Shown piece by piece: positions 1 to 64,000 of a stretch of DNA of 64,000 nucleotides. The first letter of the stretch is position 1. Each line of letters opens with the position of its first letter. The notes under the pieces were generated by a model, which saw nothing but the letters and a program-made list of their open reading frames with translations, was not told where the DNA came from and did not search any database. The stretch comes from Armatimonadota bacterium (GTDB taxonomy: Bacteria; Armatimonadota; Fimbriimonadia; Fimbriimonadales; Fimbriimonadaceae), in the NCBI GenBank assembly GCA_018268315.1, contig JAFDWU010000001.1, forward strand, positions 411,280 to 475,279, written 5' to 3'. Made by a program: the position numbers and the translations under genes.

Positions 1-480
1 TTAAGCCTGTACCTCCGCGTGAAGCAGACTGGACCACTCCGGATCGCCCGGAATTCCCACCAACGCCGCGACTCGGTTCATTTCGGCAACCATCGCGGCG
101 CGGTCCTCCGGCTCACGGTCATCGAATCCAGCCAGGTGCAGCGCTCCATGTATCGCTAGAAACGCCACTTCGTGCCGCAAGCTAACCCCGCGGGCAGCCG
201 CTTGGCGCTCGGCATAAGGTAGTGAAATCGCAATGTCGCCAATTAGGGAATCCGGCGCGCCGTAATCGAAGGTCAGCACATCGGTCGGCTCGTCGATAGA
301 GCGGTACTGGCGGTTGAGGCTGCGCACCTCTTCGTCGTCGGTGATCAGCACCGTCACCTGCTCGATGGGCAATTCGTGATCGGCAAGCGCGACCGACACG
401 CACTTGATGAGCAGCGCATCATCAAGCGTAGCGGTTACACGGGTGAGGATTTCGACGGGGCTGTTACTGGGAGGTTCCAT
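1..480 (-). CDS. ybeY: Endoribonuclease YbeY (rRNA maturation factor)
   Basis: A 159-residue protein of normal YbeY length. YbeY is a metal-dependent single-strand endoribonuclease acting in 16S rRNA 3'-end processing and ribosome quality control. The C-terminal half carries the family signature HGALHLAGFDD at residues 111-121. The first two zinc-ligand histidines (111 and 115) are present, but the position of the third (usually His, +10 from the first) is Asp 121. The stop TAA lies at bases 1-3, so the gene is complete. The start is taken at the ATG at 480, where YbeY-like sequence begins; a reading frame five codons longer (to 495) is possible. It lies 172 bases downstream of rpsU on the same strand, and an inverted repeat lies between them. 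Identity is confident; the effect of the His-to-Asp change is inference. Confidence 0.93.
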   Translation of the reverse strand: MEPPSNSPVEILTRVTATLDDALLIKCVSVALADHELPIEQVTVLITDDEEVRSLNRQYRSIDEPTDVLTFDYGAPDSLIGDIAISLPYAERQAAARGVSLRHEVAFLAIHGALHLAGFDDREPEDRAAMVAEMNRVAALVGIPGDPEWSSLLHAEVQA

Positions 481-529
481 AGATAACCAGACCACTAGGC
501 GGCAGTGCCACGGTGAACTAGCTGCGTGG

Positions 530-609
530 AATGAAACTCCAAGGTTCGCAGTGACGCCTCATCGTCTGCTCGGAACCAAGGCTGATTTTCCCTAGCGGGG
601 AGTTTCATT
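530..609 (-). repeat. Inverted repeat / long stem-loop between rpsU and ybeY
   Basis: AATGAAACTCC at 530-540 is the exact reverse complement of GGAGTTTCATT at 599-609, giving an 11-bp stem around a 58-base loop. On the minus strand this would form in a transcript running from rpsU towards ybeY, so it could be a processing site or attenuator. It is visible in sequence; its function is unknown. Confidence 0.55.
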
Positions 610-630
610 TGGAAAATAAGACCGGACGAA

Positions 631-645
631 GCACCTAAAAGGTGC
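631..645 (-). terminator. Short hairpin after rpsU
   Basis: GCACCT and AGGTGC form a 6-bp stem with a 3-base loop, starting 7 bases after the rpsU stop codon. No immediate U tract follows on the minus strand, so it would be a weak terminator or an RNA-stabilising hairpin. Confidence 0.35.
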
Positions 646-652
646 GCCAAGA

Positions 653-829
653 TCAGCGGCTGGGAAGGCGGCGACGCTTCATGCGACGGCGCTTCTCGCT
701 CGGCTTTTCGTAATGTGCGTGTTCCTTCACATCTCGGAGCAGTCCGCTCTGCTGCAGCTTCATATTGAAGCGCTTCAGGGCGCTGTCAATCGATTCATTA
801 GGTTGCACGTGTACGTAAATCAAGGCGAT
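653..829 (-). CDS. rpsU: 30S ribosomal protein S21, probable AUC start
   Basis: A short basic protein of the S21 family of the 30S subunit. The N-terminal segment IYVHVQPNESIDSALKRF matches the conserved S21 start, and the C-terminus is an Arg/Lys-rich tail ending LPSR. No ATG or GTG is available. A GGAGG lies at 842-838 and the codon with standard 8-base spacing is ATC (829-827), which would give a 58-residue protein beginning Met-Ala-Leu-Ile-Tyr. The alternative is TTG at 823, leaving 14 bases after GGAGG and a 56-residue product. An in-frame TAA at 833-835 (minus-strand sense) excludes longer forms. A clear promoter lies just upstream. The gene is certain; the start codon is an inference discussed in the findings. 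Confidence 0.9.
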   Translation of the reverse strand: MALIYVHVQPNESIDSALKRFNMKLQQSGLLRDVKEHAHYEKPSEKRRRMKRRRLPSR

Positions 830-851
830 TCGTTAGTCCTCCAGAAACTTC

Positions 852-880
852 ATTATGGCTGGTTGCGCGGCATTTCGCAA
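852..880 (-). promoter_or_regulatory. Sigma-70-type promoter of rpsU
   Basis: On the minus strand TTGCGA (880-875) and CATAAT (857-852) are separated by exactly 17 bases. Transcription would start near base 845, giving a leader of about 15-20 bases that contains GGAGG at 842-838. Confidence 0.7.
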
Positions 881-897
881 TCCCTAGATTCAAAACG

Positions 898-905
898 GGT
901 AGTTT
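898..905 (+). promoter_or_regulatory. GGTAGTTT element, candidate leaderless promoter
   Basis: GGTAGTTT ends 7 bases before the GTG start of the lipoprotein gene at 913, and no Shine-Dalgarno sequence is seen. It belongs to the GGTANNNT family found before several other starts in this window. Confidence 0.45.
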
Positions 906-912
906 ATCAATC

Positions 913-1512
913 GTGCGGCGGTTTCTCCCCTTCCTTTTCCTGGTATTAGTCGGCTGCAATTCCCATCCGCAAGAGCCTTCCGCAACTTCGGCGCCGCCTG
1001 CCGGGAGCCAGCCCGCTGCCTCGTCTGGCAAGACCGACTTAGCAACTCCTTACGAGGCTCTTCGCTCCAGCAATCTTCAGTTCAGCCAGGCGATGGATGC
1101 CATTGAAGAGGCGATGAAGGAGGCGAAGGACCTTGGCGCAAAGGCTTCGAAGAAGGAGATTAAACAGGCGTTCAGCGACGCCGTCGACCAGATGGATAGC
1201 TCTGCTGCGAGCATTGAGGATTACGACGTCGATCCGCCCACTGAGGAGGAGTTCAAGAAGACCGCCGCTACTTGGGATACCGCTCGCAAGAAGCGATGCG
1301 ACGACTGCAACGACGCCCTCACCGATGCTCGCGAGGCGATGGGAATGCTGGACGATTTGGCTTCCAGTCTGCCGCCAAGCATGCAGAACCCACTAGAGGA
1401 CGTCACCGGCCATCTTGAAGAGGCGATCGAGGCGCTAAAGGGCGCCCTCGCCACCCTCGGCGGGGTGGATGAGGGCGATAACGAGGCGGACGATAAAGGC
1501 GCGAAGCCTTAA
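913..1512 (+). CDS. Hypothetical lipoprotein
   Basis: A 199-residue protein with an N-terminal lipoprotein signal: charged start MRRF, hydrophobic stretch, and lipobox LVGC with Cys at about residue 15. After the Cys comes a Ser/Pro/Ala-rich linker and then a charged, mostly helical region rich in Ala, Glu, Asp and Lys, with a CDDC pair in the middle. The C-terminus is acidic. No known domain was recognised. The start is a GTG without a Shine-Dalgarno, preceded by a GGTAGTTT element. It is divergent from rpsU and lies just before a toxin-antitoxin operon. Likely anchored in the cell envelope; role unknown. Confidence 0.75.
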   Translation: MRRFLPFLFLVLVGCNSHPQEPSATSAPPAGSQPAASSGKTDLATPYEALRSSNLQFSQAMDAIEEAMKEAKDLGAKASKKEIKQAFSDAVDQMDSSAASIEDYDVDPPTEEEFKKTAATWDTARKKRCDDCNDALTDAREAMGMLDDLASSLPPSMQNPLEDVTGHLEEAIEALKGALATLGGVDEGDNEADDKGAKP

Positions 1513-1530
1513 ACTCATGCGAAGGCGTTG

Positions 1531-1562
1531 TATACTCTAGTTCAACTGTTGAACTGTTCAAC
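1531..1562 (+). promoter_or_regulatory. Promoter -10 and overlapping palindromic operator of the toxin-antitoxin operon
   Basis: TATACT at 1531-1536 is a good -10 box. Directly after it two overlapping palindromes lie at 1539-1555 (AGTTCAA, 3-base centre, TTGAACT) and 1548-1562 (GTTGAAC, T, GTTCAAC). AbrB-type antitoxins commonly autoregulate by binding such sites, so this is a likely operator. Confidence 0.6.
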
Positions 1563-1585
1563 TTTTGCCGACGTATAAGGAAGAA

Positions 1586-1855
1586 ATGGAACTCGTCACC
1601 GTCAAGAACAAATTTCAGATTGTCATCCCGCAAAGCATCCGCGAACTAGCGCACATCGGGGTAGGCGACTTGCTCGAAGCGTCGATTGAGAACGGCAAGA
1701 TCACCTTCACGCCCAAGACAGTCATCGACCGCCACCTTTCTGAGGCGTTGCAGGACGTAAAGGATGGGCGCACCCACGGTCCTTACGGCAATGCGAGCGA
1801 CGCGATCACCGCGCTTGAGGCCCGCACCGCCATACGCAAGACTTCGGGCGAATGA
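1586..1855 (+). CDS. AbrB/MazE-family antitoxin
   Basis: An 89-residue protein. The N-terminal 45 residues (VTVKNKFQIVIPQSIREL and following) form the swapped-hairpin AbrB/SpoVT DNA-binding domain. The C-terminal half is polar and probably wraps around and neutralises the toxin. The ATG at 1586 is chosen because AAGGAAG precedes it at good spacing; an in-frame TTG at 1565 lies almost inside the operator. The stop overlaps the next start as ATGA. Together with the downstream RelE/ParE-fold gene this forms a type II toxin-antitoxin module, probably autoregulated through the palindromes upstream. Confidence 0.85.
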   Translation: MELVTVKNKFQIVIPQSIRELAHIGVGDLLEASIENGKITFTPKTVIDRHLSEALQDVKDGRTHGPYGNASDAITALEARTAIRKTSGE

Positions 1856-2097
1856 AACTTCGGTTTACGGAACATGCCGAAAAAGACTATGCAAGCCTTC
1901 AGAAACCGATTCGTAAGGCTTTTGCCAAGCAGCTCGGCTTCTTGCTTGAGAACCTGCAACACCCTTCTCTGAACGCCAAGAAATACAGCGAGGCTGAGGG
2001 AATCTGGCAGGGCCGCGTGAACCGCAGTTGGCGCTTCTATTTTCTGATCGAAGGTGACGAGTACATCATCCTTGCGATCGGTCCGCATCCCAAGTAA
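1852..2097 (+). CDS. RelE/ParE-superfamily toxin
   Basis: An 81-residue basic protein with the RelE/ParE toxin pattern: an N-terminal strand (KLRFTEHAEKDY), two helices, then HPSLNAKKY, RVNRSWRFYF and a C-terminal GPHPK. The family cleaves mRNA at the ribosome (RelE/HigB type) or poisons gyrase (ParE type). The basic residues in the RVNRSWR strand favour the mRNA interferase group, but this is inference. Translationally coupled to the antitoxin by a 4-base ATGA overlap. Confidence 0.85.
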   Translation: MKLRFTEHAEKDYASLQKPIRKAFAKQLGFLLENLQHPSLNAKKYSEAEGIWQGRVNRSWRFYFLIEGDEYIILAIGPHPK

Positions 2098-2126
2098 CCT
2101 TCAAGAACTAGGGGCAACCACCCTTT

Positions 2127-2987
2127 CTAAGAAGCCTTCACCCGCGCATAGTCGCCTTCCAAAATCCGCTCGTAATTCCCACTCTGGACCCAGCGCTCCA
2201 TCTGCTGAGCGCGGTGAACCGGCATCGGATGCGTGTACATATGCCCGATGAGCCACCACACAACCAGCTTGCCAAGCGCATCCGGCATCGGCATGTCGTG
2301 ATAAACCCGTGCCTGATCCATGAACGCCTCGCGATTGAGCTCGTGCCGCAACCGGCTCGGGCCCGCCGTCATCGCGATCATCGAATCAATCGAAGTGTCC
2401 AACGATTGGCACACCAGCATTCCGCCCCGGTCGGCCGAGAACTCCGCCTGGCGAGACCACTCATAGAACGCCAAAATCAGCCCAATCGAGGCGGCATCGC
2501 CCACCACCGGAATCCTGCGTCCCAGCCCATCCAGCAACTGGTACAGCACCATGTAAACCGAGAAATAGAGCACATGGCCAGCCTTGATGTGGGCGAGCTC
2601 GTGCCCGATAAGCTGATAAAGCTGCTCATCGGTCAGCGTTTCCACCATCGAAGAGCGCAGCGTGATGTATGGCCTCTCCACTCCGCCCGCGAATGCGTTT
2701 GGGAACGGGTTGTTGGTTACGTAAAGCTCCGGCTCTGGCATATCCAGTATCGCCGCTGACTCGCGCAGGATGTTGTAAAGCGTGGGGTACTGATTTGGCC
2801 CGCACCGTACGGACATCGACATGTTGAAGCAGTACATCCACCGGTCGAAGCCAAGATCGAAGAACTTCTGGACGACCTGCGGCAGCAGCGGCAGCTTCTT
2901 CAGCTTATCCAGCGCCCATTTGTCGGCATCGGAAACGAAGGCGTCGGCGGTAATGCCGGTCAGCCGCTTGCGGTCTTGCATGCCCAT
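2127..2987 (-). CDS. M48-family zinc metalloprotease
   Basis: A roughly 286-residue protein with the zinc motif GHELAHIKAGH (HExxH near residues 129-133) and the third-ligand segment QAEFSADRGG near residue 192, as in Ste24/HtpX-like M48 peptidases. The helices after HExxH are moderately hydrophobic. Members remove damaged or misfolded membrane proteins or process prenylated peptides; the substrate here is unknown. The ATG at 2987 is preferred over an in-frame TTG at 3008, because TATGCT, a plausible -10 box, lies 9 bases before the ATG; an ATG two codons later is also possible. Convergent with the toxin gene. Confidence 0.85.
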   Translation of the reverse strand: MGMQDRKRLTGITADAFVSDADKWALDKLKKLPLLPQVVQKFFDLGFDRWMYCFNMSMSVRCGPNQYPTLYNILRESAAILDMPEPELYVTNNPFPNAFAGGVERPYITLRSSMVETLTDEQLYQLIGHELAHIKAGHVLYFSVYMVLYQLLDGLGRRIPVVGDAASIGLILAFYEWSRQAEFSADRGGMLVCQSLDTSIDSMIAMTAGPSRLRHELNREAFMDQARVYHDMPMPDALGKLVVWWLIGHMYTHPMPVHRAQQMERWVQSGNYERILEGDYARVKAS

Positions 2988-3022
2988 AATACGGTTAGCA
3001 TAACCCAACCGTTGCTGTAGTC

Positions 3023-3457
3023 CTAGGCTTCGAGCTTGGCGACCACTGCAAGCAGCGCGCCTTCGGTGACTTGCGCGCCCTTCTCCGCCGTTACCGATTT
3101 CACTTCGCCGTCGAACGGCGCGTTGAACGGCATCTGGGTTTTCATGGCTTCCATAATCAGCAGCTTCTGGCCTTTCTTGACCTTCTCGCCAACTGCCACC
3201 AGCACTTCAATCACCTGGCCCGGCATCGGCGCTTTCAGTTCGCCGGAATGGATTCCCGCCGCTCCGCGAGTTGCCTGCTGCTTCTCAATCGTGAACTGGC
3301 GACCCTGGTAGGAAATCAGCGTCTTATCGCCCACTTTCACCGCGACCGCCGTTCTCGTTTTGCCGCCTTTGCGCACCAGCAACACGTCGCCACTGCGTGT
3401 TATTACGCTGTCATCACGCTCAATATCGACTTCAACGCCGTTAACAAGTCGCTTCAC
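3023..3457 (-). CDS. Biotin carboxyl carrier-type protein
   Basis: A 144-residue protein. The last 75 residues are a biotinyl domain (APMPGQV at about 77-82, then EAMKTQ with the biotin-accepting Lys 106). The N-terminal half resembles the linker found before the biotin domain in propionyl/methylcrotonyl-type carboxylase alpha chains. It would carry carboxybiotin between a biotin carboxylase and a carboxyltransferase, neither of which is in this window. The start is GTG, overlapping the upstream stop as GTGA; a reading frame extending to 3574 runs through the neighbouring gene and is rejected. Last gene of a three-gene operon with a glutamine amidotransferase and an E2 protein. Confidence 0.85.
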   Translation of the reverse strand: MKRLVNGVEVDIERDDSVITRSGDVLLVRKGGKTRTAVAVKVGDKTLISYQGRQFTIEKQQATRGAAGIHSGELKAPMPGQVIEVLVAVGEKVKKGQKLLIMEAMKTQMPFNAPFDGEVKSVTAEKGAQVTEGALLAVVAKLEA

Positions 3458-4164
3458 TTGGCCACCATACCCGCCGCGAAGCGGCGCGCTTGCTCGACGA
3501 ATTCCTGAAACAGCTTTCTCGACTCGGCATCTTCCAAGGACCTTTCCGGGTGCCACTGAACCGCCACCATCCACGGCCTGTCGGTGGCTTCGATGGCCTC
3601 AATGATCCCGTCTTCGCTCGTCGCGCTTACCTTCAGCCCTTTGCCAACCTGCCCCACCGCCTGATGGTGGTAGCTGCGGCCGCGCGTCTTCGTTCCCGTG
3701 ATCGCCGCGAGCTTTGTTCCTGCTTCGACCTCGATAGGCTCGAAATCGCCGGAGTCGTGCCCGTTGTGGCCCAGCTCATCGGGGATGTGCTGAACCAGGT
3801 CGCCCCCACGCAGCACATTGAGAACTTGGCACCCATAGCAGATGCCCAGCACCGGCACGTTCGGGTCAAGAGCATTGAAGAGCCGCGATTCCAGTTCGTA
3901 TCGCGAGGGGTCCTGCAGCTCGTTGGCGGAGTGAGGCGCCTGGCCAAACTGCTTAGGGTCGATATCGTATCCGCCGGGAATCAGCCAGCCATGAAGGAAC
4001 TTGGCGACTTCTCGAACATCCGCCTGTGGCGGGATGATGACGGGCACACCTCCCGCCTGCACCACCGCGTCAGCGTAGTTCCAGTTCAAATAGATGCGCC
4101 CACGCGTGCGCGCGTTCTCCGGCTCCGGCTTTGGCTCCGGCGTGATGCCGATGATCGGCTTCAT
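3454..4164 (-). CDS. Class I glutamine amidotransferase-like hydrolase (PuuD/peptidase C26 family)
   Basis: A 236-residue protein with nucleophile elbow GICYGCQ (Cys 109) and the His/Glu pair in QWHPERS (His 205, Glu 207), forming the Cys-His-Glu triad. Family members such as PuuD hydrolyse gamma-glutamyl bonds, for example gamma-glutamyl-GABA; the substrate here cannot be read from sequence. The start is the ATG overlapping the upstream stop as TGATG. It sits between an E2 acyltransferase and a biotin carrier, a context that does not point to putrescine degradation. Confidence 0.85.
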   Translation of the reverse strand: MKPIIGITPEPKPEPENARTRGRIYLNWNYADAVVQAGGVPVIIPPQADVREVAKFLHGWLIPGGYDIDPKQFGQAPHSANELQDPSRYELESRLFNALDPNVPVLGICYGCQVLNVLRGGDLVQHIPDELGHNGHDSGDFEPIEVEAGTKLAAITGTKTRGRSYHHQAVGQVGKGLKVSATSEDGIIEAIEATDRPWMVAVQWHPERSLEDAESRKLFQEFVEQARRFAAGMVAK

Positions 4165-5369
4165 CAGCCGATCAGCGAATCGATATTCTCGCAAGCCTTG
4201 CGGACTGCGTTGATGAAGTTGGCGGCGCCGACTCCATTCAGCAATCGGTGGTCGAACGTGAGCGCGAGGTTCGCGGTCTTCCTGACCTTCACGCCACCGG
4301 CTTCCGGATCAAGCCCGTTGTAAATCTCGCCGAGGAATAGGGTCGCCATTGAAGGAGGCACTACCACGGGCACCGCATCGCGGAGTCCGAAATTCTGCAT
4401 GTTCGTCAGCGAAAGGGTTACTGCCTCGTTCGCCTGGTCCTTGCCGCCTCGCGCCAGTTCGATCTTCTCGCGGGCCTGGTTAGCAAACTCGCGCCAGCTA
4501 AGGTTATCGGCATTCTCGACAACCGCAAGCACCAGTTCATCGCCCGGCAGGCTTACCGCCACACCAAGGCTGAGGCCCTTGTACGTTCGAAGCGTGGAAT
4601 CGCCGACCAGCGTGGTCTTGAACGCCGGAAAATCGGCAACGCATTTGCTGACCGCGTAGGCGAACATCGTGAAGGTGCTGGGTTGGAAGTCGCCGCCCTG
4701 TGCGCGGGATTTCTCGCGAGCCGCAAGAATCGGCTCCCAGTTCACTGCCACCGATATCGTTCCCGGAACCACGAGTTGGTTGCCGCGAATAAGGCGCGAA
4801 GAAAGCAAACGCTGCTGGCTCGAAAGCTGGGCCTCCGTGAAGGGTCCGCCTGCGCCGGTCGCTGCCGGTGCGCTAACGCCGCCACCGCTACCGTTCAGGA
4901 AAGCGTCGATATCCGCTGGCGTCAGCTTCCCACCCGAGCTTGCCGCGAGCTTATTCAAATCGTCTTCGCCAATTCCCTTCTCTTTCGCGTAAGCGCGGGT
5001 CCTCGGCGGAATGTTGGCGTTCCGTGCGCCTGCGCTACTGTCGCTGCTGGCAGCGGCGGCTGCCGGAGCGGCTGCGGCTGCGCTTGCCGGGGCGCCGTGT
5101 CCGCCCGCGCCCACTTCTTGAACGCCATCGGCAACATCCATCTTAGCGACTGCGCCACCGATGGGAAGGATGGTGTCGACCGGAGCAAGCCACTCGACAA
5201 GCGTGCCCTCGTAGGGCGATTCAACATCCATGACCGCTTTATCGGTCTCCATCTGGTAGATGGGTTCGTCGCGGCGGACCTTCTCGCCCGGCTGCTTAAG
5301 CACGGCGACAAGGCGAGCCTCTTGAAGGCCTTCGCCAATCTGCGGAATGTTCACGGAAATGGTGGGCAT
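4164..5369 (-). CDS. 2-oxo acid dehydrogenase E2-type dihydrolipoamide acyltransferase
   Basis: A 401-residue protein with the full E2 layout: lipoyl domain (1-80, lipoylated Lys 44 in ETDKA), Ala-rich linker, peripheral-subunit-binding domain (about 120-165, PPRTRAYAKEKG) and a C-terminal acyltransferase domain. It would transfer acyl groups from lipoyl-Lys to CoA. The active-site motif, normally HxxxDG, reads HRLLNG (374-379): the catalytic Asp position is Asn. No E1 or E3 gene is nearby. The start is the ATG at 5369, where lipoyl-domain homology begins; an open frame continues 131 codons upstream but looks non-coding. First gene of the operon. Confidence 0.9.
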   Translation of the reverse strand: MPTISVNIPQIGEGLQEARLVAVLKQPGEKVRRDEPIYQMETDKAVMDVESPYEGTLVEWLAPVDTILPIGGAVAKMDVADGVQEVGAGGHGAPASAAAAAPAAAAASSDSSAGARNANIPPRTRAYAKEKGIGEDDLNKLAASSGGKLTPADIDAFLNGSGGGVSAPAATGAGGPFTEAQLSSQQRLLSSRLIRGNQLVVPGTISVAVNWEPILAAREKSRAQGGDFQPSTFTMFAYAVSKCVADFPAFKTTLVGDSTLRTYKGLSLGVAVSLPGDELVLAVVENADNLSWREFANQAREKIELARGGKDQANEAVTLSLTNMQNFGLRDAVPVVVPPSMATLFLGEIYNGLDPEAGGVKVRKTANLALTFDHRLLNGVGAANFINAVRKACENIDSLIG

Positions 5370-5592
5370 AGCTGTAATTCTTTCTCCTTTGCGAATGCGC
5401 AACGGCTTCGGATCATTTTGGCATAGAGTCCGGGGGAACTGCGTGAGCAACGGGAGACTGTACTCCTTTGGGGAATCCGCTAGGTGCAGGGCCAGTGCCG
5501 CATGCCCGATTAGGCTGGACTGCAATTTCGCGAACAATGCTGACGTGCAATCCGTCAGCTCAAAATCTTGCGGTTCTTGCCGGGCCCGCTTA

Positions 5593-5641
5593 CCCACCCT
5601 CCCTCGGCAGGCTGTCAAGAATGCCAGCCTTCCTCCCGCGG
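5593..5641 (+). repeat. Palindromic extragenic repeat, copy 1
   Basis: This 49-base segment matches copy 2 (5790-5835) in inverted orientation: a 22-base left arm with one mismatch, a variable centre, and a shared 13-base right arm ending in GCGG. Inside it AGGCTG (5609-5614) and CAGCCT (5625-5630) form a small hairpin. It lies in the 613-base non-coding stretch 5370-5982. Confidence 0.65.
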
Positions 5642-5780
5642 CCCCGGCCTTAGAGGAGCATCGAATTAACTCATCCGAAGTAGAAAGGGGAAAGGTTCTA
5701 AGCAACATATGAACTCCGCCCGACTCCTCGGAACCAACGCACATTAAGTAAAGAGGCTGCAAAGGGGCAGTACACCCCTC

Positions 5781-5850
5781 ACGGCGACGCCGCAGGGAGG
5801 AAGGCTGCGCCAGCAGCCTGCCGCGGGAGGGTGGGGAGCGGCGTCGCCGT
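5781..5850 (+). repeat. Palindromic extragenic repeat, copy 2, with 12-bp outer stem
   Basis: ACGGCGACGCCG (5781-5792) and CGGCGTCGCCGT (5839-5850) are perfect inverted repeats. Between them lies the inverted copy of the element at 5593-5641, with an internal hairpin AGGCTG/CAGCCT (5802-5819). This resembles REP/MITE-like structured repeats. The rest of 5370-5982 shows no gene. Confidence 0.65.
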
Positions 5851-5982
5851 CACAAGCAGATGGCAAGAGGCCCAAGGAACCACTATCGCCCAAACTCTCC
5901 CTCAGAAGGTATCATCTACCGTCTGCTTGCGGGTTGATGCTTCCCTCTCATTCCGCCAAGCGCAAATGAAAGGTTTATTGCC

Positions 5983-6408
5983 ATGGCGAAGAAAGTACTT
6001 AACAACATCAAATTGAACATTCCTGCCGGTAAGGGAACGCCGGCTCCGCCCGTCGGCCCGGTACTCGGCCAAGCGGGCATCAACATGATTGAATTTCTCA
6101 AGAAATTCAACGAGCAGACCGCCGCCCAGATGGGCTTCGTACTCCCGGTGGAAATCGCCGTTTACGAAGACCGCTCTTACAGCTTTGTAGTCAAGCAGCC
6201 CCTGATGACCGACCTCATCAAGCGTGCCGCAGGCATCGAGAAGGGCGCAAGCAACCCGAAGACGGATACCGCCGGTGTGCTCACCAAGGAAAAGTGCCGC
6301 CAGGTAGCCGAGCTTAAGATCGCCGACCTTAACACCACCGACATGGACATGGCCATGCGAATCGTCGCCGGCTCTGCTCGATCGATGGGCGTCAAAGTCG
6401 AGAACTAA
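5983..6408 (+). CDS. rplK: 50S ribosomal protein L11
   Basis: A 141-residue protein, full L11 length. It has the N-terminal domain with PAGKGTPAPPVGPVLGQAGIN and the C-terminal rRNA-binding domain with KTDTAGVLTKEKCRQVAELK. L11 binds 23S rRNA in the GTPase-associated centre and is needed for stringent-factor activation. GAAAGG precedes the ATG at 5983. In most bacteria rplK sits with nusG, secE and rplA; here it stands alone, preceded by the non-coding repeat region and followed by an unrelated AraC regulator. Confidence 0.97.
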   Translation: MAKKVLNNIKLNIPAGKGTPAPPVGPVLGQAGINMIEFLKKFNEQTAAQMGFVLPVEIAVYEDRSYSFVVKQPLMTDLIKRAAGIEKGASNPKTDTAGVLTKEKCRQVAELKIADLNTTDMDMAMRIVAGSARSMGVKVEN

Positions 6409-6409
6409 G

Positions 6410-6430
6410 AAGGTCCTAGTCCCAGACCTT
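6410..6430 (+). terminator. Hairpin after rplK
   Basis: AAGGTC and GACCTT form a 6-bp stem with a 9-base loop directly after the rplK stop. There is no long U tract, so termination strength is uncertain. Confidence 0.4.
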
Positions 6431-6460
6431 TAAGGCGTTGTCATAACGTCAAGAAGGCTG

Positions 6461-7255
6461 GTGCACCCGGAAACTACAATTCTCAACCATGCCCGCCGAG
6501 AAATCGGCGATGGCATTGCCATTGGCTATGGCCATTTCACCAGGCAGGCGACTGCCTACACGGAAATGCACAGCCACGAGGAAGCCTTCCTGGCCCTCGT
6601 AACCGAGGGTCAATGCCAAGAACGGCTTGAGAAGGGCGAAGCTCAATTGCTGCCAAACAATTGCTTCGCCCTTTACGGCCCCGAAGCGTCCCATGCCCGC
6701 ATCCCAGGACCGCAGGGCTACAGCGTATTCGGCATTGCCCTTCCCCACCACCTTACGCAGAAGATCAACCTGAAACCAAAACAAGTTCGAAAGCTCCTCC
6801 AACCCGGCGTGCGCCCCGCTCGATTCCAACAAGAGTTCAAATGCCCAGACGCCTACTCTGAGCTAGCGCTCACCGCGATGGTCTACGAACTGCTTGCCGA
6901 TGCCGGACGAGCCGAACCCCGCGATAGCAAGGCTCCCAGTTGGCTTCTGCGGGTAAGGGAGCGCATTGAGGACGACCGAACCCTCCCCCGCCTTTCCGAC
7001 CTCGCCTATGAGGCGGGAATGGAAGAGAGCTACCTGTCGCGCTGCTTCCGGCTGCACTTTGGCCAGTCCATCGGCGAATACAGTCGCCAAGTCAGGATCG
7101 ACCAGGTTCGCAAGGACCTGATGCAAACCGAACTACCGCTGGGCGCACTTGCCGCGCAGTACGGATTCACGGACGAAACCCACCTCTGCAAGATATTCAA
7201 GAAGGCCTTTGGTGTCGCGCCTGGCCAATATCGCAAGTCCACCCATTCAAATTAG
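6461..7255 (+). CDS. AraC-family transcriptional regulator
   Basis: A 264-residue protein. The N-terminal half resembles a cupin-like sensor domain (HSHEEAFLALV, PEASHARIP). The C-terminal 100 residues hold the two AraC helix-turn-helix motifs: DLAYEAGMEESYLSRCFRLHFG and the conserved second motif AAQYGFTDETHLCKIFKKAFG ending in GQYRK. The start is a GTG at 6461 with AGAAGG just upstream. The ligand and targets are unknown. The following hydrolase gene lies 69 bases downstream on the same strand and could be a target. Confidence 0.9.
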   Translation: MHPETTILNHARREIGDGIAIGYGHFTRQATAYTEMHSHEEAFLALVTEGQCQERLEKGEAQLLPNNCFALYGPEASHARIPGPQGYSVFGIALPHHLTQKINLKPKQVRKLLQPGVRPARFQQEFKCPDAYSELALTAMVYELLADAGRAEPRDSKAPSWLLRVRERIEDDRTLPRLSDLAYEAGMEESYLSRCFRLHFGQSIGEYSRQVRIDQVRKDLMQTELPLGALAAQYGFTDETHLCKIFKKAFGVAPGQYRKSTHSN

Positions 7256-7324
7256 TCCGCTTTCATACAAGAAAAGGTCGGGAATATACATTGTCTCGGT
7301 GGGCCAGGTAGCGTCCAAGGTCTG

Positions 7325-8362
7325 ATGTTCTCCTCCTCACACATTCTCCTGTGCCTGCTGACCATCAAGGCGCAGGGGTTCGAGCCGGCCGTCCGATTTC
7401 ACAGGCCGCCCGCAGATTGTCAAACCATCGATTACACATTCAAGAGCCAGGGGCTGCGGCTGGCGGCAACGCTCTACCGTCCAGCGGCTTCCGCCCCCGT
7501 AATCGTCCTCGTTGCAGGCTCAAACCCCGGCGGTAGAGCGGACGATTACCTTCAAACCACCGCCAAGACGTTCGCCGCGAACGGCTTCGCGGCCCTCATC
7601 TTCGATAAGCCGGGAGTCGGCAACTCGGAGGGAACATATGTTGAGATGCCCGACCTTCGAAAGCGCGCACTGGACGTCCAAGCAGCCGTCCAATCGCTTT
7701 ACACCGTTCAGGGCTTCAAACCGCAAAAGATCGGTCTTTGGGGGCTGAGCCAGGGCGGCTGGGTCCTGCCGCTTGCGGCGAATCTCGAAAAGAAAGTCTC
7801 CTTCATCATCACGGCATCCGGCCCCACCGTATCGCCGATGGAGCAAGACATCTTCGCCCGCTCAAACGAACTTCGCCGAGATGGTTTCTCTGAGCAGCAG
7901 ATTCGCATCATCAGCGATTTCAGTCGGCGTAATACCTACTACACCAGCACCGGCCAAGGATACGATCAACTTAAGAAAGAGGAGGCAGCCTATGAGGGTC
8001 AGGCATGGTTTGAACGCGCAAAGAACCGGATTGTGCCGCCGCTGGTGCCACCGAAATACCTGAACCACCCTCGCCTCGCCATGTTCAAGGATAAGAACAT
8101 CCTCCTCTATGACCCACGGCCAACGCTCAAGCACCTGAAGCAGCCGATGCTTGCCGTGTTTGGAGATCAGGACAACGTGGTGAACGCGCCGGAATCCATC
8201 GCCGTGCTCAAAGAGATTCGCAAGTCAGACCGGATTAAGGTGAAGATTCTCACATTTCACGGGGCAAACCATCCGATGCTTGTTCCGGGCCAGATGAAGT
8301 TCGTGGATGGATACTTCGACACTATCCTGGATTGGGCAACCGCCCAAGCGAAGGCACGTTAA
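7325..8362 (+). CDS. Secreted or envelope alpha/beta hydrolase
   Basis: A 345-residue alpha/beta hydrolase. The N-terminal 17 residues are hydrophobic and may act as a signal peptide. The nucleophile elbow GLSQGG puts the catalytic Ser at 142. Candidate acid residues are in FGDQDN (281/283), and the catalytic His is His 316 in GANHPM. The sequence resembles acyl-peptide or xylan-esterase-type serine hydrolases with a helical cap (170-260); the substrate is unknown. The stop overlaps the next start as TAATG, so it is translationally coupled to the TIGR03790-like lipoprotein. Confidence 0.82.
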   Translation: MFSSSHILLCLLTIKAQGFEPAVRFHRPPADCQTIDYTFKSQGLRLAATLYRPAASAPVIVLVAGSNPGGRADDYLQTTAKTFAANGFAALIFDKPGVGNSEGTYVEMPDLRKRALDVQAAVQSLYTVQGFKPQKIGLWGLSQGGWVLPLAANLEKKVSFIITASGPTVSPMEQDIFARSNELRRDGFSEQQIRIISDFSRRNTYYTSTGQGYDQLKKEEAAYEGQAWFERAKNRIVPPLVPPKYLNHPRLAMFKDKNILLYDPRPTLKHLKQPMLAVFGDQDNVVNAPESIAVLKEIRKSDRIKVKILTFHGANHPMLVPGQMKFVDGYFDTILDWATAQAKAR

Positions 8363-9543
8363 TGAAATCTGTTTGGGCAGCGGCGTTGCTATTTGCACTG
8401 GTTGGCTGCGAGTCAGCTCCAACCGAAAACGAGCCTTTGGTTTCCGCGCCGAGAAGCGGCAGAACACCGAAAACTCCACCAGTTAAAGAGGGCAAGAGCC
8501 ATGACGACCTTGCCGCAATCCAGGAGTTCTCGACCATTCAACCCGCGCCCTCAAAAGATGCGAAGCGCGTGCTGGTCGTCGTCAACGATTCGAACGATTA
8601 CGGCTCGGCAATTGCCGATCACTACCGCCGCATGCGAGGTCTGCCCGCAGAGAACATTGTCCACATTCGAACGGTCACGACCGACGATATCGCGATTCCG
8701 CTATATGAGGAGGACATCCAAAAACCCGTCAAGAAAGCCCTCGCAAATGCGAAAGAGCCAATCGACTTCATCCTGCTCACGAAGGGAGTTCCTCTGCGGA
8801 TCGCCCAAGGCGGCTATTCGGTTGACGCTACTCTGGGAGCGATGGACCAAAGTGTCCAGCCAATGGGTGACATTGCGCGAGAGGCTATCCAGCGCACCAA
8901 AAGCCCATACTTCCGCTCAAACGAGCACTTCAGCCACAAGAAATTCGGTTTCTATCTGGTTACACGCATCGATGGCTACGACTTAAGGCAGTGCTTGGAG
9001 CTCATCAATCGCTCGTGCAAGGCAACCAACGTGAAAGGGCTCTTCTTTTGCGATCAGCGCGCCGGACACGATGACGGCATCGACGGCGAGCTGCATTTTG
9101 GCCAGTTAGAAGCGGTCAAATCGCTAAAAGAGCGCGGATTCGAAGCCCAGGTCGACGAAACACCGCAGTTCGCCGTCCCCGACAAGCCCATGATGGGCTA
9201 CTACAGCAATGGCAGCAACGATGCCGATTTCTCGCTGGACAAGTACCACGCCCTGAAATTCCTTCCCGGCAGCATCGCAGAAACGAACGTCTCAACCTCG
9301 GCCAGGACCTTCACCCGCACATCGGGAGGTCAAAGCCTGATCGCCGATCTGATCGAACAAGGCGCAACCGGCGCAAAGGGATACGTGAGCGAGCCCTACG
9401 AGTTCGCCATCGCACGACCCGAGATATTGTTCGACCGTTATACGCGCGGATTCAACCTCGCGGAAAGCTTCTACGCCGCTTCGCTTTTGATCAAGTGGAA
9501 AGACATCGTGGTGGGCGATCCAATCTGCAACCCATACGGCTAG
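8362..9543 (+). CDS. TIGR03790-like lipoprotein (exosortase-associated family)
   Basis: A 393-residue protein with lipoprotein signal (LFALVGC). The mature part begins with a linker and then RVLVVVNDSNDYGSAIADHY, RGLPAENIVHI and ILLTKGVPLRI, which match my recollection of the uncharacterised TIGR03790 family. That family is reported mainly from genomes that also carry exosortase, and this window has one at 26822. A C-terminal GATGAKGYVSEPYE resembles a peptidase-like fold but no catalytic set is evident. The start is the ATG overlapping the hydrolase stop by one base; an upstream in-frame GTG lacks the signal. Confidence 0.75.
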   Translation: MKSVWAAALLFALVGCESAPTENEPLVSAPRSGRTPKTPPVKEGKSHDDLAAIQEFSTIQPAPSKDAKRVLVVVNDSNDYGSAIADHYRRMRGLPAENIVHIRTVTTDDIAIPLYEEDIQKPVKKALANAKEPIDFILLTKGVPLRIAQGGYSVDATLGAMDQSVQPMGDIAREAIQRTKSPYFRSNEHFSHKKFGFYLVTRIDGYDLRQCLELINRSCKATNVKGLFFCDQRAGHDDGIDGELHFGQLEAVKSLKERGFEAQVDETPQFAVPDKPMMGYYSNGSNDADFSLDKYHALKFLPGSIAETNVSTSARTFTRTSGGQSLIADLIEQGATGAKGYVSEPYEFAIARPEILFDRYTRGFNLAESFYAASLLIKWKDIVVGDPICNPYG

Positions 9544-9545
9544 CC

Positions 9546-10418
9546 TTACCGTTCGATAGGAACGCCTACCAGGTTGCCCCACTCGGTCCAGCTACCGTCA
9601 TAATTTCGCACGCTCGGATAGCCCAGCAGATAGGTGAGGGCGAACCAGGTATGGCTAGACCGCTCGCCGATTCGACAATACACAATCACGTCGTCCTTCG
9701 GCGTCAGCCCCGCGCCTGCTTCGTAAATCTCCCTAAGTTCCTCGGCGGTCTTGAATGTGCCGTCCTCGGTGTTTACCGCGCGAGCCCACGGCACGTTCTT
9801 CGCACCGGTGATATGCCCGCCGCGCAAGGCGCCTTCGTTCGGATAATCCGGCATGTGCAGCCGCTGCCCCGTGTACTCCTCAGGTGAGCGAACGTCGATC
9901 AGCTTGCCTTGCTTCTCGACATGGGCCATGACGCCTTTGCGGAAGACTCGAACGGTTTTGTCGTCCCGCTCCGAGGCTACGTAGTTTGAGGGAGCGCGCT
10001 TAACCACATCCCGAGTGAGAGGGCGCTTCTCCAAGGTCCACTTGATTCGCCCACCATCCATGATCCGAACCTTCTTATGGCCGAATAGGTGAAACACCCA
10101 AGCCGCGTAGGTCGCCCACCAGTTGTTGCGATCGCCGTAGAAGATAATCGTCGTATCCGCGGTTGCGCCGAGGCGGCGCATCAGCGCTTGAAATTCATCT
10201 TTGCCTAAGTAATCCCGCCGAATGCGGTCATTCAGGTCCCGAGTCCAGTCAACTTCCTGCGCTCCTGGGATGTGGCCGCTGGCGTAAAGGAGAGGATCCT
10301 CGTTCGACTCCACGAATATGTAGTTGGGGTCTTCAAGATGCTCCGCAACCCAGTCGGTCGAAACAAGAAACTCCGGGTGGGCGTAGCCCCGCTCTTCAAT
10401 TCGGCTTAGCACGTGCAT
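9546..10418 (-). CDS. Thiosulfate/3-mercaptopyruvate sulfurtransferase
   Basis: A 290-residue protein with two tandem rhodanese domains. The N-terminal domain (about 15-135) lacks the active Cys (loop YGDRNNW). The C-terminal domain has the active-site loop YCRIGERS with Cys 248. It moves sulfane sulfur from thiosulfate or mercaptopyruvate to an acceptor. A basic loop (CRIGER) fits thiosulfate rhodaneses better than mercaptopyruvate enzymes, but this is not decisive. The ATG has no Shine-Dalgarno; AATAAT lies 6 bases before it, so it may be leaderless. It follows modB on the same strand with a 7-base gap. Confidence 0.9.
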
Positions 10419-10425
10419 TTGGTTA

Positions 10426-11208
10426 TTATTGCGCTTCTCGCCGTTTTGGGCGGGCTACAAATGCGATAAGAGCCCGCACGCACACCAGAATGATTAGCGA
10501 CAGAGTTGCGAGGCCGATGGCTGAGTCGATGTCTGTCTGAAACTCAGAGTAGATTGCCAGCGAAATCGTCTGCGTCTTTCCCGGTAGATTTCCCGCAAAC
10601 AGCAATGTGGCGCCGAACTCTCCCATCGCGCGCGACCAGCATAGGGCCAACCCGGACACGATGCTGCCCCTCACCGCCGGGGCGATCACCTTGCGTAGCG
10701 CCGTAAGCGCGGAAGCGCCCTCAAGCGCGGCCGTCATTTCAAGATCGGGCGAAAGGTCGCGAATTGCCCCGATCAGGGGGCGCACAAATAGAGGGCACGC
10801 AACCACCAACTGGGCAATCATCACGCTCACCGTTGTGAAAGGCAGCACGATTCCCGCCGAATCCAACGCCGAGCCAACGATGCCGCGTGGGCCAAGCGCA
10901 ATAAGCAAGCCAAGCCCCAGCACCGCTGGGGGTAGGAAGATTGGCGCTTCCACGAAGAACGTCCCGAGTCCTCTCACCACCGCCGACTTCGAGCGGGCCA
11001 ACACAAAGGCCAATGGTAAACCGAGCAGCAAGGCAACCAGGGCGACTGCCGTGCTGGTTGCAACGCTGATCTCAAGCGCCAGCAGCACCTCATCATTCCT
11101 TGCCGCGCCCAGCTTGTTCCAACCCGCAAGCGGCACCGCCACCACCGGAATCGCGAGCGCGGTGAGAAGAATGCCGCCAAGCAACCAGAGAGAAAACTTA
11201 GACTTCAC
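10426..11208 (-). CDS. modB: Molybdate ABC transporter permease
   Basis: A 260-residue inner-membrane permease with about five hydrophobic segments. The conserved [18 protein letters not shown] near the C-terminus includes the EAA-type loop that contacts the ATPase and the ModB/CysT signature. The start is GTG, overlapping the modA stop as GTGA. It would pass molybdate or tungstate received from ModA. The cognate ATPase ModC is not encoded next to it. Confidence 0.92.
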
Positions 11209-11972
11209 CGATGCGCCACGTTGTAACCAAGCTTCAAGAGTTCACGCTCTGTTTCAGCGGAGCGAAGATCGTCAAGCAACAGCCGAGCTAAGCCGACCTT
11301 TCCCCGCCTAACCGCAGCCACGAAGTAATGCCCCGTCACCGCGAAGCGCTTCTCCAGCTCGATCCCAATGACGGAACCGTTCGCGGAAAGAATGTCAGTT
11401 GCGTAGACAAAGCCGGCGTCCACCGCTCCGAACTTGACCTTGGCAAGGACCGAGGCAACATCCGGCTCTTCCGTGGCGACATGGTGGAAAACCGATTCCC
11501 GCCACTTCGGGCCGTAGACCAGGGCCGCCTTATCAATCGCCTTCCATGCGTAATTCCCCGCCGGAACTGACCGCTGGCCGATGGCAATCCGAATCTTTGG
11601 GGCGGCAAGGTCCTTGATCGACGTGACCGTCTTCACCGCTTCCTTCCGCACCGCAAGCATCAATCGATTTCGACAAAGCTCATGTGCCCGCCCCGCAACG
11701 AGGCCCGCGGTAATCGCTTTCTCCATGTTCACGGAGTCGGCGGTAATCAGCAGGTCACCGGGCAGGCCCTGCTGAAGCTGGGCCACCAACATTGGGCTGC
11801 CGCCGTATACGAACTCCACCTTACAATCGGGGAACGCCGCGTGCAAGCGCTCAAACTTGAGTTGGGAAAGCAACGGGCGAAGTGAAACCGCCGCGAACAC
11901 CCGAACAACCTGGCCCGCGTGAAGGCCCGCTGCCAAAGAAAGCAGCAGGGCAATGGACCAGAGTTTCCGCAT
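11205..11972 (-). CDS. modA: Molybdate-binding periplasmic protein
   Basis: A 255-residue protein with an N-terminal signal peptide (LWSIALLLSLAAGLHA) and the ModA fold: VFAAVSLRPLL near the N-terminus, the oxyanion segment GGSPMLVAQLQQG, GDLLITAD, and VDAGFVYATD near the end. It captures molybdate in the periplasm for ModB. The ATG at 11972 lies 12 bases after the prcB stop, so it may be in the same transcript; TAATCT 9 bases upstream of the ATG could also act as its own -10 box. Confidence 0.9.
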   Translation of the reverse strand: MRKLWSIALLLSLAAGLHAGQVVRVFAAVSLRPLLSQLKFERLHAAFPDCKVEFVYGGSPMLVAQLQQGLPGDLLITADSVNMEKAITAGLVAGRAHELCRNRLMLAVRKEAVKTVTSIKDLAAPKIRIAIGQRSVPAGNYAWKAIDKAALVYGPKWRESVFHHVATEEPDVASVLAKVKFGAVDAGFVYATDILSANGSVIGIELEKRFAVTGHYFVAAVRRGKVGLARLLLDDLRSAETERELLKLGYNVAHR

Positions 11973-11984
11973 GGCTGCGCGAGA

Positions 11985-12740
11985 TTACCGCTTCGCTAGC
12001 ACAGTCTCAATTTTCTTTTGGAGCAACTCGTCGTCAATCGGGCGGTTGCCATCTCGGTCAAGAATGCGAGTAACGGGCGGGATCTTCGCAAAGCCTCCGG
12101 TTGCCGAGTCAAGCTCGGCAGCAATATCCAGCATCTCTAAGCCGTCCTCCAAGACGCTATCAAGCTTTCGGCTCTCCCAAGGACCCTTCTTACGCGCGAG
12201 GTACTCGAAGATGCCTCTAATGCGTTCGGAGCCGGATCCCGCGCAGGCATAAGAGCCGTTCTGGAAACGAGCGCCCGCGCCATCGAAGAAGTAAACGCCG
12301 AACTGGTCTTTCTTGGCATCGTATGCGGAAACAATAGGCAGGAACAGGCCAATTCCCTGCATCGCCATCGGGGCGTTATTGGCGAGAGCTCTGGAAATCT
12401 CCATCAGCTTGCCCTCCACCGACATTTCCGTCAGCGCCGTGCGCCGGTAGTACTTGAACGAGTGCTTCAGGAACCTGCAGACTTCAACGCTTCTTGCGAA
12501 CGCGCCGCTGATCGCCACGACGGTCGAATCATCCAGAGGCATGATCTTCTCGGCATGGTCATACATGATCAAGTTGCCCGCCGTCGCTCGCCTATCGGCA
12601 AGCGTGAGCACGCCGCCTGAATATCGCAAAGCGATTACAGTGGTGCCGTGAGTCTCAAGCGAGGGGTCGATGGAAGTCATCGGCGCCCGAGCGCCGAAAT
12701 CCACGATATCGAAGAAGGATTTGGAAGGCACTTCGATCAT
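11985..12740 (-). CDS. prcB: 20S proteasome beta subunit
   Basis: A 251-residue Ntn hydrolase. The propeptide of 32 residues ends in Gly 32 and the mature chain would begin at Thr 33 (HG/TTVIAL), the catalytic N-terminal nucleophile. Conserved Asp and Arg of LADRRAT and the Lys of DHAEKIM follow at expected spacing, and a C-terminal GSGSERIRG segment matches beta subunits. It would form the proteolytic rings of a bacterial 20S proteasome. The ATG overlaps the UBact stop as ATGA. No alpha subunit gene (prcA) follows; the next gene is modA. Confidence 0.93.
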   Translation of the reverse strand: MIEVPSKSFFDIVDFGARAPMTSIDPSLETHGTTVIALRYSGGVLTLADRRATAGNLIMYDHAEKIMPLDDSTVVAISGAFARSVEVCRFLKHSFKYYRRTALTEMSVEGKLMEISRALANNAPMAMQGIGLFLPIVSAYDAKKDQFGVYFFDGAGARFQNGSYACAGSGSERIRGIFEYLARKKGPWESRKLDSVLEDGLEMLDIAAELDSATGGFAKIPPVTRILDRDGNRPIDDELLQKKIETVLAKR

Positions 12741-12916
12741 TGGCCGCTTCGCTGCCTATATTTCTTTGCTTGCTCGGGGTCAACCCGCTTCATGCGCCGC
12801 ATCAATTCATTGTCGCCGCCCGGCTTGGGCACGGTTGGCCGCACCGGACCGGAGTCGTCCGATTTTCGGCTCGGCTCGGGGCTGTTGGGTTTTGTTAGTC
12901 GATCTCCGTCGCTCAA
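12737..12916 (-). CDS. UBact/Pup-like protein modifier
   Basis: A 59-residue protein, disordered and polar. The N-terminal half is rich in Ser, Pro, Asp and Lys. The C-terminal half reads LMRRMKRVDPEQAKKY and ends RQRSGQ, matching UBact, the Pup-like modifier described from Nitrospirae, Armatimonadetes and other diderms. The terminal Gln would need deamidation to Glu before ligation, as for Pup-Gln, and the neighbouring Dop-like enzyme could do this. The start is TTG directly after the dop TAA (no gap), with GGAGG 7 bases upstream; the stop overlaps prcB as ATGA. Position, start signal and C-terminus together make it secure. Confidence 0.93.
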   Translation of the reverse strand: MSDGDRLTKPNSPEPSRKSDDSGPVRPTVPKPGGDNELMRRMKRVDPEQAKKYRQRSGQ

Positions 12917-14392
12917 TTATTCGCCTCCTATCGCGTTTATAAATGCTTCTACGTTCGAGGAGGCCTCAAGTTGCTCCTCATAACACTGATCGGGCAGCAA
13001 CTCCACCTCCTTCAGTTCTCCGTCGACCTCGAAGGTCAGTGTTCTCCAGCATACGCCTTTTAGTTCGGCTGCAAACTTGCTGACAGCTAAGCCACGCGCA
13101 AACGAGCGCGCGCCCGCACCGCCGCGCTGTAAAAACCTTTCAAATGTTTGCAGTTCAGCTGGTCGCTCCAGTACTCCCATCTCCGCAAGTGCGAAACTGA
13201 GACCATCGACAGGGTCGATGTTGTGATACTCGAGGTCGTATGCCTGAAGCTCTGGCGATCGCCACGAAAGGTCGGCGTGATCCATGAACTGCTCCAGCAT
13301 TCGCCGCTTGGCCAGCCAGTCGATATGCCTTGCCGCCTCGGCCTGATCTGATCGCAGGCTGTCCATCAAGCTCCTTGCCGTCCTAATCGTCCACTGAAGG
13401 TCAGAGTCGTCGCCAAGAACGCTCTCTGCTGCTGCCAGGTAGGACTCGATGACCTGATAGGCGCTGGTCTTGGCGCCGCCTTCGAGCTCCATCGCAAACT
13501 CCAAGCTCTCATCCCTTGAAATGCGTTTAAGAGCGGTGACTGGATCAGCAAGCGACCACTGGGGCGTCTTCTGGGCCGCCTCAAGGGCCAGCGACAGCTT
13601 GATCAACCCGACCTTCAGCTTCGTCGCCGTCGTGGACATGTTCGCATCGCCCGCAATGACATGGAGCCGAATCCACTCGCGTGAATCTGCATGCGCCTCG
13701 TCGCGCGTGTTGAAAAGGGGCCGACGGTAAAGCGTATCAACCGAGGCAATCTCGGAAAAGAAATCGGCTCGTTGGCTTAGCTGATAGGTCGCTGAGTCCC
13801 CAGCCTCCGCCCCCACCTTGCCAGCGCCGCAAAGGATGGTCCTTGCCACCAGCATGGGCACGCAGGCATCCCGTAGCCTATCAAACCCAATTGCCCTCGG
13901 CGTCAGATAGCTTTCGTGGGTGCCGTAGGATGCGCCGTGAAAATCCGTGTTGTTCTTGTAAACCTTCGCAGCTAGGCCGGTTGCCCGCTGGAAGGCGCCA
14001 AGAGTTCGGAGAAGGCAGAGTTCGCCCGCGTGATCGAAGTTGGCAAGCTCATCCAGGCTCCAACTCTCTGGCGTGCTGAATTCGGGATGGCCGTGGTCGT
14101 TATAGAATCGCGCCCCGTTTTCAAGCACGCGGTCAGACCGGGTTTCCGCGTCGGTTCGCTCCCGCGCGGTTGGCTTCTCAAACTTAAGATCTTCAGGATC
14201 AACCGCGAGATGCTGCACGGTGAAACCGCGCAAGTCGGCGCGCGGGCTCTCGTAGCGATAATTCCAGCCCGCGAAAGCGGGAAGTGGGCAAGCTTTTAGG
14301 AACGCGACTGCATCATCAATTTGATGGGGAGCCTCGTGCCCGGAAACCATCAGACCGTATTCGGTCTCGATTCCCGCCAGTATAGAGTTCAT
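12917..14392 (-). CDS. dop: Dop-like Pup/UBact deamidase-depupylase
   Basis: A 491-residue protein of the Dop/PafA carboxylate-amine ligase family. It has GIETEYG at the N-terminus (Glu 9), YNDHGHPEF (Asp 99), KNNTDFHGASYGTHESYL, and NTRDEAHAD with RLHVIAGDANMS. Two features favour Dop over the ligase PafA: the insertion segment around WNYRYESPRADLRGF, and the DHxHPE form where PafA has DVGSHPE. Dop deamidates the modifier C-terminus and removes it from substrates. Start ATG 14392. It lies immediately after a lipoprotein gene and directly before UBact. Dop versus PafA is judged from remembered sequences and is fairly confident. Confidence 0.88.
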   Translation of the reverse strand: MNSILAGIETEYGLMVSGHEAPHQIDDAVAFLKACPLPAFAGWNYRYESPRADLRGFTVQHLAVDPEDLKFEKPTARERTDAETRSDRVLENGARFYNDHGHPEFSTPESWSLDELANFDHAGELCLLRTLGAFQRATGLAAKVYKNNTDFHGASYGTHESYLTPRAIGFDRLRDACVPMLVARTILCGAGKVGAEAGDSATYQLSQRADFFSEIASVDTLYRRPLFNTRDEAHADSREWIRLHVIAGDANMSTTATKLKVGLIKLSLALEAAQKTPQWSLADPVTALKRISRDESLEFAMELEGGAKTSAYQVIESYLAAAESVLGDDSDLQWTIRTARSLMDSLRSDQAEAARHIDWLAKRRMLEQFMDHADLSWRSPELQAYDLEYHNIDPVDGLSFALAEMGVLERPAELQTFERFLQRGGAGARSFARGLAVSKFAAELKGVCWRTLTFEVDGELKEVELLPDQCYEEQLEASSNVEAFINAIGGE

Positions 14393-15694
14393 CTATATAC
14401 GGAATACGACAAATCTGCCCGTAGCAGCGAAACCTGTCGGAACACCGCCGGTGGTAATCGTAAACGTTCCCTGTCGAACCTTCGCCTGTGCGGTAACTGT
14501 CGTACCAGCGGCATCATGCAGATTCGTGAGAGTTCCACTAATGACACCCGTTGGGCTGACTGCATCCAGCTGATCGATCGGATGGGCGCTGAACGTTCCC
14601 GCGTTCAAATCGGCTTGACCAAGGTAAAGCGTTGTCGCCTTTAGCTGAGCATCGAGCGCAACCAAGACGATCTGGTCGATTCCGTCATCGGCGGACCGAG
14701 GGAACAGGATGACCTCAAAAGTGCTCACATTGCCGAACACCACATTGATCATGTTGAACAAGCCGGTGAGCGATGGTGTTTGGCTGATGCCCAAGATATC
14801 GCCCGGGTTGGGTTCCTGAATCGTGTACGTTCCTGGCGGCTTCGATCCATCGGGAAGCGTGGTGCGACCGAACGACCCCTTGTAGACTGTGCCAGGCGCG
14901 GGATGGAGCTCAAACGGCCCTGAGTCGGCATAGGGGCTAATCCCGATCGAATCTCCGCTCAGGTAAAGGGCGCCAGCAGGGGTTCCGTCAGACAAGTTCG
15001 GCTTCGCCGCTATGCCTGGGAAGTCGAAGCGCACGTAATCTGCAAGCTTGGACTTGAACACATGTTCAACGCCATTCGGGAAGTTGGATTCCAGGAAGTT
15101 CGTCTCGTTAAACCCGATGCTCGGAGTTCCAAATTGATCGTATTGGACAAACATGCCGTCATCAACACGCATATCCACGTTGCAATACCTTCCCGGGAAG
15201 GCCTGAATGTTCGCTGAGTAGAAATTGTTGACAGGATTTTGTTGAGTAATGGTTTCGGGAATGTTGCCGTTGTAGTAGTTGACCGTCACCGATGTGAGAT
15301 AGAACAGGATATTGTCGAAGTTGAAACTGTCAGGACTGATATCGCTGTTCGGCACATTAATCGGAAGCGTCAAGTTGGTGTAGCCGTTCAGGTGAAGCGT
15401 GGAATCACCGTTGGCGTTATTTGTTTCGAATAATGCGCCCTTCTGAATCTCGAGCAAGTTCACCGTGGCCGATACGTCAGCAGCAGCACGTCCCTGACCG
15501 GTGAGGTAGTTGTAGCTTACGCTCGCATACTTGGGTAGAACCACGGTCGCAGTATTGGTCCCTCGACCGCCGGTGCCGCCACCGGAACCGCCCGAACCAC
15601 CAGAACCGCCAGTTGTCCCGCCGGACCCGCTGTTGTTCCCTGCGCAACCGATAACGACTGCTGCAGCTACAAATAGAAGGAACCAATTCTTCAA
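14393..15694 (-). CDS. Hypothetical lipoprotein with Gly/Ser linker
   Basis: A 433-residue protein starting with a lipoprotein signal (AVVIGC, Cys 17) followed by a Gly/Ser/Thr-rich linker of about 25 residues and a large domain of probable beta structure, rich in Asn, Thr, Ser and Gly. A DUF4382-like beginning (TVNLLEIQKGALFE, LTSVTVNYY) is possible but not certain. The start is TTG; GGTGG precedes it. The stop is directly adjacent to the dop start with no gap. Likely on the outer membrane or periplasmic face; function unknown. The upstream stretch 15695-15821 contains CATAAT on the minus strand as a possible -10 box. Confidence 0.75.
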   Translation of the reverse strand: MKNWFLLFVAAAVVIGCAGNNSGSGGTTGGSGGSGGSGGGTGGRGTNTATVVLPKYASVSYNYLTGQGRAAADVSATVNLLEIQKGALFETNNANGDSTLHLNGYTNLTLPINVPNSDISPDSFNFDNILFYLTSVTVNYYNGNIPETITQQNPVNNFYSANIQAFPGRYCNVDMRVDDGMFVQYDQFGTPSIGFNETNFLESNFPNGVEHVFKSKLADYVRFDFPGIAAKPNLSDGTPAGALYLSGDSIGISPYADSGPFELHPAPGTVYKGSFGRTTLPDGSKPPGTYTIQEPNPGDILGISQTPSLTGLFNMINVVFGNVSTFEVILFPRSADDGIDQIVLVALDAQLKATTLYLGQADLNAGTFSAHPIDQLDAVSPTGVISGTLTNLHDAAGTTVTAQAKVRQGTFTITTGGVPTGFAATGRFVVFRI

Positions 15695-15821
15695 ACCCTT
15701 TCCACCTCGAAACTCGGCATTAACCCTCTCCCGAACATTATGCCTCTAATGCCGGACGCATTTTCACCTTTGATTCGTTTCAATTCACAAAAAGAATCTC
15801 AAGCTAAATATGTGACGAATG

Positions 15822-16376
15822 CTAGGGGCCATGTACACGACTGTTTATGATCCATTTCACAGCGTCCTCAGCATCTTGGTATGTCGGCCCGCTCCATTCG
15901 CCTTCCCCAGCTTCTGCTCTTCCGGTAAGAACCATCAACGGATGAACGCCTGCCGCCGCCGCTGCCGCTGCATCTCTTAGCGCATCCCCGATCAAAAACG
16001 AACCGGAAAGATCGATATCCAGTTCATCTCGTGCCCTCAGCAGCATCCCGGGCTTCGGCTTGCGGCAGTCGCAGCCAGCATCGGGGTGGTGGGGGCAAAT
16101 GTAGATTCTGTCAATCCGCCCGCCCAAGTTCTCAAAGTGCTTAACTAGGCGCGCATTCACGGAGTCCACCGTCTCCTTCGAGACAATTCCCCTGCCTATC
16201 CCCGATTGGTTTGAGGCGATGACCACCATAAAATCGCTCGGCGCAATGAAAGCAAGCGCCCTTTCTGCCGCTGGCAAAATGGCAACGTCCTGCCAATCCC
16301 TAACAAAATCAGGTCGATCCTCAATAAGAACGCCGTCCCGATCAAAGAAAACCGCACTTCTCACAGGCCGCCACAC
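15822..16376 (-). CDS. gmhB: D-glycero-D-manno-heptose-1,7-bisphosphate 7-phosphatase (HAD family)
   Basis: A 184-residue HAD phosphatase. The N-terminal FFDRDGVL gives the nucleophile Asp 12 and the acid Asp 14. SNQSGIGRG is motif II. The zinc loop CPHHPDAGCDC (Cys 94, His 96, Cys 102, Cys 104) and RKPKPGM are typical of GmhB and histidinol-phosphatase. FLIGDALRD is motif IV. GmhB makes heptose-1-phosphate for LPS core or other glycans. The start is GTG at 16376; an overlapping ATG is out of frame. Divergent from the sugar transferase gene. Confidence 0.88.
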   Translation of the reverse strand: MWRPVRSAVFFDRDGVLIEDRPDFVRDWQDVAILPAAERALAFIAPSDFMVVIASNQSGIGRGIVSKETVDSVNARLVKHFENLGGRIDRIYICPHHPDAGCDCRKPKPGMLLRARDELDIDLSGSFLIGDALRDAAAAAAAGVHPLMVLTGRAEAGEGEWSGPTYQDAEDAVKWIINSRVHGP

Positions 16377-16527
16377 ATCGATTCTAAGGTTATCTCACCA
16401 ATCCGCCAACACATTAATTAACTTTGCAAGGTTTTCAGGAGTTGGCGAACGTGCGAAAGTATAATGGGGTCATTAAACATATATTGGTTTTGTTCGGGCC
16501 AGAATCTGGCACCGTTTTTGCAAAGTT

Positions 16528-17232
16528 GTGAGTGAAATGCTTCAGATAACCGATGCCGAGGACGCCTCAAGGGTGCTCTCTGAGCATAACGGAAAATGGG
16601 TTCCGAGTCGCCGAGGCCGCTACGGACACCCGACCTATATGGTCCCTAAGCGGATCATTGACTTCACGCTCTCTCTTACCGCGCTCATCCTGCTCTTTCC
16701 CGTCTTTGCCTTCATCGCCATCGTCCTTGCGCTGAAGGACGGTTTTCCGGTGGTTTTCCGGCACGAGCGAGTGGGATACAAGGGCAAGCACATCCAGATT
16801 TACAAGTTCAGGACAATGGTCAAGAACGCTGACGAAGTTCTGAAGGCTAATCCTGCCCTATACGAAGAGTTTCAAAAGAACTTCAAACTTGAGCACGATC
16901 CCCGCATCACGAAGTTCGGTCATTTTCTGCGCAAGTCAACCCTTGACGAGCTCCCTCAACTGGTGAACGTTCTGAAGGGCGATATGGCGCTGGTTGGACC
17001 AAGACCGATTGTCCCGGCGGAGATCGAAAAGTACGGCGATGCTCAGGACGTGTATCTGTCCATGATTCCGGGCTGCGCGGGCCTCTGGCAATGCAACGGC
17101 CGAAGCGATACCTCCTACAAGGAGCGCATCGAGCTTGACCGAGAGTACTCGCAGCATGCATCGCTGAGAACCGACGCATCCATCTTGATTAGAACGATCT
17201 TCAGCGTGTTCCTAGGCAGGGGCGCAAAGTAA
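16528..17232 (+). CDS. Polyprenyl-phosphate sugar-1-phosphate transferase (initiating glycosyltransferase)
   Basis: A 234-residue bacterial sugar transferase of the short PglC/EpsL-like type, with one hydrophobic segment at about 45-67 and the conserved cytoplasmic domain: VFRHERVGYKGK, YKFRTM, STLDELPQLVNVLKGDM and GPRPI. It would load the first sugar phosphate onto undecaprenyl phosphate to begin exopolysaccharide synthesis. GTG 16528 or ATG 16537 could be the start; neither has a strong Shine-Dalgarno. In 16377-16527 a TATAAT at 16460-16465 is a possible -10 box. It lies at the edge of the exopolysaccharide cluster. Confidence 0.9.
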   Translation: MSEMLQITDAEDASRVLSEHNGKWVPSRRGRYGHPTYMVPKRIIDFTLSLTALILLFPVFAFIAIVLALKDGFPVVFRHERVGYKGKHIQIYKFRTMVKNADEVLKANPALYEEFQKNFKLEHDPRITKFGHFLRKSTLDELPQLVNVLKGDMALVGPRPIVPAEIEKYGDAQDVYLSMIPGCAGLWQCNGRSDTSYKERIELDREYSQHASLRTDASILIRTIFSVFLGRGAK

Positions 17233-17233
17233 A

Positions 17234-17267
17234 GCGGCTCTGCCAAACCACCTGATGACAGAGCCGC
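17234..17267. terminator. Hairpin between convergent genes
   Basis: GCGGCTCTG (17234-17242) and CAGAGCCGC (17259-17267) form a perfect 9-bp stem with a 16-base loop, located between the ends of the sugar transferase and glycoside hydrolase genes. There is no U tract, but its position suggests a bidirectional terminator. Confidence 0.5.
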
Positions 17268-17292
17268 GCTGAGCGCTTACAACCGGACTAAG

Positions 17293-19479
17293 TTATGGGG
17301 TGCTGTACCGCCAGCCATAGGCCATAGTGGTCAGCTTCTTGTCAGCGTTTACCATTTCCGGATAAGGCTGATCGGCTACCGACACCATTCCGATTCCAAG
17401 GGCTTCGCCGTCCCACGGCTGGCCGCTTACCACGTCGTCCACGTACTTGTAGTAGTTCACACCTACAACCACCGGATTGGTGAATGCAGCAGTCATGAGC
17501 GTGCTGTACTGCTGGGCTCGATCTGCCTGAGTAAGGCAAGGCGAGTAACCACCGTTGAAGAACCCGCGGTCAATCGCGCCAAACTGAAACTCACCGAGGA
17601 TCAGCGGTCGATCGATCGCCTGGAACGGGGCGATGTCGTTGCCCAGAGTCGCGCCCCAGTTCGAGCTCACCACGTCACACTGCTCACCGCAAGCCTGCAA
17701 GACTTCGGGAGTGTAGACGTTGTAGCCGAACTTGCAGCCCAGATACATGTGGTTGGCGTCAACCACGTGTATGGCGGTCTTCACTACCGAGAAGTACTGT
17801 CGCGCAAAGTTCAAGCAGAAAGTCGACATGTCGCTCTGCATTGCGGTGGTCGGGATGCCACCAAAGTTATACGGAGAGGCAAGCGATGCCCAGCTTCCGA
17901 AGCTGGTATTCCAGGCGCTGTTTAGAGCCGAAATACTGTTGTACTTCGCCTGTAGCTGCGCCATAAGAGCACGCTTGGCGGGAGACGATACGGAGTCAAG
18001 GTTCAACGTGCCTACTGCGATTCCCCAACGAGCGAGGTTGCCCTGTCCGGTCCAGCTCAGTTCGTTATCGACCATCCATCCGATACAGTAGGAGTCGCTG
18101 TTAGTCTGAGCGCCGAGCTGGTTGAACCGAGTCACGCAGTCAGAGTAGAACAGCGGATCGTACGGATCAGGTAGCGGGCCCCAATAGTCGTTACCGGTGC
18201 TCACACGAGCATGGTTGCCGTAATTGGTGTCCACAAAGGCGACGTACGGCATGAGTCCGCTGCCTGCCCAGTTGTTGGAGAATGCTCCAACTGTGTTCAG
18301 ACCCCAAGACTTCAGTCGCTTGACCGCGTTGGGAAGGAACGTATCCGCATAGTTGGGACCGAACTTTCGATACAAGTTGTACTTGTAGAAGTCAAACGCC
18401 CACCCCTGGGTAAAGGGACCGTCGAAGACGTTGCTCACATAGCTGTAGAACTGCGCAGTATCGCCACTATTCGGCGGAATATTTGCGAAGAGATACTCGC
18501 GACCGGTCACGAAAGTTTGCGCAGAAGGGGCAACCGCATCTACACCCATCGAGAAGAATAGATAGCCGGTGGGCGATACCATCCACCATCGGCCATTGGT
18601 CTTCGTGGTGTAGTAATAGCCTTTTGCCTGGAAGTGCGGTCCAACAAGCCAACCTCCGTAGCTATCGTAGCGAGTGTTCCCTACGATGCCGTTCTTGTTC
18701 ACGCCACCACCCTTTACATTAACGTTCGCACTGGTGCCAAATTCGGCGATCCTGGCATTGATTAGGTCCTGCACGGAGTTGATCTTCCCGGTCCAGGTCT
18801 CTTTGGCGTACTGGCCGAAATTATCGTCCATGCCTGTCATGAGGGCCGTGAGGTCGTAGGCAGCAAGGAATCGAACGTTGTCGAGGATGATTGTGGAACT
18901 GACCGTCGGACCGCGCTGAAATATCTGAAGGCGGCTAACGTTGGTCGGGTCGAACTGTCCGTTGATGAAGGTGGGAATCGTGCGCATCGTGCGATACGGA
19001 TTCGGCACCGCAGTCATTCCATATGTCTTCACCGGGTCAACGCTGAGTTCACTGCCCAAACGATAGGTCGCGGTGACACCGGCCTCCACAACAATGTCGT
19101 GAGACTGAATGTTGCCGTTGATATCAACGAGCGAAACAGCAAGCGGGACGGGGACCGACGTTGGGTTGATTACATCGAACGCTAAGCCACCAGTGGATCC
19201 GTAATTATTGAATCCACGCATCATAACTTTCAGCCCGGGATAGGTTCCCTGTCCACTCGCAGGAAACACAACTTGCAGGGCTTGAAGTCCATCGGTTGCA
19301 CGGGATGTAATGCTGGTTGCCACATTCCCCAACGGCACCAACGCATTCGTTGCCACATCTGCAGAGTTCTCAAAGGAGTTCACCATTTGAGCCTGTGCAG
19401 CAGGCACAAGAATCCCCAGGACTGCGCCCAATTGGGCGAGGCGGCACAATAGCCTCCTATTCTTTCTACTACCTTTCAT
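17293..19479 (-). CDS. Secreted glycoside hydrolase, GH50/agarase-like
   Basis: A 728-residue protein with a signal peptide ending in AQAQ near residue 30. Residues about 35-230 look like a beta-sandwich carbohydrate-binding domain. The rest resembles a TIM-barrel glycosidase: WWMVSPTGYLFFSMGVD, then IGWMVDNELSW with a candidate acid/base Glu, and PLILGEFQFG with a candidate nucleophile Glu. The DNE and GEF signatures resemble GH50 agarases and GH42-type enzymes. It probably trims or degrades the polysaccharide made by this locus. Start ATG 19479 has GGAGG 10 bases upstream; the longer frame to 19533 lacks a signal. No PEP-CTERM tail. Confidence 0.75.
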   Translation of the reverse strand: MKGSRKNRRLLCRLAQLGAVLGILVPAAQAQMVNSFENSADVATNALVPLGNVATSITSRATDGLQALQVVFPASGQGTYPGLKVMMRGFNNYGSTGGLAFDVINPTSVPVPLAVSLVDINGNIQSHDIVVEAGVTATYRLGSELSVDPVKTYGMTAVPNPYRTMRTIPTFINGQFDPTNVSRLQIFQRGPTVSSTIILDNVRFLAAYDLTALMTGMDDNFGQYAKETWTGKINSVQDLINARIAEFGTSANVNVKGGGVNKNGIVGNTRYDSYGGWLVGPHFQAKGYYYTTKTNGRWWMVSPTGYLFFSMGVDAVAPSAQTFVTGREYLFANIPPNSGDTAQFYSYVSNVFDGPFTQGWAFDFYKYNLYRKFGPNYADTFLPNAVKRLKSWGLNTVGAFSNNWAGSGLMPYVAFVDTNYGNHARVSTGNDYWGPLPDPYDPLFYSDCVTRFNQLGAQTNSDSYCIGWMVDNELSWTGQGNLARWGIAVGTLNLDSVSSPAKRALMAQLQAKYNSISALNSAWNTSFGSWASLASPYNFGGIPTTAMQSDMSTFCLNFARQYFSVVKTAIHVVDANHMYLGCKFGYNVYTPEVLQACGEQCDVVSSNWGATLGNDIAPFQAIDRPLILGEFQFGAIDRGFFNGGYSPCLTQADRAQQYSTLMTAAFTNPVVVGVNYYKYVDDVVSGQPWDGEALGIGMVSVADQPYPEMVNADKKLTTMAYGWRYSTP

Positions 19480-19625
19480 AAAAAAACAACCTCCAAAGAG
19501 ACAATGGGAATTTTCCAGGTCACATGGCGACACGTGTCCCGAAAACTGCCAGGTTTTGGATGAGCGAATTCCAGAAGCCCCAACAACTGAAACGGATGAA
19601 CCCCCGTATTATTTTCAGTCGTTCT

Positions 19626-19645
19626 ACCCCTCAAACGTTAGGGGT
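19626..19645. terminator. Hairpin after the O-antigen ligase-like gene
   Basis: ACCCCT and AGGGGT form a 6-bp stem with an 8-base loop, about 14 bases after the minus-strand stop at 19659. A weak terminator or attenuator before the glycoside hydrolase gene; no U tract. Confidence 0.35.
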
Positions 19646-19658
19646 ATATACACTAATT

Positions 19659-20927
19659 TTACCTGGTTTCGGCGGCTGTCCTATTAACTCGCGTCATTAG
19701 TTTTGCGCGCCTTAACCTAACCCTCTCACGGATCTCCTCTTTGTAAGAAGTGCCCGCTGAAGCAGCGACGGCTAGGAAGATGTAAACGTTCGGATAGGTG
19801 TCCCACGTGACTGACATAAATGCGATCATGTATGTCGTAATTGTCGCCAGCCACGCATTTCGATCCTGTGCCGGCATTTTCCACACAAGCGAGACGGTGA
19901 ACGCGATCATGCCAATGAACAGGCTAAAACCAACCAGCCCCAACTCCGTCAAAACCGACAGGAAGGTGTTGTGAGCAATCAGCCCCTGGCCGGTGGAATC
20001 CTTGAAAGTCGCGTACGTCTCGATCGCGGGCGCATAGGCCCCCTTACCAACCCCGAGAACCGGGTGACGCTTAAACTCCTCCCAACCCGCGCGCCATAGG
20101 TCGGAACGACCCGTCAAGTGGTCTTGGTCGTTTGAGCTGAAGATCGTGGCAATTCGCCCCACCTTCATTTCAAGCTGAGCCGAAGTCGTCCAATCCATTT
20201 TCGCCACCCACACCGCCCCCGCGAGCGCGATCAGGACAGTTGCAACGCGGCCCGCCATCGGCATCCTCTTGTAGGTTGTGAGGATAAAGATGAGTCCAGG
20301 AGCAAGAGATATGAACCCGCCCCGCGAAGCGGTAAGCACCATTCCGTAGATGCCGACGGGAAGAAGGCTGTAATTAAGGAGGCGCAGAAGCTTCGGGCTT
20401 TCTTTCCAAGCAACCGCGAGATGCCAAGCCAAGGGAACCGCCAGCGCGATCGACTGCGCGTTCTCGTTAGGGCTCAGGGAGGTTCCGTACTCACGACCGG
20501 AGTAGCCATAGCTCAGGGCGCCCGTATGGAATTTCCACATAAGCACCGCAGCGGTCAAAAAGCCGCTAAAGACAAGGCACTGGTATGCCCACATGGCGTT
20601 CCACCGGGTGCGAATCGTATCGTAGATGATCCAGGTGACGAAGAAGTTAATCCCCATCCGGTAGATGTGGGCGTAAGTTTCGTCTTGATCCACCGACCAC
20701 AGCAAGCTGGCGGCATTCCAGCCAACGAAGGCGGTGAACAGAATCATATAGCCGCCCCACTTCCGCGTTCGCCCCTCGTAATAGAGCGTCCAAAGCCACG
20801 AAAGAAAAGCGGGAACTCCCAGAATGCGCGAAGTTGAGCCAAGAACCTCGGAGTCCTCAAATGAAATCTGGAGGCCGATGGTGACGACCGCGTAGATCAT
20901 TATTAGGATGAAGGTGAGGTTCCTCAT
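19659..20927 (-). CDS. O-antigen ligase/polymerase family membrane protein (Wzy/WaaL)
   Basis: A 422-residue integral membrane protein with about ten to twelve hydrophobic segments. The Wzy_C signature is present: TASRGGF near residue 200, and a large periplasmic loop with GRSDLWRAGWEEFKRHPVLGVG and AHNTFLSVLTELG. It would polymerise or ligate lipid-linked repeat units on the periplasmic side. Start ATG 20927. It lies 77 bases downstream of the glycosyltransferase gene in the same direction. Polymerase is favoured over ligase because the locus carries a flippase and a Wzz-type chain-length protein. Confidence 0.85.
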   Translation of the reverse strand: MRNLTFILIMIYAVVTIGLQISFEDSEVLGSTSRILGVPAFLSWLWTLYYEGRTRKWGGYMILFTAFVGWNAASLLWSVDQDETYAHIYRMGINFFVTWIIYDTIRTRWNAMWAYQCLVFSGFLTAAVLMWKFHTGALSYGYSGREYGTSLSPNENAQSIALAVPLAWHLAVAWKESPKLLRLLNYSLLPVGIYGMVLTASRGGFISLAPGLIFILTTYKRMPMAGRVATVLIALAGAVWVAKMDWTTSAQLEMKVGRIATIFSSNDQDHLTGRSDLWRAGWEEFKRHPVLGVGKGAYAPAIETYATFKDSTGQGLIAHNTFLSVLTELGLVGFSLFIGMIAFTVSLVWKMPAQDRNAWLATITTYMIAFMSVTWDTYPNVYIFLAVAASAGTSYKEEIRERVRLRRAKLMTRVNRTAAETR

Positions 20928-21004
20928 TTCAATCTAGCAGCCAAATTCATTTTGCCTCAATTCGTAGACGGCCCGTACCTATTTTCGGCTCCATCTTCTG
21001 CCCT

Positions 21005-22117
21005 CTACCTCCCAATTTCGCCAAACAGCAATTCAGCGTATTCCTGAACGACATGATCGCGCTCAAACCGTCGCCAAGATTCCTTAGGAATATCGATGGG
21101 ATGGTCAAGCGAGGAGATGATGGCGGTTGCAAGAGCGCTCACATCCCCAACCGGCACAAGCTTGCCGTAACGCCCACCCTCAAGGACCTCATTTGGGCCG
21201 CTGGGGCAGTCCGTGGCGACTGCCGGTAATCCGCATGCAATGCCTTCTATCAGCGCGCCTGGCAGCCCTTCCCGGCGGCTTGAAAGAACATAGAGGTCTG
21301 AATGAGACATCTCAGCATAGGGGTTCGCGGTAAATCCCGCCAGGTGAACGTCGTCACGCAAGCCAAGTTCAAATACCACCGACTCGAGTTTCGCTCTCTC
21401 GTCCCCTTCTCCAAAGATGATAAGCCTCGAGGGCTTCGCTTGGCGCGCAATCTTAAACGCGCGGATAAGAGTTTCGAAGTCCTTCTCCGGTCTCAGCGTC
21501 CCTACTGAAATCACCACCGGCCTGTCTTTGTGGACGAGCCAGGCGTGCTTGGGCTCCTCATTCGCCTTCTCAAGCATTGACGCCGTTATGACGGGGTTGA
21601 AGATCACGCGAATGCGCGACCGCTCAATCCCCAAAGTGGCGGCAAGGTCCTCGGCAACCCCCGACGAGACGGTCACAAGCCGCGATGCCTTCCTATAAAC
21701 CGATCGCACCAATTTGGACACAAGGCGGTGCTTCCGGCTTGCGTTCTCGCCCACTTCGATGCTGAAAGTGCTGTGCACGGCGTAAATCACCGGCCCCCGA
21801 TATCTGGCCCACTTGACCGCCAAAGATGTAATAACATTGGCGTGAGTGAGAGCGGAAATCAAGCCGTCAGGCTTCGTCTTCAAGTAATTGGCAAGCGCTC
21901 CGATCGAGGCGAAAGTGCTTGACGCCTCAAACCGCACCACGTTAATCCGGGAGTCAAACGAGCCTAATAGGTTGCCTTCCTCTTTGGCCACCAGCAGATC
22001 AACCGTAAAGCCAGCCTCAACAAAGCCTTCCGCCAGATTCAGCGTAACCCGCTCCGCGCCGCCTGGGCGCAGACTCGGTATATACATCGCTACGCGCTTG
22101 CCCGTGTTAGCTTCCAT
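21005..22117 (-). CDS. GT-B fold glycosyltransferase (GT4 family)
   Basis: A 370-residue glycosyltransferase with SLRPGGAERV near the N-terminus (acceptor-side glycine loop) and the GT4 C-terminal half: VISVGTLRPEKDFETLIRAF, DDVHLAGF, and SRREGLPGALIEGIACGLP with the EX7E-type motif. It adds a sugar from a nucleotide-sugar donor to the growing lipid-linked glycan in the cytoplasm. ATG 22117 is preferred (GAGG upstream), overlapping the flippase gene by 11 bases; a start at 22150 is possible. Donor sugar unknown. Confidence 0.88.
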   Translation of the reverse strand: MEANTGKRVAMYIPSLRPGGAERVTLNLAEGFVEAGFTVDLLVAKEEGNLLGSFDSRINVVRFEASSTFASIGALANYLKTKPDGLISALTHANVITSLAVKWARYRGPVIYAVHSTFSIEVGENASRKHRLVSKLVRSVYRKASRLVTVSSGVAEDLAATLGIERSRIRVIFNPVITASMLEKANEEPKHAWLVHKDRPVVISVGTLRPEKDFETLIRAFKIARQAKPSRLIIFGEGDERAKLESVVFELGLRDDVHLAGFTANPYAEMSHSDLYVLSSRREGLPGALIEGIACGLPAVATDCPSGPNEVLEGGRYGKLVPVGDVSALATAIISSLDHPIDIPKESWRRFERDHVVQEYAELLFGEIGR

Positions 22118-23411
22118 CGGGTGTGGCCTCACTTGGGTTTGCTGGCCCAATATGCTTCGCGCCGATGATAATCAGCCAGACATTGGTGACGATGAAGACG
22201 ATGCAGGCTGCCCCTGAGCCTAGAATCGCCGCCATCACCGCTCCATGCACTCCCCCGTTTGGGATCAGCGAAACTGCGGCGGCGTAGGTCACTACAAGGG
22301 TAACGATCATCAGCGGAGTCTGAATGCCGAATTGCCTCATCGCCGTAAGCGATACGCCCTGACAAACCTTCAGATACTCAAATGTGCCCGCCACCAGCAT
22401 CAAGACGAGTTCGGGACGATATTGGGAGAAAGACTTCTTAAAGAAGAATTGCAGCAGCCAATCGCCAAAGAAGAAAGCACCCGCAACCCCGATAAACCCG
22501 GCCGCCAGCGCAACCACGTGCAGCTTCGCAAGGGTGCCGAGAAAGCTCGCCCGATCTCCCGTTCCCCAATACCTTGCAAGCTTAGGGCTGAGCACTTGTC
22601 CAAGCGACGTAACCGCCGCGTTGCCGATCATCGGCAGCAGCGCCACTGCGGAGAAGATGCCCACCGCCTCCTTTCCGAGCGACTTGTGGGTAACCAACCG
22701 TGTCAAGTAAAGGCTTAGCGAGCCCAGCAGCAAGGAGAGCCCCAAAGGAAGGGCCTTGCGGGCCACCTGCCGCATCTCTGCCCAATTCCAATAGATAGTA
22801 ACCGTATCTGGTGGTTTCAGGCCATTCATCGCCTTCACGGCGGACGGCCAGTCATACACCAAGGCAACAACACCCGAAGCTGCGGCGGACCCCGCAATGG
22901 CCACGAGGGGCTGATGGGTCAACCCAAAGCCTACCGCTAGAAAGATTGGCGAAAGAATGCCCTTCGCTCCCAGCGAGAACGACATCGGGCGCAGATCATC
23001 GTGCAATTGGTGGATGCCGTAATAGATGTCGCTTAGGGCATCAAAGAATAGCCCGACCCCAGTAAGCAGCACTGCCGCCGCCTCGATCTGATCCAGCCGA
23101 GCCACCGGCGCCATCGCGATGTAAGCGGCAAAAGCAACCCCCATCATTGCCAATCGAACGGCAAAGTAGGTTCCAAATTTGAACTGATGATGGATATCGG
23201 TGGTGTAAACCGCCCGCAGATTCATCATCGTGAAGGCAAGAATCGGCTGTGAGTAGGTGACGCCGATTTGGTAGATTCCCAGATTCCTTGCCGCGCTATT
23301 CTCAGGACTGAGTTTGGCCAGCAAGATATTCATCAGGAAGTTGCCGGCCGAGTAGACCAGCATTCCGATAAAGGTAACGCTGAAGTTCTTACGTAAGGAA
23401 GTAGAACTCAA
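22107..23411 (-). CDS. Polysaccharide flippase (MOP/Wzx-like)
   Basis: A 434-residue membrane protein with about twelve hydrophobic segments, fitting the MOP exporter superfamily that moves lipid-linked oligosaccharides across the inner membrane. Recognisable blocks include MLVYSAGNFLMNILLAKLSP at the N-terminus and FSAVALLPMIGNAAVTSLGQVLSPKLARY in the second half. The start is TTG at 23411. It lies 9 bases after the deacetylase stop, so it is co-transcribed with the upstream Wzz-type and deacetylase genes. Confidence 0.85.
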   Translation of the reverse strand: MSSTSLRKNFSVTFIGMLVYSAGNFLMNILLAKLSPENSAARNLGIYQIGVTYSQPILAFTMMNLRAVYTTDIHHQFKFGTYFAVRLAMMGVAFAAYIAMAPVARLDQIEAAAVLLTGVGLFFDALSDIYYGIHQLHDDLRPMSFSLGAKGILSPIFLAVGFGLTHQPLVAIAGSAAASGVVALVYDWPSAVKAMNGLKPPDTVTIYWNWAEMRQVARKALPLGLSLLLGSLSLYLTRLVTHKSLGKEAVGIFSAVALLPMIGNAAVTSLGQVLSPKLARYWGTGDRASFLGTLAKLHVVALAAGFIGVAGAFFFGDWLLQFFFKKSFSQYRPELVLMLVAGTFEYLKVCQGVSLTAMRQFGIQTPLMIVTLVVTYAAAVSLIPNGGVHGAVMAAILGSGAACIVFIVTNVWLIIIGAKHIGPANPSEATPDGS

Positions 23412-23420
23412 TGATAGAGA

Positions 23421-24431
23421 TTAGGACGCTTCCTTAAAGGTTTTTTTTTCGAGGGCAGCCACATAGTCGTTTCGGTACTCGCCGACTGTCTGGCCGACAA
23501 AGTTATTTCCAGCCGACACAAACAGCCGCTCAATGCCCGCAAAAAGCTTGTCCACGCTCTCCTCGTCGGGGGTGTATGGGCTGCCACCAGGCATGAACTC
23601 AGAGGAATGGATCATGAACTGGGCGTAGGGCAAGTTGGACTGAAGAACGTAGTTTAAGCTGTCCTTCAAATCCTGCTCATTCCCGTCGATTAGCCGCATA
23701 CTCCGCGGGGGATCAGCAAGGAGGCAAAGGCGAGCAATCAGCGCATTCCCAATAACCCGTTGACGAAGCCATTTGCCAATCGCATTTTTTGGCGGGACCG
23801 TTGTAAACGGCAGCTCCAAAATCGGCAGATTGCCCGGCTTTGTCACATCCTCTTCGCTCAGAAAGTAGGGTTGCTCGGGAGCGTTGAAATAGTAAAGCCC
23901 CTTGGCACTTTGGGCATCTGGATCGCGATCGTGCCGATCCCAATTCACGTGGGGAGTAATCGAGCAATCGGCGGTAATTCCCTTCGATGCGAGAATTCGG
24001 GCCGTGCGTCCATCTAGGCCCCAGCGGCCGCCGCGGTAGGACACCGGCGTCACACCGATGTTTGTGCGAATTGCTTCGATAACGTAATCCAGCTTGTCGG
24101 AAATCAGGTCTTCGCTGAAGTCGTGCAGATAAGGAAGGTAGATATCGTCATTGCGAGTGAGCGGCTTAATTGGTGGCGTGTTCCACGCGTGGATGTGCAG
24201 GCCAATTTCGCCCTCGTTTCGCTGCGCAACGCCCCGGGCAAATTCCGCGTAAATCGGGGATTCCGCCATCAGGCTCGTGGTGAGATAAGTGGGCCGGAAA
24301 CCATACCTCAGGCATAACTCGTGGAAGCGGCCGATATAAGCCGCATTCTTAGTTTGCCTTGCCCCATCGCGGAGCCAAGCGTTATCCTCCTCAACGTCTA
24401 CCGTGAGGATTAGCGCCGGAAGTTTGGTCAT
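23421..24431 (-). CDS. Polysaccharide deacetylase-like protein
   Basis: A 336-residue protein resembling the NodB/CE4 deacetylase fold. TVDVEEDN near the N-terminus supplies candidate catalytic and metal Asp residues, GLHIHAW (about residue 98) supplies histidines, and YRGGRWGLD is a motif 3-like segment. It would remove acetyl groups from N-acetylated sugars in the exopolysaccharide. No signal peptide is seen, so it may act in the cytoplasm on precursors. A run of nine A residues on the coding strand lies near the 3' end (EKKTF), a frameshift-prone site. It follows the Wzz/ATPase gene by 3 bases. Confidence 0.8.
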   Translation of the reverse strand: MTKLPALILTVDVEEDNAWLRDGARQTKNAAYIGRFHELCLRYGFRPTYLTTSLMAESPIYAEFARGVAQRNEGEIGLHIHAWNTPPIKPLTRNDDIYLPYLHDFSEDLISDKLDYVIEAIRTNIGVTPVSYRGGRWGLDGRTARILASKGITADCSITPHVNWDRHDRDPDAQSAKGLYYFNAPEQPYFLSEEDVTKPGNLPILELPFTTVPPKNAIGKWLRQRVIGNALIARLCLLADPPRSMRLIDGNEQDLKDSLNYVLQSNLPYAQFMIHSSEFMPGGSPYTPDEESVDKLFAGIERLFVSAGNNFVGQTVGEYRNDYVAALEKKTFKEAS

Positions 24432-24434
24432 CGA

Positions 24435-26561
24435 CTATCCCGATTGTCGGTAGAAGTGCGGAATGTGATCAGACGAACCTTCAATCTTGTTGAACACTAC
24501 ACCAAGAACGCGAGCGCGCGCCTGTCGCAGCAGGTCCATCGCATAGCGAATTGCGGCCTTCTTCGTTGACCCCACATTAATGACCACCAGCACGCCATCA
24601 ACAACCTGAGCGAGCGCCTGCGGGTCTGCCGGCGTCACGAATGACGCAGAATCGAAAATAACGAGGTCGTAGCGGTTACGGATGAAGTCGTGGAACTCCT
24701 TCATCTGCTCGGAGCTCAAAGCTTCAACCGGGGCTTCAACCGCCCTTCCTGCCGTCATGAGGTGCATGTTCTCGGAATCGCTTGGCCGTACGCACTCTAA
24801 GATCTTGTCCTGGAACTGCTTGTGCCAAGCATCGTCCAAAGTCTCCGGCATCGCCACTTGCAGGATGTCGGAAAGGCCTGGAGCTTCCTCAAGACCGAGC
24901 TTCGTATGAAGCGAAGACTGACGCAGATTGCCATCCACAAGAATGACCTTCTTGCCGTCGATAGCCATTGCAACCGCAAGGTTATAGGCAAGATCAGTCT
25001 TGCCCTCGCGGCGTCCGGCGGACGTGACCATCACCGTCTTCACGGATTGATCCTTCATTGCCGTTAGCAAGTTAGAGCGCAGCACGCGGAAGCTTTCAAA
25101 TCGGGCTGTGGTCGGGTCAACCTTCGCAAGCGCCTTTCCGTTTCCGGCAGTTGCCCGCAAGGCCGGGATGTGGCCAAGCGGCAGCGCACCGGCGATCTCG
25201 TAGGCTTCGTCGGCAGTTCGCACCTTGTCCTCTTTTCGCTCACGCCATCGAACGAGCGGGATCGAGCCGATAAGGCCAATAATCAATCCGCCAAGCGCAT
25301 ACAGGTACCAGTTCGGCTTAACCTGAATCGCTTGGGTGGCCGGAGTAACAACCGTTACCTGGTTGCGAACGCCGTTGCCGCGGATGATGAACTCTTCACG
25401 GGCCTTAAGGCGCTGCTGAAGGGTGGTCGTTTCGTCACTCAGCGTCCTGACAAGCTCAAGGTGCGCTCCCTGCGAACCGGTGAACGTCACAAGGTCCTTT
25501 TGGGTAGCGTCAAATTCCTGGCTCCGGGCGGCATAGGCCGCGTTCGATGCCGCCTGGCTTGCCCTTGCTCGAATGAGGTCAGCGTCAAGCGTAACCCAAG
25601 TCTGGTTAAGGTGCTTGCTGTGGGTGAGCTGCCCATCAGTTGGGAGGCTCGCCATCTCATGCTTTGCTGCAGCAATTCGAGAGTCAATCTCCTTAACCTG
25701 ATCGGCTTCCTCTGTGTAGCGGGTAAGGAGCGCCTCGCGCTCCGAGTTGAGGTCCGCCAACTGCCCCTGAAGCTTTGCTCGCATCTCGACGTTGGTTGAC
25801 CGAACATCCTCATCGAGGTACTTCGGCACGTTCTTAAGCTGCGCTTCAAGCGAAGCTACGTCTTCATCGGTCGCCTTCTTTGCCGCCTCCGCATCCCTCA
25901 TCGATTGCAATGCCCGCGTTACGCGACCAGCTCGATCAAAGGCATCCGACTCGGCGCCGGTGACTCGATTCTCCTCACGATACTTCTGAAGCTTCTTGCC
26001 GAGGTCCTGGACCACCAACCTCTGCTTTTCAATGAGGTTATCAAGGAACTGAACGGCATTTTCGCTCTGCTTCTTGACCAAGTCGTTCAAATAGGTTCGA
26101 TAGGTGTTCGCAACCTGGCCGGCAACCTGCTGGGCAGCGTTCTGGCTCTTGGAGTCGATGGCAATTTCAAGAACCGAGGTCGGGCCGACTTCACGCACAA
26201 CGATCTGCGGGTCGGTTTTGAGAGTCGCCTGATCCTGCTGCAGAGTTACGCCGACATCGTTGCAAGCGCGGCTCAGCATGTCGATACCCTGCAGTACTTC
26301 AATTTGGGTGGGAACGTCGGGAATGGGCGACGGCGACGCGATAATCTGCATCGGATCTGGTTCCGCACTGCCCTGGAATGCGGGAGTCTTACCCGCAACA
26401 AACAGCCTTGTAAATGACCGATATTCCGGCGCGGTTAACGCAGCCAGGCCAAGCCCCATACCGAGGGTGATCAGCGTAAGGCCAACAACCCACCAGATCT
26501 GTCGGCGCATGACAATGCCGAGTTCTTTAAGCGAAACGTCCGTTTGACTTCGCGAGGACAT
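24435..26561 (-). CDS. Wzz/BY-kinase-like exopolysaccharide chain-length and ATPase protein
   Basis: A 708-residue protein with a Wzz domain flanked by two transmembrane helices (about 20-45 and 415-435), a long periplasmic coiled-coil region, and a C-terminal cytoplasmic P-loop domain. Walker A is AGRREGKT, Walker A' is VILVDGNLRQ, Walker B is LVIFDSASF. In BY-kinases Walker A' is usually DxDxR; here the second Asp is Asn. The C-terminus has a single Tyr (HFYRQSG) and no Tyr cluster, so autokinase activity is doubtful. It probably controls chain length or assembly with the polymerase. ATG 26561 is preferred, with GGAAGGG upstream. First gene of the minus-strand operon. Confidence 0.87.
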   Translation of the reverse strand: MSSRSQTDVSLKELGIVMRRQIWWVVGLTLITLGMGLGLAALTAPEYRSFTRLFVAGKTPAFQGSAEPDPMQIIASPSPIPDVPTQIEVLQGIDMLSRACNDVGVTLQQDQATLKTDPQIVVREVGPTSVLEIAIDSKSQNAAQQVAGQVANTYRTYLNDLVKKQSENAVQFLDNLIEKQRLVVQDLGKKLQKYREENRVTGAESDAFDRAGRVTRALQSMRDAEAAKKATDEDVASLEAQLKNVPKYLDEDVRSTNVEMRAKLQGQLADLNSEREALLTRYTEEADQVKEIDSRIAAAKHEMASLPTDGQLTHSKHLNQTWVTLDADLIRARASQAASNAAYAARSQEFDATQKDLVTFTGSQGAHLELVRTLSDETTTLQQRLKAREEFIIRGNGVRNQVTVVTPATQAIQVKPNWYLYALGGLIIGLIGSIPLVRWRERKEDKVRTADEAYEIAGALPLGHIPALRATAGNGKALAKVDPTTARFESFRVLRSNLLTAMKDQSVKTVMVTSAGRREGKTDLAYNLAVAMAIDGKKVILVDGNLRQSSLHTKLGLEEAPGLSDILQVAMPETLDDAWHKQFQDKILECVRPSDSENMHLMTAGRAVEAPVEALSSEQMKEFHDFIRNRYDLVIFDSASFVTPADPQALAQVVDGVLVVINVGSTKKAAIRYAMDLLRQARARVLGVVFNKIEGSSDHIPHFYRQSG

Positions 26562-26800
26562 ATATGAATTCCCTTCCAGACGCGAAGGGCTTTGATAGAC
26601 TTCTTCAACCACAGGCTTTCTATTCCGACGATTGGAAGTCTACCAAGGCACCTTCAGCTAATAGACATTGTCGGAAAATCTATTCGCATGCTTTTACCAA
26701 ATTGCGGGTTTTTCTAGGATTCCTTGAGCCTGGCGCATTTCTTGATGACATTCCCACGGAACCCGGCATATTGAAAATTCGTTATGCTAAGGGTAGCGAC

Positions 26801-26808
26801 GGTACACT
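26801..26808 (+). promoter_or_regulatory. GGTACACT element before the exosortase gene
   Basis: GGTACACT lies 13 bases before the ATG, with no Shine-Dalgarno between. If it is the -10 region the leader would be only about 6 bases. The rest of the divergent region 26562-26800 shows no gene. Confidence 0.45.
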
Positions 26809-26821
26809 GCATTAAATTCAA

Positions 26822-27721
26822 ATGAGTCTAGACGCCATCTCAACCGGAGCAGGGCAAGTTAAGCCTGCAGAGTCGGAAAACTCCCACGAGTGGAAAAGGA
26901 TTCTTACATCCGAACCCGCCATGCTCGCGGGAATCGCCCTCCTTGGCATCCTCCTCGCCTTCGGGCCGTTCATCAAGCGAATGATGGACTTCTGGTTCGA
27001 AAAGGACTCCTATTACAGTCATGGCCCCCTCATTCCTCTTATCAGCGCATACGTTGCCTACTGCAACCGAGACAAGCTACGCACGATTCCCTTCAAGCCG
27101 CAGTATTGGGCGCTTGCTCCACTCGGCGTTCTGATGTACTTGGTCTGGGCGGCAAACGTAACCTACCAAGACGCCGGCCTTTCCTTCCTATTCATCGCCG
27201 TACTGATGAACACCACCCTCATCATCGGCGGCTGGCGCTGGCTCAAGGGTCTATTTCTGCCAATTTCGTACCTGATCTTCGCGATGCCCACCTGGGGCAC
27301 GGTTATCGATACCTACACCAACCCGCTTCAGTCCCTCTCAAGCAAGGTGGCGTTCACCATCCTGAACGTGCTGGGCCTTCGCCCCACGATGATCGATACC
27401 ACGAACATCGCGCTGAACAACTTTAACTTCACCGTCGGCGTCCCCTGTAGCGGCCTGAAGCTGGTGCTGTCAGTCACCGCGTTCATGATCTTCTTCGCCC
27501 TCATCGCGAGGCTGCGGTGGTTCTATAACGTTCTCCTGTTCATCACCATCCTCCCGCTCTGCCTTTTCATCAACGGCCTGCGAATCGCCATGATCGGGAT
27601 CGTCGGCAACGCCTTCGGCCAGGCCACGGGCATGGCGTTCCACGATTACAGCGGCTACATCGCCCTTATCGTCTGCTTCCTCATTCTCAGCAAACTCACC
27701 CGAGCAATGGGGTGGAAATAA
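26822..27721 (+). CDS. Exosortase (PEP-CTERM sorting transpeptidase)
   Basis: A 299-residue polytopic membrane protein with the exosortase catalytic triad in the right order: Cys 209 in GVPCSGLK, Arg 254 in NGLRIAM, His 274 in AFHDYSGY. Exosortase cleaves the C-terminal PEP-CTERM tail and attaches the protein to a surface or extracellular glycan. It is followed after 3 bases by an EpsI-family gene, a common pairing in exopolysaccharide-type exosortase loci. A PEP-CTERM substrate is encoded at 52615 in this window. The subfamily is not assigned. The ATG has no Shine-Dalgarno. Confidence 0.95.
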   Translation: MSLDAISTGAGQVKPAESENSHEWKRILTSEPAMLAGIALLGILLAFGPFIKRMMDFWFEKDSYYSHGPLIPLISAYVAYCNRDKLRTIPFKPQYWALAPLGVLMYLVWAANVTYQDAGLSFLFIAVLMNTTLIIGGWRWLKGLFLPISYLIFAMPTWGTVIDTYTNPLQSLSSKVAFTILNVLGLRPTMIDTTNIALNNFNFTVGVPCSGLKLVLSVTAFMIFFALIARLRWFYNVLLFITILPLCLFINGLRIAMIGIVGNAFGQATGMAFHDYSGYIALIVCFLILSKLTRAMGWK

Positions 27722-27724
27722 CCT

Positions 27725-28351
27725 ATGAAGCGTCTTCCTGTCATTCTCATTTGCTGCGTCATGCTCGTCGGCGCGTATGCAACGAACTTCCTTAAACGAG
27801 AATCCATCAGCCGATCCGAGGACTGGGTTGCCCAGCAGTGCCCCACTACCGTCGGCAAGTACCGCATGATGGATTCCTACAAGATGGACCAGCTGGTTTA
27901 TGACACGCTTGCCCCGTTCGGAATCGTTTGCCACCACTACACCGATGGCCGCAAGATATTTGATGTCGTCGTAATCGCAAGCGCCTCTCCGAAGTCCTTC
28001 CACGACCCTCGAATCTGCTTTAGCAGCCAGGGCCTTGAGCTAATGGAAGAGAAGAACATCGTCATCCATTCCAAAACCCACGGCGAAGTACCGATGACGC
28101 TCGTGAAGATCAAGGAAAATGGCTTGGACCTTTACTCGGCCTACACCTACAAAGGGCCAAGCGGCATGATCGCCACCCCGAAAGGCTTGATGAAGGACCT
28201 GTTCCTCACATCCCTAAAGAAGTTCCACACTCAGGAAGGCGTGTTCCTGCGCTTTATTGCCAAGTACCCGGCTCCAACGGAGAAGGAACTGAGCGAGTTC
28301 ATCACGGAATATCTGGACGCCGCTAGCGCGAGCAGCAACGGCTACCTTTAA
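27725..28351 (+). CDS. EpsI-family exosortase-associated protein
   Basis: A 208-residue protein with one N-terminal membrane anchor (VILICCVMLVGAYA) and a periplasmic domain matching EpsI (DUF3485). The signature segment SFHDPRICFSSQGLEL lies near residue 97. EpsI proteins occur fused to or next to exosortases in exopolysaccharide loci; their biochemical role is not established. It starts 3 bases after the exosortase stop. The stop codon overlaps the stop of the convergent epimerase gene by 4 bases. Confidence 0.88.
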   Translation: MKRLPVILICCVMLVGAYATNFLKRESISRSEDWVAQQCPTTVGKYRMMDSYKMDQLVYDTLAPFGIVCHHYTDGRKIFDVVVIASASPKSFHDPRICFSSQGLELMEEKNIVIHSKTHGEVPMTLVKIKENGLDLYSAYTYKGPSGMIATPKGLMKDLFLTSLKKFHTQEGVFLRFIAKYPAPTEKELSEFITEYLDAASASSNGYL

Positions 28352-29286
28352 GCCCGGAAGAACTCAACCGTTCGCGCGATGCCCTCTTCAAACGGGGTTT
28401 GCGCCTGGAACGCAATCAGCTCTTTAGCCCTTTCCACAAGCGCGCTGGAATGGCGGATGTCGCCTTCCCTAGCCGGACCGTGCTGGACTTCGCTCTTGGT
28501 TCCCGAAGCAGCCATCACCGCTTCGGCAAGCTGCTTTAGGCTCATCGTCTTGCCGGTGGCGACGTTAATCGGTACGCCGTCCCCACCTTCAGTTTCCATG
28601 GCGAGCAGATTCGCCTTAACCACATCGGCAACGTAGATAAAGTCGCGAGTCTGCTCCCCATCTCCAAGAATCTTCATCGGATCGCCCCTCAACGCCCAAT
28701 TGATAAACAGGCTGATGACGCCCGAATAAGGGCTTCCGGGGTCTTGTCTCGGACCGTAAACATTGAAATACCGCAGCGCGAATCCGCCAACTCCATAAAG
28801 CCGTTGGTAGGCGAAAAGGCACTGCTCACCGTAAAGCTTCTGAACGCCATAAGGTGAAAGCGGGTGGAGCGGCTTCTCCTCCTCGTGGGGCAGCACTTCA
28901 TTCTCGCCGTAAACCGCCGCCGAGGAACTAAAGACAACCCGCGCGCCGTTCAACCGGGCGGCCTCCAGCACGTTCACCACCCCCCGCGAGTTCACCTCGT
29001 GAGATTGCAACGGTTCTTTCACCGTCAGCGGCACGCTCACCACCGCGGCAAGATGGAAAATCCCCGCGCAGCCCTTCGCCAGGCCCAGAAGCGTGTCGAA
29101 ATCCAGCACGGAAGCCTGTGCGAACTCGATTCGATCCATCACTGGCTGCAGATTGTGCAAATGGCCGGTCGAGAGGTTATCGATAACCTTAACCTGCGCG
29201 CCCTGCGCTAGCAAGGCATCGACCAAGTGGCTGCCGATAAACCCAGCGCCACCGGTTACAAGAAAAGTCTTGCCCGCAAGCTCCAT
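28348..29286 (-). CDS. NAD-dependent nucleotide-sugar epimerase/dehydratase
   Basis: A 312-residue extended SDR. The N-terminal TGGAGFIGSH is the NAD-binding glycine motif. SSSAAVYG and the YGVQK (YxxxK) segment form the catalytic set, and RYFNVYGPRQDP is the substrate-loop signature. It resembles UDP-glucose/UDP-N-acetylglucosamine 4-epimerases of the WbpP type. The product would feed the exopolysaccharide. ATG 29286 overlaps the glmS stop as TGATG, so it is co-expressed with glmS, which supplies the amino sugar. Confidence 0.88.
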   Translation of the reverse strand: MELAGKTFLVTGGAGFIGSHLVDALLAQGAQVKVIDNLSTGHLHNLQPVMDRIEFAQASVLDFDTLLGLAKGCAGIFHLAAVVSVPLTVKEPLQSHEVNSRGVVNVLEAARLNGARVVFSSSAAVYGENEVLPHEEEKPLHPLSPYGVQKLYGEQCLFAYQRLYGVGGFALRYFNVYGPRQDPGSPYSGVISLFINWALRGDPMKILGDGEQTRDFIYVADVVKANLLAMETEGGDGVPINVATGKTMSLKQLAEAVMAASGTKSEVQHGPAREGDIRHSSALVERAKELIAFQAQTPFEEGIARTVEFFRA

Positions 29287-31115
29287 CACTCCACCGTGAC
29301 GGACTTGGCGAGGTTGCGAGGCTGATCAATCTCGTGCCCGTTCAGTCTGGCTACGTGGTAAGCAATGAGCTGGTAAGGAATCGCCGAAAGCAGCGCCGTC
29401 AGGAACGGGTGGCTGCAGGCAGGAATCTTCAGAGTGCTCTCAGCGGCTTTCTCCATGATCGAATCATTCTCGGTTGTAATCGCGAGAATCGTTCCGCCTC
29501 GCGCCTGAACTTCCTTGAGATTGCTCATGGTCTTGTCCACGTGGTACGGGTCGGTGGCGCCAAAGATCGCGACTACGCCTTGCTGCACCAGCGCAAGCGG
29601 ACCGTGTTTCATCTCACCTGCCGGTTGCTCCTGAGTGGGAATGTAGGCAATTTCCTTAAACTTCAGCGCGCCTTCCATCGCCACATAAGCATCCGCGCCG
29701 CGCCCAAGGAAGAAGCAAAGGTTCGTGTCCTTGATTCGGCGGCAAAGCTGCTCAATCTGCGGCTCCAGCAAGAGGCACTTCTCGGCAAGTTCCGGCATCC
29801 GTACCAGGTCGTCCACCCATGACTTAACCCTTACACCTGCCGTTTCCTGAATCTGGGCGATGTACAGCGCCAGCAGCGTCAGCACCGTCACCTGAGCGGT
29901 GTACGCCTTGGTGCTTGCCACGCTGATTTCCGGCCCCGCCTGAGTAAATATCGTGCGATCGCATTCGCGGGCAATCGAAGAACCCACCACGTTCACGATG
30001 CCAAGCGTTCTAATCCGTCGTTCCTTGCAAAGCCGTAGCGCAGCCAAGGTATCTGCCGTCTCACCGGATTGCGAGACGAAGATGGCAAGCGATTTCGGCG
30101 AGAGAATCGGATCGCCGTATCGAAATTCGCTTGAAAAGTAAACATCAGTCGGCAGACGGAGCAGCTTTTCGAACAAGTATTTGCCCATCAGCCCCGCGTG
30201 ATACGCGGTGCCGCAGGCGATGATGTTTACGCGGTCGATATCCGACCAAACGTGCTCGCTGAAAACGTGCTCCAACCGCACATGGCCCTGCTCGTCGATA
30301 CGGCCGGCAATCGCTTGGCGGATGACTTGCGGCTGCTCATGGATCTCTTTGAGCATGAAGTGCTCGTAACCGCCACGCTCCGCGGCGGCGATATCCCACT
30401 CGATGTGCTGCTCCACCACCGGAACGTCGCGCCCGTCGCCATCAACAATGCGCACCCGCTCCGGAGTCAAGACGACGATGTCGTTCTCTTCCACAATCAC
30501 CACGCGACGGGTGTAAGGCAATAGCGCCGGAATGTCGGAAGCCAGCAGGTTCTCATGCTCGCCGAGGCCGACAACCAGCGGGCTCGCGTTGCGAACAGCG
30601 ACAATCTTGTCTTCCTCTCGCTTGCTGACCACGACCATGGCAAAAGCGCCGCGCAGACGCTTTACGCCAAGCCGAACCGCTTCTTCCAGCGGAACGCCTT
30701 TGTCGTACTCCTCGCCAATCACGTGCGCTGCAATTTCAGTGTCGGTTTGCGAATGGAACGTGTGGCCGCGGGACATGAGCTCATCTCGCAGGTCCAGATA
30801 ATTCTCGATGATGCCGTTGTGGATAATCGCCACGTTTTCAAAGGCATCGTAGTGCGGGTGCGCGTTGATGTCGGTCGGCGCGCCATGAGTAGCCCAGCGC
30901 GAGTGGGCAATCGCCTGATGAGCATCCGTCGGGACTTCGCCAAGCATCTTGCCAAGCTCACTCAGCTTGCCCGCGCGCTTGATCACCGCGATGTTTCCGT
31001 TGTCTCGGTAGGCGATGCCAGCGCTGTCATAACCTCGGTATTCCAGTCTCTTTAGCTGATCGTAAACTACTTCAACTGCGTTTCGAGGTCCGACATAGCC
31101 AGCAATTCCACACAT
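29286..31115 (-). CDS. glmS: Glutamine-fructose-6-phosphate aminotransferase
   Basis: A 609-residue protein of standard GlmS length. The N-terminal glutaminase domain begins MCGIAGYVG with Cys 2 as nucleophile. Two SIS sugar-isomerase domains follow (SQSGETADTLAALR and GRGADAYVAMEGALKFKE), and the C-terminus ends in PRNLAKSVTVE, the conserved synthase tail. It makes glucosamine-6-phosphate for peptidoglycan, LPS and amino-sugar polymers. Only 75 bases separate it from the divergent ubiA-like gene, and no glmS ribozyme is recognisable there. Confidence 0.96.
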   Translation of the reverse strand: MCGIAGYVGPRNAVEVVYDQLKRLEYRGYDSAGIAYRDNGNIAVIKRAGKLSELGKMLGEVPTDAHQAIAHSRWATHGAPTDINAHPHYDAFENVAIIHNGIIENYLDLRDELMSRGHTFHSQTDTEIAAHVIGEEYDKGVPLEEAVRLGVKRLRGAFAMVVVSKREEDKIVAVRNASPLVVGLGEHENLLASDIPALLPYTRRVVIVEENDIVVLTPERVRIVDGDGRDVPVVEQHIEWDIAAAERGGYEHFMLKEIHEQPQVIRQAIAGRIDEQGHVRLEHVFSEHVWSDIDRVNIIACGTAYHAGLMGKYLFEKLLRLPTDVYFSSEFRYGDPILSPKSLAIFVSQSGETADTLAALRLCKERRIRTLGIVNVVGSSIARECDRTIFTQAGPEISVASTKAYTAQVTVLTLLALYIAQIQETAGVRVKSWVDDLVRMPELAEKCLLLEPQIEQLCRRIKDTNLCFFLGRGADAYVAMEGALKFKEIAYIPTQEQPAGEMKHGPLALVQQGVVAIFGATDPYHVDKTMSNLKEVQARGGTILAITTENDSIMEKAAESTLKIPACSHPFLTALLSAIPYQLIAYHVARLNGHEIDQPRNLAKSVTVE

Positions 31116-31190
31116 ATCAATTAGGATGGCACGAAATCAATTTCGTTTCTCTCACTTCATAACAACGCTCAGTTCGTCATAATTCCCACT

Positions 31191-32090
31191 GTGCTGGCTG
31201 CTTACATCAAGTTACTGCGCCCAAAGCAGTACTCGAAGAACCTGTTGGTGTTTGCCGCCCTCCTCTTCACCGGCAACTTCAGCAACATCGATCAGGTAAT
31301 CCGGGCGCTCATCGCCTTCCTGGCCATGTGCATGGCCAGCTCTGCCACCTATATCATCAACGATCTCATCGACCTTGAGCGAGATCGCGCCCACCCGGTT
31401 AAGAAGAATCGCCCGATCGCCTCCGGCAAAGTCAGCCCGAAGCTTGCGATCGCGATTGCCGCGCTCCTCTTCATCGGCGCAGTTGCGATTGGCGTTTATC
31501 TGAACAAGGCAAGCGCGGCATTGATCGCCTTCTACGCGATCATGCAGGCCGCTTACAACATCCGCCTTAAGCACATCGCCATCTCCGATGTCTTCGTCAT
31601 CTCCCTCGGCTTCATCCTACGCGCCACCCTTGGCGCGGCAGCGGTGGGAGTCGCCATCTCCGGTTGGCTATTGCTCTGCACCGGCGCCCTCGCCCTCATG
31701 CTCGGCTTCGGAAAGCGACGACATGAGTTCCTGCTCCAAGGAGATGAGCGGGGCTCAAGCCGCGAAGTATTGAAGCAGTACACGCTGGAGTTGCTGAATA
31801 ACCTCGTAGTCAGCACCGCCACCAGCGCAGCGCTTTGCTACGCAATCTACGTGATGGAAAGCACGAACGCGCGCAACCACCCCCTCCTCATCTTCACCGT
31901 CATCTTCGTGGCATACGGAGTCTGCCGATACCTCTATCTCATCTTTGGTAAGGGCGAAGGCGGCGAGCCAGAGACCTTGCTCGTGACCGACCCCCATATT
32001 TGGGGCACAATTCTCGGGTTCGTGATCATCGCGGTCATCGCGATCAAGTTCCCATATCACTTCCCTATGGTAGAACTCTCACCGAAATGA
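31191..32090 (+). CDS. UbiA-family prenyltransferase, decaprenyl-phosphate phosphoribosyltransferase-like
   Basis: A 299-residue membrane protein with about eight hydrophobic segments. The first aspartate motif NDLIDLERDRAHP is followed by VKKNRPIASG, a form specific to DPPR synthases (Rv3806c type) rather than quinone prenyltransferases. It would join phosphoribose to polyprenyl phosphate. The GTG start at 31191 has CATAAT 7 bases upstream and no Shine-Dalgarno. It overlaps the next gene as ATGA and heads the operon ubiA-dprE2-dprE1-like, which strongly supports the arabinose-donor pathway. Confidence 0.88.
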   Translation: MLAAYIKLLRPKQYSKNLLVFAALLFTGNFSNIDQVIRALIAFLAMCMASSATYIINDLIDLERDRAHPVKKNRPIASGKVSPKLAIAIAALLFIGAVAIGVYLNKASAALIAFYAIMQAAYNIRLKHIAISDVFVISLGFILRATLGAAAVGVAISGWLLLCTGALALMLGFGKRRHEFLLQGDERGSSREVLKQYTLELLNNLVVSTATSAALCYAIYVMESTNARNHPLLIFTVIFVAYGVCRYLYLIFGKGEGGEPETLLVTDPHIWGTILGFVIIAVIAIKFPYHFPMVELSPK

Positions 32091-32809
32091 GTTATTCGAC
32101 CGCCATCGTCGTCGGCGCCTCGTCCGGAATCGGGGAAAACCTGGTCTGTCAGCTTGCCGAGAGCGGATGCAAAGTCGCCGCGGTCGCCCGACGAAAGGAA
32201 CTGCTGGATGCACTCGTCGCCGAGTTCCCTGGCAAGGTGCTGGCATATCCGCACGACGTAACGAATTTCGATGAGGTCCCCAAGCTCTTTGCGAAGATCA
32301 CACAGGAGCTTGGCGGGCTCGATCTCATCATTTACGCCGCTGGCGTAATGCCCGCCGTCGCGGAAACTGAATTCAACTTTGAGAAGGACCGCGAGATGGT
32401 GGATGTGAACGTCCTTGGCGCGATCGCATGGCTTAACCAAGCGGCAACCCGCTTCGAGAACACCCAGTCGGGAACCATCGTCGGCATCGGCAGCGTTGCC
32501 GGAGACAGAGGTCGTCAGGGTCAGCCGGTTTACAACACCACCAAGGCAGCATTGGCAACCTACATGGAGGCGCTTAGAAATCGACTGGCCAAGAAGGGAG
32601 TGAAGGTGGTGACCATCAAGCCGGGTCCAACCGAAACCCCGATGACCGCCAACCTGAAAGGCAAGATGATGAAAGCCGATACCGCCGCCAAGCTGATTCT
32701 TGAGAAATCCAACAAGACGGGCGAACACTATTTGAAGCCGGTTCACTGGCTCATCTTCCTCATCATTCGCAACATCCCTAGCCCGGTCTTCCGCAAACTC
32801 AAAGTATGA
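32087..32809 (+). CDS. Short-chain dehydrogenase, DprE2-like
   Basis: A 240-residue classical SDR with GASSGIG (NAD(P) binding), a catalytic Ser in IGSVAGDRG, and YNTTK (YxxxK). The C-terminal hydrophobic segment LIFLIIRNIPSPVFRKL suggests membrane association, as expected for a prenyl-linked substrate. In the actinobacterial pathway DprE2 reduces the 2-keto intermediate made by DprE1 to polyprenyl-phospho-arabinose. Assignment rests mainly on the neighbours; overlaps of 4 bases (ATGA) couple it to both. Confidence 0.85.
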   Translation: MSYSTAIVVGASSGIGENLVCQLAESGCKVAAVARRKELLDALVAEFPGKVLAYPHDVTNFDEVPKLFAKITQELGGLDLIIYAAGVMPAVAETEFNFEKDREMVDVNVLGAIAWLNQAATRFENTQSGTIVGIGSVAGDRGRQGQPVYNTTKAALATYMEALRNRLAKKGVKVVTIKPGPTETPMTANLKGKMMKADTAAKLILEKSNKTGEHYLKPVHWLIFLIIRNIPSPVFRKLKV

Positions 32810-34236
32810 GCGCCACCATCATCTCTCCGGAAAGAATGACCCGGCTCACCGGGTTCGGAATGCTGAGCGCAGGCGACGGCTACCTATTCCGCCCAATTTC
32901 CGTTGAGGATGTCCAAGATGTGATCCGCGCGGCAAGCGATGCCGGATTCAAAATCACCCAACGCGGCAGCGGTCGAAGCTACGGCGATGCCAACGTCGGC
33001 CACGAAACCGTAATCCTCGACATGACGCGCATGAAGCGCATCCTTCACTGGGATCGCCACACCGGCGTTCTGGAATGCGAAGCCGGGGCCACCATCGAAA
33101 CCCTTTGGCGATTCGCCATCGAAGAAGGCTACTGGCCACCGGTGGTTAGCGGCACCATGTACCCAACTCTTGGCGGCGCGCTCGCCATGAACATCCACGG
33201 CAAGAACAACTTCTGCCAAGGCACCTTGGGCGAGCATGTCTTAGAAATCGAAGTCGTCGATGCCCAAGGCGCAGTATTCAACCTCACCCCGAAAGATGAG
33301 CTTTTCTATGCGGTGATTTCTGGCGCGGGGCTGATGGGAGTGGTCACCAAGGTGAAGCTCCAGATGAAGAAGATTCACAGTGGCGACCTCAAGGTCTTCG
33401 CCCGCTCCATCCCAAACCTTGAGGCGCAATTCGAGGCGTTCGAGCAGTTTGAGCACGAAGCGGACTACATGGTGAGCTGGATCGATTGCTTCCCAGGCGG
33501 AAAGCAAACCGGTCGCGGGCTCTTCCACGCCGCCTGGTACGCCGATGGCCCAATCTCAACCCTCCGACCTGAGCACCAAGACCTTCCTGACACTGTCCTA
33601 GGCCTGCTACCCAAGTCGGTCGTCTGGCGGGCGCTAAAGATTTTCAGTACGCGCTTCGGCATGCGCAGCATCAATACCGCCAAGTTCTACGCAAGCAAGT
33701 ACTTGGGCAACGAGGCCACCCACACTCAGAGCCTCGTCGCCTTTTCTTTCCTGCTGGACTACGTCCCGAACTGGCGATGGGCTTACAAGCCATGCGGCTT
33801 CATCCAATATCAATCCTTCGTGCCGAAGGAGCATGCCCCGCTGGTTTTCCAAAAGCAGCTTGAACTTCAGCAGGCTGCCGAGATCGAATCCTATCTCGGA
33901 GTCATGAAGCGCCATCGGCCTGATAAATTCCTGCTCAGCCACGCCGTCGACGGCTACTCGCTTGCGCTTGATTTCAAGGTCACCGAGGACACGAAACAGA
34001 AGGTTTGGGACCTCGCCCACCGGATGAACGACATCGTCCTTGATGCGGGCGGACGGTTCTACCTGGCCAAGGACAGCACCTTGCGCCCCAGCGACGTCAA
34101 GCGATATCTCGGCGAAAACGCCTTGCGCAAATTCGCCAAGTTCCGCGACGAGATGGACCCCAACAAGATATTCACCAGCAGTCTGGCGGAACGAACCGGA
34201 CTTGCCGACCCGCAATCGCTACTTGCTAACAGTTAG
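32806..34236 (+). CDS. FAD-dependent oxidoreductase, DprE1-like (polyprenyl-phospho-ribose 2-oxidase)
   Basis: A 476-residue protein with an N-terminal FAD-binding PCMH domain (QRGSGRSYGDANVG, GGALAMNIHGKNN with His 131) and a C-terminal ALO-type substrate domain. FYLAKDS near 418-424 matches the YTAKDS segment of mycobacterial DprE1, including its catalytic Lys. At the position of the mycobacterial Cys that reacts with benzothiazinones (WNxCVDF), this protein reads YSLALDF with Ala 387. It would oxidise polyprenyl-phospho-ribose at C2. The alignment was made by eye. Overlaps the DprE2-like stop as ATGA. Confidence 0.88.
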   Translation: MSATIISPERMTRLTGFGMLSAGDGYLFRPISVEDVQDVIRAASDAGFKITQRGSGRSYGDANVGHETVILDMTRMKRILHWDRHTGVLECEAGATIETLWRFAIEEGYWPPVVSGTMYPTLGGALAMNIHGKNNFCQGTLGEHVLEIEVVDAQGAVFNLTPKDELFYAVISGAGLMGVVTKVKLQMKKIHSGDLKVFARSIPNLEAQFEAFEQFEHEADYMVSWIDCFPGGKQTGRGLFHAAWYADGPISTLRPEHQDLPDTVLGLLPKSVVWRALKIFSTRFGMRSINTAKFYASKYLGNEATHTQSLVAFSFLLDYVPNWRWAYKPCGFIQYQSFVPKEHAPLVFQKQLELQQAAEIESYLGVMKRHRPDKFLLSHAVDGYSLALDFKVTEDTKQKVWDLAHRMNDIVLDAGGRFYLAKDSTLRPSDVKRYLGENALRKFAKFRDEMDPNKIFTSSLAERTGLADPQSLLANS

Positions 34237-34239
34237 GCG

Positions 34240-34247
34240 GGTACGCT
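34240..34247 (+). promoter_or_regulatory. GGTACGCT element, candidate leaderless promoter of fabD
   Basis: GGTACGCT ends 6 bases before the fabD ATG at 34254. No Shine-Dalgarno is present, so a transcript starting at or next to the A of ATG is likely. Confidence 0.5.
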
Positions 34248-34253
34248 TGAACC

Positions 34254-35213
34254 ATGGCTAGCACCCTCGTGCTGATGTTCCCCGGGCAAGGCTCTCAGAA
34301 GCCAGGCATGGGCGCAGATTTCTTTGATCTTCCAAGCACTGCGGAGATTCTCGATACCGTCTCCGACGCCGTAGGCAGCAACGTCAAAAGCTTGCTAACG
34401 GAAACCGACGAAGACACCCTTCGCGAAACCGACAACGCGCAGCTTGCTCTTTACACATGTGGAGTCCTAGCGGGCAAAGCGCTGTTAGCCGATCCCGGCG
34501 TTCGCAGCCAAGTCCTGGCGATGGCGGGCCACTCGATTGGCGAATACGCCGCCCTCGCGGTGAGCGAGGCGATCTCCATCGAAGATGGAGCCAAGCTGGT
34601 TCAGCAGCGCGGATTTCTGATGGCGAATGCGGGCGCGAACCGATCCGGCGCGATGTCCGCAATTCTAGGTCTAGAGCGAGAGCAGCTGGAGGCAGTCTGC
34701 CGAGCGGCTTCCACAGACGGCGAAGTCGCGACCATCGCAAACGACAACTGCCCCGGCCAGATCGTGATCAGCGGCGATACCGCCGCCGTCCGCCGCGCCG
34801 ACGAGCTCGCCAAAGAAGCTGGCGCTAAGCGCGCCCTGCCCCTCAACGTTAGCGGCGCGTTCCATAGCCCATTGATGGCGGAAAGCGCTCGGGAAATGCG
34901 AAAGGCGCTAGATGAAGTCGACTTCGCTAAAGGCTTTGCGCCAATAGTTTCCAACGTCACCGCCCAGGCGGTGCGAGATGCCTCCCAATGGCCGAGCCTA
35001 CTAGAGCAACAGCTTGAAAACCCCGTCCGCTGGACCGAATCGGTGCAAGCCCTTTCCGCGATGGGCGCGACGATCTACATCGAATGTGGCGTCGGTGAGG
35101 TTCTGTGCGGGCTTGTGAAGCGAACGATCAAGGACGCCACCACGATGGCGGTTCACGACCTGATGTCGCTGGAAAAGGCAAAGGGCGCGCTTGGAGTAGC
35201 TCATGCGGTTTAA
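34254..35213 (+). CDS. fabD: Malonyl-CoA:ACP transacylase
   Basis: A 319-residue protein with the N-terminal FPGQGSQKPGMG, nucleophile Ser 94 in GHSIGEYAA, and the catalytic His in SGAFHSPLM. It loads malonyl groups onto acyl carrier protein for fatty-acid elongation. The start has no Shine-Dalgarno and follows a GGTACGCT element. It overlaps fabG by 11 bases. The usual partners fabH, plsX, acpP and fabF are not next to it. Confidence 0.95.
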   Translation: MASTLVLMFPGQGSQKPGMGADFFDLPSTAEILDTVSDAVGSNVKSLLTETDEDTLRETDNAQLALYTCGVLAGKALLADPGVRSQVLAMAGHSIGEYAALAVSEAISIEDGAKLVQQRGFLMANAGANRSGAMSAILGLEREQLEAVCRAASTDGEVATIANDNCPGQIVISGDTAAVRRADELAKEAGAKRALPLNVSGAFHSPLMAESAREMRKALDEVDFAKGFAPIVSNVTAQAVRDASQWPSLLEQQLENPVRWTESVQALSAMGATIYIECGVGEVLCGLVKRTIKDATTMAVHDLMSLEKAKGALGVAHAV

Positions 35214-35931
35214 GGATCAGGTCGTCATCGTAACCGGCGCGAGCCGGGGCATTGGTCGCTCGATCGCAGAAGGCTTCGCCGCCGAAGGCGCAACCGTAGT
35301 CTGCGTGGCCACAACCGAAGCCAACGCACGCCAAACCGCCGATGCGATTGGCAGCAAGCACGCCTTTGGCTGCGACGTTAGCGATTCTGCCGCAGCCGAT
35401 GCTGTCATCACCGAAGTCGCGGGCAACATCGGTGTGCCCAGTGTGCTTGTGAACAACGCGGGCATCACCCGCGATGGCCTCCTGATGCGCATGCGCGACG
35501 AGGACTGGGATCGCGTCATCGCCGTGAACCTGAAGGGCGCTTTTAACTGCATCCGCTCCGCCTCCCGCCACATGATGAAAGCCCGCTACGGGCGCATCAT
35601 CAACATCAGCAGTGTGGTGGGTCTCCACGGCGCGGCCGGCCAGGCGAACTATGCCGCAAGCAAGGCGGGCCTTATCGGCCTTACGATGGCGGTCGCCAAA
35701 GAGCTGGGTTCGCGCAGCATCACCTGCAACGCGGTCGCGCCTGGGTTCATCGAGACAGACATGACGGAGACCCTTCCCGCCGATTTTCGCGAATACGTTG
35801 AGAAGAACGCCCCTGCGGGCCGCCTTGGCAAGCCGGGCGATATCACCCCCGCCGTCATGTTTCTCGCCTCGCCGGAAGCCGCCTACGTCACTGGGCAAAC
35901 GCTTACCGTCGATGGCGGACTGATGCTTTAG
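35203..35931 (+). CDS. fabG: 3-oxoacyl-ACP reductase
   Basis: A 242-residue SDR with GASRGIG, NNAG, the catalytic Ser in INISSVVG, and YAASK (Tyr 150, Lys 154). The C-terminal VTGQTLTVDGGLML is characteristic of FabG. It reduces 3-oxoacyl-ACP with NADPH in fatty-acid elongation. The ATG lies inside the 3' end of fabD (11-base overlap), so the two are translationally coupled. Confidence 0.94.
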   Translation: MRFKDQVVIVTGASRGIGRSIAEGFAAEGATVVCVATTEANARQTADAIGSKHAFGCDVSDSAAADAVITEVAGNIGVPSVLVNNAGITRDGLLMRMRDEDWDRVIAVNLKGAFNCIRSASRHMMKARYGRIINISSVVGLHGAAGQANYAASKAGLIGLTMAVAKELGSRSITCNAVAPGFIETDMTETLPADFREYVEKNAPAGRLGKPGDITPAVMFLASPEAAYVTGQTLTVDGGLML

Positions 35932-35955
35932 CCGCTGGCGAACGTCCTCACATCA

Positions 35956-36936
35956 ATGATGTGGAGAACCCGACTCGCCGCGTCCCTCGCCTTGCTATGC
36001 GCCCTTGCGGCAACATGCTTGCCCCGGCAAGGCAGTGAAGGATTCCACCGCTTCGCCCCCGCTAACGGCCCGTTTAGCTTCGACGTCGTAGAAGACCTCA
36101 AGCCGACGGCGGGCGAGCCAGACGTTCGCGAGTGGATGTCGGTTAGACCGGAATGCCAAATTGCCGCTCGCATCATCAACGAGCATAAGACGGAAACCGA
36201 AAAGACCGCCGCCGAGTACACCGCGAGTCTGAATCAGGACAACAAGGACGCAAAGGACTTCAAAGCGACGACGCTGCCCTATGTAGTGAACGGCGTCTTC
36301 GGACGGCTGGTCAAGGCCACCTTCAAGTCTGCCGGAGTCACCAACTATCGAGACTGCCTCCTAATCGGAACGGCGCAGGCACTGTATGTCCTTGAAGTTG
36401 GTGCTTCGAATGAAGCCGTGGCGGACCACGTCATTGGCTCCGCCACCCTCACCATGCCTCGTATCGCCAACGAGTTGGTCGAGACAGGCTTTAAGGGCTC
36501 TGATCTGCGCGTCCTCACCTTTCCCGGTTCCGAATCCACCTCCAGCGGCCCGGAAGACCCTCTTGAGTCGACCGAGACCGTCCAGTACATCGCCAAAAGC
36601 GGCGCAGTGGTTATGAGCAGCATCTTCGAGGTTTACAAGCCGGACGCGCCGATGTCCCTCGACACCATCATGGGGCTGACCGTCTCCGAAATCGCCAAAG
36701 CCGCCGGCGCGGAGGTCAAGGTTTTGAACCAAGGCTTTGGGGTCGAAAAGGAAGGCAGAGGCTATTGGGTTGCCTACACGCTCAAGCTGCCCGAGACAAG
36801 CGTAGAATGCTACGTCATCGGCGTGCATCGCGGGCATACGCTGCTCATCCAAAACGTGGCGCTGCTGACGAAGGACGAGCAAATCCGCTCGCTTGCGCAG
36901 CAAGCCATGAACTCGTATCGCCTGTTCGATAAATAA
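35956..36936 (+). CDS. Hypothetical secreted protein
   Basis: A 326-residue protein with an N-terminal signal sequence (RLAASLALLCALAATCL). The mature part has no domain I recognise. It appears to contain two related alpha/beta segments of about 130 residues each (around 30-170 and 195-320), both with a strand-helix layout, which may reflect an internal duplication. The start is the first of two adjacent ATG codons. It lies 24 bases after fabG in the same direction and just before the rlmN promoter element. Confidence 0.65.
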   Translation: MMWRTRLAASLALLCALAATCLPRQGSEGFHRFAPANGPFSFDVVEDLKPTAGEPDVREWMSVRPECQIAARIINEHKTETEKTAAEYTASLNQDNKDAKDFKATTLPYVVNGVFGRLVKATFKSAGVTNYRDCLLIGTAQALYVLEVGASNEAVADHVIGSATLTMPRIANELVETGFKGSDLRVLTFPGSESTSSGPEDPLESTETVQYIAKSGAVVMSSIFEVYKPDAPMSLDTIMGLTVSEIAKAAGAEVKVLNQGFGVEKEGRGYWVAYTLKLPETSVECYVIGVHRGHTLLIQNVALLTKDEQIRSLAQQAMNSYRLFDK

Positions 36937-36943
36937 CCCTCCC

Positions 36944-36951
36944 GGTACACT
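36944..36951 (+). promoter_or_regulatory. GGTACACT element, candidate leaderless promoter of rlmN
   Basis: GGTACACT ends 6 bases before the GTG start at 36958 with no Shine-Dalgarno. Same motif and spacing as before typA. Confidence 0.5.
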
Positions 36952-36957
36952 ACGCTA

Positions 36958-38025
36958 GTGGCAGATACGCTATGCGGATTGAATCGCGAGGAGATCGCAA
37001 GGCTCCTGGGCAACCGCAAGGACGCCGAGTGGCGCGGAAAGCAGATCGCCCACCACATTTACGGCCGCGCGGCGGATTCCTACGACCGGATGAACGACGT
37101 GCCCCAAGACCTGCGGGCGATGCTCTCCGAGACCCCAATCACCAACCTGCAAATCGCCAAGCACTTGAAAAGCAGCGACGGCGTCGAGAAACTGCTGATG
37201 CACACCGGCGATAACCAAGTCTTCGAGTGCGTGCTGCTGCCCTACAAAGATCGCGTGAGCTGCTGCCTGAGCAGCCAGATCGGCTGTCCGATGGGCTGCA
37301 AGTTCTGCGCCACCGGCCTTGGCGGGTTCGACCGCAACCTCACCCCTGGCGAGATCGTGGGTCAATACCTTGCCCTCCAACGCCTGACGACAAGGCGAAT
37401 CAGCCATGTCGTCTTCATGGGCATGGGCGAGCCGATGCTGAACCTGCAAAACCTCATAAAAGCCATGCGGCTACTGCACGACGAGGTCGGCCTCAGCTAC
37501 CGCCATCTCACGGTTTCCACCGTTGGGCTCGTGCCGCAAATCAGAGAGCTTGCGCAGGAAGGAATGCCTATCCATCTGGCCCTCTCGCTCCACTCGCCGC
37601 TCGATTCCGTGCGAAACCGCCTGATGCCGGTAAACCACAAGTGGCGCGTGCGAGAAGTCGTGGACGCTATGCGAGATTACGCGCGAATCACCGGACGCAA
37701 GGTCACCTTCGAGTACCTGCTGATCAAAGAAGTGAACGACACTCCCGAGCAGGCTGAAGCGTTATCTAAGTTGGTGAAAGGCTTCCCGAACGTGGTCAAC
37801 CTGATTCCCTTCAACTACGTGGATACCGAGCAGGGCTTCCGCCGCCCAGAGCGCGCGCGAGTGCAAGCCTTCCGCCGCATCTTGGAAGCCAGGCGCGTTA
37901 ACGTAACCGAACGCCAAGAGCGCGGCCACGACATCGCAGCCGCCTGCGGCCAGCTTGCCGGTGAGCACAAAGGGAAATTCGCAAGGAGGAACAAAGGATC
38001 CGCCTTACCGCTTGCCTCTTCATAG
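36958..38025 (+). CDS. rlmN: Dual-specificity 23S rRNA/tRNA adenine-C2 methyltransferase
   Basis: A 355-residue radical-SAM enzyme. The cluster motif is CPMGCKFC (Cys 110, 114, 117). Two further catalytic cysteines fit RlmN: one in ECVLLP (91) and one near the C-terminus in ACGQLAG (about 330). FMGMGEPMLN is the SAM-binding GEP-like segment. It methylates C2 of A2503 in 23S rRNA and A37 in some tRNAs. Start GTG 36958 with a GGTACACT element upstream. Its 3' end overlaps the proposed AUC-started lipoprotein gene by 28 bases. Confidence 0.95.
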   Translation: MADTLCGLNREEIARLLGNRKDAEWRGKQIAHHIYGRAADSYDRMNDVPQDLRAMLSETPITNLQIAKHLKSSDGVEKLLMHTGDNQVFECVLLPYKDRVSCCLSSQIGCPMGCKFCATGLGGFDRNLTPGEIVGQYLALQRLTTRRISHVVFMGMGEPMLNLQNLIKAMRLLHDEVGLSYRHLTVSTVGLVPQIRELAQEGMPIHLALSLHSPLDSVRNRLMPVNHKWRVREVVDAMRDYARITGRKVTFEYLLIKEVNDTPEQAEALSKLVKGFPNVVNLIPFNYVDTEQGFRRPERARVQAFRRILEARRVNVTERQERGHDIAAACGQLAGEHKGKFARRNKGSALPLASS

Positions 38026-38546
38026 CTTGCGCCTTCGCTCTTCAAAGCTGCGGGCGCTCAACCAAGACTGCGACCGTCCCCTCAAAGCCACCTGAAATGC
38101 CTGTAATCACAATTGGCTCGGGCTCGGGCGAAGGGACTCGCTACATCGAATCCGCTAAGGGACGCGAAGCCGCCTGGTCCGCCAAGTGGGACGGCGCAAA
38201 CGTCACGTTTGAAAACGGCGGCATCGCGGGCACAATGAAGGGCGTTGAGGGCGATATCTACACGGACAACGTCGCCACCACCCACTTCATCTCTGAGGAT
38301 GGCGAAGCCGAAAAGGGTACTGCCGTGCTCCGCCTCAGCGGCAACGTTAAGGTACATTGCAAGCAGCCGGAGGCAGTGCTGACCTGCAATTCGCTGGAAT
38401 GGGACCCGCGCACGCACGTCATAAAAGCCAAGGGCAATGTTTCGCTGAATAGCGATCGATTTCAATTCGGCGTTTTCGCCGAGCTATGGTCGAATGCCGA
38501 CCTCACCCTCGTCTCTACTCCAGACTATTTCAAGAACGTTAAATGA
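37998..38546 (+). CDS. LptC/LptA-like envelope lipoprotein, probable AUC start
   Basis: A 182-residue protein if translation begins at ATC 37998. That codon lies 8 bases after GGAGG (37985-37989) and gives a perfect lipoprotein signal: MRLTACLFIACAFALQSC with lipobox Cys 18. No ATG, GTG or TTG is available in frame before the signal; a start at ATG 38097 would delete it. The mature domain has beta-jellyroll features of the OstA/LptC family (AVLRLSGNVKVHC, HVIKAKGNVSLNSD). It probably bridges LPS from the inner-membrane complex to the LptA-like protein. It overlaps rlmN upstream and the next gene as ATGA. Confidence 0.75.
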   Translation: MRLTACLFIACAFALQSCGRSTKTATVPSKPPEMPVITIGSGSGEGTRYIESAKGREAAWSAKWDGANVTFENGGIAGTMKGVEGDIYTDNVATTHFISEDGEAEKGTAVLRLSGNVKVHCKQPEAVLTCNSLEWDPRTHVIKAKGNVSLNSDRFQFGVFAELWSNADLTLVSTPDYFKNVK

Positions 38547-39370
38547 AGCCGATCACCGTTACCGCTGCCGCCCTCATCGCCGTTTCCGCGGTGGGCATCC
38601 TCAATCAAGGGTCGCTCAAAGATAAGACCGGGCGCTTTTCCATTCAGAACTTCACCAGCGGCAGCATTAGACGCAACAAGCAGGATAAGTCGCAGAGCTT
38701 TCGGGTGAAGGGTAACCCGGTTATCATCACCACCAAGCCATCCGGCCCTGCTAGCGTCTCCATGATCGTTGCGAAGGCTCCCGAAGCAGCCGGTACCGCC
38801 GTGGATAGCGGCAATGGATTGGAACTTCAGCAGGCAACCCTCTCCGGCGGGATGACGATTGAAGCCACTCAGCCCCAAGGCAAATCAACGATCTCCGGCC
38901 AGCAAGGCGATTTCAAACAGCTTGCCGAAAAGGCCGTGATCACCGTCACGCCCAAGTGCACGGCCGTAGTCACAAGGCCGCAAACCACGTTGAATGTTGC
39001 GGGGGCAAAATCGGTGTTCACCCTTATGGGCAAGCTGGCGCAGGCGGAAAAGAACCGCGATTACACGCTTGACGTGGATGGCCCCTGCTCAATGGACTAT
39101 CACCAGGCGGGCGCAACCTCCAAAGGCGTCCCAACAAAGACGAATGTGCATGCCACCGGTGACCATCTCTCGGCCACGCCAAGGCAAATCAAGCTGGACG
39201 GACACGTTCACCTCACGGGCAACGATCCCACGCTCTTTGGCGAAAGCACCTTCGATAGCGTCGTCATCGATCTTGACGAGGCGGGCGAAATCTTGGAAAT
39301 CAATTACTACGGGAATCCTGGCACCGCGATTATTGCCCCTGCCCCCGGAGGCGGAGGCCGCAAGCGTTGA
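38543..39370 (+). CDS. LptA/OstA-like periplasmic protein
   Basis: A 275-residue protein with an N-terminal hydrophobic signal or anchor (ITVTAAALIAVSAVGIL). The rest is rich in beta strands with repeated OstA-like segments (LQQATLSGGMTIEA, HATGDHLSATPRQIKLDGHVHLTG). LptA-type proteins form the periplasmic bridge for LPS. Assignment rests on fold-like pattern and on position directly before lptB. Coupled on both sides: ATGA with the previous gene and TTGA with lptB. Confidence 0.75.
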   Translation: MKPITVTAAALIAVSAVGILNQGSLKDKTGRFSIQNFTSGSIRRNKQDKSQSFRVKGNPVIITTKPSGPASVSMIVAKAPEAAGTAVDSGNGLELQQATLSGGMTIEATQPQGKSTISGQQGDFKQLAEKAVITVTPKCTAVVTRPQTTLNVAGAKSVFTLMGKLAQAEKNRDYTLDVDGPCSMDYHQAGATSKGVPTKTNVHATGDHLSATPRQIKLDGHVHLTGNDPTLFGESTFDSVVIDLDEAGEILEINYYGNPGTAIIAPAPGGGGRKR

Positions 39371-40134
39371 AGATCACTGCCACCAAGCTTGAAAAGCAGT
39401 ACAAGAAGCGCCCGGTTGTGCGCGGTGTTAGCTTCACCGTTAACCAAGGCGAGATCGTGGGCCTCCTCGGCCCGAACGGCGCCGGCAAAACCACCACGTT
39501 TTACATGGCCACTGGCCTCGTAAAACCGAACGACGGCAGCGTGCATCTGGACGACGAAGACATCACCAAGTGGCCGATGTATCGCCGCGCCCGCGCCGGT
39601 GTTGGATACCTGCCACAGGAAGCCAGCGTCTTCCGAAAGATCAGCGTGGAAGACAACCTGCGCCTGGTTATGGAGCTCACTGGGTTTTCCAAGGCCGAGA
39701 TGGACCAACGAGTTCACGAGCTTGCCGAAGACCTCCACATCACCCAGATCCTTCAGCGCAACGCGGGCGTACTATCCGGCGGTGAACGCCGCCGCGTGGA
39801 GATTGCGCGCGCGCTGGCGACGACTCCCAAATTTATTCTGCTGGATGAGCCGTTCACCGGCATCGATCCGGTCACGATCGAAGAAATTCAGCACATCATT
39901 TTCAAGCTGAAAGATCGCCACATCGGCATCCTGATTACAGACCACAACGTTGCCGCCACGCTGCGCATCACCGACCGTAATTACATCTTGGTCGATGGCG
40001 AAATAATTGCCGAAGGCAAGGCAAAAGATATTACGGAGAACCCGCTTGTGCGGAAACACTACCTTGGAAGCCAGTTTGGCGCCCATGCTCCGTACACCCA
40101 CCGTGTGCGCGAGGAGGACGACGTCCCCGAGTGA
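39367..40134 (+). CDS. lptB: LPS export ABC transporter ATP-binding protein
   Basis: A 255-residue ABC ATPase. Walker A is GPNGAGKTT, the Q-loop lies in GYLPQEASVFRKISVEDNL (an LptB hallmark), the signature is LSGGERRRVEIARAL, Walker B is FILLDEPF, and the H-loop is TDHNVA. It powers LPS extraction from the inner membrane. The start is TTG overlapping the previous stop (TTGA). The C-terminal 25 residues beyond the usual LptB end are polar. Confidence 0.94.
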   Translation: MKITATKLEKQYKKRPVVRGVSFTVNQGEIVGLLGPNGAGKTTTFYMATGLVKPNDGSVHLDDEDITKWPMYRRARAGVGYLPQEASVFRKISVEDNLRLVMELTGFSKAEMDQRVHELAEDLHITQILQRNAGVLSGGERRRVEIARALATTPKFILLDEPFTGIDPVTIEEIQHIIFKLKDRHIGILITDHNVAATLRITDRNYILVDGEIIAEGKAKDITENPLVRKHYLGSQFGAHAPYTHRVREEDDVPE

Positions 40135-41255
40135 AGAAACTGGACCGACTGATCTTTGTCGAGATCGTTGGCCCGTGGGTGTTCGGGGTGGCGATGTTCA
40201 CCCTCCTCATCATGGCGGGGCAATATCTGTTCGCGCTGACCGACTACCTGGTGCAGGGTATCCCGCCTGCCACCGTTCTTGAACTCACCGGCCTCTATAT
40301 GCCCGGCATCATCGCTAAAACGTTTCCGATGGCGGTGCTGCTTGCCACTCTGCTTGGCTTTGGGCGTCTGAGCGGTGATAGCGAAATCGTTGCGATTCGG
40401 GCAGGCGGCATTAGTCTCTTTCGCATCATGCAGCCGGTAGCGATATTTGCGCTCGGAATCGCCATTCTTAGTTTCGCCGTCGATGAGCTCCTTGTTCCCG
40501 CCGCGGCAAGGGAATCGGAAGCCATCAAGGCATCCATCGCCAAGACCCTCGATGTAAAGAGCGTGAACCCGATCAGCCAGCCAATCATGCGAGACGGCTC
40601 GCTTGTGGGGCAAATTGTCGCCCAAGACTTCGTGCCCGGCAGCATGACCATGCGCGGCGTAACCGTCGTGAGCTACGACAAGGACCGCAAGCCGCTGTTT
40701 TACATGCACGCAGATGAACTTGTCTTTGACCCAACCGAGATCAAGAGCGGCCAAGGTTGGAGGATAAGAGGCAAGGCGCAACTGCTTTCGGCGGATGGCC
40801 AAAACCGCCTTGAAATCTCGAACGGAGCTTGGCCCGAGAACGTGGCGGGGCCCACCCAAACCCCAACCGATTTGCTCGCGTCCAAAACGAACTCGATGGA
40901 CAACTTCAGCTTGACGCAGCTCGGGGAAAAGATCCAGACGTTGAAGGCGCAAAAGGACGTCGAGCCGACCCGCATACGCAACCTACAGTTCTTCTATTGG
41001 AACAAGATCGCCCTTCCCCTCTCCGCCCTTGTCTACGGCCTTCTCGGGGCGCCGCTTGGAATACGTGGCCACCGGGCAAGCACTGCGTCAGGATTTGCAC
41101 TGTCAATTGGAATTATCTTTGGATACATAACGCTTGCGAACCTTCTTAACGTCTATTCAATGGGTGGCTTGCTTCCCGCCTTCGTGGCGAGTTTGGCCCC
41201 CGTAGGAATAGGCCTGATTGCATCGGGCGTCATCATCTGGCGAAGGAATGCCTAA
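40131..41255 (+). CDS. LptF/LptG-family LPS export permease
   Basis: A 374-residue membrane protein with three N-terminal and three C-terminal transmembrane helices enclosing a periplasmic beta-jellyroll domain (about 130-270), the standard LptF/LptG layout. It begins KKLDRLIFVEIVGPWVFG and the second half has LPLSALVYGLLGAPLGIRGHR. GTG start overlapping the lptB stop as GTGA. Only one LptF/G protein is present here, so a partner must be elsewhere or it works as a homodimer. Confidence 0.9.
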   Translation: MKKLDRLIFVEIVGPWVFGVAMFTLLIMAGQYLFALTDYLVQGIPPATVLELTGLYMPGIIAKTFPMAVLLATLLGFGRLSGDSEIVAIRAGGISLFRIMQPVAIFALGIAILSFAVDELLVPAAARESEAIKASIAKTLDVKSVNPISQPIMRDGSLVGQIVAQDFVPGSMTMRGVTVVSYDKDRKPLFYMHADELVFDPTEIKSGQGWRIRGKAQLLSADGQNRLEISNGAWPENVAGPTQTPTDLLASKTNSMDNFSLTQLGEKIQTLKAQKDVEPTRIRNLQFFYWNKIALPLSALVYGLLGAPLGIRGHRASTASGFALSIGIIFGYITLANLLNVYSMGGLLPAFVASLAPVGIGLIASGVIIWRRNA

Positions 41256-41258
41256 ACT

Positions 41259-42767
41259 TTGGATTTAACGAGCGCTTTCTTTCTGATATTGATCGTGATG
41301 CTGGGCGGCATTATTGCGATCATTGCAGACCGTCTCGGGCGCAAGCTGGGCAAGAAGCGACTTTCCATCTTCGGATTGCGGCCGAGGCAGACCGCCGAAA
41401 TCATCACCGTTGGCGCGGGCATCCTCATTACGCTCGTGACCCTCATCGTTATCCTTGTCGCGAGCAGCGACGTTCGAATCTGGCTCACTCAAGGTCGTCG
41501 GGCCATCATCGAACGCGACAGCCTGAAGAAAGAAGTGGGGCAACTTCAACAGCAAAGGCAGGACATTTCCGATTCAAACAAGCGGGCACAGGACCTTGCG
41601 TTTCGTCTTAACCACGACCTCGACACGAAGAAGACGGAAGTCCGCCAGATAAGCGAGCAGCGCAACGCGCTGCAAAAGAGCACTGCCGTTCTGCGAGCGC
41701 AAGTTGGCGGACTCAGGGCGAAGATCGAACAGACCCGTGTGAGTCTGAAGTCTTCGCAAGCAAAGCTCAGCGCATCCCTAAGCCGCCTGAAGGTCGTGCA
41801 AGACAGCTACGATGCGATTGATCGCCGTTACAAGGTTCTTGATAAGCAGATCCGCGAAGCCAACGAGTGGAACCACCGATTGGATACGGACAACCAAAAG
41901 CTGGACGCTTCCAACAAGACCCTGGGCCGAACCAACCAAGCGCTGATGGACCAACGGGCCTCCCTTGAGGCCCAAAAGGATCGCCTTGCCCAAGATATTG
42001 AGCGCACGAAAGTCGAGGGAGACCAACTCCGGGCCGAAGTCGCAAGCCAGAAAGAGAAGCTCGAGGAACTCGGCGGGCAATTAGCACAGGTCGAGAGCGC
42101 GCTCCAATCGTCCCTCAATAACAGCCGCCTCACCAGCCTCATGTTCCGGCGCGGGGAGGAAGTTGCCAGGCTTACAATGCCTGAGGGTGTTATGGACGAG
42201 CAGATGGGCAACTATATCCAGAGCCTTCTCCGGGAAGCTCGGCTTTCGGCGGAGTCTCGCGGAGCGAAGGCGACTTCCGCCAACCCATCGGCTGGGCTCT
42301 TCCCGCGTCAGTCGGGGAGCCTCACTATCACGACCGAGATGCAGACCGACGCCCTCGTGAATTACCTGAAGGGCAAGAAGAAATCCCAACTCCTGGTTGC
42401 CTACTCTCTCCTGAACTCGTTCGAAGGCGAGCCGGTGGCGCTTGGCGTTCGCATCTATGATAACGACGTCATCTTCCACGCCGGCCAGGTAGTCGCGGAG
42501 GTGCGCATGAACGGCCGCTCGGAGCAAGAGGTATTGGTCGCTCAACTTGACGACTTCCTGAAGGTTAGGGTGCCGGATCGAGCCCAAAAGGCCCACATGG
42601 TTATCCCGCCGGGAACCGAAAAGACTTTCGCCTACGTTTCTGAAGCAGATAAGCTTCAGCTAATCCTTTCGATGAAGAAGCTGGATCAGCCGTTCAAACT
42701 GGTCGCCTACGTTACCGAAGATACTCGTGCAGGTGATCCGCTTAAGCTAAGCTTTAGAATCAGATAG
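41259..42767 (+). CDS. DUF3084 membrane protein with coiled coil
   Basis: A 502-residue protein. The N-terminal part has two transmembrane helices (about 4-24 and 48-68) around a short loop with DRLGRKLGKKRLSIFGLRPRQTA, the DUF3084 signature. A long coiled coil follows (about 85-280) and then a globular C-terminal domain with VALGVRIYDNDVIFHAGQVVAE. DUF3084 is known from cyanobacteria and some other phyla and its function is unknown. TTG start 3 bases after the LPS permease, so it may be a structural or regulatory partner of the Lpt system. Confidence 0.85.
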   Translation: MDLTSAFFLILIVMLGGIIAIIADRLGRKLGKKRLSIFGLRPRQTAEIITVGAGILITLVTLIVILVASSDVRIWLTQGRRAIIERDSLKKEVGQLQQQRQDISDSNKRAQDLAFRLNHDLDTKKTEVRQISEQRNALQKSTAVLRAQVGGLRAKIEQTRVSLKSSQAKLSASLSRLKVVQDSYDAIDRRYKVLDKQIREANEWNHRLDTDNQKLDASNKTLGRTNQALMDQRASLEAQKDRLAQDIERTKVEGDQLRAEVASQKEKLEELGGQLAQVESALQSSLNNSRLTSLMFRRGEEVARLTMPEGVMDEQMGNYIQSLLREARLSAESRGAKATSANPSAGLFPRQSGSLTITTEMQTDALVNYLKGKKKSQLLVAYSLLNSFEGEPVALGVRIYDNDVIFHAGQVVAEVRMNGRSEQEVLVAQLDDFLKVRVPDRAQKAHMVIPPGTEKTFAYVSEADKLQLILSMKKLDQPFKLVAYVTEDTRAGDPLKLSFRIR

Positions 42768-42772
42768 ACGTT

Positions 42773-43195
42773 ATGGTCCTTCCTACTCGAACCGTTCTTG
42801 CCGTTGACCCCGGAAGCTCAAAGTGCGGCCTTGCCATCGTTCATCGGGACGATAAAGGCAAGATGTCGCTGCTTTGGCGCACCATCTGCCCCCTGGTGGA
42901 GCTCACGCCGGCAATCAATCTGGCTTACGCAGACCACCCTTTTGACCTCGTCATCATCGGCAGCAGCACCGGCTCGCGAGAAGTCACGCGCATCGTGAAA
43001 GAAGCATTCCCATCAATCTCCACGCTCCTCGTGGATGAGCGAGAGACCACCCTGAGGGCAAGGGAGAAGTATTGGGAGCACCATCAGCGCGGCGGCTGGC
43101 GGCGATTGCTGCCCGCTTCGCTTCAGGTTCCGCCGGAGCCGGTAGACGACTTTGCGGCGTTGGTCATCGCCGAACGCGTTCTCGATGCGAGCTAA
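42773..43195 (+). CDS. YqgF/RuvX-like RNase H-fold protein
   Basis: A 140-residue protein with the YqgF pattern: LAVDPGSSKCGLAIV at the N-terminus (catalytic Asp in VDPG), LLVDERETTLRA (Glu in DE), and PVDDFAALVIAERVL near the end (Asp). The family includes the pre-16S rRNA nuclease YqgF/RuvX. The sequence is diverged, so it is probably a YqgF-fold paralogue, and the main YqgF could be elsewhere. It follows the DUF3084 gene after 5 bases, a pairing I recall from cyanobacteria. Confidence 0.78.
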   Translation: MVLPTRTVLAVDPGSSKCGLAIVHRDDKGKMSLLWRTICPLVELTPAINLAYADHPFDLVIIGSSTGSREVTRIVKEAFPSISTLLVDERETTLRAREKYWEHHQRGGWRRLLPASLQVPPEPVDDFAALVIAERVLDAS

Positions 43196-44057
43196 GCGTT
43201 TTCGCTGGCTGCGGATTCGTGGGGCGTTGGTTTTCACCTTTCTGGGCCTGTGGACCTTCTTCTCATTCCAGCTCGCGGGCTTCCTGCTCCACCCAAACAA
43301 CGCGAATCCTGCGACGCCTGCCTACATGCAGGATGAGACGCCCCTTCTTGGCGGCTTTCAAAACCCCACCTGGACGACTCCGGGCTGGCAGCGTGCGCCT
43401 GTTGTATTCGTCATGCTCCATGGGCTGGGCGGTTCGCGATTGCAGTGGTCGTTGGCGGCCCGTGGGCTTGCCCAGAAGGGCTGTGGCGCGGTAATTCCGG
43501 CGATGCCTGGACACGAAGACTCACCGTTCCCAAACTGCACGTATGGGCCAAAGGAGCTCGAGGTGACGCACGACCTGGTTGGCTACGTGCACCAGAAGAA
43601 CCCGAAGGCGAAGATCGTTCTTGTCGGAGTGTCCCTCGGCGGTCAGTCCGCATGGCTAGAGGCGGCAAGGAATCCGGTCATCTCAGCAGTCGTCACCGAA
43701 TCCACCTTCACGAGCTTTCGAGAAGCTAAGGCAGATTACATATCACGCAAAGGCTCGGCGATCTTCCTAATGCCTGCCATCAAGATCGTTGAGGGCAGAA
43801 TCGGCAGCATGGCTCTTTCCTACAACTCCCTTGCCGCCGCCCAGCAATACCGCCAAAGCGGCCGACCCGCTTTGGTTATCCATGCGGGACACGACAAGCT
43901 ATTCCCTGTCCGCCATGGAGAGCGCCTCTCGCAAGCCGCCGGTTGCCCCTTGTGGGTTGCGCCTGGCGCAACTCATTCAAACTGCTTCACAACGGACCCA
44001 GACGGTTATATATCACGACTTACAAATTTGGCGTCCGGCACCCTTCAGGGCCATTGA
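43185..44057 (+). CDS. Alpha/beta hydrolase with N-terminal membrane anchor
   Basis: A 290-residue protein. An N-terminal hydrophobic segment (about 9-32) would anchor it in the membrane or act as a signal. The hydrolase fold has the oxyanion HGLGG, nucleophile elbow GVSLGG, acid in AGHDKLF and base His in ATHSN. It is a serine hydrolase of unknown substrate, similar to lysophospholipase-like or BAAT-type proteins. ATG 43185 overlaps the YqgF-like gene by 11 bases. Confidence 0.82.
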   Translation: MRAKRFRWLRIRGALVFTFLGLWTFFSFQLAGFLLHPNNANPATPAYMQDETPLLGGFQNPTWTTPGWQRAPVVFVMLHGLGGSRLQWSLAARGLAQKGCGAVIPAMPGHEDSPFPNCTYGPKELEVTHDLVGYVHQKNPKAKIVLVGVSLGGQSAWLEAARNPVISAVVTESTFTSFREAKADYISRKGSAIFLMPAIKIVEGRIGSMALSYNSLAAAQQYRQSGRPALVIHAGHDKLFPVRHGERLSQAAGCPLWVAPGATHSNCFTTDPDGYISRLTNLASGTLQGH

Positions 44058-44062
44058 GTCCG

Positions 44063-44602
44063 TTATATAACGTGCAGTGTGTCTAGGAACTCCTGGATAC
44101 TCGCGAGATCGCGATCCGCCGCATCCGCGCCGACGAAGACCCCAATAATCGACTTCTTCGTAATCAGGAACTCAAGATAGACCCGCTTCCCGCTTGATTC
44201 GATTACCGCAGCGCGACTGGGAAAGCCGTCCACCACTCCATCATTGCTGTAAACCACCTTTGCGTTCGGAAATGATTTCAGCATTTTCGGGATGGCGGTA
44301 TCGAAGAGTCGCTTTACTTCGGCGTTGTTCGTGTCGTGCCAGTTCACATGAGCGATGATCTTCTTGATTTCCGGGGTGTACGGCTCATAGAATGCGCGAT
44401 ACATACGGGTCAAGGTGATGGAAGAATAGATCTTCACGGTTGAGCCATCGTACGTGTTCTTGCCCGTTGAGAAAACGGGCTTGCCGGGCATCTTCACACT
44501 GAAGCCACCCTCCGTGCTCTTGAACTTGTAGTCCAGATTCTGGGCAACCATCGTTGCCGCTAGACCAAAAACAGCGATTCCCGTAAACAGCCGACTTTTC
44601 AT
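44063..44602 (-). CDS. Hypothetical secreted protein
   Basis: A 179-residue protein with an N-terminal signal peptide (LFTGIAVFGLAATMVAQ). The mature domain (STEGGFSVKMPGKPVF ... GKRVYLEFLI ... SIQEFLDTLHVI) has the look of a small alpha/beta domain seen in many uncharacterised periplasmic proteins. ATG 44602 has AGGAG upstream. A longer frame to 45322 runs antisense through typA and is rejected. It is divergent from typA with about 99 bases between. Confidence 0.72.
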   Translation of the reverse strand: MKSRLFTGIAVFGLAATMVAQNLDYKFKSTEGGFSVKMPGKPVFSTGKNTYDGSTVKIYSSITLTRMYRAFYEPYTPEIKKIIAHVNWHDTNNAEVKRLFDTAIPKMLKSFPNAKVVYSNDGVVDGFPSRAAVIESSGKRVYLEFLITKKSIIGVFVGADAADRDLASIQEFLDTLHVI

Positions 44603-44681
44603 TTGCACTCTCCTGCAATCTTCTTCCATCAAGCGGCTGTCTCCAACCCGCCAAAACTGCTGGCTAAGGTTCAAAACACCC

Positions 44682-44700
44682 CCGACAGGTACACTGTCGG
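44682..44700 (+). promoter_or_regulatory. Palindrome overlapping the typA -10 element
   Basis: CCGACAG (44682-44688) and CTGTCGG (44694-44700) are perfect inverted repeats with a 5-base centre, ending 1 base before the typA ATG. The palindrome encloses the GGTACACT element, so it could be a repressor operator. Confidence 0.45.
44688..44695 (+). promoter_or_regulatory. GGTACACT element, candidate leaderless promoter of typA
   Basis: GGTACACT ends 6 bases before the typA ATG at 44702, and no Shine-Dalgarno is present. Same sequence and spacing as before rlmN. Confidence 0.5.
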
Positions 44701-44701
44701 T

Positions 44702-46534
44702 ATGCCCAATATCCGAAACGTCGGCATCATCGCGCATGTCGATCACGGAAAGACAACCTTGGTCGATGCCATTTTCCGGCAGGCCGGGCTGTTCCGTGAG
44801 AACCAGCACGTTGCCGAGCGCGTGATGGATAGCAACGACCTCGAGCGCGAGAAGGGCATCACGATCCTTTCCAAAGTCGCTAGCGTTCGCTACAAAGGAA
44901 CCAAGATCAACATAGTCGACACCCCTGGCCACGCCGACTTCGGCGGCGAGGTTGAGCGTGTGCTCAGCATGGTGGACGGCGTCCTCCTCATCGTCGATGC
45001 CCAAGAGGGCCCGATGCCGCAAACCAGATTCGTGCTCAAGAAGGCTTTTGAAAACGGGCTGAAGCCGATTGTGTGCATCAACAAGATTGACCGCGAGCAC
45101 GCCCGCCCACTCCACGCCTACGACAAAACCATCGACCTCTTCATCGAGCTTGGCGCGAGCGAGGACGACCTCTTCTTCCCTCACCTCTTCACCTCGGGTT
45201 CTGGCGGCTTTGCAAGGGTAGCCCCCGACGGCGCCGAACAGGATATGCGCGAGCTGTTCGAGATGATCGTGAACAGCGTTCCCCCACCTCCCGGCAACCC
45301 GGATGAGCCGTTCCTGCTCCAAGTGAACAATTTGGATTACAACGACTACCTTGGCCGTATGTTTGGCGGCAAGGTTCTCCAGGGCCGCCTAAAAGTCGGC
45401 GATCGCCTCCACGTAATGCACGAAGGCAGCGAGAAGAGGACCGGCTTTAACGTGACCAAGCTCTGGACCTACGAGGGCATTGAGCTGAAGGAAGTTGAGG
45501 CTGTCGAAGCAGGCGAGATCGGAATGCTAAGCGGCCTTGATGATGTTCATATTAGCGACACCATCGCCTCCACAGAAATCACCGAGCCGCGTGCAGCAAT
45601 CAAAGTTGAGCCGAGCACGCTCAGCATGTTCTTCTATGCGAACAACTCCCCGCTCGCAGGCAAGGACGGCGGCAAGTTCCTTACCATCCACAAAATTCGT
45701 GAGCGCATTGAGCGCGAGCAAGCAATCAGCGTAAGTATCAAGATTGATCCAGACGGCCCCACTGACGCCGTCAAGGTTCAAGCGCGAGGCGAGCTTCAGC
45801 TTGCAATCCTTATCGAGACGATGCGCCGCGAGGGCTATGAAATGCAGATTTCCCGCCCGAACGTAATTTTCAAGCGCGACGAGAACGGCGATATCGCCGA
45901 GCCTTATGAAGTGGCGCTGATTGAAGTTCCCGAAGAATCGGTCGGGCCGGTTATGGAAGAGCTAAGCCGCCGCAAGGGCGATATGCTGAACATGTCCAGC
46001 CGAGAGAATGGGACCACGATGCTGGAGTACAGCATTCCCACGCGCGGGCTCATCGGCTTCCGCTCCATGTTCCTCACCATGACGCGCGGACTTGGCACCG
46101 TAAGCTCCATCTTCGATGGCTACAAGCCGTACCGAGGCGAAGTGTTGTCGCGAACCCAAGGTTCGCTGATCGCCAAAGACCCGGGCAAGCTCACCCGCTA
46201 TGCCTATGAGGACATCCAAGAGCGCGGAACGCTGTTCTACGAAGTCGGAATTGAGGTTTACGGCGGCATGATCGTTGGCGCCTGCAGCCGAGATGAAGAC
46301 ATGATTGTGAACGCCACCAAGCAAAAGGCGGCCACTAACATCCGTTCTGCAACATCGGATTCCACCACCGTGCTGGACCCCCACAAGGATTTCTCGCTGG
46401 AGCAAGCCCTTTCCTGGCTACGCGATGACGAACTGCTGGAAGTCACGCCGAAGCAGCTTCGCTTCCGAAAGCGTGTGCTGGATCACAGCGAGCGCCGCGT
46501 CTCCGAACGCCGCTCAGAAGTCACGGTTGGCTAA
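44702..46534 (+). CDS. typA: Ribosome-associated translational GTPase TypA/BipA
   Basis: A 610-residue translational GTPase. G1 is AHVDHGKTT, the switch region has EREKGITI, G3 is [13 protein letters not shown]4 is NKID. The beta-barrel, the two alpha/beta domains and the TypA-specific C-terminal domain ([32 protein letters not shown]) follow in order. TypA assists ribosome assembly and stress adaptation. The start is the ATG at 44702; an upstream open frame is not conserved. Its stop overlaps the stop of the convergent isochorismatase-like gene by 4 bases. Confidence 0.96.
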
Positions 46535-47100
46535 ACGCCAACCGAGGCGAATTCTTTTACGCGCTGAATAACCTCGCGGAAGCGAGGATGTTCTGCGCTT
46601 GCAAGCCACTCGTAAACCAAGGCCTCGGTGTGAATGGGAATCACTCCTTCGTCGCGCATTCGCTCCATGCCAATCTTGTGCATCTCTTGGCTCCGCGCGC
46701 TGAGGCCGTCGGGGCACACCGCCACGCGGTAATCAAGGTCGAGCAGACCAAGCGCGGTTTGGCTCACACAAATGTGGGTCTCGATGCCCACCAAAATCAC
46801 TTGCGTGCGGTTGTAGCTCTCCAGCAAGGTCATAAAGCCGTCGCATGCCGCGCAGCCAAACTCGGCTTTTGAGACCGGCGGAGCGCTCAGCCAAGGAAGC
46901 AGACTCGATTCGGTTGCCCCCATTTTGTCGGGAACCTGCTCGCTGGCAATAACCGGAATACCCAGAATTGAAGCTATTTCGGCCAGGAATAGGCCCCGAC
47001 TAAGAACCCTTTCTTGCTCCCAAATTGGCTTGAGGAACTTTGGCTGAAAGTCGATAAGCGCCAGGATGCTTTGATCAATCTGCGGTCGCAATGTTGGCAT
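46531..47100 (-). CDS. Isochorismatase-fold cysteine hydrolase
   Basis: A 189-residue protein with the isochorismatase-like triad: Asp in LALIDFQ near the N-terminus, Lys in SKAEFGC, and Cys in GIETHICVSQTALGLL. It belongs to the group containing YcaC-like and nicotinamidase-like hydrolases; the specific amide substrate is unknown. TATAAT lies 9 bases upstream of the ATG (minus-strand 47115-47110), giving a very short leader without a clear Shine-Dalgarno. Confidence 0.87.
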   Translation of the reverse strand: MPTLRPQIDQSILALIDFQPKFLKPIWEQERVLSRGLFLAEIASILGIPVIASEQVPDKMGATESSLLPWLSAPPVSKAEFGCAACDGFMTLLESYNRTQVILVGIETHICVSQTALGLLDLDYRVAVCPDGLSARSQEMHKIGMERMRDEGVIPIHTEALVYEWLASAEHPRFREVIQRVKEFASVGV

Positions 47101-47184
47101 GCTTCACCGATTATAGGGCAAAACCGTTTCTTAAGGCGTCCTTGTTATGGTAAACCCCACGCGTTCTAGGGAGTGTTTCAATCC

Positions 47185-47706
47185 ATGATTAAGCGAGCAT
47201 CAACCATCGGTTTATTGGCTGCAATGGCCGCAATTTCTAATGCCCAGTACGGATCGACGAATCCGGACTTCACGCCCCACGGTATTCGAGTCCGCCTGGG
47301 TGTCGTATTGCCTTACGACACCACGTTCCGCGACGCGGGCGCCTCGTTCCTTGGCATGGGGCTGGATTACGACCTGCCAGCCCACGGCAGCTATGTTCCT
47401 TTCCTCGCGATCGATCACATTTCGAAGAAGCCTTTTGACACGACAAAGCCGCATGTGACTGCGCTGACCCTTAACCTACGTCGCTCCTTCACGGGCGCTA
47501 AGTACGACACCTACTGGTTTGCAGGTGTTGGCGCGTTCAACATCAACATTGAGGGTGGGCGAATGCTTGCGGGCGTGCGCGGCGGCCTCGGCGCTGAGTT
47601 CGAAAGCAAGTACTTTGCCGAGCTCACGACTTACGCCAGCCTTAAGGAGAACGGAAGCGGCACCAGCGCGAATGCCTTCGCATTCTACGTTGGCCTCAAG
47701 TTCTAA
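47185..47706 (+). CDS. Hypothetical secreted protein, possible outer-membrane beta-barrel
   Basis: A 173-residue protein with a signal peptide (ASTIGLLAAMAAISNAQ). The mature part alternates short amphipathic strands (GIRVRLGVVLPYD, YVPFLAIDHI, HVTALTLNLRRSF, YDTYWFAGVGAFNI, AFYVGLKF) and ends in Phe, as small outer-membrane barrels do. No family was recognised. ATG 47185 is chosen for the signal; AGGGAG lies upstream. The stop overlaps the stop of convergent yraN by 4 bases. Confidence 0.7.
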   Translation: MIKRASTIGLLAAMAAISNAQYGSTNPDFTPHGIRVRLGVVLPYDTTFRDAGASFLGMGLDYDLPAHGSYVPFLAIDHISKKPFDTTKPHVTALTLNLRRSFTGAKYDTYWFAGVGAFNINIEGGRMLAGVRGGLGAEFESKYFAELTTYASLKENGSGTSANAFAFYVGLKF

Positions 47707-48050
47707 CCCATTCGAAACCAATCTTTCGCTAAACGCGGGCCGTCCGGGCTGATCGTCACCAGATCGAACCGGATGGCCCGATTTGTTTCTTGATTCCTTG
47801 CCAGAAACTCCTCTGCGGCGCGAATAATCCTCCCTGCTTTGAGATCGCCCACCGCGTCCGCCGCCTCTTCATGGCCCCCGGTCCGCATCTTCACCTCGAT
47901 GAAGCACAGTACTTCTCCATCAAGGGCTACCACATCGATTTCGCCTCCACGCACTGCGAAGCGGCGCGTGATGATGGAATAGCCGTGCTGGAGCAGGAAC
48001 TCCGCCGCTCTATCTTCGCCTTCTGCGCCTAGCTTTCGAAGTCCAGGCAT
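47703..48050 (-). CDS. YraN/UPF0102-family nuclease-like protein
   Basis: A 115-residue protein matching UPF0102: LGAEGEDRAAEFL, then ITRRFAVRGGEIDVVALDGEVLCFIEVKMR, where the GEID and EVK residues form the restriction-endonuclease-like catalytic core, and a C-terminal IRFDLVTI. Role unknown; often encoded next to rnhB, as here. ATG 48050 lies inside the 3' end of rnhB. Confidence 0.88.
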   Translation of the reverse strand: MPGLRKLGAEGEDRAAEFLLQHGYSIITRRFAVRGGEIDVVALDGEVLCFIEVKMRTGGHEEAADAVGDLKAGRIIRAAEEFLARNQETNRAIRFDLVTISPDGPRLAKDWFRMG

Positions 48051-48640
48051 AGCTGATCCAGCATCGCTACCGTTCCAAAACTTCGGCGGTGGATGGGGCA
48101 AGGGCCATGCTCCTCAAGCGCCGCTATGTGATGCTTGGTGGCGTAGCCAAAGTGCTTCTCGAATCCGTAAACCGGATATTCCTCCGCCAGGCTCTTCATG
48201 AGCCGGTCTCGGTGTGTTTTTGCCAAAATCGAGGCCGCCGCTATGCTGCGATACTTCGCGTCGCCGTCGATCACCGTCGTCATCCGCAAATGACCATCGG
48301 GCGCGAAGGTGCCGTCGATCAAAGCTTCCTCCGGCTGGGGCCGCAAAGCAGCCAAAGCGCGCCCCATCCCCAGCAACGTCGCCCTTAGAATGTTGTGCTC
48401 CTCGATCTCCTCCAGTCCGATATCGACAATCGCGAAGCAGCCGCAATCCCGTATCCGCGCCTCAAGCTCTTCCCGCTTCGCCGCGGTGAGCTTTTTGGAA
48501 TCATCGAGGCCGGGCAAACGCGCTTTCGCGGGCAGCACTACTGCCGCAACGGTAACCGGACCCGCGAGCGGGCCGCGCCCTGCCTCATCGACCCCGGCAA
48601 CGCCGGGAGTCGCGATTAAACGGTGAGTTTTCGCTTCCAT
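48029..48640 (-). CDS. rnhB: Ribonuclease HII
   Basis: A 203-residue protein with the RNase HII signature GVDEAGRGPLAGPV (two catalytic acids), LDDSKKLTAAKRE, the third acid in EALIDGTF, and AAASILAKTHRDRLM. The C-terminal YGFEKHFGYATKHH is also typical. It removes RNA from RNA-DNA hybrids and single ribonucleotides from DNA. ATG 48640 overlaps the cysS 3' end by 25 bases. Confidence 0.95.
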   Translation of the reverse strand: MEAKTHRLIATPGVAGVDEAGRGPLAGPVTVAAVVLPAKARLPGLDDSKKLTAAKREELEARIRDCGCFAIVDIGLEEIEEHNILRATLLGMGRALAALRPQPEEALIDGTFAPDGHLRMTTVIDGDAKYRSIAAASILAKTHRDRLMKSLAEEYPVYGFEKHFGYATKHHIAALEEHGPCPIHRRSFGTVAMLDQLCLDFES

Positions 48641-50103
48641 GAAGTGCCTTCCGGCCCGTCTCGAAGCTCAATGCCCTTCGCCATCAGGTCGTCGCGAATC
48701 TTGTCGGCAAGCGCAAAATCCCGGTTCTGCTTGGCCGAGGCCCTTGCCTGGATTTGCTCTTCGACCCAATCGTCCTCGCCGCTCGCCTTTGCCTGTGAGG
48801 GGCCGGACGCGTAATCTGAGCGGACAATTCCGAGAACTTTGTTCACCGAATCCAGAAACGCCTTCGCGCTCTTGGCAGAAGCCCCGTTTAGGCCATCCGC
48901 CTCCCTCAAGATCACCTTCGTGCCTTCCAAAGCCTTCGCGATCGCCACCGGCGTGTTCAGGTCGTTGCACATCGCCTCAAGCATCTCGTCAGAAAGCTGC
49001 CGCAGCGCCTCCCCCACAAAATCATCACCTGGCAGGTTCTTGGTAAGGCCTTCATCCGCCTTCTGGTCGCAAAGCCTAAAGCGATCCACGTTGCCTTCAG
49101 CATCCCGCAAAGTCTGCAGCGTGAAATTGAACGGCTGCCGGTACTGGCCGGAAATCAGCGCAAGCCGCAAAGCCAGCGGATCAGCGCCCTTCCCATCAGT
49201 GATGTCCCGCACCGTGTAGAACGTGCCGTCCCGCTTGCTCATCTTCTTCCCATCAACCTGCAGGAAACGGGTGTGAATCCAGTGGTTAGAGAACGGCTTG
49301 CCGTTTAGCGATTCCGACTGCGCGATTTCGCACTCGTGATGCGGGAAGATCAGGTCTTCGCCGCCCGCGTGGAGATCCAGCGTATCGCCAAGATACTGCT
49401 GCGCCATCACCGAGCACTCAAGGTGCCAGCCGGGAAAGCCCCAGCCATACGGCGAGAACCACTGCATCAGGTGCTTGTGATCCTTCTTCCAAAGCGCAAA
49501 ATCCGCCGGGTGGCGCTTGTTATCATCCGATACCACCTCGCGCACCGCTCGGTATAGGCTCTCCTGGTCCTTATTGCCGCTCAGCTTGCCGTAATCCTTA
49601 AAACTCTGAACGCTGAAGTACACGCCGGTGGGGGTCTCGTAGGCGTGGCCATCCTTCACCAGCTGCTCGATCGCCATGATCTGCTCGGTCATGTGCTGGG
49701 TGGCCTTCGGCCGCACCTGGGGCGCGCGCAAGTTCAGAAGCTGCCAGTCAGACACCAGCGCGTCCGCGTAGAACTCCGCAAGTTCCCAAACGTTGTTGAA
49801 CGCCTCACCCTCTTTGCTCTTGAGGGCCTTCTCCATCTTGTCCTCGCCCTCAGCATCGGCGACGTCGTCAACCGTCAAGTGGCCAACATCGGTGATGTTG
49901 CTCACGTAAGTGACCTTCCAGCCAAGGGCCTCCGCCGTTCGCACCACCAAATCAGCCGTCAGGAAAGTGCGGAAGTTGCCGATGTGAGCGTAGCTGTAAA
50001 CCGTCGGTCCACAGGAGTAGAAGCGCAGGTGCCTCGGCTCAACCGTCTTGAGAGGCTTAACCTCCTTGGACATCGTATCGTACAGCTTGAAAACAGGGGG
50101 CAT
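48616..50103 (-). CDS. cysS: Cysteinyl-tRNA synthetase
   Basis: A 495-residue class I synthetase. It has SCGPTVYSYAHIGNFRTF (first zinc Cys and HIGN), WHLECSVMA (zinc Cys), GGEDLIFPHHECE (zinc His) and KKMSKRDGTF (KMSK). The C-terminal anticodon-binding region ends ELRDGPEGTSWKRKL. It charges tRNA-Cys. The ATG at 50103 has a -10-like TATCAT 11 bases upstream and little leader. It heads a run with rnhB and yraN. Confidence 0.96.
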   Translation of the reverse strand: MPPVFKLYDTMSKEVKPLKTVEPRHLRFYSCGPTVYSYAHIGNFRTFLTADLVVRTAEALGWKVTYVSNITDVGHLTVDDVADAEGEDKMEKALKSKEGEAFNNVWELAEFYADALVSDWQLLNLRAPQVRPKATQHMTEQIMAIEQLVKDGHAYETPTGVYFSVQSFKDYGKLSGNKDQESLYRAVREVVSDDNKRHPADFALWKKDHKHLMQWFSPYGWGFPGWHLECSVMAQQYLGDTLDLHAGGEDLIFPHHECEIAQSESLNGKPFSNHWIHTRFLQVDGKKMSKRDGTFYTVRDITDGKGADPLALRLALISGQYRQPFNFTLQTLRDAEGNVDRFRLCDQKADEGLTKNLPGDDFVGEALRQLSDEMLEAMCNDLNTPVAIAKALEGTKVILREADGLNGASAKSAKAFLDSVNKVLGIVRSDYASGPSQAKASGEDDWVEEQIQARASAKQNRDFALADKIRDDLMAKGIELRDGPEGTSWKRKLTV

Positions 50104-50142
50104 GGGTACTAGCTATGATACCGAGCGCGCCGCGAAATCCGG

Positions 50143-51357
50143 CTACTCGCCAAGCATGTACGCCATGCTTCGCTCAGGTTTGTACCGCTCCTCAACCTTC
50201 GCCCGTTGACCGGCTGAGTTCGAATCCTTGGCAAGGCTGTTAAGAAATGGCCGCTCGAACACGTACCAGAAGAGCGCGCAGGCAACCAGGATTACCGGCG
50301 TGCCCACCGTCAGGAAGTAGCGAAGCAGGTCCTCCTCGCTAACCACCTGCGCGGGCCGGAAGGCGTACAGGAGTTGCTGAACCGGGTGATGCATTAAGTA
50401 GAGGCTGTAAGAGATCGTCCCCAACAGCGCCACCGGCTTAAACCCGAAAGGCCACGTGATCCACAGGTTGGGGTTCACCGCCCCCGCGTACATGAGCGAA
50501 GCCACTGCCGCTCCCGCTGCGGCGTCTGTCACTGGAGTCTTCCAAGCCCAAGAGGCGGGAATGAGCACGACCCCTGCGCCAACCGCCAACGCACTGCCAA
50601 GAAACACAAGGACAGCCTGACCCGGCCGAACTCCCTTCCTCCGATTCGGCCGGTAAGCCTTGAAAGCTGCTGCCATGCCAAGGGCGAACAGGCCCAGATA
50701 CCAAATATGCAGCTTCTGCCCATGATCCATCGCCAGCAGCAGCGCTACCGAGACCGCAGTCGCAAACGCCACCAGCCCGCTGGGTCGAAGGAAGAACAGC
50801 AAAGCCACGAGAATCGGGAAGACCAAGTAAAGCTGCGCCTCGATGGAGATGCTCCACAGCACGCCGTTGATCTTATACATCCAGTCCGGTGACCAGTTCT
50901 GAATCAGAGCCACGTGGGCGCCAAAATTCTCCCACGTAACCGGCACGTATTGCTCAAACGGCATGCCGTGTTGCCGGGAAGTAAACACGATCGCCACCAG
51001 CGCAGAAAGCAGCAGGCACGCGTAATAGGGCGGCAGGATGCGCCGCGCGCGCCGCGCGAAAAACGTGCGGAAGGAGCGAATCTTGCCGTCGCGCCCCGGA
51101 AACAGCGACATCTGCATGCAGAAACCGCTGATGACGATGAACACCGCGACCGCCAAATGCCCATGCATGAACCACGCGGTGAACGACTGCACCCATATCG
51201 AGGCGTGGCTGGTCTGACCCGAAAATGGGCGGGGATCGGCCATCGAACAGAAGTGCTCCAGCACCACATACAGCGCGGCAATGCCCCGAAGCCCCTCGAT
51301 AAAGGGCAGCCGGCTCTTACCCAGATTCCCGCGCTCCCGCTTTGGCATCCGTGCCAT
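50143..51357 (-). CDS. Acyltransferase 3 family (OafA/YrhL-like) membrane protein
   Basis: A 404-residue protein with about ten transmembrane helices. The N-terminus has the family motif FIEGLRGIAALYVVLEHF with the conserved catalytic His, then FIVISGFCM and a charged loop FRTFFARRARRILPPYY. Members acetylate or otherwise acylate surface glycans using cytoplasmic acyl-CoA. Start ATG 51357, or the ATG three codons later. It lies 41 bases downstream of the pseudopilin gene on the same strand. Confidence 0.88.
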   Translation of the reverse strand: MARMPKRERGNLGKSRLPFIEGLRGIAALYVVLEHFCSMADPRPFSGQTSHASIWVQSFTAWFMHGHLAVAVFIVISGFCMQMSLFPGRDGKIRSFRTFFARRARRILPPYYACLLLSALVAIVFTSRQHGMPFEQYVPVTWENFGAHVALIQNWSPDWMYKINGVLWSISIEAQLYLVFPILVALLFFLRPSGLVAFATAVSVALLLAMDHGQKLHIWYLGLFALGMAAAFKAYRPNRRKGVRPGQAVLVFLGSALAVGAGVVLIPASWAWKTPVTDAAAGAAVASLMYAGAVNPNLWITWPFGFKPVALLGTISYSLYLMHHPVQQLLYAFRPAQVVSEEDLLRYFLTVGTPVILVACALFWYVFERPFLNSLAKDSNSAGQRAKVEERYKPERSMAYMLGE

Positions 51358-51398
51358 CTTATCCGTTTCGACGACCGAACCGCCGCTATCGCATTGGT

Positions 51399-52163
51399 TT
51401 ATCCGCCCGGCTTATCCAGCAAGAAATAATCGTCGGTCAGCGCCGAACTCGGGGCAATCTCACCCAAGTTCACTGCATCAAAATCCGCCGCGTTGTAGCC
51501 GTAGCCGAACGTTCCCGTTCGATAAACCGGTTTGAATGCCTTTACATGCCCGTCCAGCCATGAAACCACCCCATTACCGTTCGTGCGTGCATGAAAGGTC
51601 GGATATTGACTGCTAGGCGGCTCTAAATAGGCATTCCCTTCCAACGTGGGCTTCGCATATGCATAAGTGTTCAGCCGCGCGGATGACGCAAACCCAACCG
51701 TCGCCGCTGGTTGACTCACTTGCGAGAAGTTCACCGGGATTGGGACCTCGGTGTAGTCAGGCGGCAAATAGTTTGAAGGGCTCAGATAAACGTAGTTGTA
51801 ACCGTAACCGGTGAAGCCAATTGACAAGCGCAATCGATTATCGAACGATGGGTCCCCTTCAATCCCCCGATTGTGGGTGTAAGGATAAAGAAGGCCATCT
51901 TCTGGCCGCAAAACAGCGCCGTCCCAGCTTCCCCAGAAGTAGAAGGTCTTCGTGTCGCTTTGAGTCGCCACGCGCATAAGGGTGTCGTCGTAGTCGCCCA
52001 TATACATCGTCCAGGCAGTCTGAATTTGGCGAACGTTGGAGACGCTGACCGTCTGCTTAGCCTGGGCCTTGGCTTGGGCGAAGATGGGGAAAAGAATGGC
52101 GCTCAGAATCGCGATAATCGCGACGACCACCAAGAGTTCGATGAGCGTAAACGCTCGACGCAT
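51399..52163 (-). CDS. Type IV pilin-like protein (prepilin N-terminal domain) under a cobalamin riboswitch
   Basis: A 254-residue pseudopilin. It begins MRRAFTLIELLVVVAIIAIL, a class III/IV prepilin signal with a methylated Phe after the short leader. The globular part is beta-rich with many Tyr and Asn, and near the C-terminus is FHARTNGNGVVSWLDGHVK, a variant of the H-X9-DG motif common in planctomycete and armatimonad prepilins. ATG 52163 has GGTGG 7 bases upstream. A cobalamin riboswitch lies 127 bases upstream. A role in surface B12 handling is possible but only an inference. Confidence 0.85.
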   Translation of the reverse strand: MRRAFTLIELLVVVAIIAILSAILFPIFAQAKAQAKQTVSVSNVRQIQTAWTMYMGDYDDTLMRVATQSDTKTFYFWGSWDGAVLRPEDGLLYPYTHNRGIEGDPSFDNRLRLSIGFTGYGYNYVYLSPSNYLPPDYTEVPIPVNFSQVSQPAATVGFASSARLNTYAYAKPTLEGNAYLEPPSSQYPTFHARTNGNGVVSWLDGHVKAFKPVYRTGTFGYGYNAADFDAVNLGEIAPSSALTDDYFLLDKPGG

Positions 52164-52290
52164 GTTGTTACCACCTTTGGGAATATCCCAGGACGTGGTG
52201 TAATCGGAGTCGGGAAAACCAGCTTTGGCCCACACCCTGCTCGGGGTTGGATCCATCGCCGCCTTCCAGGCAGGACGATTGCACGATATC

Positions 52291-52410
52291 GGCCGTAAAG
52301 TGGGCATTCGGGCTCGGGATTTCACTCCCATACCGCTGCGGCACAGCGCCGGATTCGCACCGGACTTCCCCCATACAAGTCCCGCCAACGACGGCGGGCC
52401 TTCACGGTGG
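52291..52410 (-). promoter_or_regulatory. Cobalamin riboswitch (aptamer)
   Basis: On the minus strand the elements of a B12 aptamer appear in order. A P1-like helix CCGTGAAG (52407-52400) pairs with CTTTACGG (52300-52293). A hairpin CCCGCC/GGCGGG lies at 52398-52381. Next comes the core GGGGAAGTCCGGTGCGAATC, continuing into CCGGCGCTG, GCCGCAGCGGTA, and then the B12 box GAGCCCGAATGCCCA (about 52315-52301). About 125 bases separate the aptamer from the pseudopilin ATG. No strong intrinsic terminator is visible, so control of translation is more likely. Confidence 0.85.
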
Positions 52411-52510
52411 CGAGATTCTACCAGTCGATGCCGGCGATTTCACTAAGATTTCGCTTCGCACAAAAAATCATCAAATCAGACAAAAAATAAGCAAGAAAGA
52501 AGCAACGAAA

Positions 52511-52564
52511 GAAGGTGCTCATAACGCCTTAGAAGGTGACTGTCGTTTTACTGTCAATATTGTC
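52511..52564 (+). promoter_or_regulatory. Direct repeats upstream of the PEP-CTERM gene
   Basis: GAAGGTG occurs at 52511-52517 and 52532-52538, 21 bases apart. ACTGTC occurs at 52539-52544 and 52550-52555, 11 bases apart, and ATTGTC at 52559-52564. Spacing near one and two helical turns suggests regulator-binding sites between the divergent riboswitch and PEP-CTERM gene. The AT-rich stretch 52440-52500 holds no gene. Confidence 0.4.
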
Positions 52565-52614
52565 AGCTTGTTGCTGGTAGTTGATAGTTTCTGATTTTGC
52601 TTGAGGAGATATAC

Positions 52615-53694
52615 ATGAGAAATTCATATCGAGCGTTTGTTTGCCCATTGGCGATATTGGCGTCTGCCCAGGTATGGGCCACGCAATACACCCAAGTCAA
52701 CCTGGTATCTGACCAAGCGGGTCATGCCCTTAACCTGGATCCCGACCTTGTCAACCCATGGGGCCTTGCCATTAGCCCGACCGGTCCAATGTGGTCTGCC
52801 AACAACGGCACCGGCACCGCAACGCTCTACAACACAAACGGCACTAAGCAGGGCTTGGTAGTATCCATTCCCGGAACGGGCGCTGCTACCGGCCAAGTTT
52901 TCAATGGCGGCGGTGGATTCAATGTTACGGAAGGCGGCAAGTCTGGGACGAGCCTGTTCATGTTCGCTTCCGAGGACGGCACGATCAGCGGCTGGGCGCC
53001 TTCGGTTGCCGCAACCCACGCGGTGACCGCAGTTGATCTCAGCACAGCTAATGCCAGCTTCAAGGGTCTTGGCATTGGCGGTGGCAAGCTATTTGCTGCC
53101 GACTTTGCAAACGGTCAGGTCGACATGTTCGACTCGAGCTTCAATCTAACCGGCCACTTCACCGATCCCAACCTTCCCACCGATTACAACCCGTTCAACG
53201 CCCAAGTTTTCGGCGGCGCGCTCTATGTAACGTTTGCGCTACGGGCAAGCAATGGAGATAACGTCAACGGCGCGGGCCTTGGCTATCTGGACAAGTTCGA
53301 CCTGAATGGCAACTTTATCAGCCGGTTGGTATCCCAAGGGCCGCTCAACTCGGCATGGGGCATGGCGATGGCGCCGGGCAACTTCGGTGAGTTCAGCAAC
53401 GACCTCCTAGTTGGCAACTTCGGCGACGGCATGATCAATGCGTTCGATTCCAACACGGGCGCGTTCAAGGGAAGCATCACCACGCAAAGCGGTACGTTTT
53501 CCGAACCGGGCCTATGGGGCCTCCAGTTCGGTAATGGCATTACCGGCAGCACGAACACGCTCTACTTTGCAGCAGGCGTGAATGACGAAGCCAATGGCCT
53601 TTATGGCCGCTTGGACGTCGTTCCAGAGCCGGCAAGCATGATCGCCCTCGGCGGTCTTTGCATCGCCGCGCTCAAGCGCCGCAAGAAGGCTTAA
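52615..53694 (+). CDS. TIGR03118-like PEP-CTERM protein (exosortase substrate)
   Basis: A 359-residue secreted protein. An N-terminal signal peptide ends near VWA at residue 22. The body resembles the TIGR03118 family, a likely beta-propeller: NLVSDQAGHALNLDPDLVNPWG, then NGGGGFNV and LPTDYNPFNAQVFGGALYVTF. The C-terminus is a PEP-CTERM sorting tail: VPEPASM, a hydrophobic helix IALGGLCIAALK, and basic RRKKA. The exosortase at 26822 would cleave it. ATG 52615 has GAGGAG 6 bases upstream. A strong terminator follows. Divergent from the pseudopilin riboswitch. Confidence 0.9.
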   Translation: MRNSYRAFVCPLAILASAQVWATQYTQVNLVSDQAGHALNLDPDLVNPWGLAISPTGPMWSANNGTGTATLYNTNGTKQGLVVSIPGTGAATGQVFNGGGGFNVTEGGKSGTSLFMFASEDGTISGWAPSVAATHAVTAVDLSTANASFKGLGIGGGKLFAADFANGQVDMFDSSFNLTGHFTDPNLPTDYNPFNAQVFGGALYVTFALRASNGDNVNGAGLGYLDKFDLNGNFISRLVSQGPLNSAWGMAMAPGNFGEFSNDLLVGNFGDGMINAFDSNTGAFKGSITTQSGTFSEPGLWGLQFGNGITGSTNTLYFAAGVNDEANGLYGRLDVVPEPASMIALGGLCIAALKRRKKA

Positions 53695-53714
53695 TTCTCC
53701 TCCTAAGGTCACTG

Positions 53715-53752
53715 GAGAGCGCGGGCCAAAGAACCGCGCTCTCTTACTTTTT
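53715..53752 (+). terminator. Rho-independent terminator of the PEP-CTERM gene
   Basis: GAGAGCGCGG (53715-53724) and CCGCGCTCTC (53734-53743) form a perfect 10-bp stem with a 9-base loop followed by TTACTTTTT. Confidence 0.9.
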
Positions 53753-54301
53753 CAGGTGATACTTGGGTTCCCAGCCCTTGTCGCCGCCGATCAGATCCTG
53801 AAGCGGCCAGATCGGGCAGAAGTCGTCTCCCGGCCCGAAGATCGCGGTGCCCGTGCGATAAATCTTCCCGTCGACCTGGCGAAAGCCGGAAGCGCCCGGC
53901 CACCAGCCGTCCTCCTCGTTCCAATAGCCCATGTCCCGCGTGAACTGCTTCGATCCATCGGAGATCATCTTAAACCCCCAGCCGCGCTTAGCGGCGAAGC
54001 TTGCCTGCACTTCTGGCTTATCGCCGCTGCACACCACGAATGCGGCGCGGTCCTCAAGATAGGCGCGCTGGCCCTCAAATCCATCGGCCCACAACGTACA
54101 GTAAGGGCAGCTGACGCCCATGTTGTGGATCAAGATCAGCTCATCCTTGTCGCCAAACAGTTCGGAGAGCGTCACCGTCCCGGTCTGAGTTTCAAAGCTG
54201 TAGTCCCTCACCTCTTCGGGAGGGGCGGCATGCTGCAGCTTCTTCAGCTCAGCCTTCAGCTCTTCTATCTTCGCCTGAAGCTCCGCAATTCTGTTACTCA
54301 T
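53744..54301 (-). CDS. DUF899-family thioredoxin-like protein
   Basis: A 185-residue protein. The N-terminal 30 residues form a short coiled coil (IAELQAKIEELKAELKKL), followed by a thioredoxin-like domain with GVSCPYCTLWADGF, the DUF899 motif. It may act in redox or peroxide defence; activity is not established. ATG 54301 has GGAG upstream. A longer frame to 54553 has no support. Confidence 0.85.
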   Translation of the reverse strand: MSNRIAELQAKIEELKAELKKLQHAAPPEEVRDYSFETQTGTVTLSELFGDKDELILIHNMGVSCPYCTLWADGFEGQRAYLEDRAAFVVCSGDKPEVQASFAAKRGWGFKMISDGSKQFTRDMGYWNEEDGWWPGASGFRQVDGKIYRTGTAIFGPGDDFCPIWPLQDLIGGDKGWEPKYHLKK

Positions 54302-54347
54302 AGTGGCTCCAATGTACCCCTGGCGCGAATCGCGGCCCCGGGAACCT

Positions 54348-54355
54348 GGTAGAAC
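54348..54355 (+). promoter_or_regulatory. GGTAGAAC element, candidate leaderless promoter of nadB
   Basis: GGTAGAAC ends 6 bases before the nadB GTG at 54362, with no Shine-Dalgarno. It is the weakest match to the family. Confidence 0.4.
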
Positions 54356-54361
54356 CAAGAA

Positions 54362-55873
54362 GTGAGCGAGTATCAAACTTGCGATTTCCTCGTCGTCGGC
54401 AGCGGGCTGGCTGGCCTCGCCTTTGCGCTGACCGCCGCCGAGTACGGCTCGGTGATCGTGCTGACGAAGGGTGAGGTGCAGGAATCGAACACCAGCTACG
54501 CCCAGGGCGGCATCGCCGCCGCCGTTGGTGAAGCCGATAGTTGGAAGCTGCATGAGGAAGATACGCTCGTCGCTGGCGCGGGGCTGTGCGATCCCAAAGC
54601 GGTCCGCGCACTGGTGCAGAACGCGCCGTCAGCCATCCAATGGCTCATCTCTATCGGGGCGAAGTTCGATTTTGGCGAGGATGGAATGCTCGCGCTTGGA
54701 CGTGAGGGTGGGCACGGTATGCACCGGATCGTTCACCACGCGGACAAAACTGGTTGGGAAATCGAGCGCGCGGTAGTTGCCGCCGTGAAGCGAGAGCCTC
54801 GCATCACCGTTTTCGACCATTCTTTCGCAACGCGCCTCCTTACACATGAGGGTCGGTGCGTAGGCGTCGAGGCAAAGATCGATACCCTCGGCAGCCGCTA
54901 TTTCCTTGGCCGCGCGGTGATGCTGGCAACCGGCGGATGCGGGCGCATGTATCAGCACACGACGAACCCGGCCGTCGCCACCGCCGATGGCATTGGGCTT
55001 GCCGCTCAAGTTGGCGCGAAGATCGCGAACATGGAATTCATGCAGTTCCACCCCACCACCCTTTACCACCCGCAGATGCGCAGCTTCCTCATCACCGAAG
55101 CCGTACGCGGAGCAGGGGGCACCTTGAGGAACCACCTTGGCAGGAGGTTCATGTACGACTACGACGAGCGGCTGGAGCTTGCCCCGCGCGACATCGTAGC
55201 CCGTGCAATCGACGCCGAAATGAAGCGTCTTGGTACGTGGTGCGTATACCTGGACACCACCCACTTGAAGCCCGAACTGCTTAAGCACGAGTTCCCCACC
55301 ATTTACGAAAAGCTGCTCTCCATCGATATCGAGATGGAGAAGGATTGGATTCCCATTGTCCCCGCCCAGCACTACTCGTGCGGCGGCATCGTTACCGACC
55401 TTCAGGGCCGCACCAACATCCCTGGGCTTTACGCCGCAGGCGAAGTGGCTTCTACGGGAGTTCATGGTGCAAACCGACTTGCCTCCAACAGCCTGCTGGA
55501 AGCGCTGGTGTTTGCTAAAGCCGCCGGTGAAGCGGTGGGTTCGGAGCCCGAGGCGGCGAGAGAAGGTTCTTCCGATACCAAGGTGAAGCCAATCCATGAG
55601 GCTGAGTCCGTTCGTTTGCGGCGAACCTTGGGGCGCTTGATGACCGCCAACGTCGGCATCGTGCGCACAAACGCTGGCCTTGCCGAAGCTAAAGCTGGAG
55701 TCCAGCAGCTTCTAAAGGAATACGAGAGCCTGCCGGAAGCCGCCTTCAGCCGCCACCCGCTAGAGACCCACAACCTGCTGCTTGGCGCGCAGTATGTAGT
55801 AGAAGGCGCGATCGCTAGAAAGGCAAACGTCGGGCTGCACTACAACAAGGACTTGGAAGCAAAGCCCAACTAG
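54362..55873 (+). CDS. nadB: L-aspartate oxidase
   Basis: A 503-residue FAD flavoprotein. It has the N-terminal GSGLAGLAFAL, then SNTSYAQGGIAAA, GHGMHRIVHH, the active-site segment MEFMQFHPTTLY, RRFMYDYD, APRDIVARAID, HYSCGGIVTDLQGRT and GEVASTGVHGANRLASNSLLEALVF. It oxidises aspartate to iminoaspartate, the first step of NAD synthesis. Partners nadA and nadC are not adjacent. GTG start without Shine-Dalgarno. Confidence 0.95.
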   Translation: MSEYQTCDFLVVGSGLAGLAFALTAAEYGSVIVLTKGEVQESNTSYAQGGIAAAVGEADSWKLHEEDTLVAGAGLCDPKAVRALVQNAPSAIQWLISIGAKFDFGEDGMLALGREGGHGMHRIVHHADKTGWEIERAVVAAVKREPRITVFDHSFATRLLTHEGRCVGVEAKIDTLGSRYFLGRAVMLATGGCGRMYQHTTNPAVATADGIGLAAQVGAKIANMEFMQFHPTTLYHPQMRSFLITEAVRGAGGTLRNHLGRRFMYDYDERLELAPRDIVARAIDAEMKRLGTWCVYLDTTHLKPELLKHEFPTIYEKLLSIDIEMEKDWIPIVPAQHYSCGGIVTDLQGRTNIPGLYAAGEVASTGVHGANRLASNSLLEALVFAKAAGEAVGSEPEAAREGSSDTKVKPIHEAESVRLRRTLGRLMTANVGIVRTNAGLAEAKAGVQQLLKEYESLPEAAFSRHPLETHNLLLGAQYVVEGAIARKANVGLHYNKDLEAKPN

Positions 55874-55887
55874 AAGTCAGCTTCCCA

Positions 55888-55895
55888 GGTACCCT
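55888..55895 (+). promoter_or_regulatory. GGTACCCT element, candidate leaderless promoter
   Basis: GGTACCCT ends 7 bases before the ATG at 55903. Only 29 bases separate the genes, and no Shine-Dalgarno is seen. Confidence 0.45.
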
Positions 55896-55902
55896 GGAAC
55901 CT

Positions 55903-56634
55903 ATGCAGCCACCGGCAAGATCACGCCCTAATCCTGCCGAACCGGTTACCCAAACCGGCAAAATCAAAATCATCGAAAACGGGGAGCCCCTCGTCGACTT
56001 TCTGGAAGGCGCACCAAGGCTTTTCCAAGATCGCCCGCGCTTTCACTACAAGCGCGAGACCCTCATTCGAAAGTCGGTCGCGGAAATGCTGAGGCAAGCC
56101 TCAGAGAACCTGCCGAAAGGCTATAAGCTAGCAGTCATCGAGGGTTGGCGGCCCCCGCACATCCAGAAGCGAATGCACGCCACCAACGTAGAGCGCTTCC
56201 GAAAACTGCATCCCGAGTGGCCGAAGAACATCCTGTATCGAACCGCAAATCGCTACACGGCGCCGATGTCCAAAATCTCTCCTCCGCCTCATACAACGGG
56301 TGGCGCGGTCGACCTTTTGCTTGCCCGCGAGGACGGCTCAATTTGCAACCACATTGGGCCCTATGAACTCATGGACCCACGCTGCTACGCGTTCGATGCC
56401 AAGGGCCTTTCCGAGGAAGCGCGCGAGACGCGCGCAATTCTGAAGGCAGCCATCGAGCCCACCGGCCTAACCAACTACCCAAGCGAATACTGGCACTGGA
56501 GCTATGGGGATCAGGGCTGGGCGTACCGCGGCGGCCATCCCCACGCCCTTTACGGCCCGATCGAGCCGCCGAACTGGCAACCAAATCCGGAAGACGTCTC
56601 CGATGAGTTGCTCGTCCGTACGGATGTAACTTAA
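55903..56634 (+). CDS. M15-family D-Ala-D-Ala dipeptidase (VanX/DdpX-like)
   Basis: A 243-residue zinc peptidase. VIEGWRPP, SPPPHTTGGAVDL (zinc His and Asp) and EYWHWSYGD (catalytic Glu and zinc His) are the VanX/DdpX motifs. It hydrolyses D-Ala-D-Ala, for recycling or scavenging. No signal peptide, so probably cytoplasmic. There is no vanH or vanA homologue nearby, so a resistance role is unlikely. One base separates it from the next gene. Confidence 0.9.
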   Translation: MQPPARSRPNPAEPVTQTGKIKIIENGEPLVDFLEGAPRLFQDRPRFHYKRETLIRKSVAEMLRQASENLPKGYKLAVIEGWRPPHIQKRMHATNVERFRKLHPEWPKNILYRTANRYTAPMSKISPPPHTTGGAVDLLLAREDGSICNHIGPYELMDPRCYAFDAKGLSEEARETRAILKAAIEPTGLTNYPSEYWHWSYGDQGWAYRGGHPHALYGPIEPPNWQPNPEDVSDELLVRTDVT

Positions 56635-56635
56635 T

Positions 56636-57124
56636 ATGCGCGTATTTCTCTTTGTCGTCGGCTTCTTGATCATCATCTTGCTAGGCGGCACCTACATGCT
56701 CGCAACGATGAGCGCAGGAGCGGGAAGCGCCCTCGTGGGCCACTGGACCGGGGGCCTAATCGACAACGGCAAGGCAACTTTCAGTGGCGACCTGATGCTT
56801 TACAGCAATCACCACAAATTCGTGATCAACCTGAACAACAAGTGGCAAGGAATCGAAGTCGATGGAGCATGGAGCCTACAAGCCAAGCAACTCTTCCTGA
56901 CGATTGATACCGTCAAGCTTACAAATTCCGCGAAGGAGTCGATTCCCAATGCAAGCCTGGTCTTCATTGAAGGCGACGATATCCGCAACGCCTATGGCAA
57001 GAAGTTGATCCTGAACTTATCCCCTGATGGGCAGTCCCTCCATGGTTTGCCAATCGGCGCGGGCAAATTTAAGGGTGAGCACCAGTTCACGAAAGCGCCT
57101 GTCAGCAGTTACATCCGCAAATAA
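56636..57124 (+). CDS. Hypothetical protein with N-terminal membrane anchor
   Basis: A 162-residue protein. An N-terminal hydrophobic helix (FLFVVGFLIIILLGGTYML) anchors it, with the rest outside the cytoplasm. The mature domain is beta-rich (GHWTGGLIDNGKATFSGDLMLY, KLILNLSPDGQSLHGLPIG), compatible with a lipocalin-like small barrel, but no family was recognised. It is linked to the dipeptidase gene by a 1-base gap. Confidence 0.65.
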   Translation: MRVFLFVVGFLIIILLGGTYMLATMSAGAGSALVGHWTGGLIDNGKATFSGDLMLYSNHHKFVINLNNKWQGIEVDGAWSLQAKQLFLTIDTVKLTNSAKESIPNASLVFIEGDDIRNAYGKKLILNLSPDGQSLHGLPIGAGKFKGEHQFTKAPVSSYIRK

Positions 57125-57175
57125 CGTCTACAAAAAGCAATAGAATTAAACTCAAGTGGACGTTGTTAGGTGGAA

Positions 57176-59677
57176 ATGAAAGCGGTAGTTATGGCAGGCG
57201 GCGAAGGCTCGCGGCTCCGCCCGATTACGTCCAACAGCCCCAAGCCCCTTCTTCCGGTCGGCAATAAGCCGATCATGGAGCATATCCTTGAGCTCCTCAA
57301 GCGCCATGACATCACCGACATCACCGCCACGGTCCATTACCTAGCCGATGAAATCCAAAGCTACTTCGGCGATGGATCTGATTTCGGCGTCAGCCTGAAC
57401 TACTCGATTGAAGATTCACCGCTCGGCACCGCCGGCAGTGTGAAGAAAGCGGAGGCCTCGCTAACAGGGGAGCCATTTATCATCATCAGCGGCGACGCCC
57501 TTACCGATTGCGACCTTACGGAGGCGATCGCCTTCCACAAGAAACGCGGCGCAACCGCCACCCTCATCCTTTCCCGCGTGGCGAATCCGCTTGAGTTCGG
57601 AGTTGTCATCACCGATGAAGAGGGCCGAGTTCAGCGCTTTGCCGAGAAGCCAACTTGGTCCGAAGTTTTCAGCGATACCGTCAACACCGGCATCTACATT
57701 CTTGAGCCGGAAGTGCTTGAGTCGATGGAGCCCGGCCACGCCTACGACTGGAGCGCGGATATCTTCCCCAAACTCCTTGCCGATGGCAAGGACCTCTACG
57801 GCTATGTCATGGAAGGCTACTGGTGCGACATCGGCTCCCTCAGCCAGTATCGCGAAGCCCAAGAGCACCTTCTTTCCGGCGCCGTAAAGCTCAGTGTAAA
57901 AGGTGAGCAGGTTGAACCCGGCGTCTGGCTGGATACCCACTGCATGATCGAGGAAGGCGCGGAGCTTTTCCCGCCCGTCTGCCTTGGCCGCAACTGCCGG
58001 GTCCGCAAGGGCGCGAAGGTTGGCCCCCACACCGTGATTGGGGACAACGTGCTAGTAGAAGAGAACGCCACAATCGAGCGCTCAATTGTTTGGGACAGCA
58101 CCTATATCGGGCCAAACGTTGCCATTCGCTCGGCCGTGATCGGCTCGCGCTGCACCATTAAGCGCGACACGGTGGTTAATGAGGACGCCGTCGTTGGCGA
58201 TCGCTGCATGATCGATGTCGGGTGCACGATTCGCCCGCGCGTGAAGCTGTGGCCGGACAAGATGATCGAGCGCGGCTCTACCGTCACAATGTCGCTCGTC
58301 TGGGGCAATCGCTGGCGCGGGCAGCTCTTCCGAGAGCTTGGCGTGGCCGGACTATCTAACATCGAGATTACGCCCGACTTCGCCTGCCGCCTTGGCTCTG
58401 CCTTCGGCTCCTGCCTGCCTGCGCACTCGCGCATTGTCACGAGCAGGGACTCAACCCGCTCCAGCCGAATGATCAAACGCGCAATCATCGCCAGCCTTCT
58501 CAGCGTCGGCTGCGATGTGCTTGACCTGCGCAGCGTTGCCGTTCCCGTGGCGAGGCATTTCATCAAAGCAGGTGGCGCCAGCGGCGCGATCCACGTTCGC
58601 AAGCTGCCCGGAAACAACCGCGTGACCCTTGTCGAGATGTTCGATTCGACCGGCGCCTACCTGCCGCGCGCCCTTGAGCGCAAAGTGGAGAATGCGTTCT
58701 TTAGGGAAGATTTCAACCGCATCGATTCTGAAGAATTGGGCTTCCTTGAGCCCGCAAGCCGAGCTTTGGAGGCTTACCAAGCCGACTTCCTCCACATCCT
58801 CCAACACGACTTCAGCAGCAAGCAGATGCTTCGAGTGGTTTGCGATTACGGCTACTCAACCCTTGCCAGCAACCTGCCTGCCATGCTGAGCAACCTGGGC
58901 GTGGAGATCATTGGGCTAAACGGCTACCCAGATGCCAAACTCGCCCCCCGCAGCCCCGAAGAAGTGCAGTCGCATGTCGAGAACCTGAAGAAGATTGTGC
59001 GTTCGGTTAAGTACGATCTCGGCGTACTCTTCACCGAAGAAGGCGAACGCCTCTTCGTCGTTGATTCGCAGGGCAATCCGGTCCAGGGGCACAACCTGTT
59101 TGCCATCCTATCTATCCTCGTTGCCAGAACGCACCCGGGCGCGAAGATCGCGATGAGCGTGACGGCCCCCAACAAGCTTGAAGAAGTGCTTCAACGCCAC
59201 GGCGCGAAGGTCGTTCGCACTCGCGCCGACGTTCGCTCTCTGATGGCGACCGGCCTCGAAGAGAACGCAACCCTAGCGGGCGATGAGCGCGGCGGATTCA
59301 TCTTCAACGAGTTCCATCCTGGCTTCGATGCCGCCTTCACCTTCGGCAAGCTTGTTTGGATGCTCGCGAAGACTGGGCTCAAGATTAACGAAATCACCGC
59401 AAGCCTGCCGCAATTCCAGGTTGCCTATGAGCAAGTGCCTTGCCCATGGGAAGCCAAGGGCGTGGTCATGCGCCGGATGAGCGAGGAAAGCTCCGATGGC
59501 ATGAAGATCGACACCCTCGACGGGCTGAAGTTCTACAACAGCACCCAGTGGGTATTGGTCTTGCCGGACCAAGTGGAGCCGATGTTCCACATCTACGCGG
59601 AATCAGATAAGGAAGCCGATAGCCAAGAGTTGGTGGGCGCATACGCGCGCAAGATCGCTGAGTATCAGCTTAGCTAA
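57176..59677 (+). CDS. Nucleotidyltransferase-phosphomutase fusion (GDP-mannose pyrophosphorylase-like) with degenerate mutase domain
   Basis: An 833-residue protein of three parts. First is a nucleotidyltransferase (1-230, AVVMAGGEGSRLRP at the N-terminus). Second is a left-handed beta-helix of hexapeptide repeats (about 245-365). Third is a phosphohexomutase-like region (about 375-833). The first part would make a nucleotide sugar such as GDP-mannose. In the mutase part the active Ser loop (TASHNP in active enzymes) reads GGASGAIHVRK, and the metal loop (DGDGDR) reads TEEGER, so catalysis is unlikely. TSRDSTRSSRM resembles the substrate-binding arm. ATG 57176 preferred, with AGGTGG upstream. 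Confidence 0.88.
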   Translation: MKAVVMAGGEGSRLRPITSNSPKPLLPVGNKPIMEHILELLKRHDITDITATVHYLADEIQSYFGDGSDFGVSLNYSIEDSPLGTAGSVKKAEASLTGEPFIIISGDALTDCDLTEAIAFHKKRGATATLILSRVANPLEFGVVITDEEGRVQRFAEKPTWSEVFSDTVNTGIYILEPEVLESMEPGHAYDWSADIFPKLLADGKDLYGYVMEGYWCDIGSLSQYREAQEHLLSGAVKLSVKGEQVEPGVWLDTHCMIEEGAELFPPVCLGRNCRVRKGAKVGPHTVIGDNVLVEENATIERSIVWDSTYIGPNVAIRSAVIGSRCTIKRDTVVNEDAVVGDRCMIDVGCTIRPRVKLWPDKMIERGSTVTMSLVWGNRWRGQLFRELGVAGLSNIEITPDFACRLGSAFGSCLPAHSRIVTSRDSTRSSRMIKRAIIASLLSVGCDVLDLRSVAVPVARHFIKAGGASGAIHVRKLPGNNRVTLVEMFDSTGAYLPRALERKVENAFFREDFNRIDSEELGFLEPASRALEAYQADFLHILQHDFSSKQMLRVVCDYGYSTLASNLPAMLSNLGVEIIGLNGYPDAKLAPRSPEEVQSHVENLKKIVRSVKYDLGVLFTEEGERLFVVDSQGNPVQGHNLFAILSILVARTHPGAKIAMSVTAPNKLEEVLQRHGAKVVRTRADVRSLMATGLEENATLAGDERGGFIFNEFHPGFDAAFTFGKLVWMLAKTGLKINEITASLPQFQVAYEQVPCPWEAKGVVMRRMSEESSDGMKIDTLDGLKFYNSTQWVLVLPDQVEPMFHIYAESDKEADSQELVGAYARKIAEYQLS

Positions 59678-60377
59678 GCGATACTAGCCCGCCCGTTAAG
59701 ACGCCGCCACTCCACTCGTAAACCCCGGCAAAGCGTCCGTGAGAGCCGCCTTGGCATATCCACGTCGTTCCCAGCCTTTCCGGCGTTGCAAGAACGGTGT
59801 GGGAATGCCCACCAAGGATGAAGTCGATCCCCGCAACCTGCTGCGCCAGCTTGCGGTCCTCCGAGATGCCAATGTGGGTCAGGGCGATGAGCAGATCGAC
59901 CTCCGGCCGCAGCTTTTCGACCACCCGCGCAGCGGTTGCAATCGGCGGCTTCCAAAGATATGCGCTCGCCGCCTGGGACTTCATCCGCTCCGTCACCATC
60001 GGCACCATCACGCCCAACACCCCAATGCGAACTCCGTCCACCCCAAGCGTCATCGACTCCTGAAACACCAACTCGCCTTTCCGGTCCACCATGTTCGAGA
60101 CCAGCAAGGGATGTTGAGCCCCCGCGACCTTCGCCTTCTGTCCCGCCGCCAAGACATGGCTTTCTCGGTTCCCCAAGGTTCCTGCGGTGCAGCGCAAGGC
60201 GTCGAGGTTCTTCCACGCCTCTTCCGGCTTCAAAGGGATCGCAAGGTTGCCCGCCTTGATGCAGTCGCCCGAATCAAAATAGAGGTCGACCTCAGCTCGC
60301 AGCTGCATCAAACGATCAAGCACCGCCCCACGGCAGGTCCCATGAAAATCGTTTGTATGCAGGAATCGGAAACTCAT
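59670..60377 (-). CDS. 5'-nucleotidase-like metallophosphoesterase
   Basis: A 235-residue calcineurin-like phosphoesterase. The metal motifs are HTNDFHG, DSGDCIKAG, GNRESH (usually GNHE/GNHD), ALTHIG and GGHSHT. It lacks the C-terminal substrate-binding domain of UshA-type 5'-nucleotidases, and the third motif has Arg in place of His. No signal peptide. Substrate unknown. Its stop overlaps the end of the fusion gene by 8 bases. The start is 30 bases from a divergent gene. Confidence 0.82.
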   Translation of the reverse strand: MSFRFLHTNDFHGTCRGAVLDRLMQLRAEVDLYFDSGDCIKAGNLAIPLKPEEAWKNLDALRCTAGTLGNRESHVLAAGQKAKVAGAQHPLLVSNMVDRKGELVFQESMTLGVDGVRIGVLGVMVPMVTERMKSQAASAYLWKPPIATAARVVEKLRPEVDLLIALTHIGISEDRKLAQQVAGIDFILGGHSHTVLATPERLGTTWICQGGSHGRFAGVYEWSGGVLTGGLVSLS

Positions 60378-60407
60378 TACAATCGGCAGCGTTATACTCT
60401 GATAGTT

Positions 60408-60704
60408 ATGAAAAAGTTTGCAATTGTTTTAGTAGCCGCGATGGCAACCGTGAGTGCATTCGCTCAATCGGATGCAAAACCGGCAGTCAAAGCTGAAATT
60501 AAGAAGGCTCCTGTAATCCATTGTGCAGTGATGCACGACGCCTTGGATGTCGACAAGGCCACCAAAGCCGGTCGATACACCGACTACAAGGGCAACCGTT
60601 ACTTCTTCTGTTGCGGCGGATGCAAACCGGCGTTCGATAAGGATCCGGCCAAGTTTGCGGCAAAGGCAGACCACATCCCAACCCCAAAGCCTGCAAAGAA
60701 GTAG
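60408..60704 (+). CDS. Periplasmic YHS-like metal-binding protein
   Basis: A 98-residue protein with a signal peptide (KKFAIVLVAAMATVSAFAQ). The mature domain has HCAVMHDALD, then YTDYKGNRYFFCCGGCKPAF and DPAKF, which matches the YHS/TRASH heavy-metal domain pattern with four cysteines. It may bind copper or another soft metal in the periplasm. TATACT (60393-60398) lies 9 bases upstream of the ATG. A strong terminator follows. Confidence 0.8.
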   Translation: MKKFAIVLVAAMATVSAFAQSDAKPAVKAEIKKAPVIHCAVMHDALDVDKATKAGRYTDYKGNRYFFCCGGCKPAFDKDPAKFAAKADHIPTPKPAKK

Positions 60705-60724
60705 TTCTCAACGCTTTGTACAGT

Positions 60725-60762
60725 AAAGGGAAGCCATCGGAGACGCTGGCTTCCCTTTCTTT
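60725..60762 (+). terminator. Rho-independent terminator
   Basis: AAAGGGAAGCCA (60725-60736) and TGGCTTCCCTTT (60747-60758) form a perfect 12-bp stem with a 10-base loop followed by a short T-rich stretch. It ends the YHS-like transcript 18 bases before galE. Confidence 0.88.
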
Positions 60763-60779
60763 ATGCCAGACTCAAGCGG

Positions 60780-61766
60780 ATGATTCTTGTACTTGGCGGC
60801 GCAGGCTACATCGGCTCCCACCTCTCTAAGAGGTTGCGCGAAAATCACAAAGACCACGTTGTCTTCGACAACCTCAGCCACGGGCATCGCGAGGCGGTTC
60901 AGGACTCCAAATTCTTTGAAGGCGATCTGCTTGATCGCGCCTCGCTGGACGAAGTCTTTGTAAAGTATCCAATCAAGACCGTCTTCCACTTCGCCGCCCA
61001 CATTTCCGTCGGCGAAAGCGTGCGAGAGCCGCTGAAATACTGGCGCAACAACACCGCCGGCGTGCTCACGCTCCTTGAGGCGATGAAGGATCACGGCATC
61101 CAAAATCTGGTCTTCAGCTCAACCGCGGCAATCTTTGGCGAACCCCAGTACATTCCCATCGACGAAGCCCACCCGAAAAGCCCCACCAGCCCATACGGTT
61201 CCTCAAAGCTTGCTGTAGAAACGCTGCTTAGCGAGTGCGATAGGGGCTTCGGCCTGCGCTCGGTTTGTTTGCGCTACTTCAACGCCGCCGGCGCTGACCC
61301 CAGCAGCGAAATCGGCGAGGATCACTCACCCGAAGAGCACCTGATCCCCGTAGCCATCGAGGCCGCGGTTGGTAAACGCGCCGGTCTCAAGCTATTTGGA
61401 ACGGATTATCCAACGCCGGACGGCACCTGCGTTCGCGATTACATCCACATACTTGACCTCGCCGAAGCGCACATCCTCGCCGCCAAGCATCTGGAGAACG
61501 GGGGCGAAAGCCGCCGCTACAACCTGGGCAATGGCCAGGGCTTCTCGGTGAAGCAAGTGATCGACATTGTAAGCAAGGTCACCGGGCTGCCGGTGCCTTA
61601 CGAGGAAGTGGAGCGAAGGCCGGGCGATCCCGCCACCCTCATCGCTTCCAGCGAGGCGATAAGAAGGGATTGGGGTTGGACACCGAAATATCCCGACCTC
61701 ACCACCATCGTAGAGCATGCCTGGAACTGGCACCGCCTACACCCAGACGGCTACCGGACCAAATAA
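60780..61766 (+). CDS. galE: UDP-glucose 4-epimerase
   Basis: A 328-residue extended SDR with GGAGYIGSH (NAD), FSSTAAIFG, YGSSK (YxxxK), and RYFNAAGADPS, the GalE signature. The C-terminus has PGDPATLIASSEAIRRDWGW, also GalE-like. It interconverts UDP-glucose and UDP-galactose for surface polysaccharides. It differs from the epimerase at 28348, so the genome has two. ATG 60780 has no clear Shine-Dalgarno. Confidence 0.92.
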   Translation: MILVLGGAGYIGSHLSKRLRENHKDHVVFDNLSHGHREAVQDSKFFEGDLLDRASLDEVFVKYPIKTVFHFAAHISVGESVREPLKYWRNNTAGVLTLLEAMKDHGIQNLVFSSTAAIFGEPQYIPIDEAHPKSPTSPYGSSKLAVETLLSECDRGFGLRSVCLRYFNAAGADPSSEIGEDHSPEEHLIPVAIEAAVGKRAGLKLFGTDYPTPDGTCVRDYIHILDLAEAHILAAKHLENGGESRRYNLGNGQGFSVKQVIDIVSKVTGLPVPYEEVERRPGDPATLIASSEAIRRDWGWTPKYPDLTTIVEHAWNWHRLHPDGYRTK

Positions 61767-61770
61767 GAAA

Positions 61771-61801
61771 CGCCCACCCAACCGTTACGGTTGAGCGGGC
61801 G
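61771..61801. terminator. Bidirectional hairpin between galE and the foldase gene
   Basis: CGCCC and GGGCG enclose CAACCG/CGGTTG with a 3-base loop, 4 bases after galE and 15 bases from the convergent gene's stop. Compatible with a shared terminator; no long U tract. Confidence 0.55.
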
Positions 61802-61815
61802 CCCTAGACTTTGCC

Positions 61816-62817
61816 TTACTTGCCGGCGGCGTTATCGCCGTACTTCAGCGAGTAGGATTCGCGGATGCTCTGGATTTCCTTTTCAAACGGCTGCTTGTAG
61901 ATCGGATCGCTTACGTCGATCTTGCTCGTTCGAAGCTTCTCTGCCAGCCGCTTATCAAGGTCGTTGGCACGAAGGCCGCGATCCGTCATGATGCGGCGCT
62001 TCACGCGCTCCTTCATCACGTCGTCAATCTTCTCGTCCTCTGCCGGATATTTCTTCTGAACGTACCACTTAGCCCAACCTTCGGTAATTCGAACCCAGTC
62101 GGTCGACTTTAGCTCGGCGGTGGACTTCACGATGTCTTTGATCTGGATCGGCAACTCGTCAATCACTCGCTGCGGGAAGACGCCCTGCAAACTGCGCGCA
62201 TTGTCCGCCACCGAATATCGGGCGGCAACCGCGCCAAAATCGGTGCCTGCGGCAAGGTCCTGATCAACCTTCTTCTTGTCATCTTCGGTCGGAACCACAA
62301 CCCACTTCAAATCCGCCATTTCTGGCTTTCGGAACTGCTCCGGATTGTCCTTGATGTACTTATCGACTTCGTCCGGGGTTACGTTGATGCCCTTTGTGAT
62401 GATGTGGTCGCGAGCGATTTCAACCATCAGGCTCTTGCGAATCTGATCGATGGTCAAGCCTTGCGATGTCAGCATCTTGAGAAATTGCGGGTTGATCTTG
62501 GTGCGGAAATCAATTTCCTTTTGGATGTCGCCATCGTTGGGCGATACGCCCTCATCGCGGGCAATCTGCATGATCAGCTTCTGATTTACAAGATCAGCAA
62601 TCGCCTGCAAGCCGATGGAGCCGCTAACTTCGGCGTCTCGCACCTGCCCATCCGGCATCTTCACACGGACGGTCGGCTTCATTTCCAAATACTTCTGGAA
62701 TTCTTCCTTCGAGATGTCCTCGTTATTGACGGTGGCCATTGATCCGCCGCCTGAACAGCCAGCCAAAAGCACGGGTCCAAGGACCAAGAGTAAGAGTTGA
62801 TAGCTTCGAAATCGCAT
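61816..62817 (-). CDS. PrsA/SurA-like peptidyl-prolyl isomerase lipoprotein
   Basis: A 333-residue protein with a lipoprotein signal (LLLLVLGPVLLAGC). The N-terminal domain has a SurA-like chaperone pattern (ATVNNEDISKEEFQKYLE, IADLVNQKLIMQIARDEGV). A parvulin-like region follows (LKWVVVPTEDDKKKVDQDL, GTDFGAVAARYSVADNA). The isomerase active site is weakly conserved. It probably assists folding of exported proteins. ATG 62817 chosen because it gives the lipobox; a longer frame to 62871 does not. Confidence 0.85.
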   Translation of the reverse strand: MRFRSYQLLLLVLGPVLLAGCSGGGSMATVNNEDISKEEFQKYLEMKPTVRVKMPDGQVRDAEVSGSIGLQAIADLVNQKLIMQIARDEGVSPNDGDIQKEIDFRTKINPQFLKMLTSQGLTIDQIRKSLMVEIARDHIITKGINVTPDEVDKYIKDNPEQFRKPEMADLKWVVVPTEDDKKKVDQDLAAGTDFGAVAARYSVADNARSLQGVFPQRVIDELPIQIKDIVKSTAELKSTDWVRITEGWAKWYVQKKYPAEDEKIDDVMKERVKRRIMTDRGLRANDLDKRLAEKLRTSKIDVSDPIYKQPFEKEIQSIRESYSLKYGDNAAGK

Positions 62818-62819
62818 AT

Positions 62820-63119
62820 TTAAAATCCAGTTTGAGCCAAGTGTGCCGGACGCAATACTACCCGGAGGCATCCTTGCCGAGATATGTTAACAACAAGTGA
62901 GGCAAGAATCGTGCCGACTCTGAGCGAGGTCAAGGCATTAATGTCGAGGATATTCCCGTCTTCCCCCGGTAAATGAACGGGAGCCGACTCTTCTTCTGGA
63001 TCTTCCTGTTTAGGCTCCTGCTCGCGCCGCTTTCGCTGCTGATCAAGACCCTTATGCACTGCGAGAGGGTTCTCGCCTGACGGCGGGAGCAGACGGCGTA
63101 TAGCGTCTGGCCCATCCAC
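62820..63119 (-). CDS. Small hypothetical protein after the sigma factor
   Basis: A possible 99-residue protein starting at GTG 63119, 8 bases after the sigma-factor stop. Residues 1-63 are polar and strongly charged (QQRKRREQEPKQEDPEEESAP), followed by a more hydrophobic helix (LTSLRVGTILASLVV). The composition looks coding but no homologue is recognised. An overlapping frame starting ATG 63115 is less convincing. It ends 3 bases before the foldase start. Confidence 0.45.
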   Translation of the reverse strand: MDGPDAIRRLLPPSGENPLAVHKGLDQQRKRREQEPKQEDPEEESAPVHLPGEDGNILDINALTSLRVGTILASLVVNISRQGCLRVVLRPAHLAQTGF

Positions 63120-63127
63120 TGCGTGTT

Positions 63128-63910
63128 TTAACGCGTGGGTACCGCGCCCTCCTGCTTCAGGAAATTGCGAAGCCGGTTCATCGCTTGCGTGTGAAGCTGA
63201 TAAACCCGCGATTCGCTGACGCCCAACACCTTGCCGATTTCTTTGAAGGTAAGGCCCTCGAAGTAATACAGCGCGATAACGAGTCGCTCGCGTTCGGGAA
63301 GCTTGTCAACGCCGGTTGCAAGAATTCTTCGAATCTCTTTGCCTTCAACCTCGCCGCCGGGATTGGCGTTTTCATCAACGATCAGCTCGATAAAGTGAAT
63401 GTGGTCTTCGCTGGAGCCGCCGCCACCAAGAATGTCATCAAGGCTGTAAACATTGGTTCGGCCCATACGGACAAGCAGTTCGCATACTTCGACCACTGAG
63501 ATGCCCATTTCTTCAGCGATCTCAGATTCGGAAGCAGATCGGCCCAGGCGCGTCTCAAGACCCAATACGGTCCGATCCAAAGCTTTCAGCTTTTCGCGAA
63601 TGGAGCGGGGCACCCAGTCCTCATCTCGCAGCATTTCAAGAATTGCGCCGCGAATGAGAGCGATTGCGTAGGTTTCAAATTTAACGTCGCGAGTCGGATC
63701 GAACTGATCGACCGCCTTGATGAGGCCAATAACGCCGCTGCCAATGAGGTCCTCACGGTCAAGGCCACCCGGAAGGCTTGTCACCAAACGGCCCGCGGTG
63801 ATCTTCACCAGATAGCTGTAGTGGTTGATGATTTCGCTTCGAGCCTTGGGACTCTTAAAGACCTTGAAATCGGCCCACGTTTTCTGTAATTGATCAGCGG
63901 TCAAAGACAT
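63128..63910 (-). CDS. FliA/WhiG-family RNA polymerase sigma factor
   Basis: A 260-residue group 3 sigma factor. Region 2 has GGLDREDLIGSGVIGLIKAVDQFD and FETYAIALIRGAILEMLR; region 3 has ASESEIAEEMGISVVEVCELL; region 4 has LPERERLVIALYYFEGLTFKEIGKVLGVSESRVYQLHTQAMNRL. The FliA/WhiG layout suggests control of motility or late envelope genes; flagellar genes would be expected upstream outside the window. ATG 63910 is preferred over a GTG four codons earlier. Confidence 0.92.
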   Translation of the reverse strand: MSLTADQLQKTWADFKVFKSPKARSEIINHYSYLVKITAGRLVTSLPGGLDREDLIGSGVIGLIKAVDQFDPTRDVKFETYAIALIRGAILEMLRDEDWVPRSIREKLKALDRTVLGLETRLGRSASESEIAEEMGISVVEVCELLVRMGRTNVYSLDDILGGGGSSEDHIHFIELIVDENANPGGEVEGKEIRRILATGVDKLPERERLVIALYYFEGLTFKEIGKVLGVSESRVYQLHTQAMNRLRNFLKQEGAVPTR

Positions 63911-63932
63911 GCCTATACTCACTCAAACTCGA

Positions 63933-64000
63933 TCAGGCGGCAGCTTTTGAAGCATCTTTGCCCGCCTTCTTGTCAGCTTCCGGAAGCCGACCCATAAACA
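63933..64000 (-). CDS. C-terminal end of an upstream gene (partial)
   Basis: The last about 22 codons of a minus-strand frame ending FMGRLPEADKKAGKDASKAAA, stop at 63933-63935. A Lys/Ala-rich tail. It precedes the sigma factor by 22 bases and is probably in the same operon; in motility clusters a FlhG/MinD-type gene often takes this place, but the fragment is too short to identify. Confidence 0.5.
   Translation of the reverse strand, partial: FMGRLPEADKKAGKDASKAAA

Follow-up and report, generated by a model that had tools for sequence, protein, structure and literature searches.

We asked whether a short frame lying between dop and prcB in an Armatimonadota genome is a genuine gene of the UBact family and which pathway its product could serve. 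The window, as we call the whole stretch of 64,000 nucleotides that was analysed, belongs to contig JAFDWU010000001.1, and the features discussed are collected in the table. UBact, a family reportedly described by Lehmann et al. in 2017 (doi 10.1016/j.bbrc.2017.01.037), stands for a known and experimentally little-studied kind of ubiquitin-like tagging outside Actinobacteria, to which the window gene adds a further member.

Direct reading of the sequence places the start codon TTG at 12916-12914 and the stop codon TGA at 12739-12737, and translation gives the product MSDGDRLTKPNSPEPSRKSDDSGPVRPTVPKPGGDNELMRRMKRVDPEQAKKYRQRSGQ. The original prediction had described a 59-codon TTG frame fitting between dop, with no gap, and prcB, with an ATGA overlap; this fit is exact, and the strand, which had been left unstated, is the minus strand. 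The dop stop codon TAA (12919-12917) stands directly before the ubact TTG in the same frame, and the ubact TGA shares the ATGA overlap with the prcB ATG (12740). The GGAGG announced 7 bases upstream of the TTG was likewise read directly, as CCTCC on the plus strand, with a spacing of 7 nt. The TTG start is supported by the impossibility of an in-frame upstream start, since the preceding codon is the dop stop, and by a relative (L042) with an ATG at the homologous position and an N-terminus, MSDGERLTRP, nearly the same as that of the window UBact. Scans for promoters and terminators found no excess over shuffled sequences.

Within the stretch 12914-12928 of the minus strand, the ubact Shine-Dalgarno sequence also encodes the final residues of Dop, GGE. 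A role of this ...GGE end as a mimic of the Pup end was considered and rejected: by sequence comparison it is not kept among relatives, the other Dops of the order ending otherwise, and these residues are what the ubact Shine-Dalgarno sequence spells when translated as part of dop. We also noticed that stop-codon readthrough of the dop TAA into the in-frame ubact TTG would yield a Dop-UBact fusion.

Table. Positions of ubact, its neighbours, the partner genes elsewhere in the host genome (G000) and the UBact genes of viral records.
Feature	Location	Strand	Description	Basis
ubact	window 12737..12916	-	59-aa UBact modifier, TTG start, C-terminus YRQRSGQ	NF033388/PF20513 match; conservation in 30/31 genomes
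Shine-Dalgarno-like sequence of ubact	window 12924..12928	-	GGAGG within dop 3' end	direct reading
dop	window 12917..14392	-	depupylase/deamidase-type, 491 aa	PF03136, TIGR03688/TIGR03686, PDB alignments, tree
prcB	window 11985..12740	-	20S proteasome beta subunit, 251 aa	PF00227 81.9 bits, TIGR03690 122 bits
modA, modB, rhodanese-domain gene	window 9546-11972	-	close after prcB	
PafA-type paralogue	G000:C2:371511-372905		second Pup_ligase paralogue	
PrcA	G000:C1:404393-404848			TIGR03691 82.5 bits
ARC	G000:C2:630534-632009			TIGR03689 436.7 bits
phage UBact	L181:4947-5123		IMGVR_UViG_3300018079_000002 (IMG/VR)	NF033388 67.3 bits
phage UBact	L182:2798-3079		IMG/VR	NF033388 60.4 bits
viral-record UBact	L184:6001-6165, L185:1051-1215		IMG/VR	NF033388 46.7 bits

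When searched against the UBact and Pup profiles, as had been proposed, the product passed the UBact models far above their cut-offs, with 74.7 bits for NCBIfam NF033388 (E = 4.8e-21; curated cut-off 35 bits; residues 6-59 aligned to positions 2-54 of the 54 of the model) and 64.5 bits for Pfam PF20513 (E = 7.4e-18; cut-off 27.8 bits). The Pup model gave no match in Pfam at E 0.01, UBact being the sole family reported, and on this ground a Pup acquired by horizontal transfer was rejected. A PDB search gave no match up to E 10. The predicted likeness of the C-terminus to the UBact family held as well, as the product ends in YRQRSGQ, with the family pattern YRQR[ST]G[QE] placed exactly at the stop. 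AlphaFold2 modelled an extended N-terminus and only two helices (37-43 and 47-57), with no strands or beta-grasp and a mean pLDDT of 69, a modest confidence at which the model agrees with the small, non-beta-grasp, mostly disordered architecture with C-terminal helices of the family. These two helices presumably resemble the two helices of PafA-bound Pup. Moreover, the genomic association of UBact with Pup-ligase-superfamily enzymes, the 20S proteasome and ARC was found in this genome.

The window UBact is thus an ordinary family member, already recognised by curated models. It shares with the family the full-model match, the RQRSG[QE] end, a length of ~60 aa, an occurrence outside Actinobacteria and a position next to genes for a Dop-type enzyme and for the proteasome, and nothing of substance differs, the particulars being the TTG start and the site between dop and prcB, while pafA, prcA and arc occupy other parts of the genome. 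Like actinobacterial Pup, it is small, predicted to be mostly disordered and provided with a C-terminal G[EQ], it adjoins a gene of the PafA/Dop family and it co-occurs with the proteasome and ARC/Mpa, a gene-neighbourhood and co-occurrence pattern known for Pup in Actinobacteria (PMC2588565). In contrast to Pup, it ends in SGQ and not in GGE or GGQ, carries the YRQR motif and lacks a match to the Pup model.

The frame is also present in close relatives, whose lack of it had been named as a reason to abandon the gene: UBact was found in 30 of the 31 genomes of the order, always as one copy, and Pup_ligase genes likewise in 30 of 31. The only genome without UBact (G021) is also without Pup_ligase and ARC, and its one remaining proteasome-family match is probably HslV. 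Fourteen columns are invariant among 18 UBact orthologues, including the C-terminal YRQRSG, and the YRQRSG[QE] end is strictly conserved in the order. The GTDB genomes hold 256 places that encode relatives, and the 80 best of these come mostly from Armatimonadota, with some from Verrucomicrobia. The relatives inspected preserve the order dop-ubact-prcB, and in most relatives the stop codon of ubact and the start codon that follows overlap (ATGA, GTGA or TAATG). Comparison of the last 24 ubact codons with 29 relatives gave 209, 94 and 392 differences at codon positions 1, 2 and 3, and counted by codon, 320 synonymous and 161 non-synonymous differences; this pattern and the synonymous excess indicate a coding frame under purifying selection. 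We are highly confident that this is a true UBact gene, from a Fimbriimonadales-like Armatimonadota bacterium, and that it is translated from a dop-ubact-prcB operon that is conserved and tightly coupled in translation.

Close after prcB and on the same strand, the window carries modA, modB and a rhodanese-domain gene, in whose place relatives have other genes. As the genes downstream of prcB vary, the molybdate-transport genes are probably outside the system.

The Dop-like nature of the neighbour, also part of the original prediction, was supported by several comparisons. The protein scores 417.6 bits against Pup_ligase PF03136, and more as Dop (TIGR03688, 340.8 bits) than as PafA (TIGR03686, 255.3 bits); because 340.8 bits is below the TIGR03688 equivalog cut-off of 492.3 bits, it is called Dop-type and not filed as an equivalog. 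In the PDB, the Dop structures 4b0r/5lrt matched with ~266 bits and the PafA structure 4b0t with 170 bits. Considering the residues that are diagnostic for Dop versus PafA (PMC7947786), we found both the Dop-loop WNYRYESPRADLRGF, aligned to 4b0r, and Dop-type surroundings of the catalytic Asp, NDHGHPEFSTPE; this residue is Asp99 by alignment, in NGARFYNDHGHPE, and the active-site motif DHxHPE...TP is present. With the Dop of Acidothermus and Mycobacterium (PDB 4b0r, 9cku) the window protein shares, over aligned residues 6-459, the Dop-loop, DHxHPE, STPE and QLSQRADFF, and it differs from them in falling below the TIGR03688 cut-off. Identity of the neighbour as PafA was rejected on the Dop-loop, the active-site motif and the paralogue tree.

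A second Pup_ligase paralogue, of PafA type, lies on another contig of the host genome. It scores nearly equally as Dop (278) and as PafA (270.8), so that its ligase role rests on the active-site motifs, with the PafA-type DAVGSHLEYATAE, and on the missing Dop-loop. The paralogues form two clades, with Dop-type NDHxHPEYATPE or PafA-type active sites, and the order's 21 PafA-type rows part from every Dop-type row at 100/100; in the same tree, the reference for actinobacterial PafA has a long branch and falls next to the Dop references, which blurs deep orthology.

The proteasome genes complete the picture. In PrcB, a propeptide ending in ...ETHG is followed by TTVIAL, which by motif makes Thr33 the mature N-terminal residue. 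PrcA is encoded ~19 kb away on the same contig as the window, and ARC on contig 2. Dop, PafA, PrcA, PrcB and ARC all fall short of their NCBIfam equivalog cut-offs, and these seem to have been set with actinobacteria in mind. The host genome therefore holds a complete but dispersed Pup-type gene set, with Dop, UBact and PrcB in the window and PrcA, the PafA-like ligase and ARC elsewhere.

By analogy with the Pup system, the neighbour would act on UBact as deamidase and depupylase. Dop would deamidate the C-terminal Gln of UBact to Glu, the PafA-type ligase would link this Glu, through its gamma-carboxylate, to lysines on target proteins, and the ARC ATPase would catch the disordered N-terminal part of UBact and thread it into the PrcA/PrcB proteasome; PrcAB would then degrade the tagged protein, while Dop would remove and recycle the tag. 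If conjugation to lysine follows Pup in this way, UBact should mark proteins for the bacterial proteasome. The complete partner set and the joint absence of UBact, Pup_ligase and ARC from one genome count for such a pathway. UBact tagging could be reconstituted from one genome, with pafA, prcA and arc added to the dop-ubact-prcB cluster, whose compactness suits cloning.

The terminal Gln had been taken to imply a deamidation step by Dop. Results showed that the residue is compatible with this step, but the implication did not stand: the last residue among the 30 orthologues of the order is Gln in 17 and Glu in 13, and Dop is retained also in genomes with a Glu-ending UBact. Dop is likewise kept with the Glu-ending Pup of C. 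glutamicum, where depupylation explains it (PMC3511204). Therefore, as Dop is kept with either end, Gln fits deamidation and does not by itself imply it. Among the best 80 of the 256 GTDB places, one row left out, 55 end in Gln and 24 in Glu. The two residues toggle repeatedly among close relatives (L038-L067, L101-L180), even in one genus (Gln in G023, Glu in G025), and this natural variation would make it possible to test the deamidase step cleanly.

The coupling of ARC to the 20S particle may differ from that of Mycobacterium, where Mpa docks by a C-terminal GQYL whose penultimate Tyr is the main binding determinant (PMC8755798), since ARC of the order is without GQYL: GQYL/HbYX is absent from 25 of 25 C-termini, which have hydrophobic ends, mostly VI, IV or II. 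The hydrophobic end usually stands few residues after an Arg or Lys (L033:1360-3027, L211-L234). The uniform absence of GQYL/HbYX, together with the weight of the penultimate Tyr in Mpa, would suit an ARC that docks poorly on the 20S core, with UBact conjugated mainly as a reversible regulatory mark and degradation only minor. We regard this as improbable, because ubact is translationally coupled to prcB in most relatives, ARC and PrcA are retained together with UBact, and the conserved alternative C-terminus of ARC may itself be another docking signal. A still weaker case can be made for decay of the pathway in the window species, leaving UBact with its unprocessed Gln as a non-functional remnant; the window Dop does sit on one of the longer branches in its clade (0.83 changes per column), but the Asp and the motifs of its active site are preserved, every partner gene is an open frame and UBact is under purifying selection, and we consider decay very unlikely. 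That a frame so short and TTG-started, with further open frames on the opposite strand, lies between dop and prcB by mere chance is practically incredible in view of its E value to a curated family, the synteny in relatives, the 29 further orthologues and the codon-position pattern. Tagging for the proteasome is the reading that we prefer.

UBact genes above the UBact cut-offs were also found in viral records. In a 70-kb contig (L181), a 58-aa UBact ending in YRQRSGQ lies between portal and MuF-type head genes, and the contig also carries terminase, tape measure, tail, DNA polymerase, primase, helicase and ribonucleotide reductase genes, a content that marks a genuine tailed phage. The UBact of L182 has an N-terminal extension; its gene is flanked by those for a portal protein and for a head-morphogenesis protein, after which comes a head maturation protease gene. 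Thus, at least two tailed phages encode UBact within head-gene modules. A third viral record (L184/L185) is less certain: a 54-aa UBact precedes a LamG-containing protein of 1120 aa, and clear viral hallmark genes were not found in the part of the record examined. A tblastn search of INPHARED with the window or phage UBact as query gave one partial match at E = 2, or none. A Verrucomicrobia-like host is suggested by the N-terminus MPEQ.QK and by an identity of 61-65% to copies from Verrucomicrobia.

By the cut-offs, the phage copies belong to the same family as the window UBact, from which they differ in their place in viral records, two of them within head modules, and in having no Pup_ligase gene in the UBact-bearing records, which may be fragments. 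A UBact with no ligase gene of its own in the record points to phages that exploit the host pathway or jam it, and the phage closest to L181 (L187) is without UBact at that position, as expected of cargo. We tentatively propose, while holding it rather doubtful, that phages of UBact-bearing bacteria took UBact more than once and may, with their own copy, jam or redirect the host UBact-proteasome pathway or tag virion or defence proteins, and that the ARC of the window genome may dock through a C-terminal signal other than that of Mpa. If true, the window pathway would be of a kind exploited by phages and UBact more than a bacterial housekeeping tag. A literature search, with most subscription papers outside its reach, returned no earlier report of phage UBact, so phage-carried UBact appears previously undescribed; if confirmed, these copies would be a case of viruses carrying a bacterial protein-degradation tag.

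Two records of the relatives deserve mention. A UBact contig labelled Methanoregulaceae archaeon SJ84 (L148) shares its UBact tail with a Fimbriimonadaceae MAG (L149) and is probably mis-binned. In addition, MAG CP_BM_RX_R8_32 has UBact on two contigs (L165 and L173, both JAFAZD010000...) with the same C-terminal 25 residues, either a duplicate gene or assembly redundancy.
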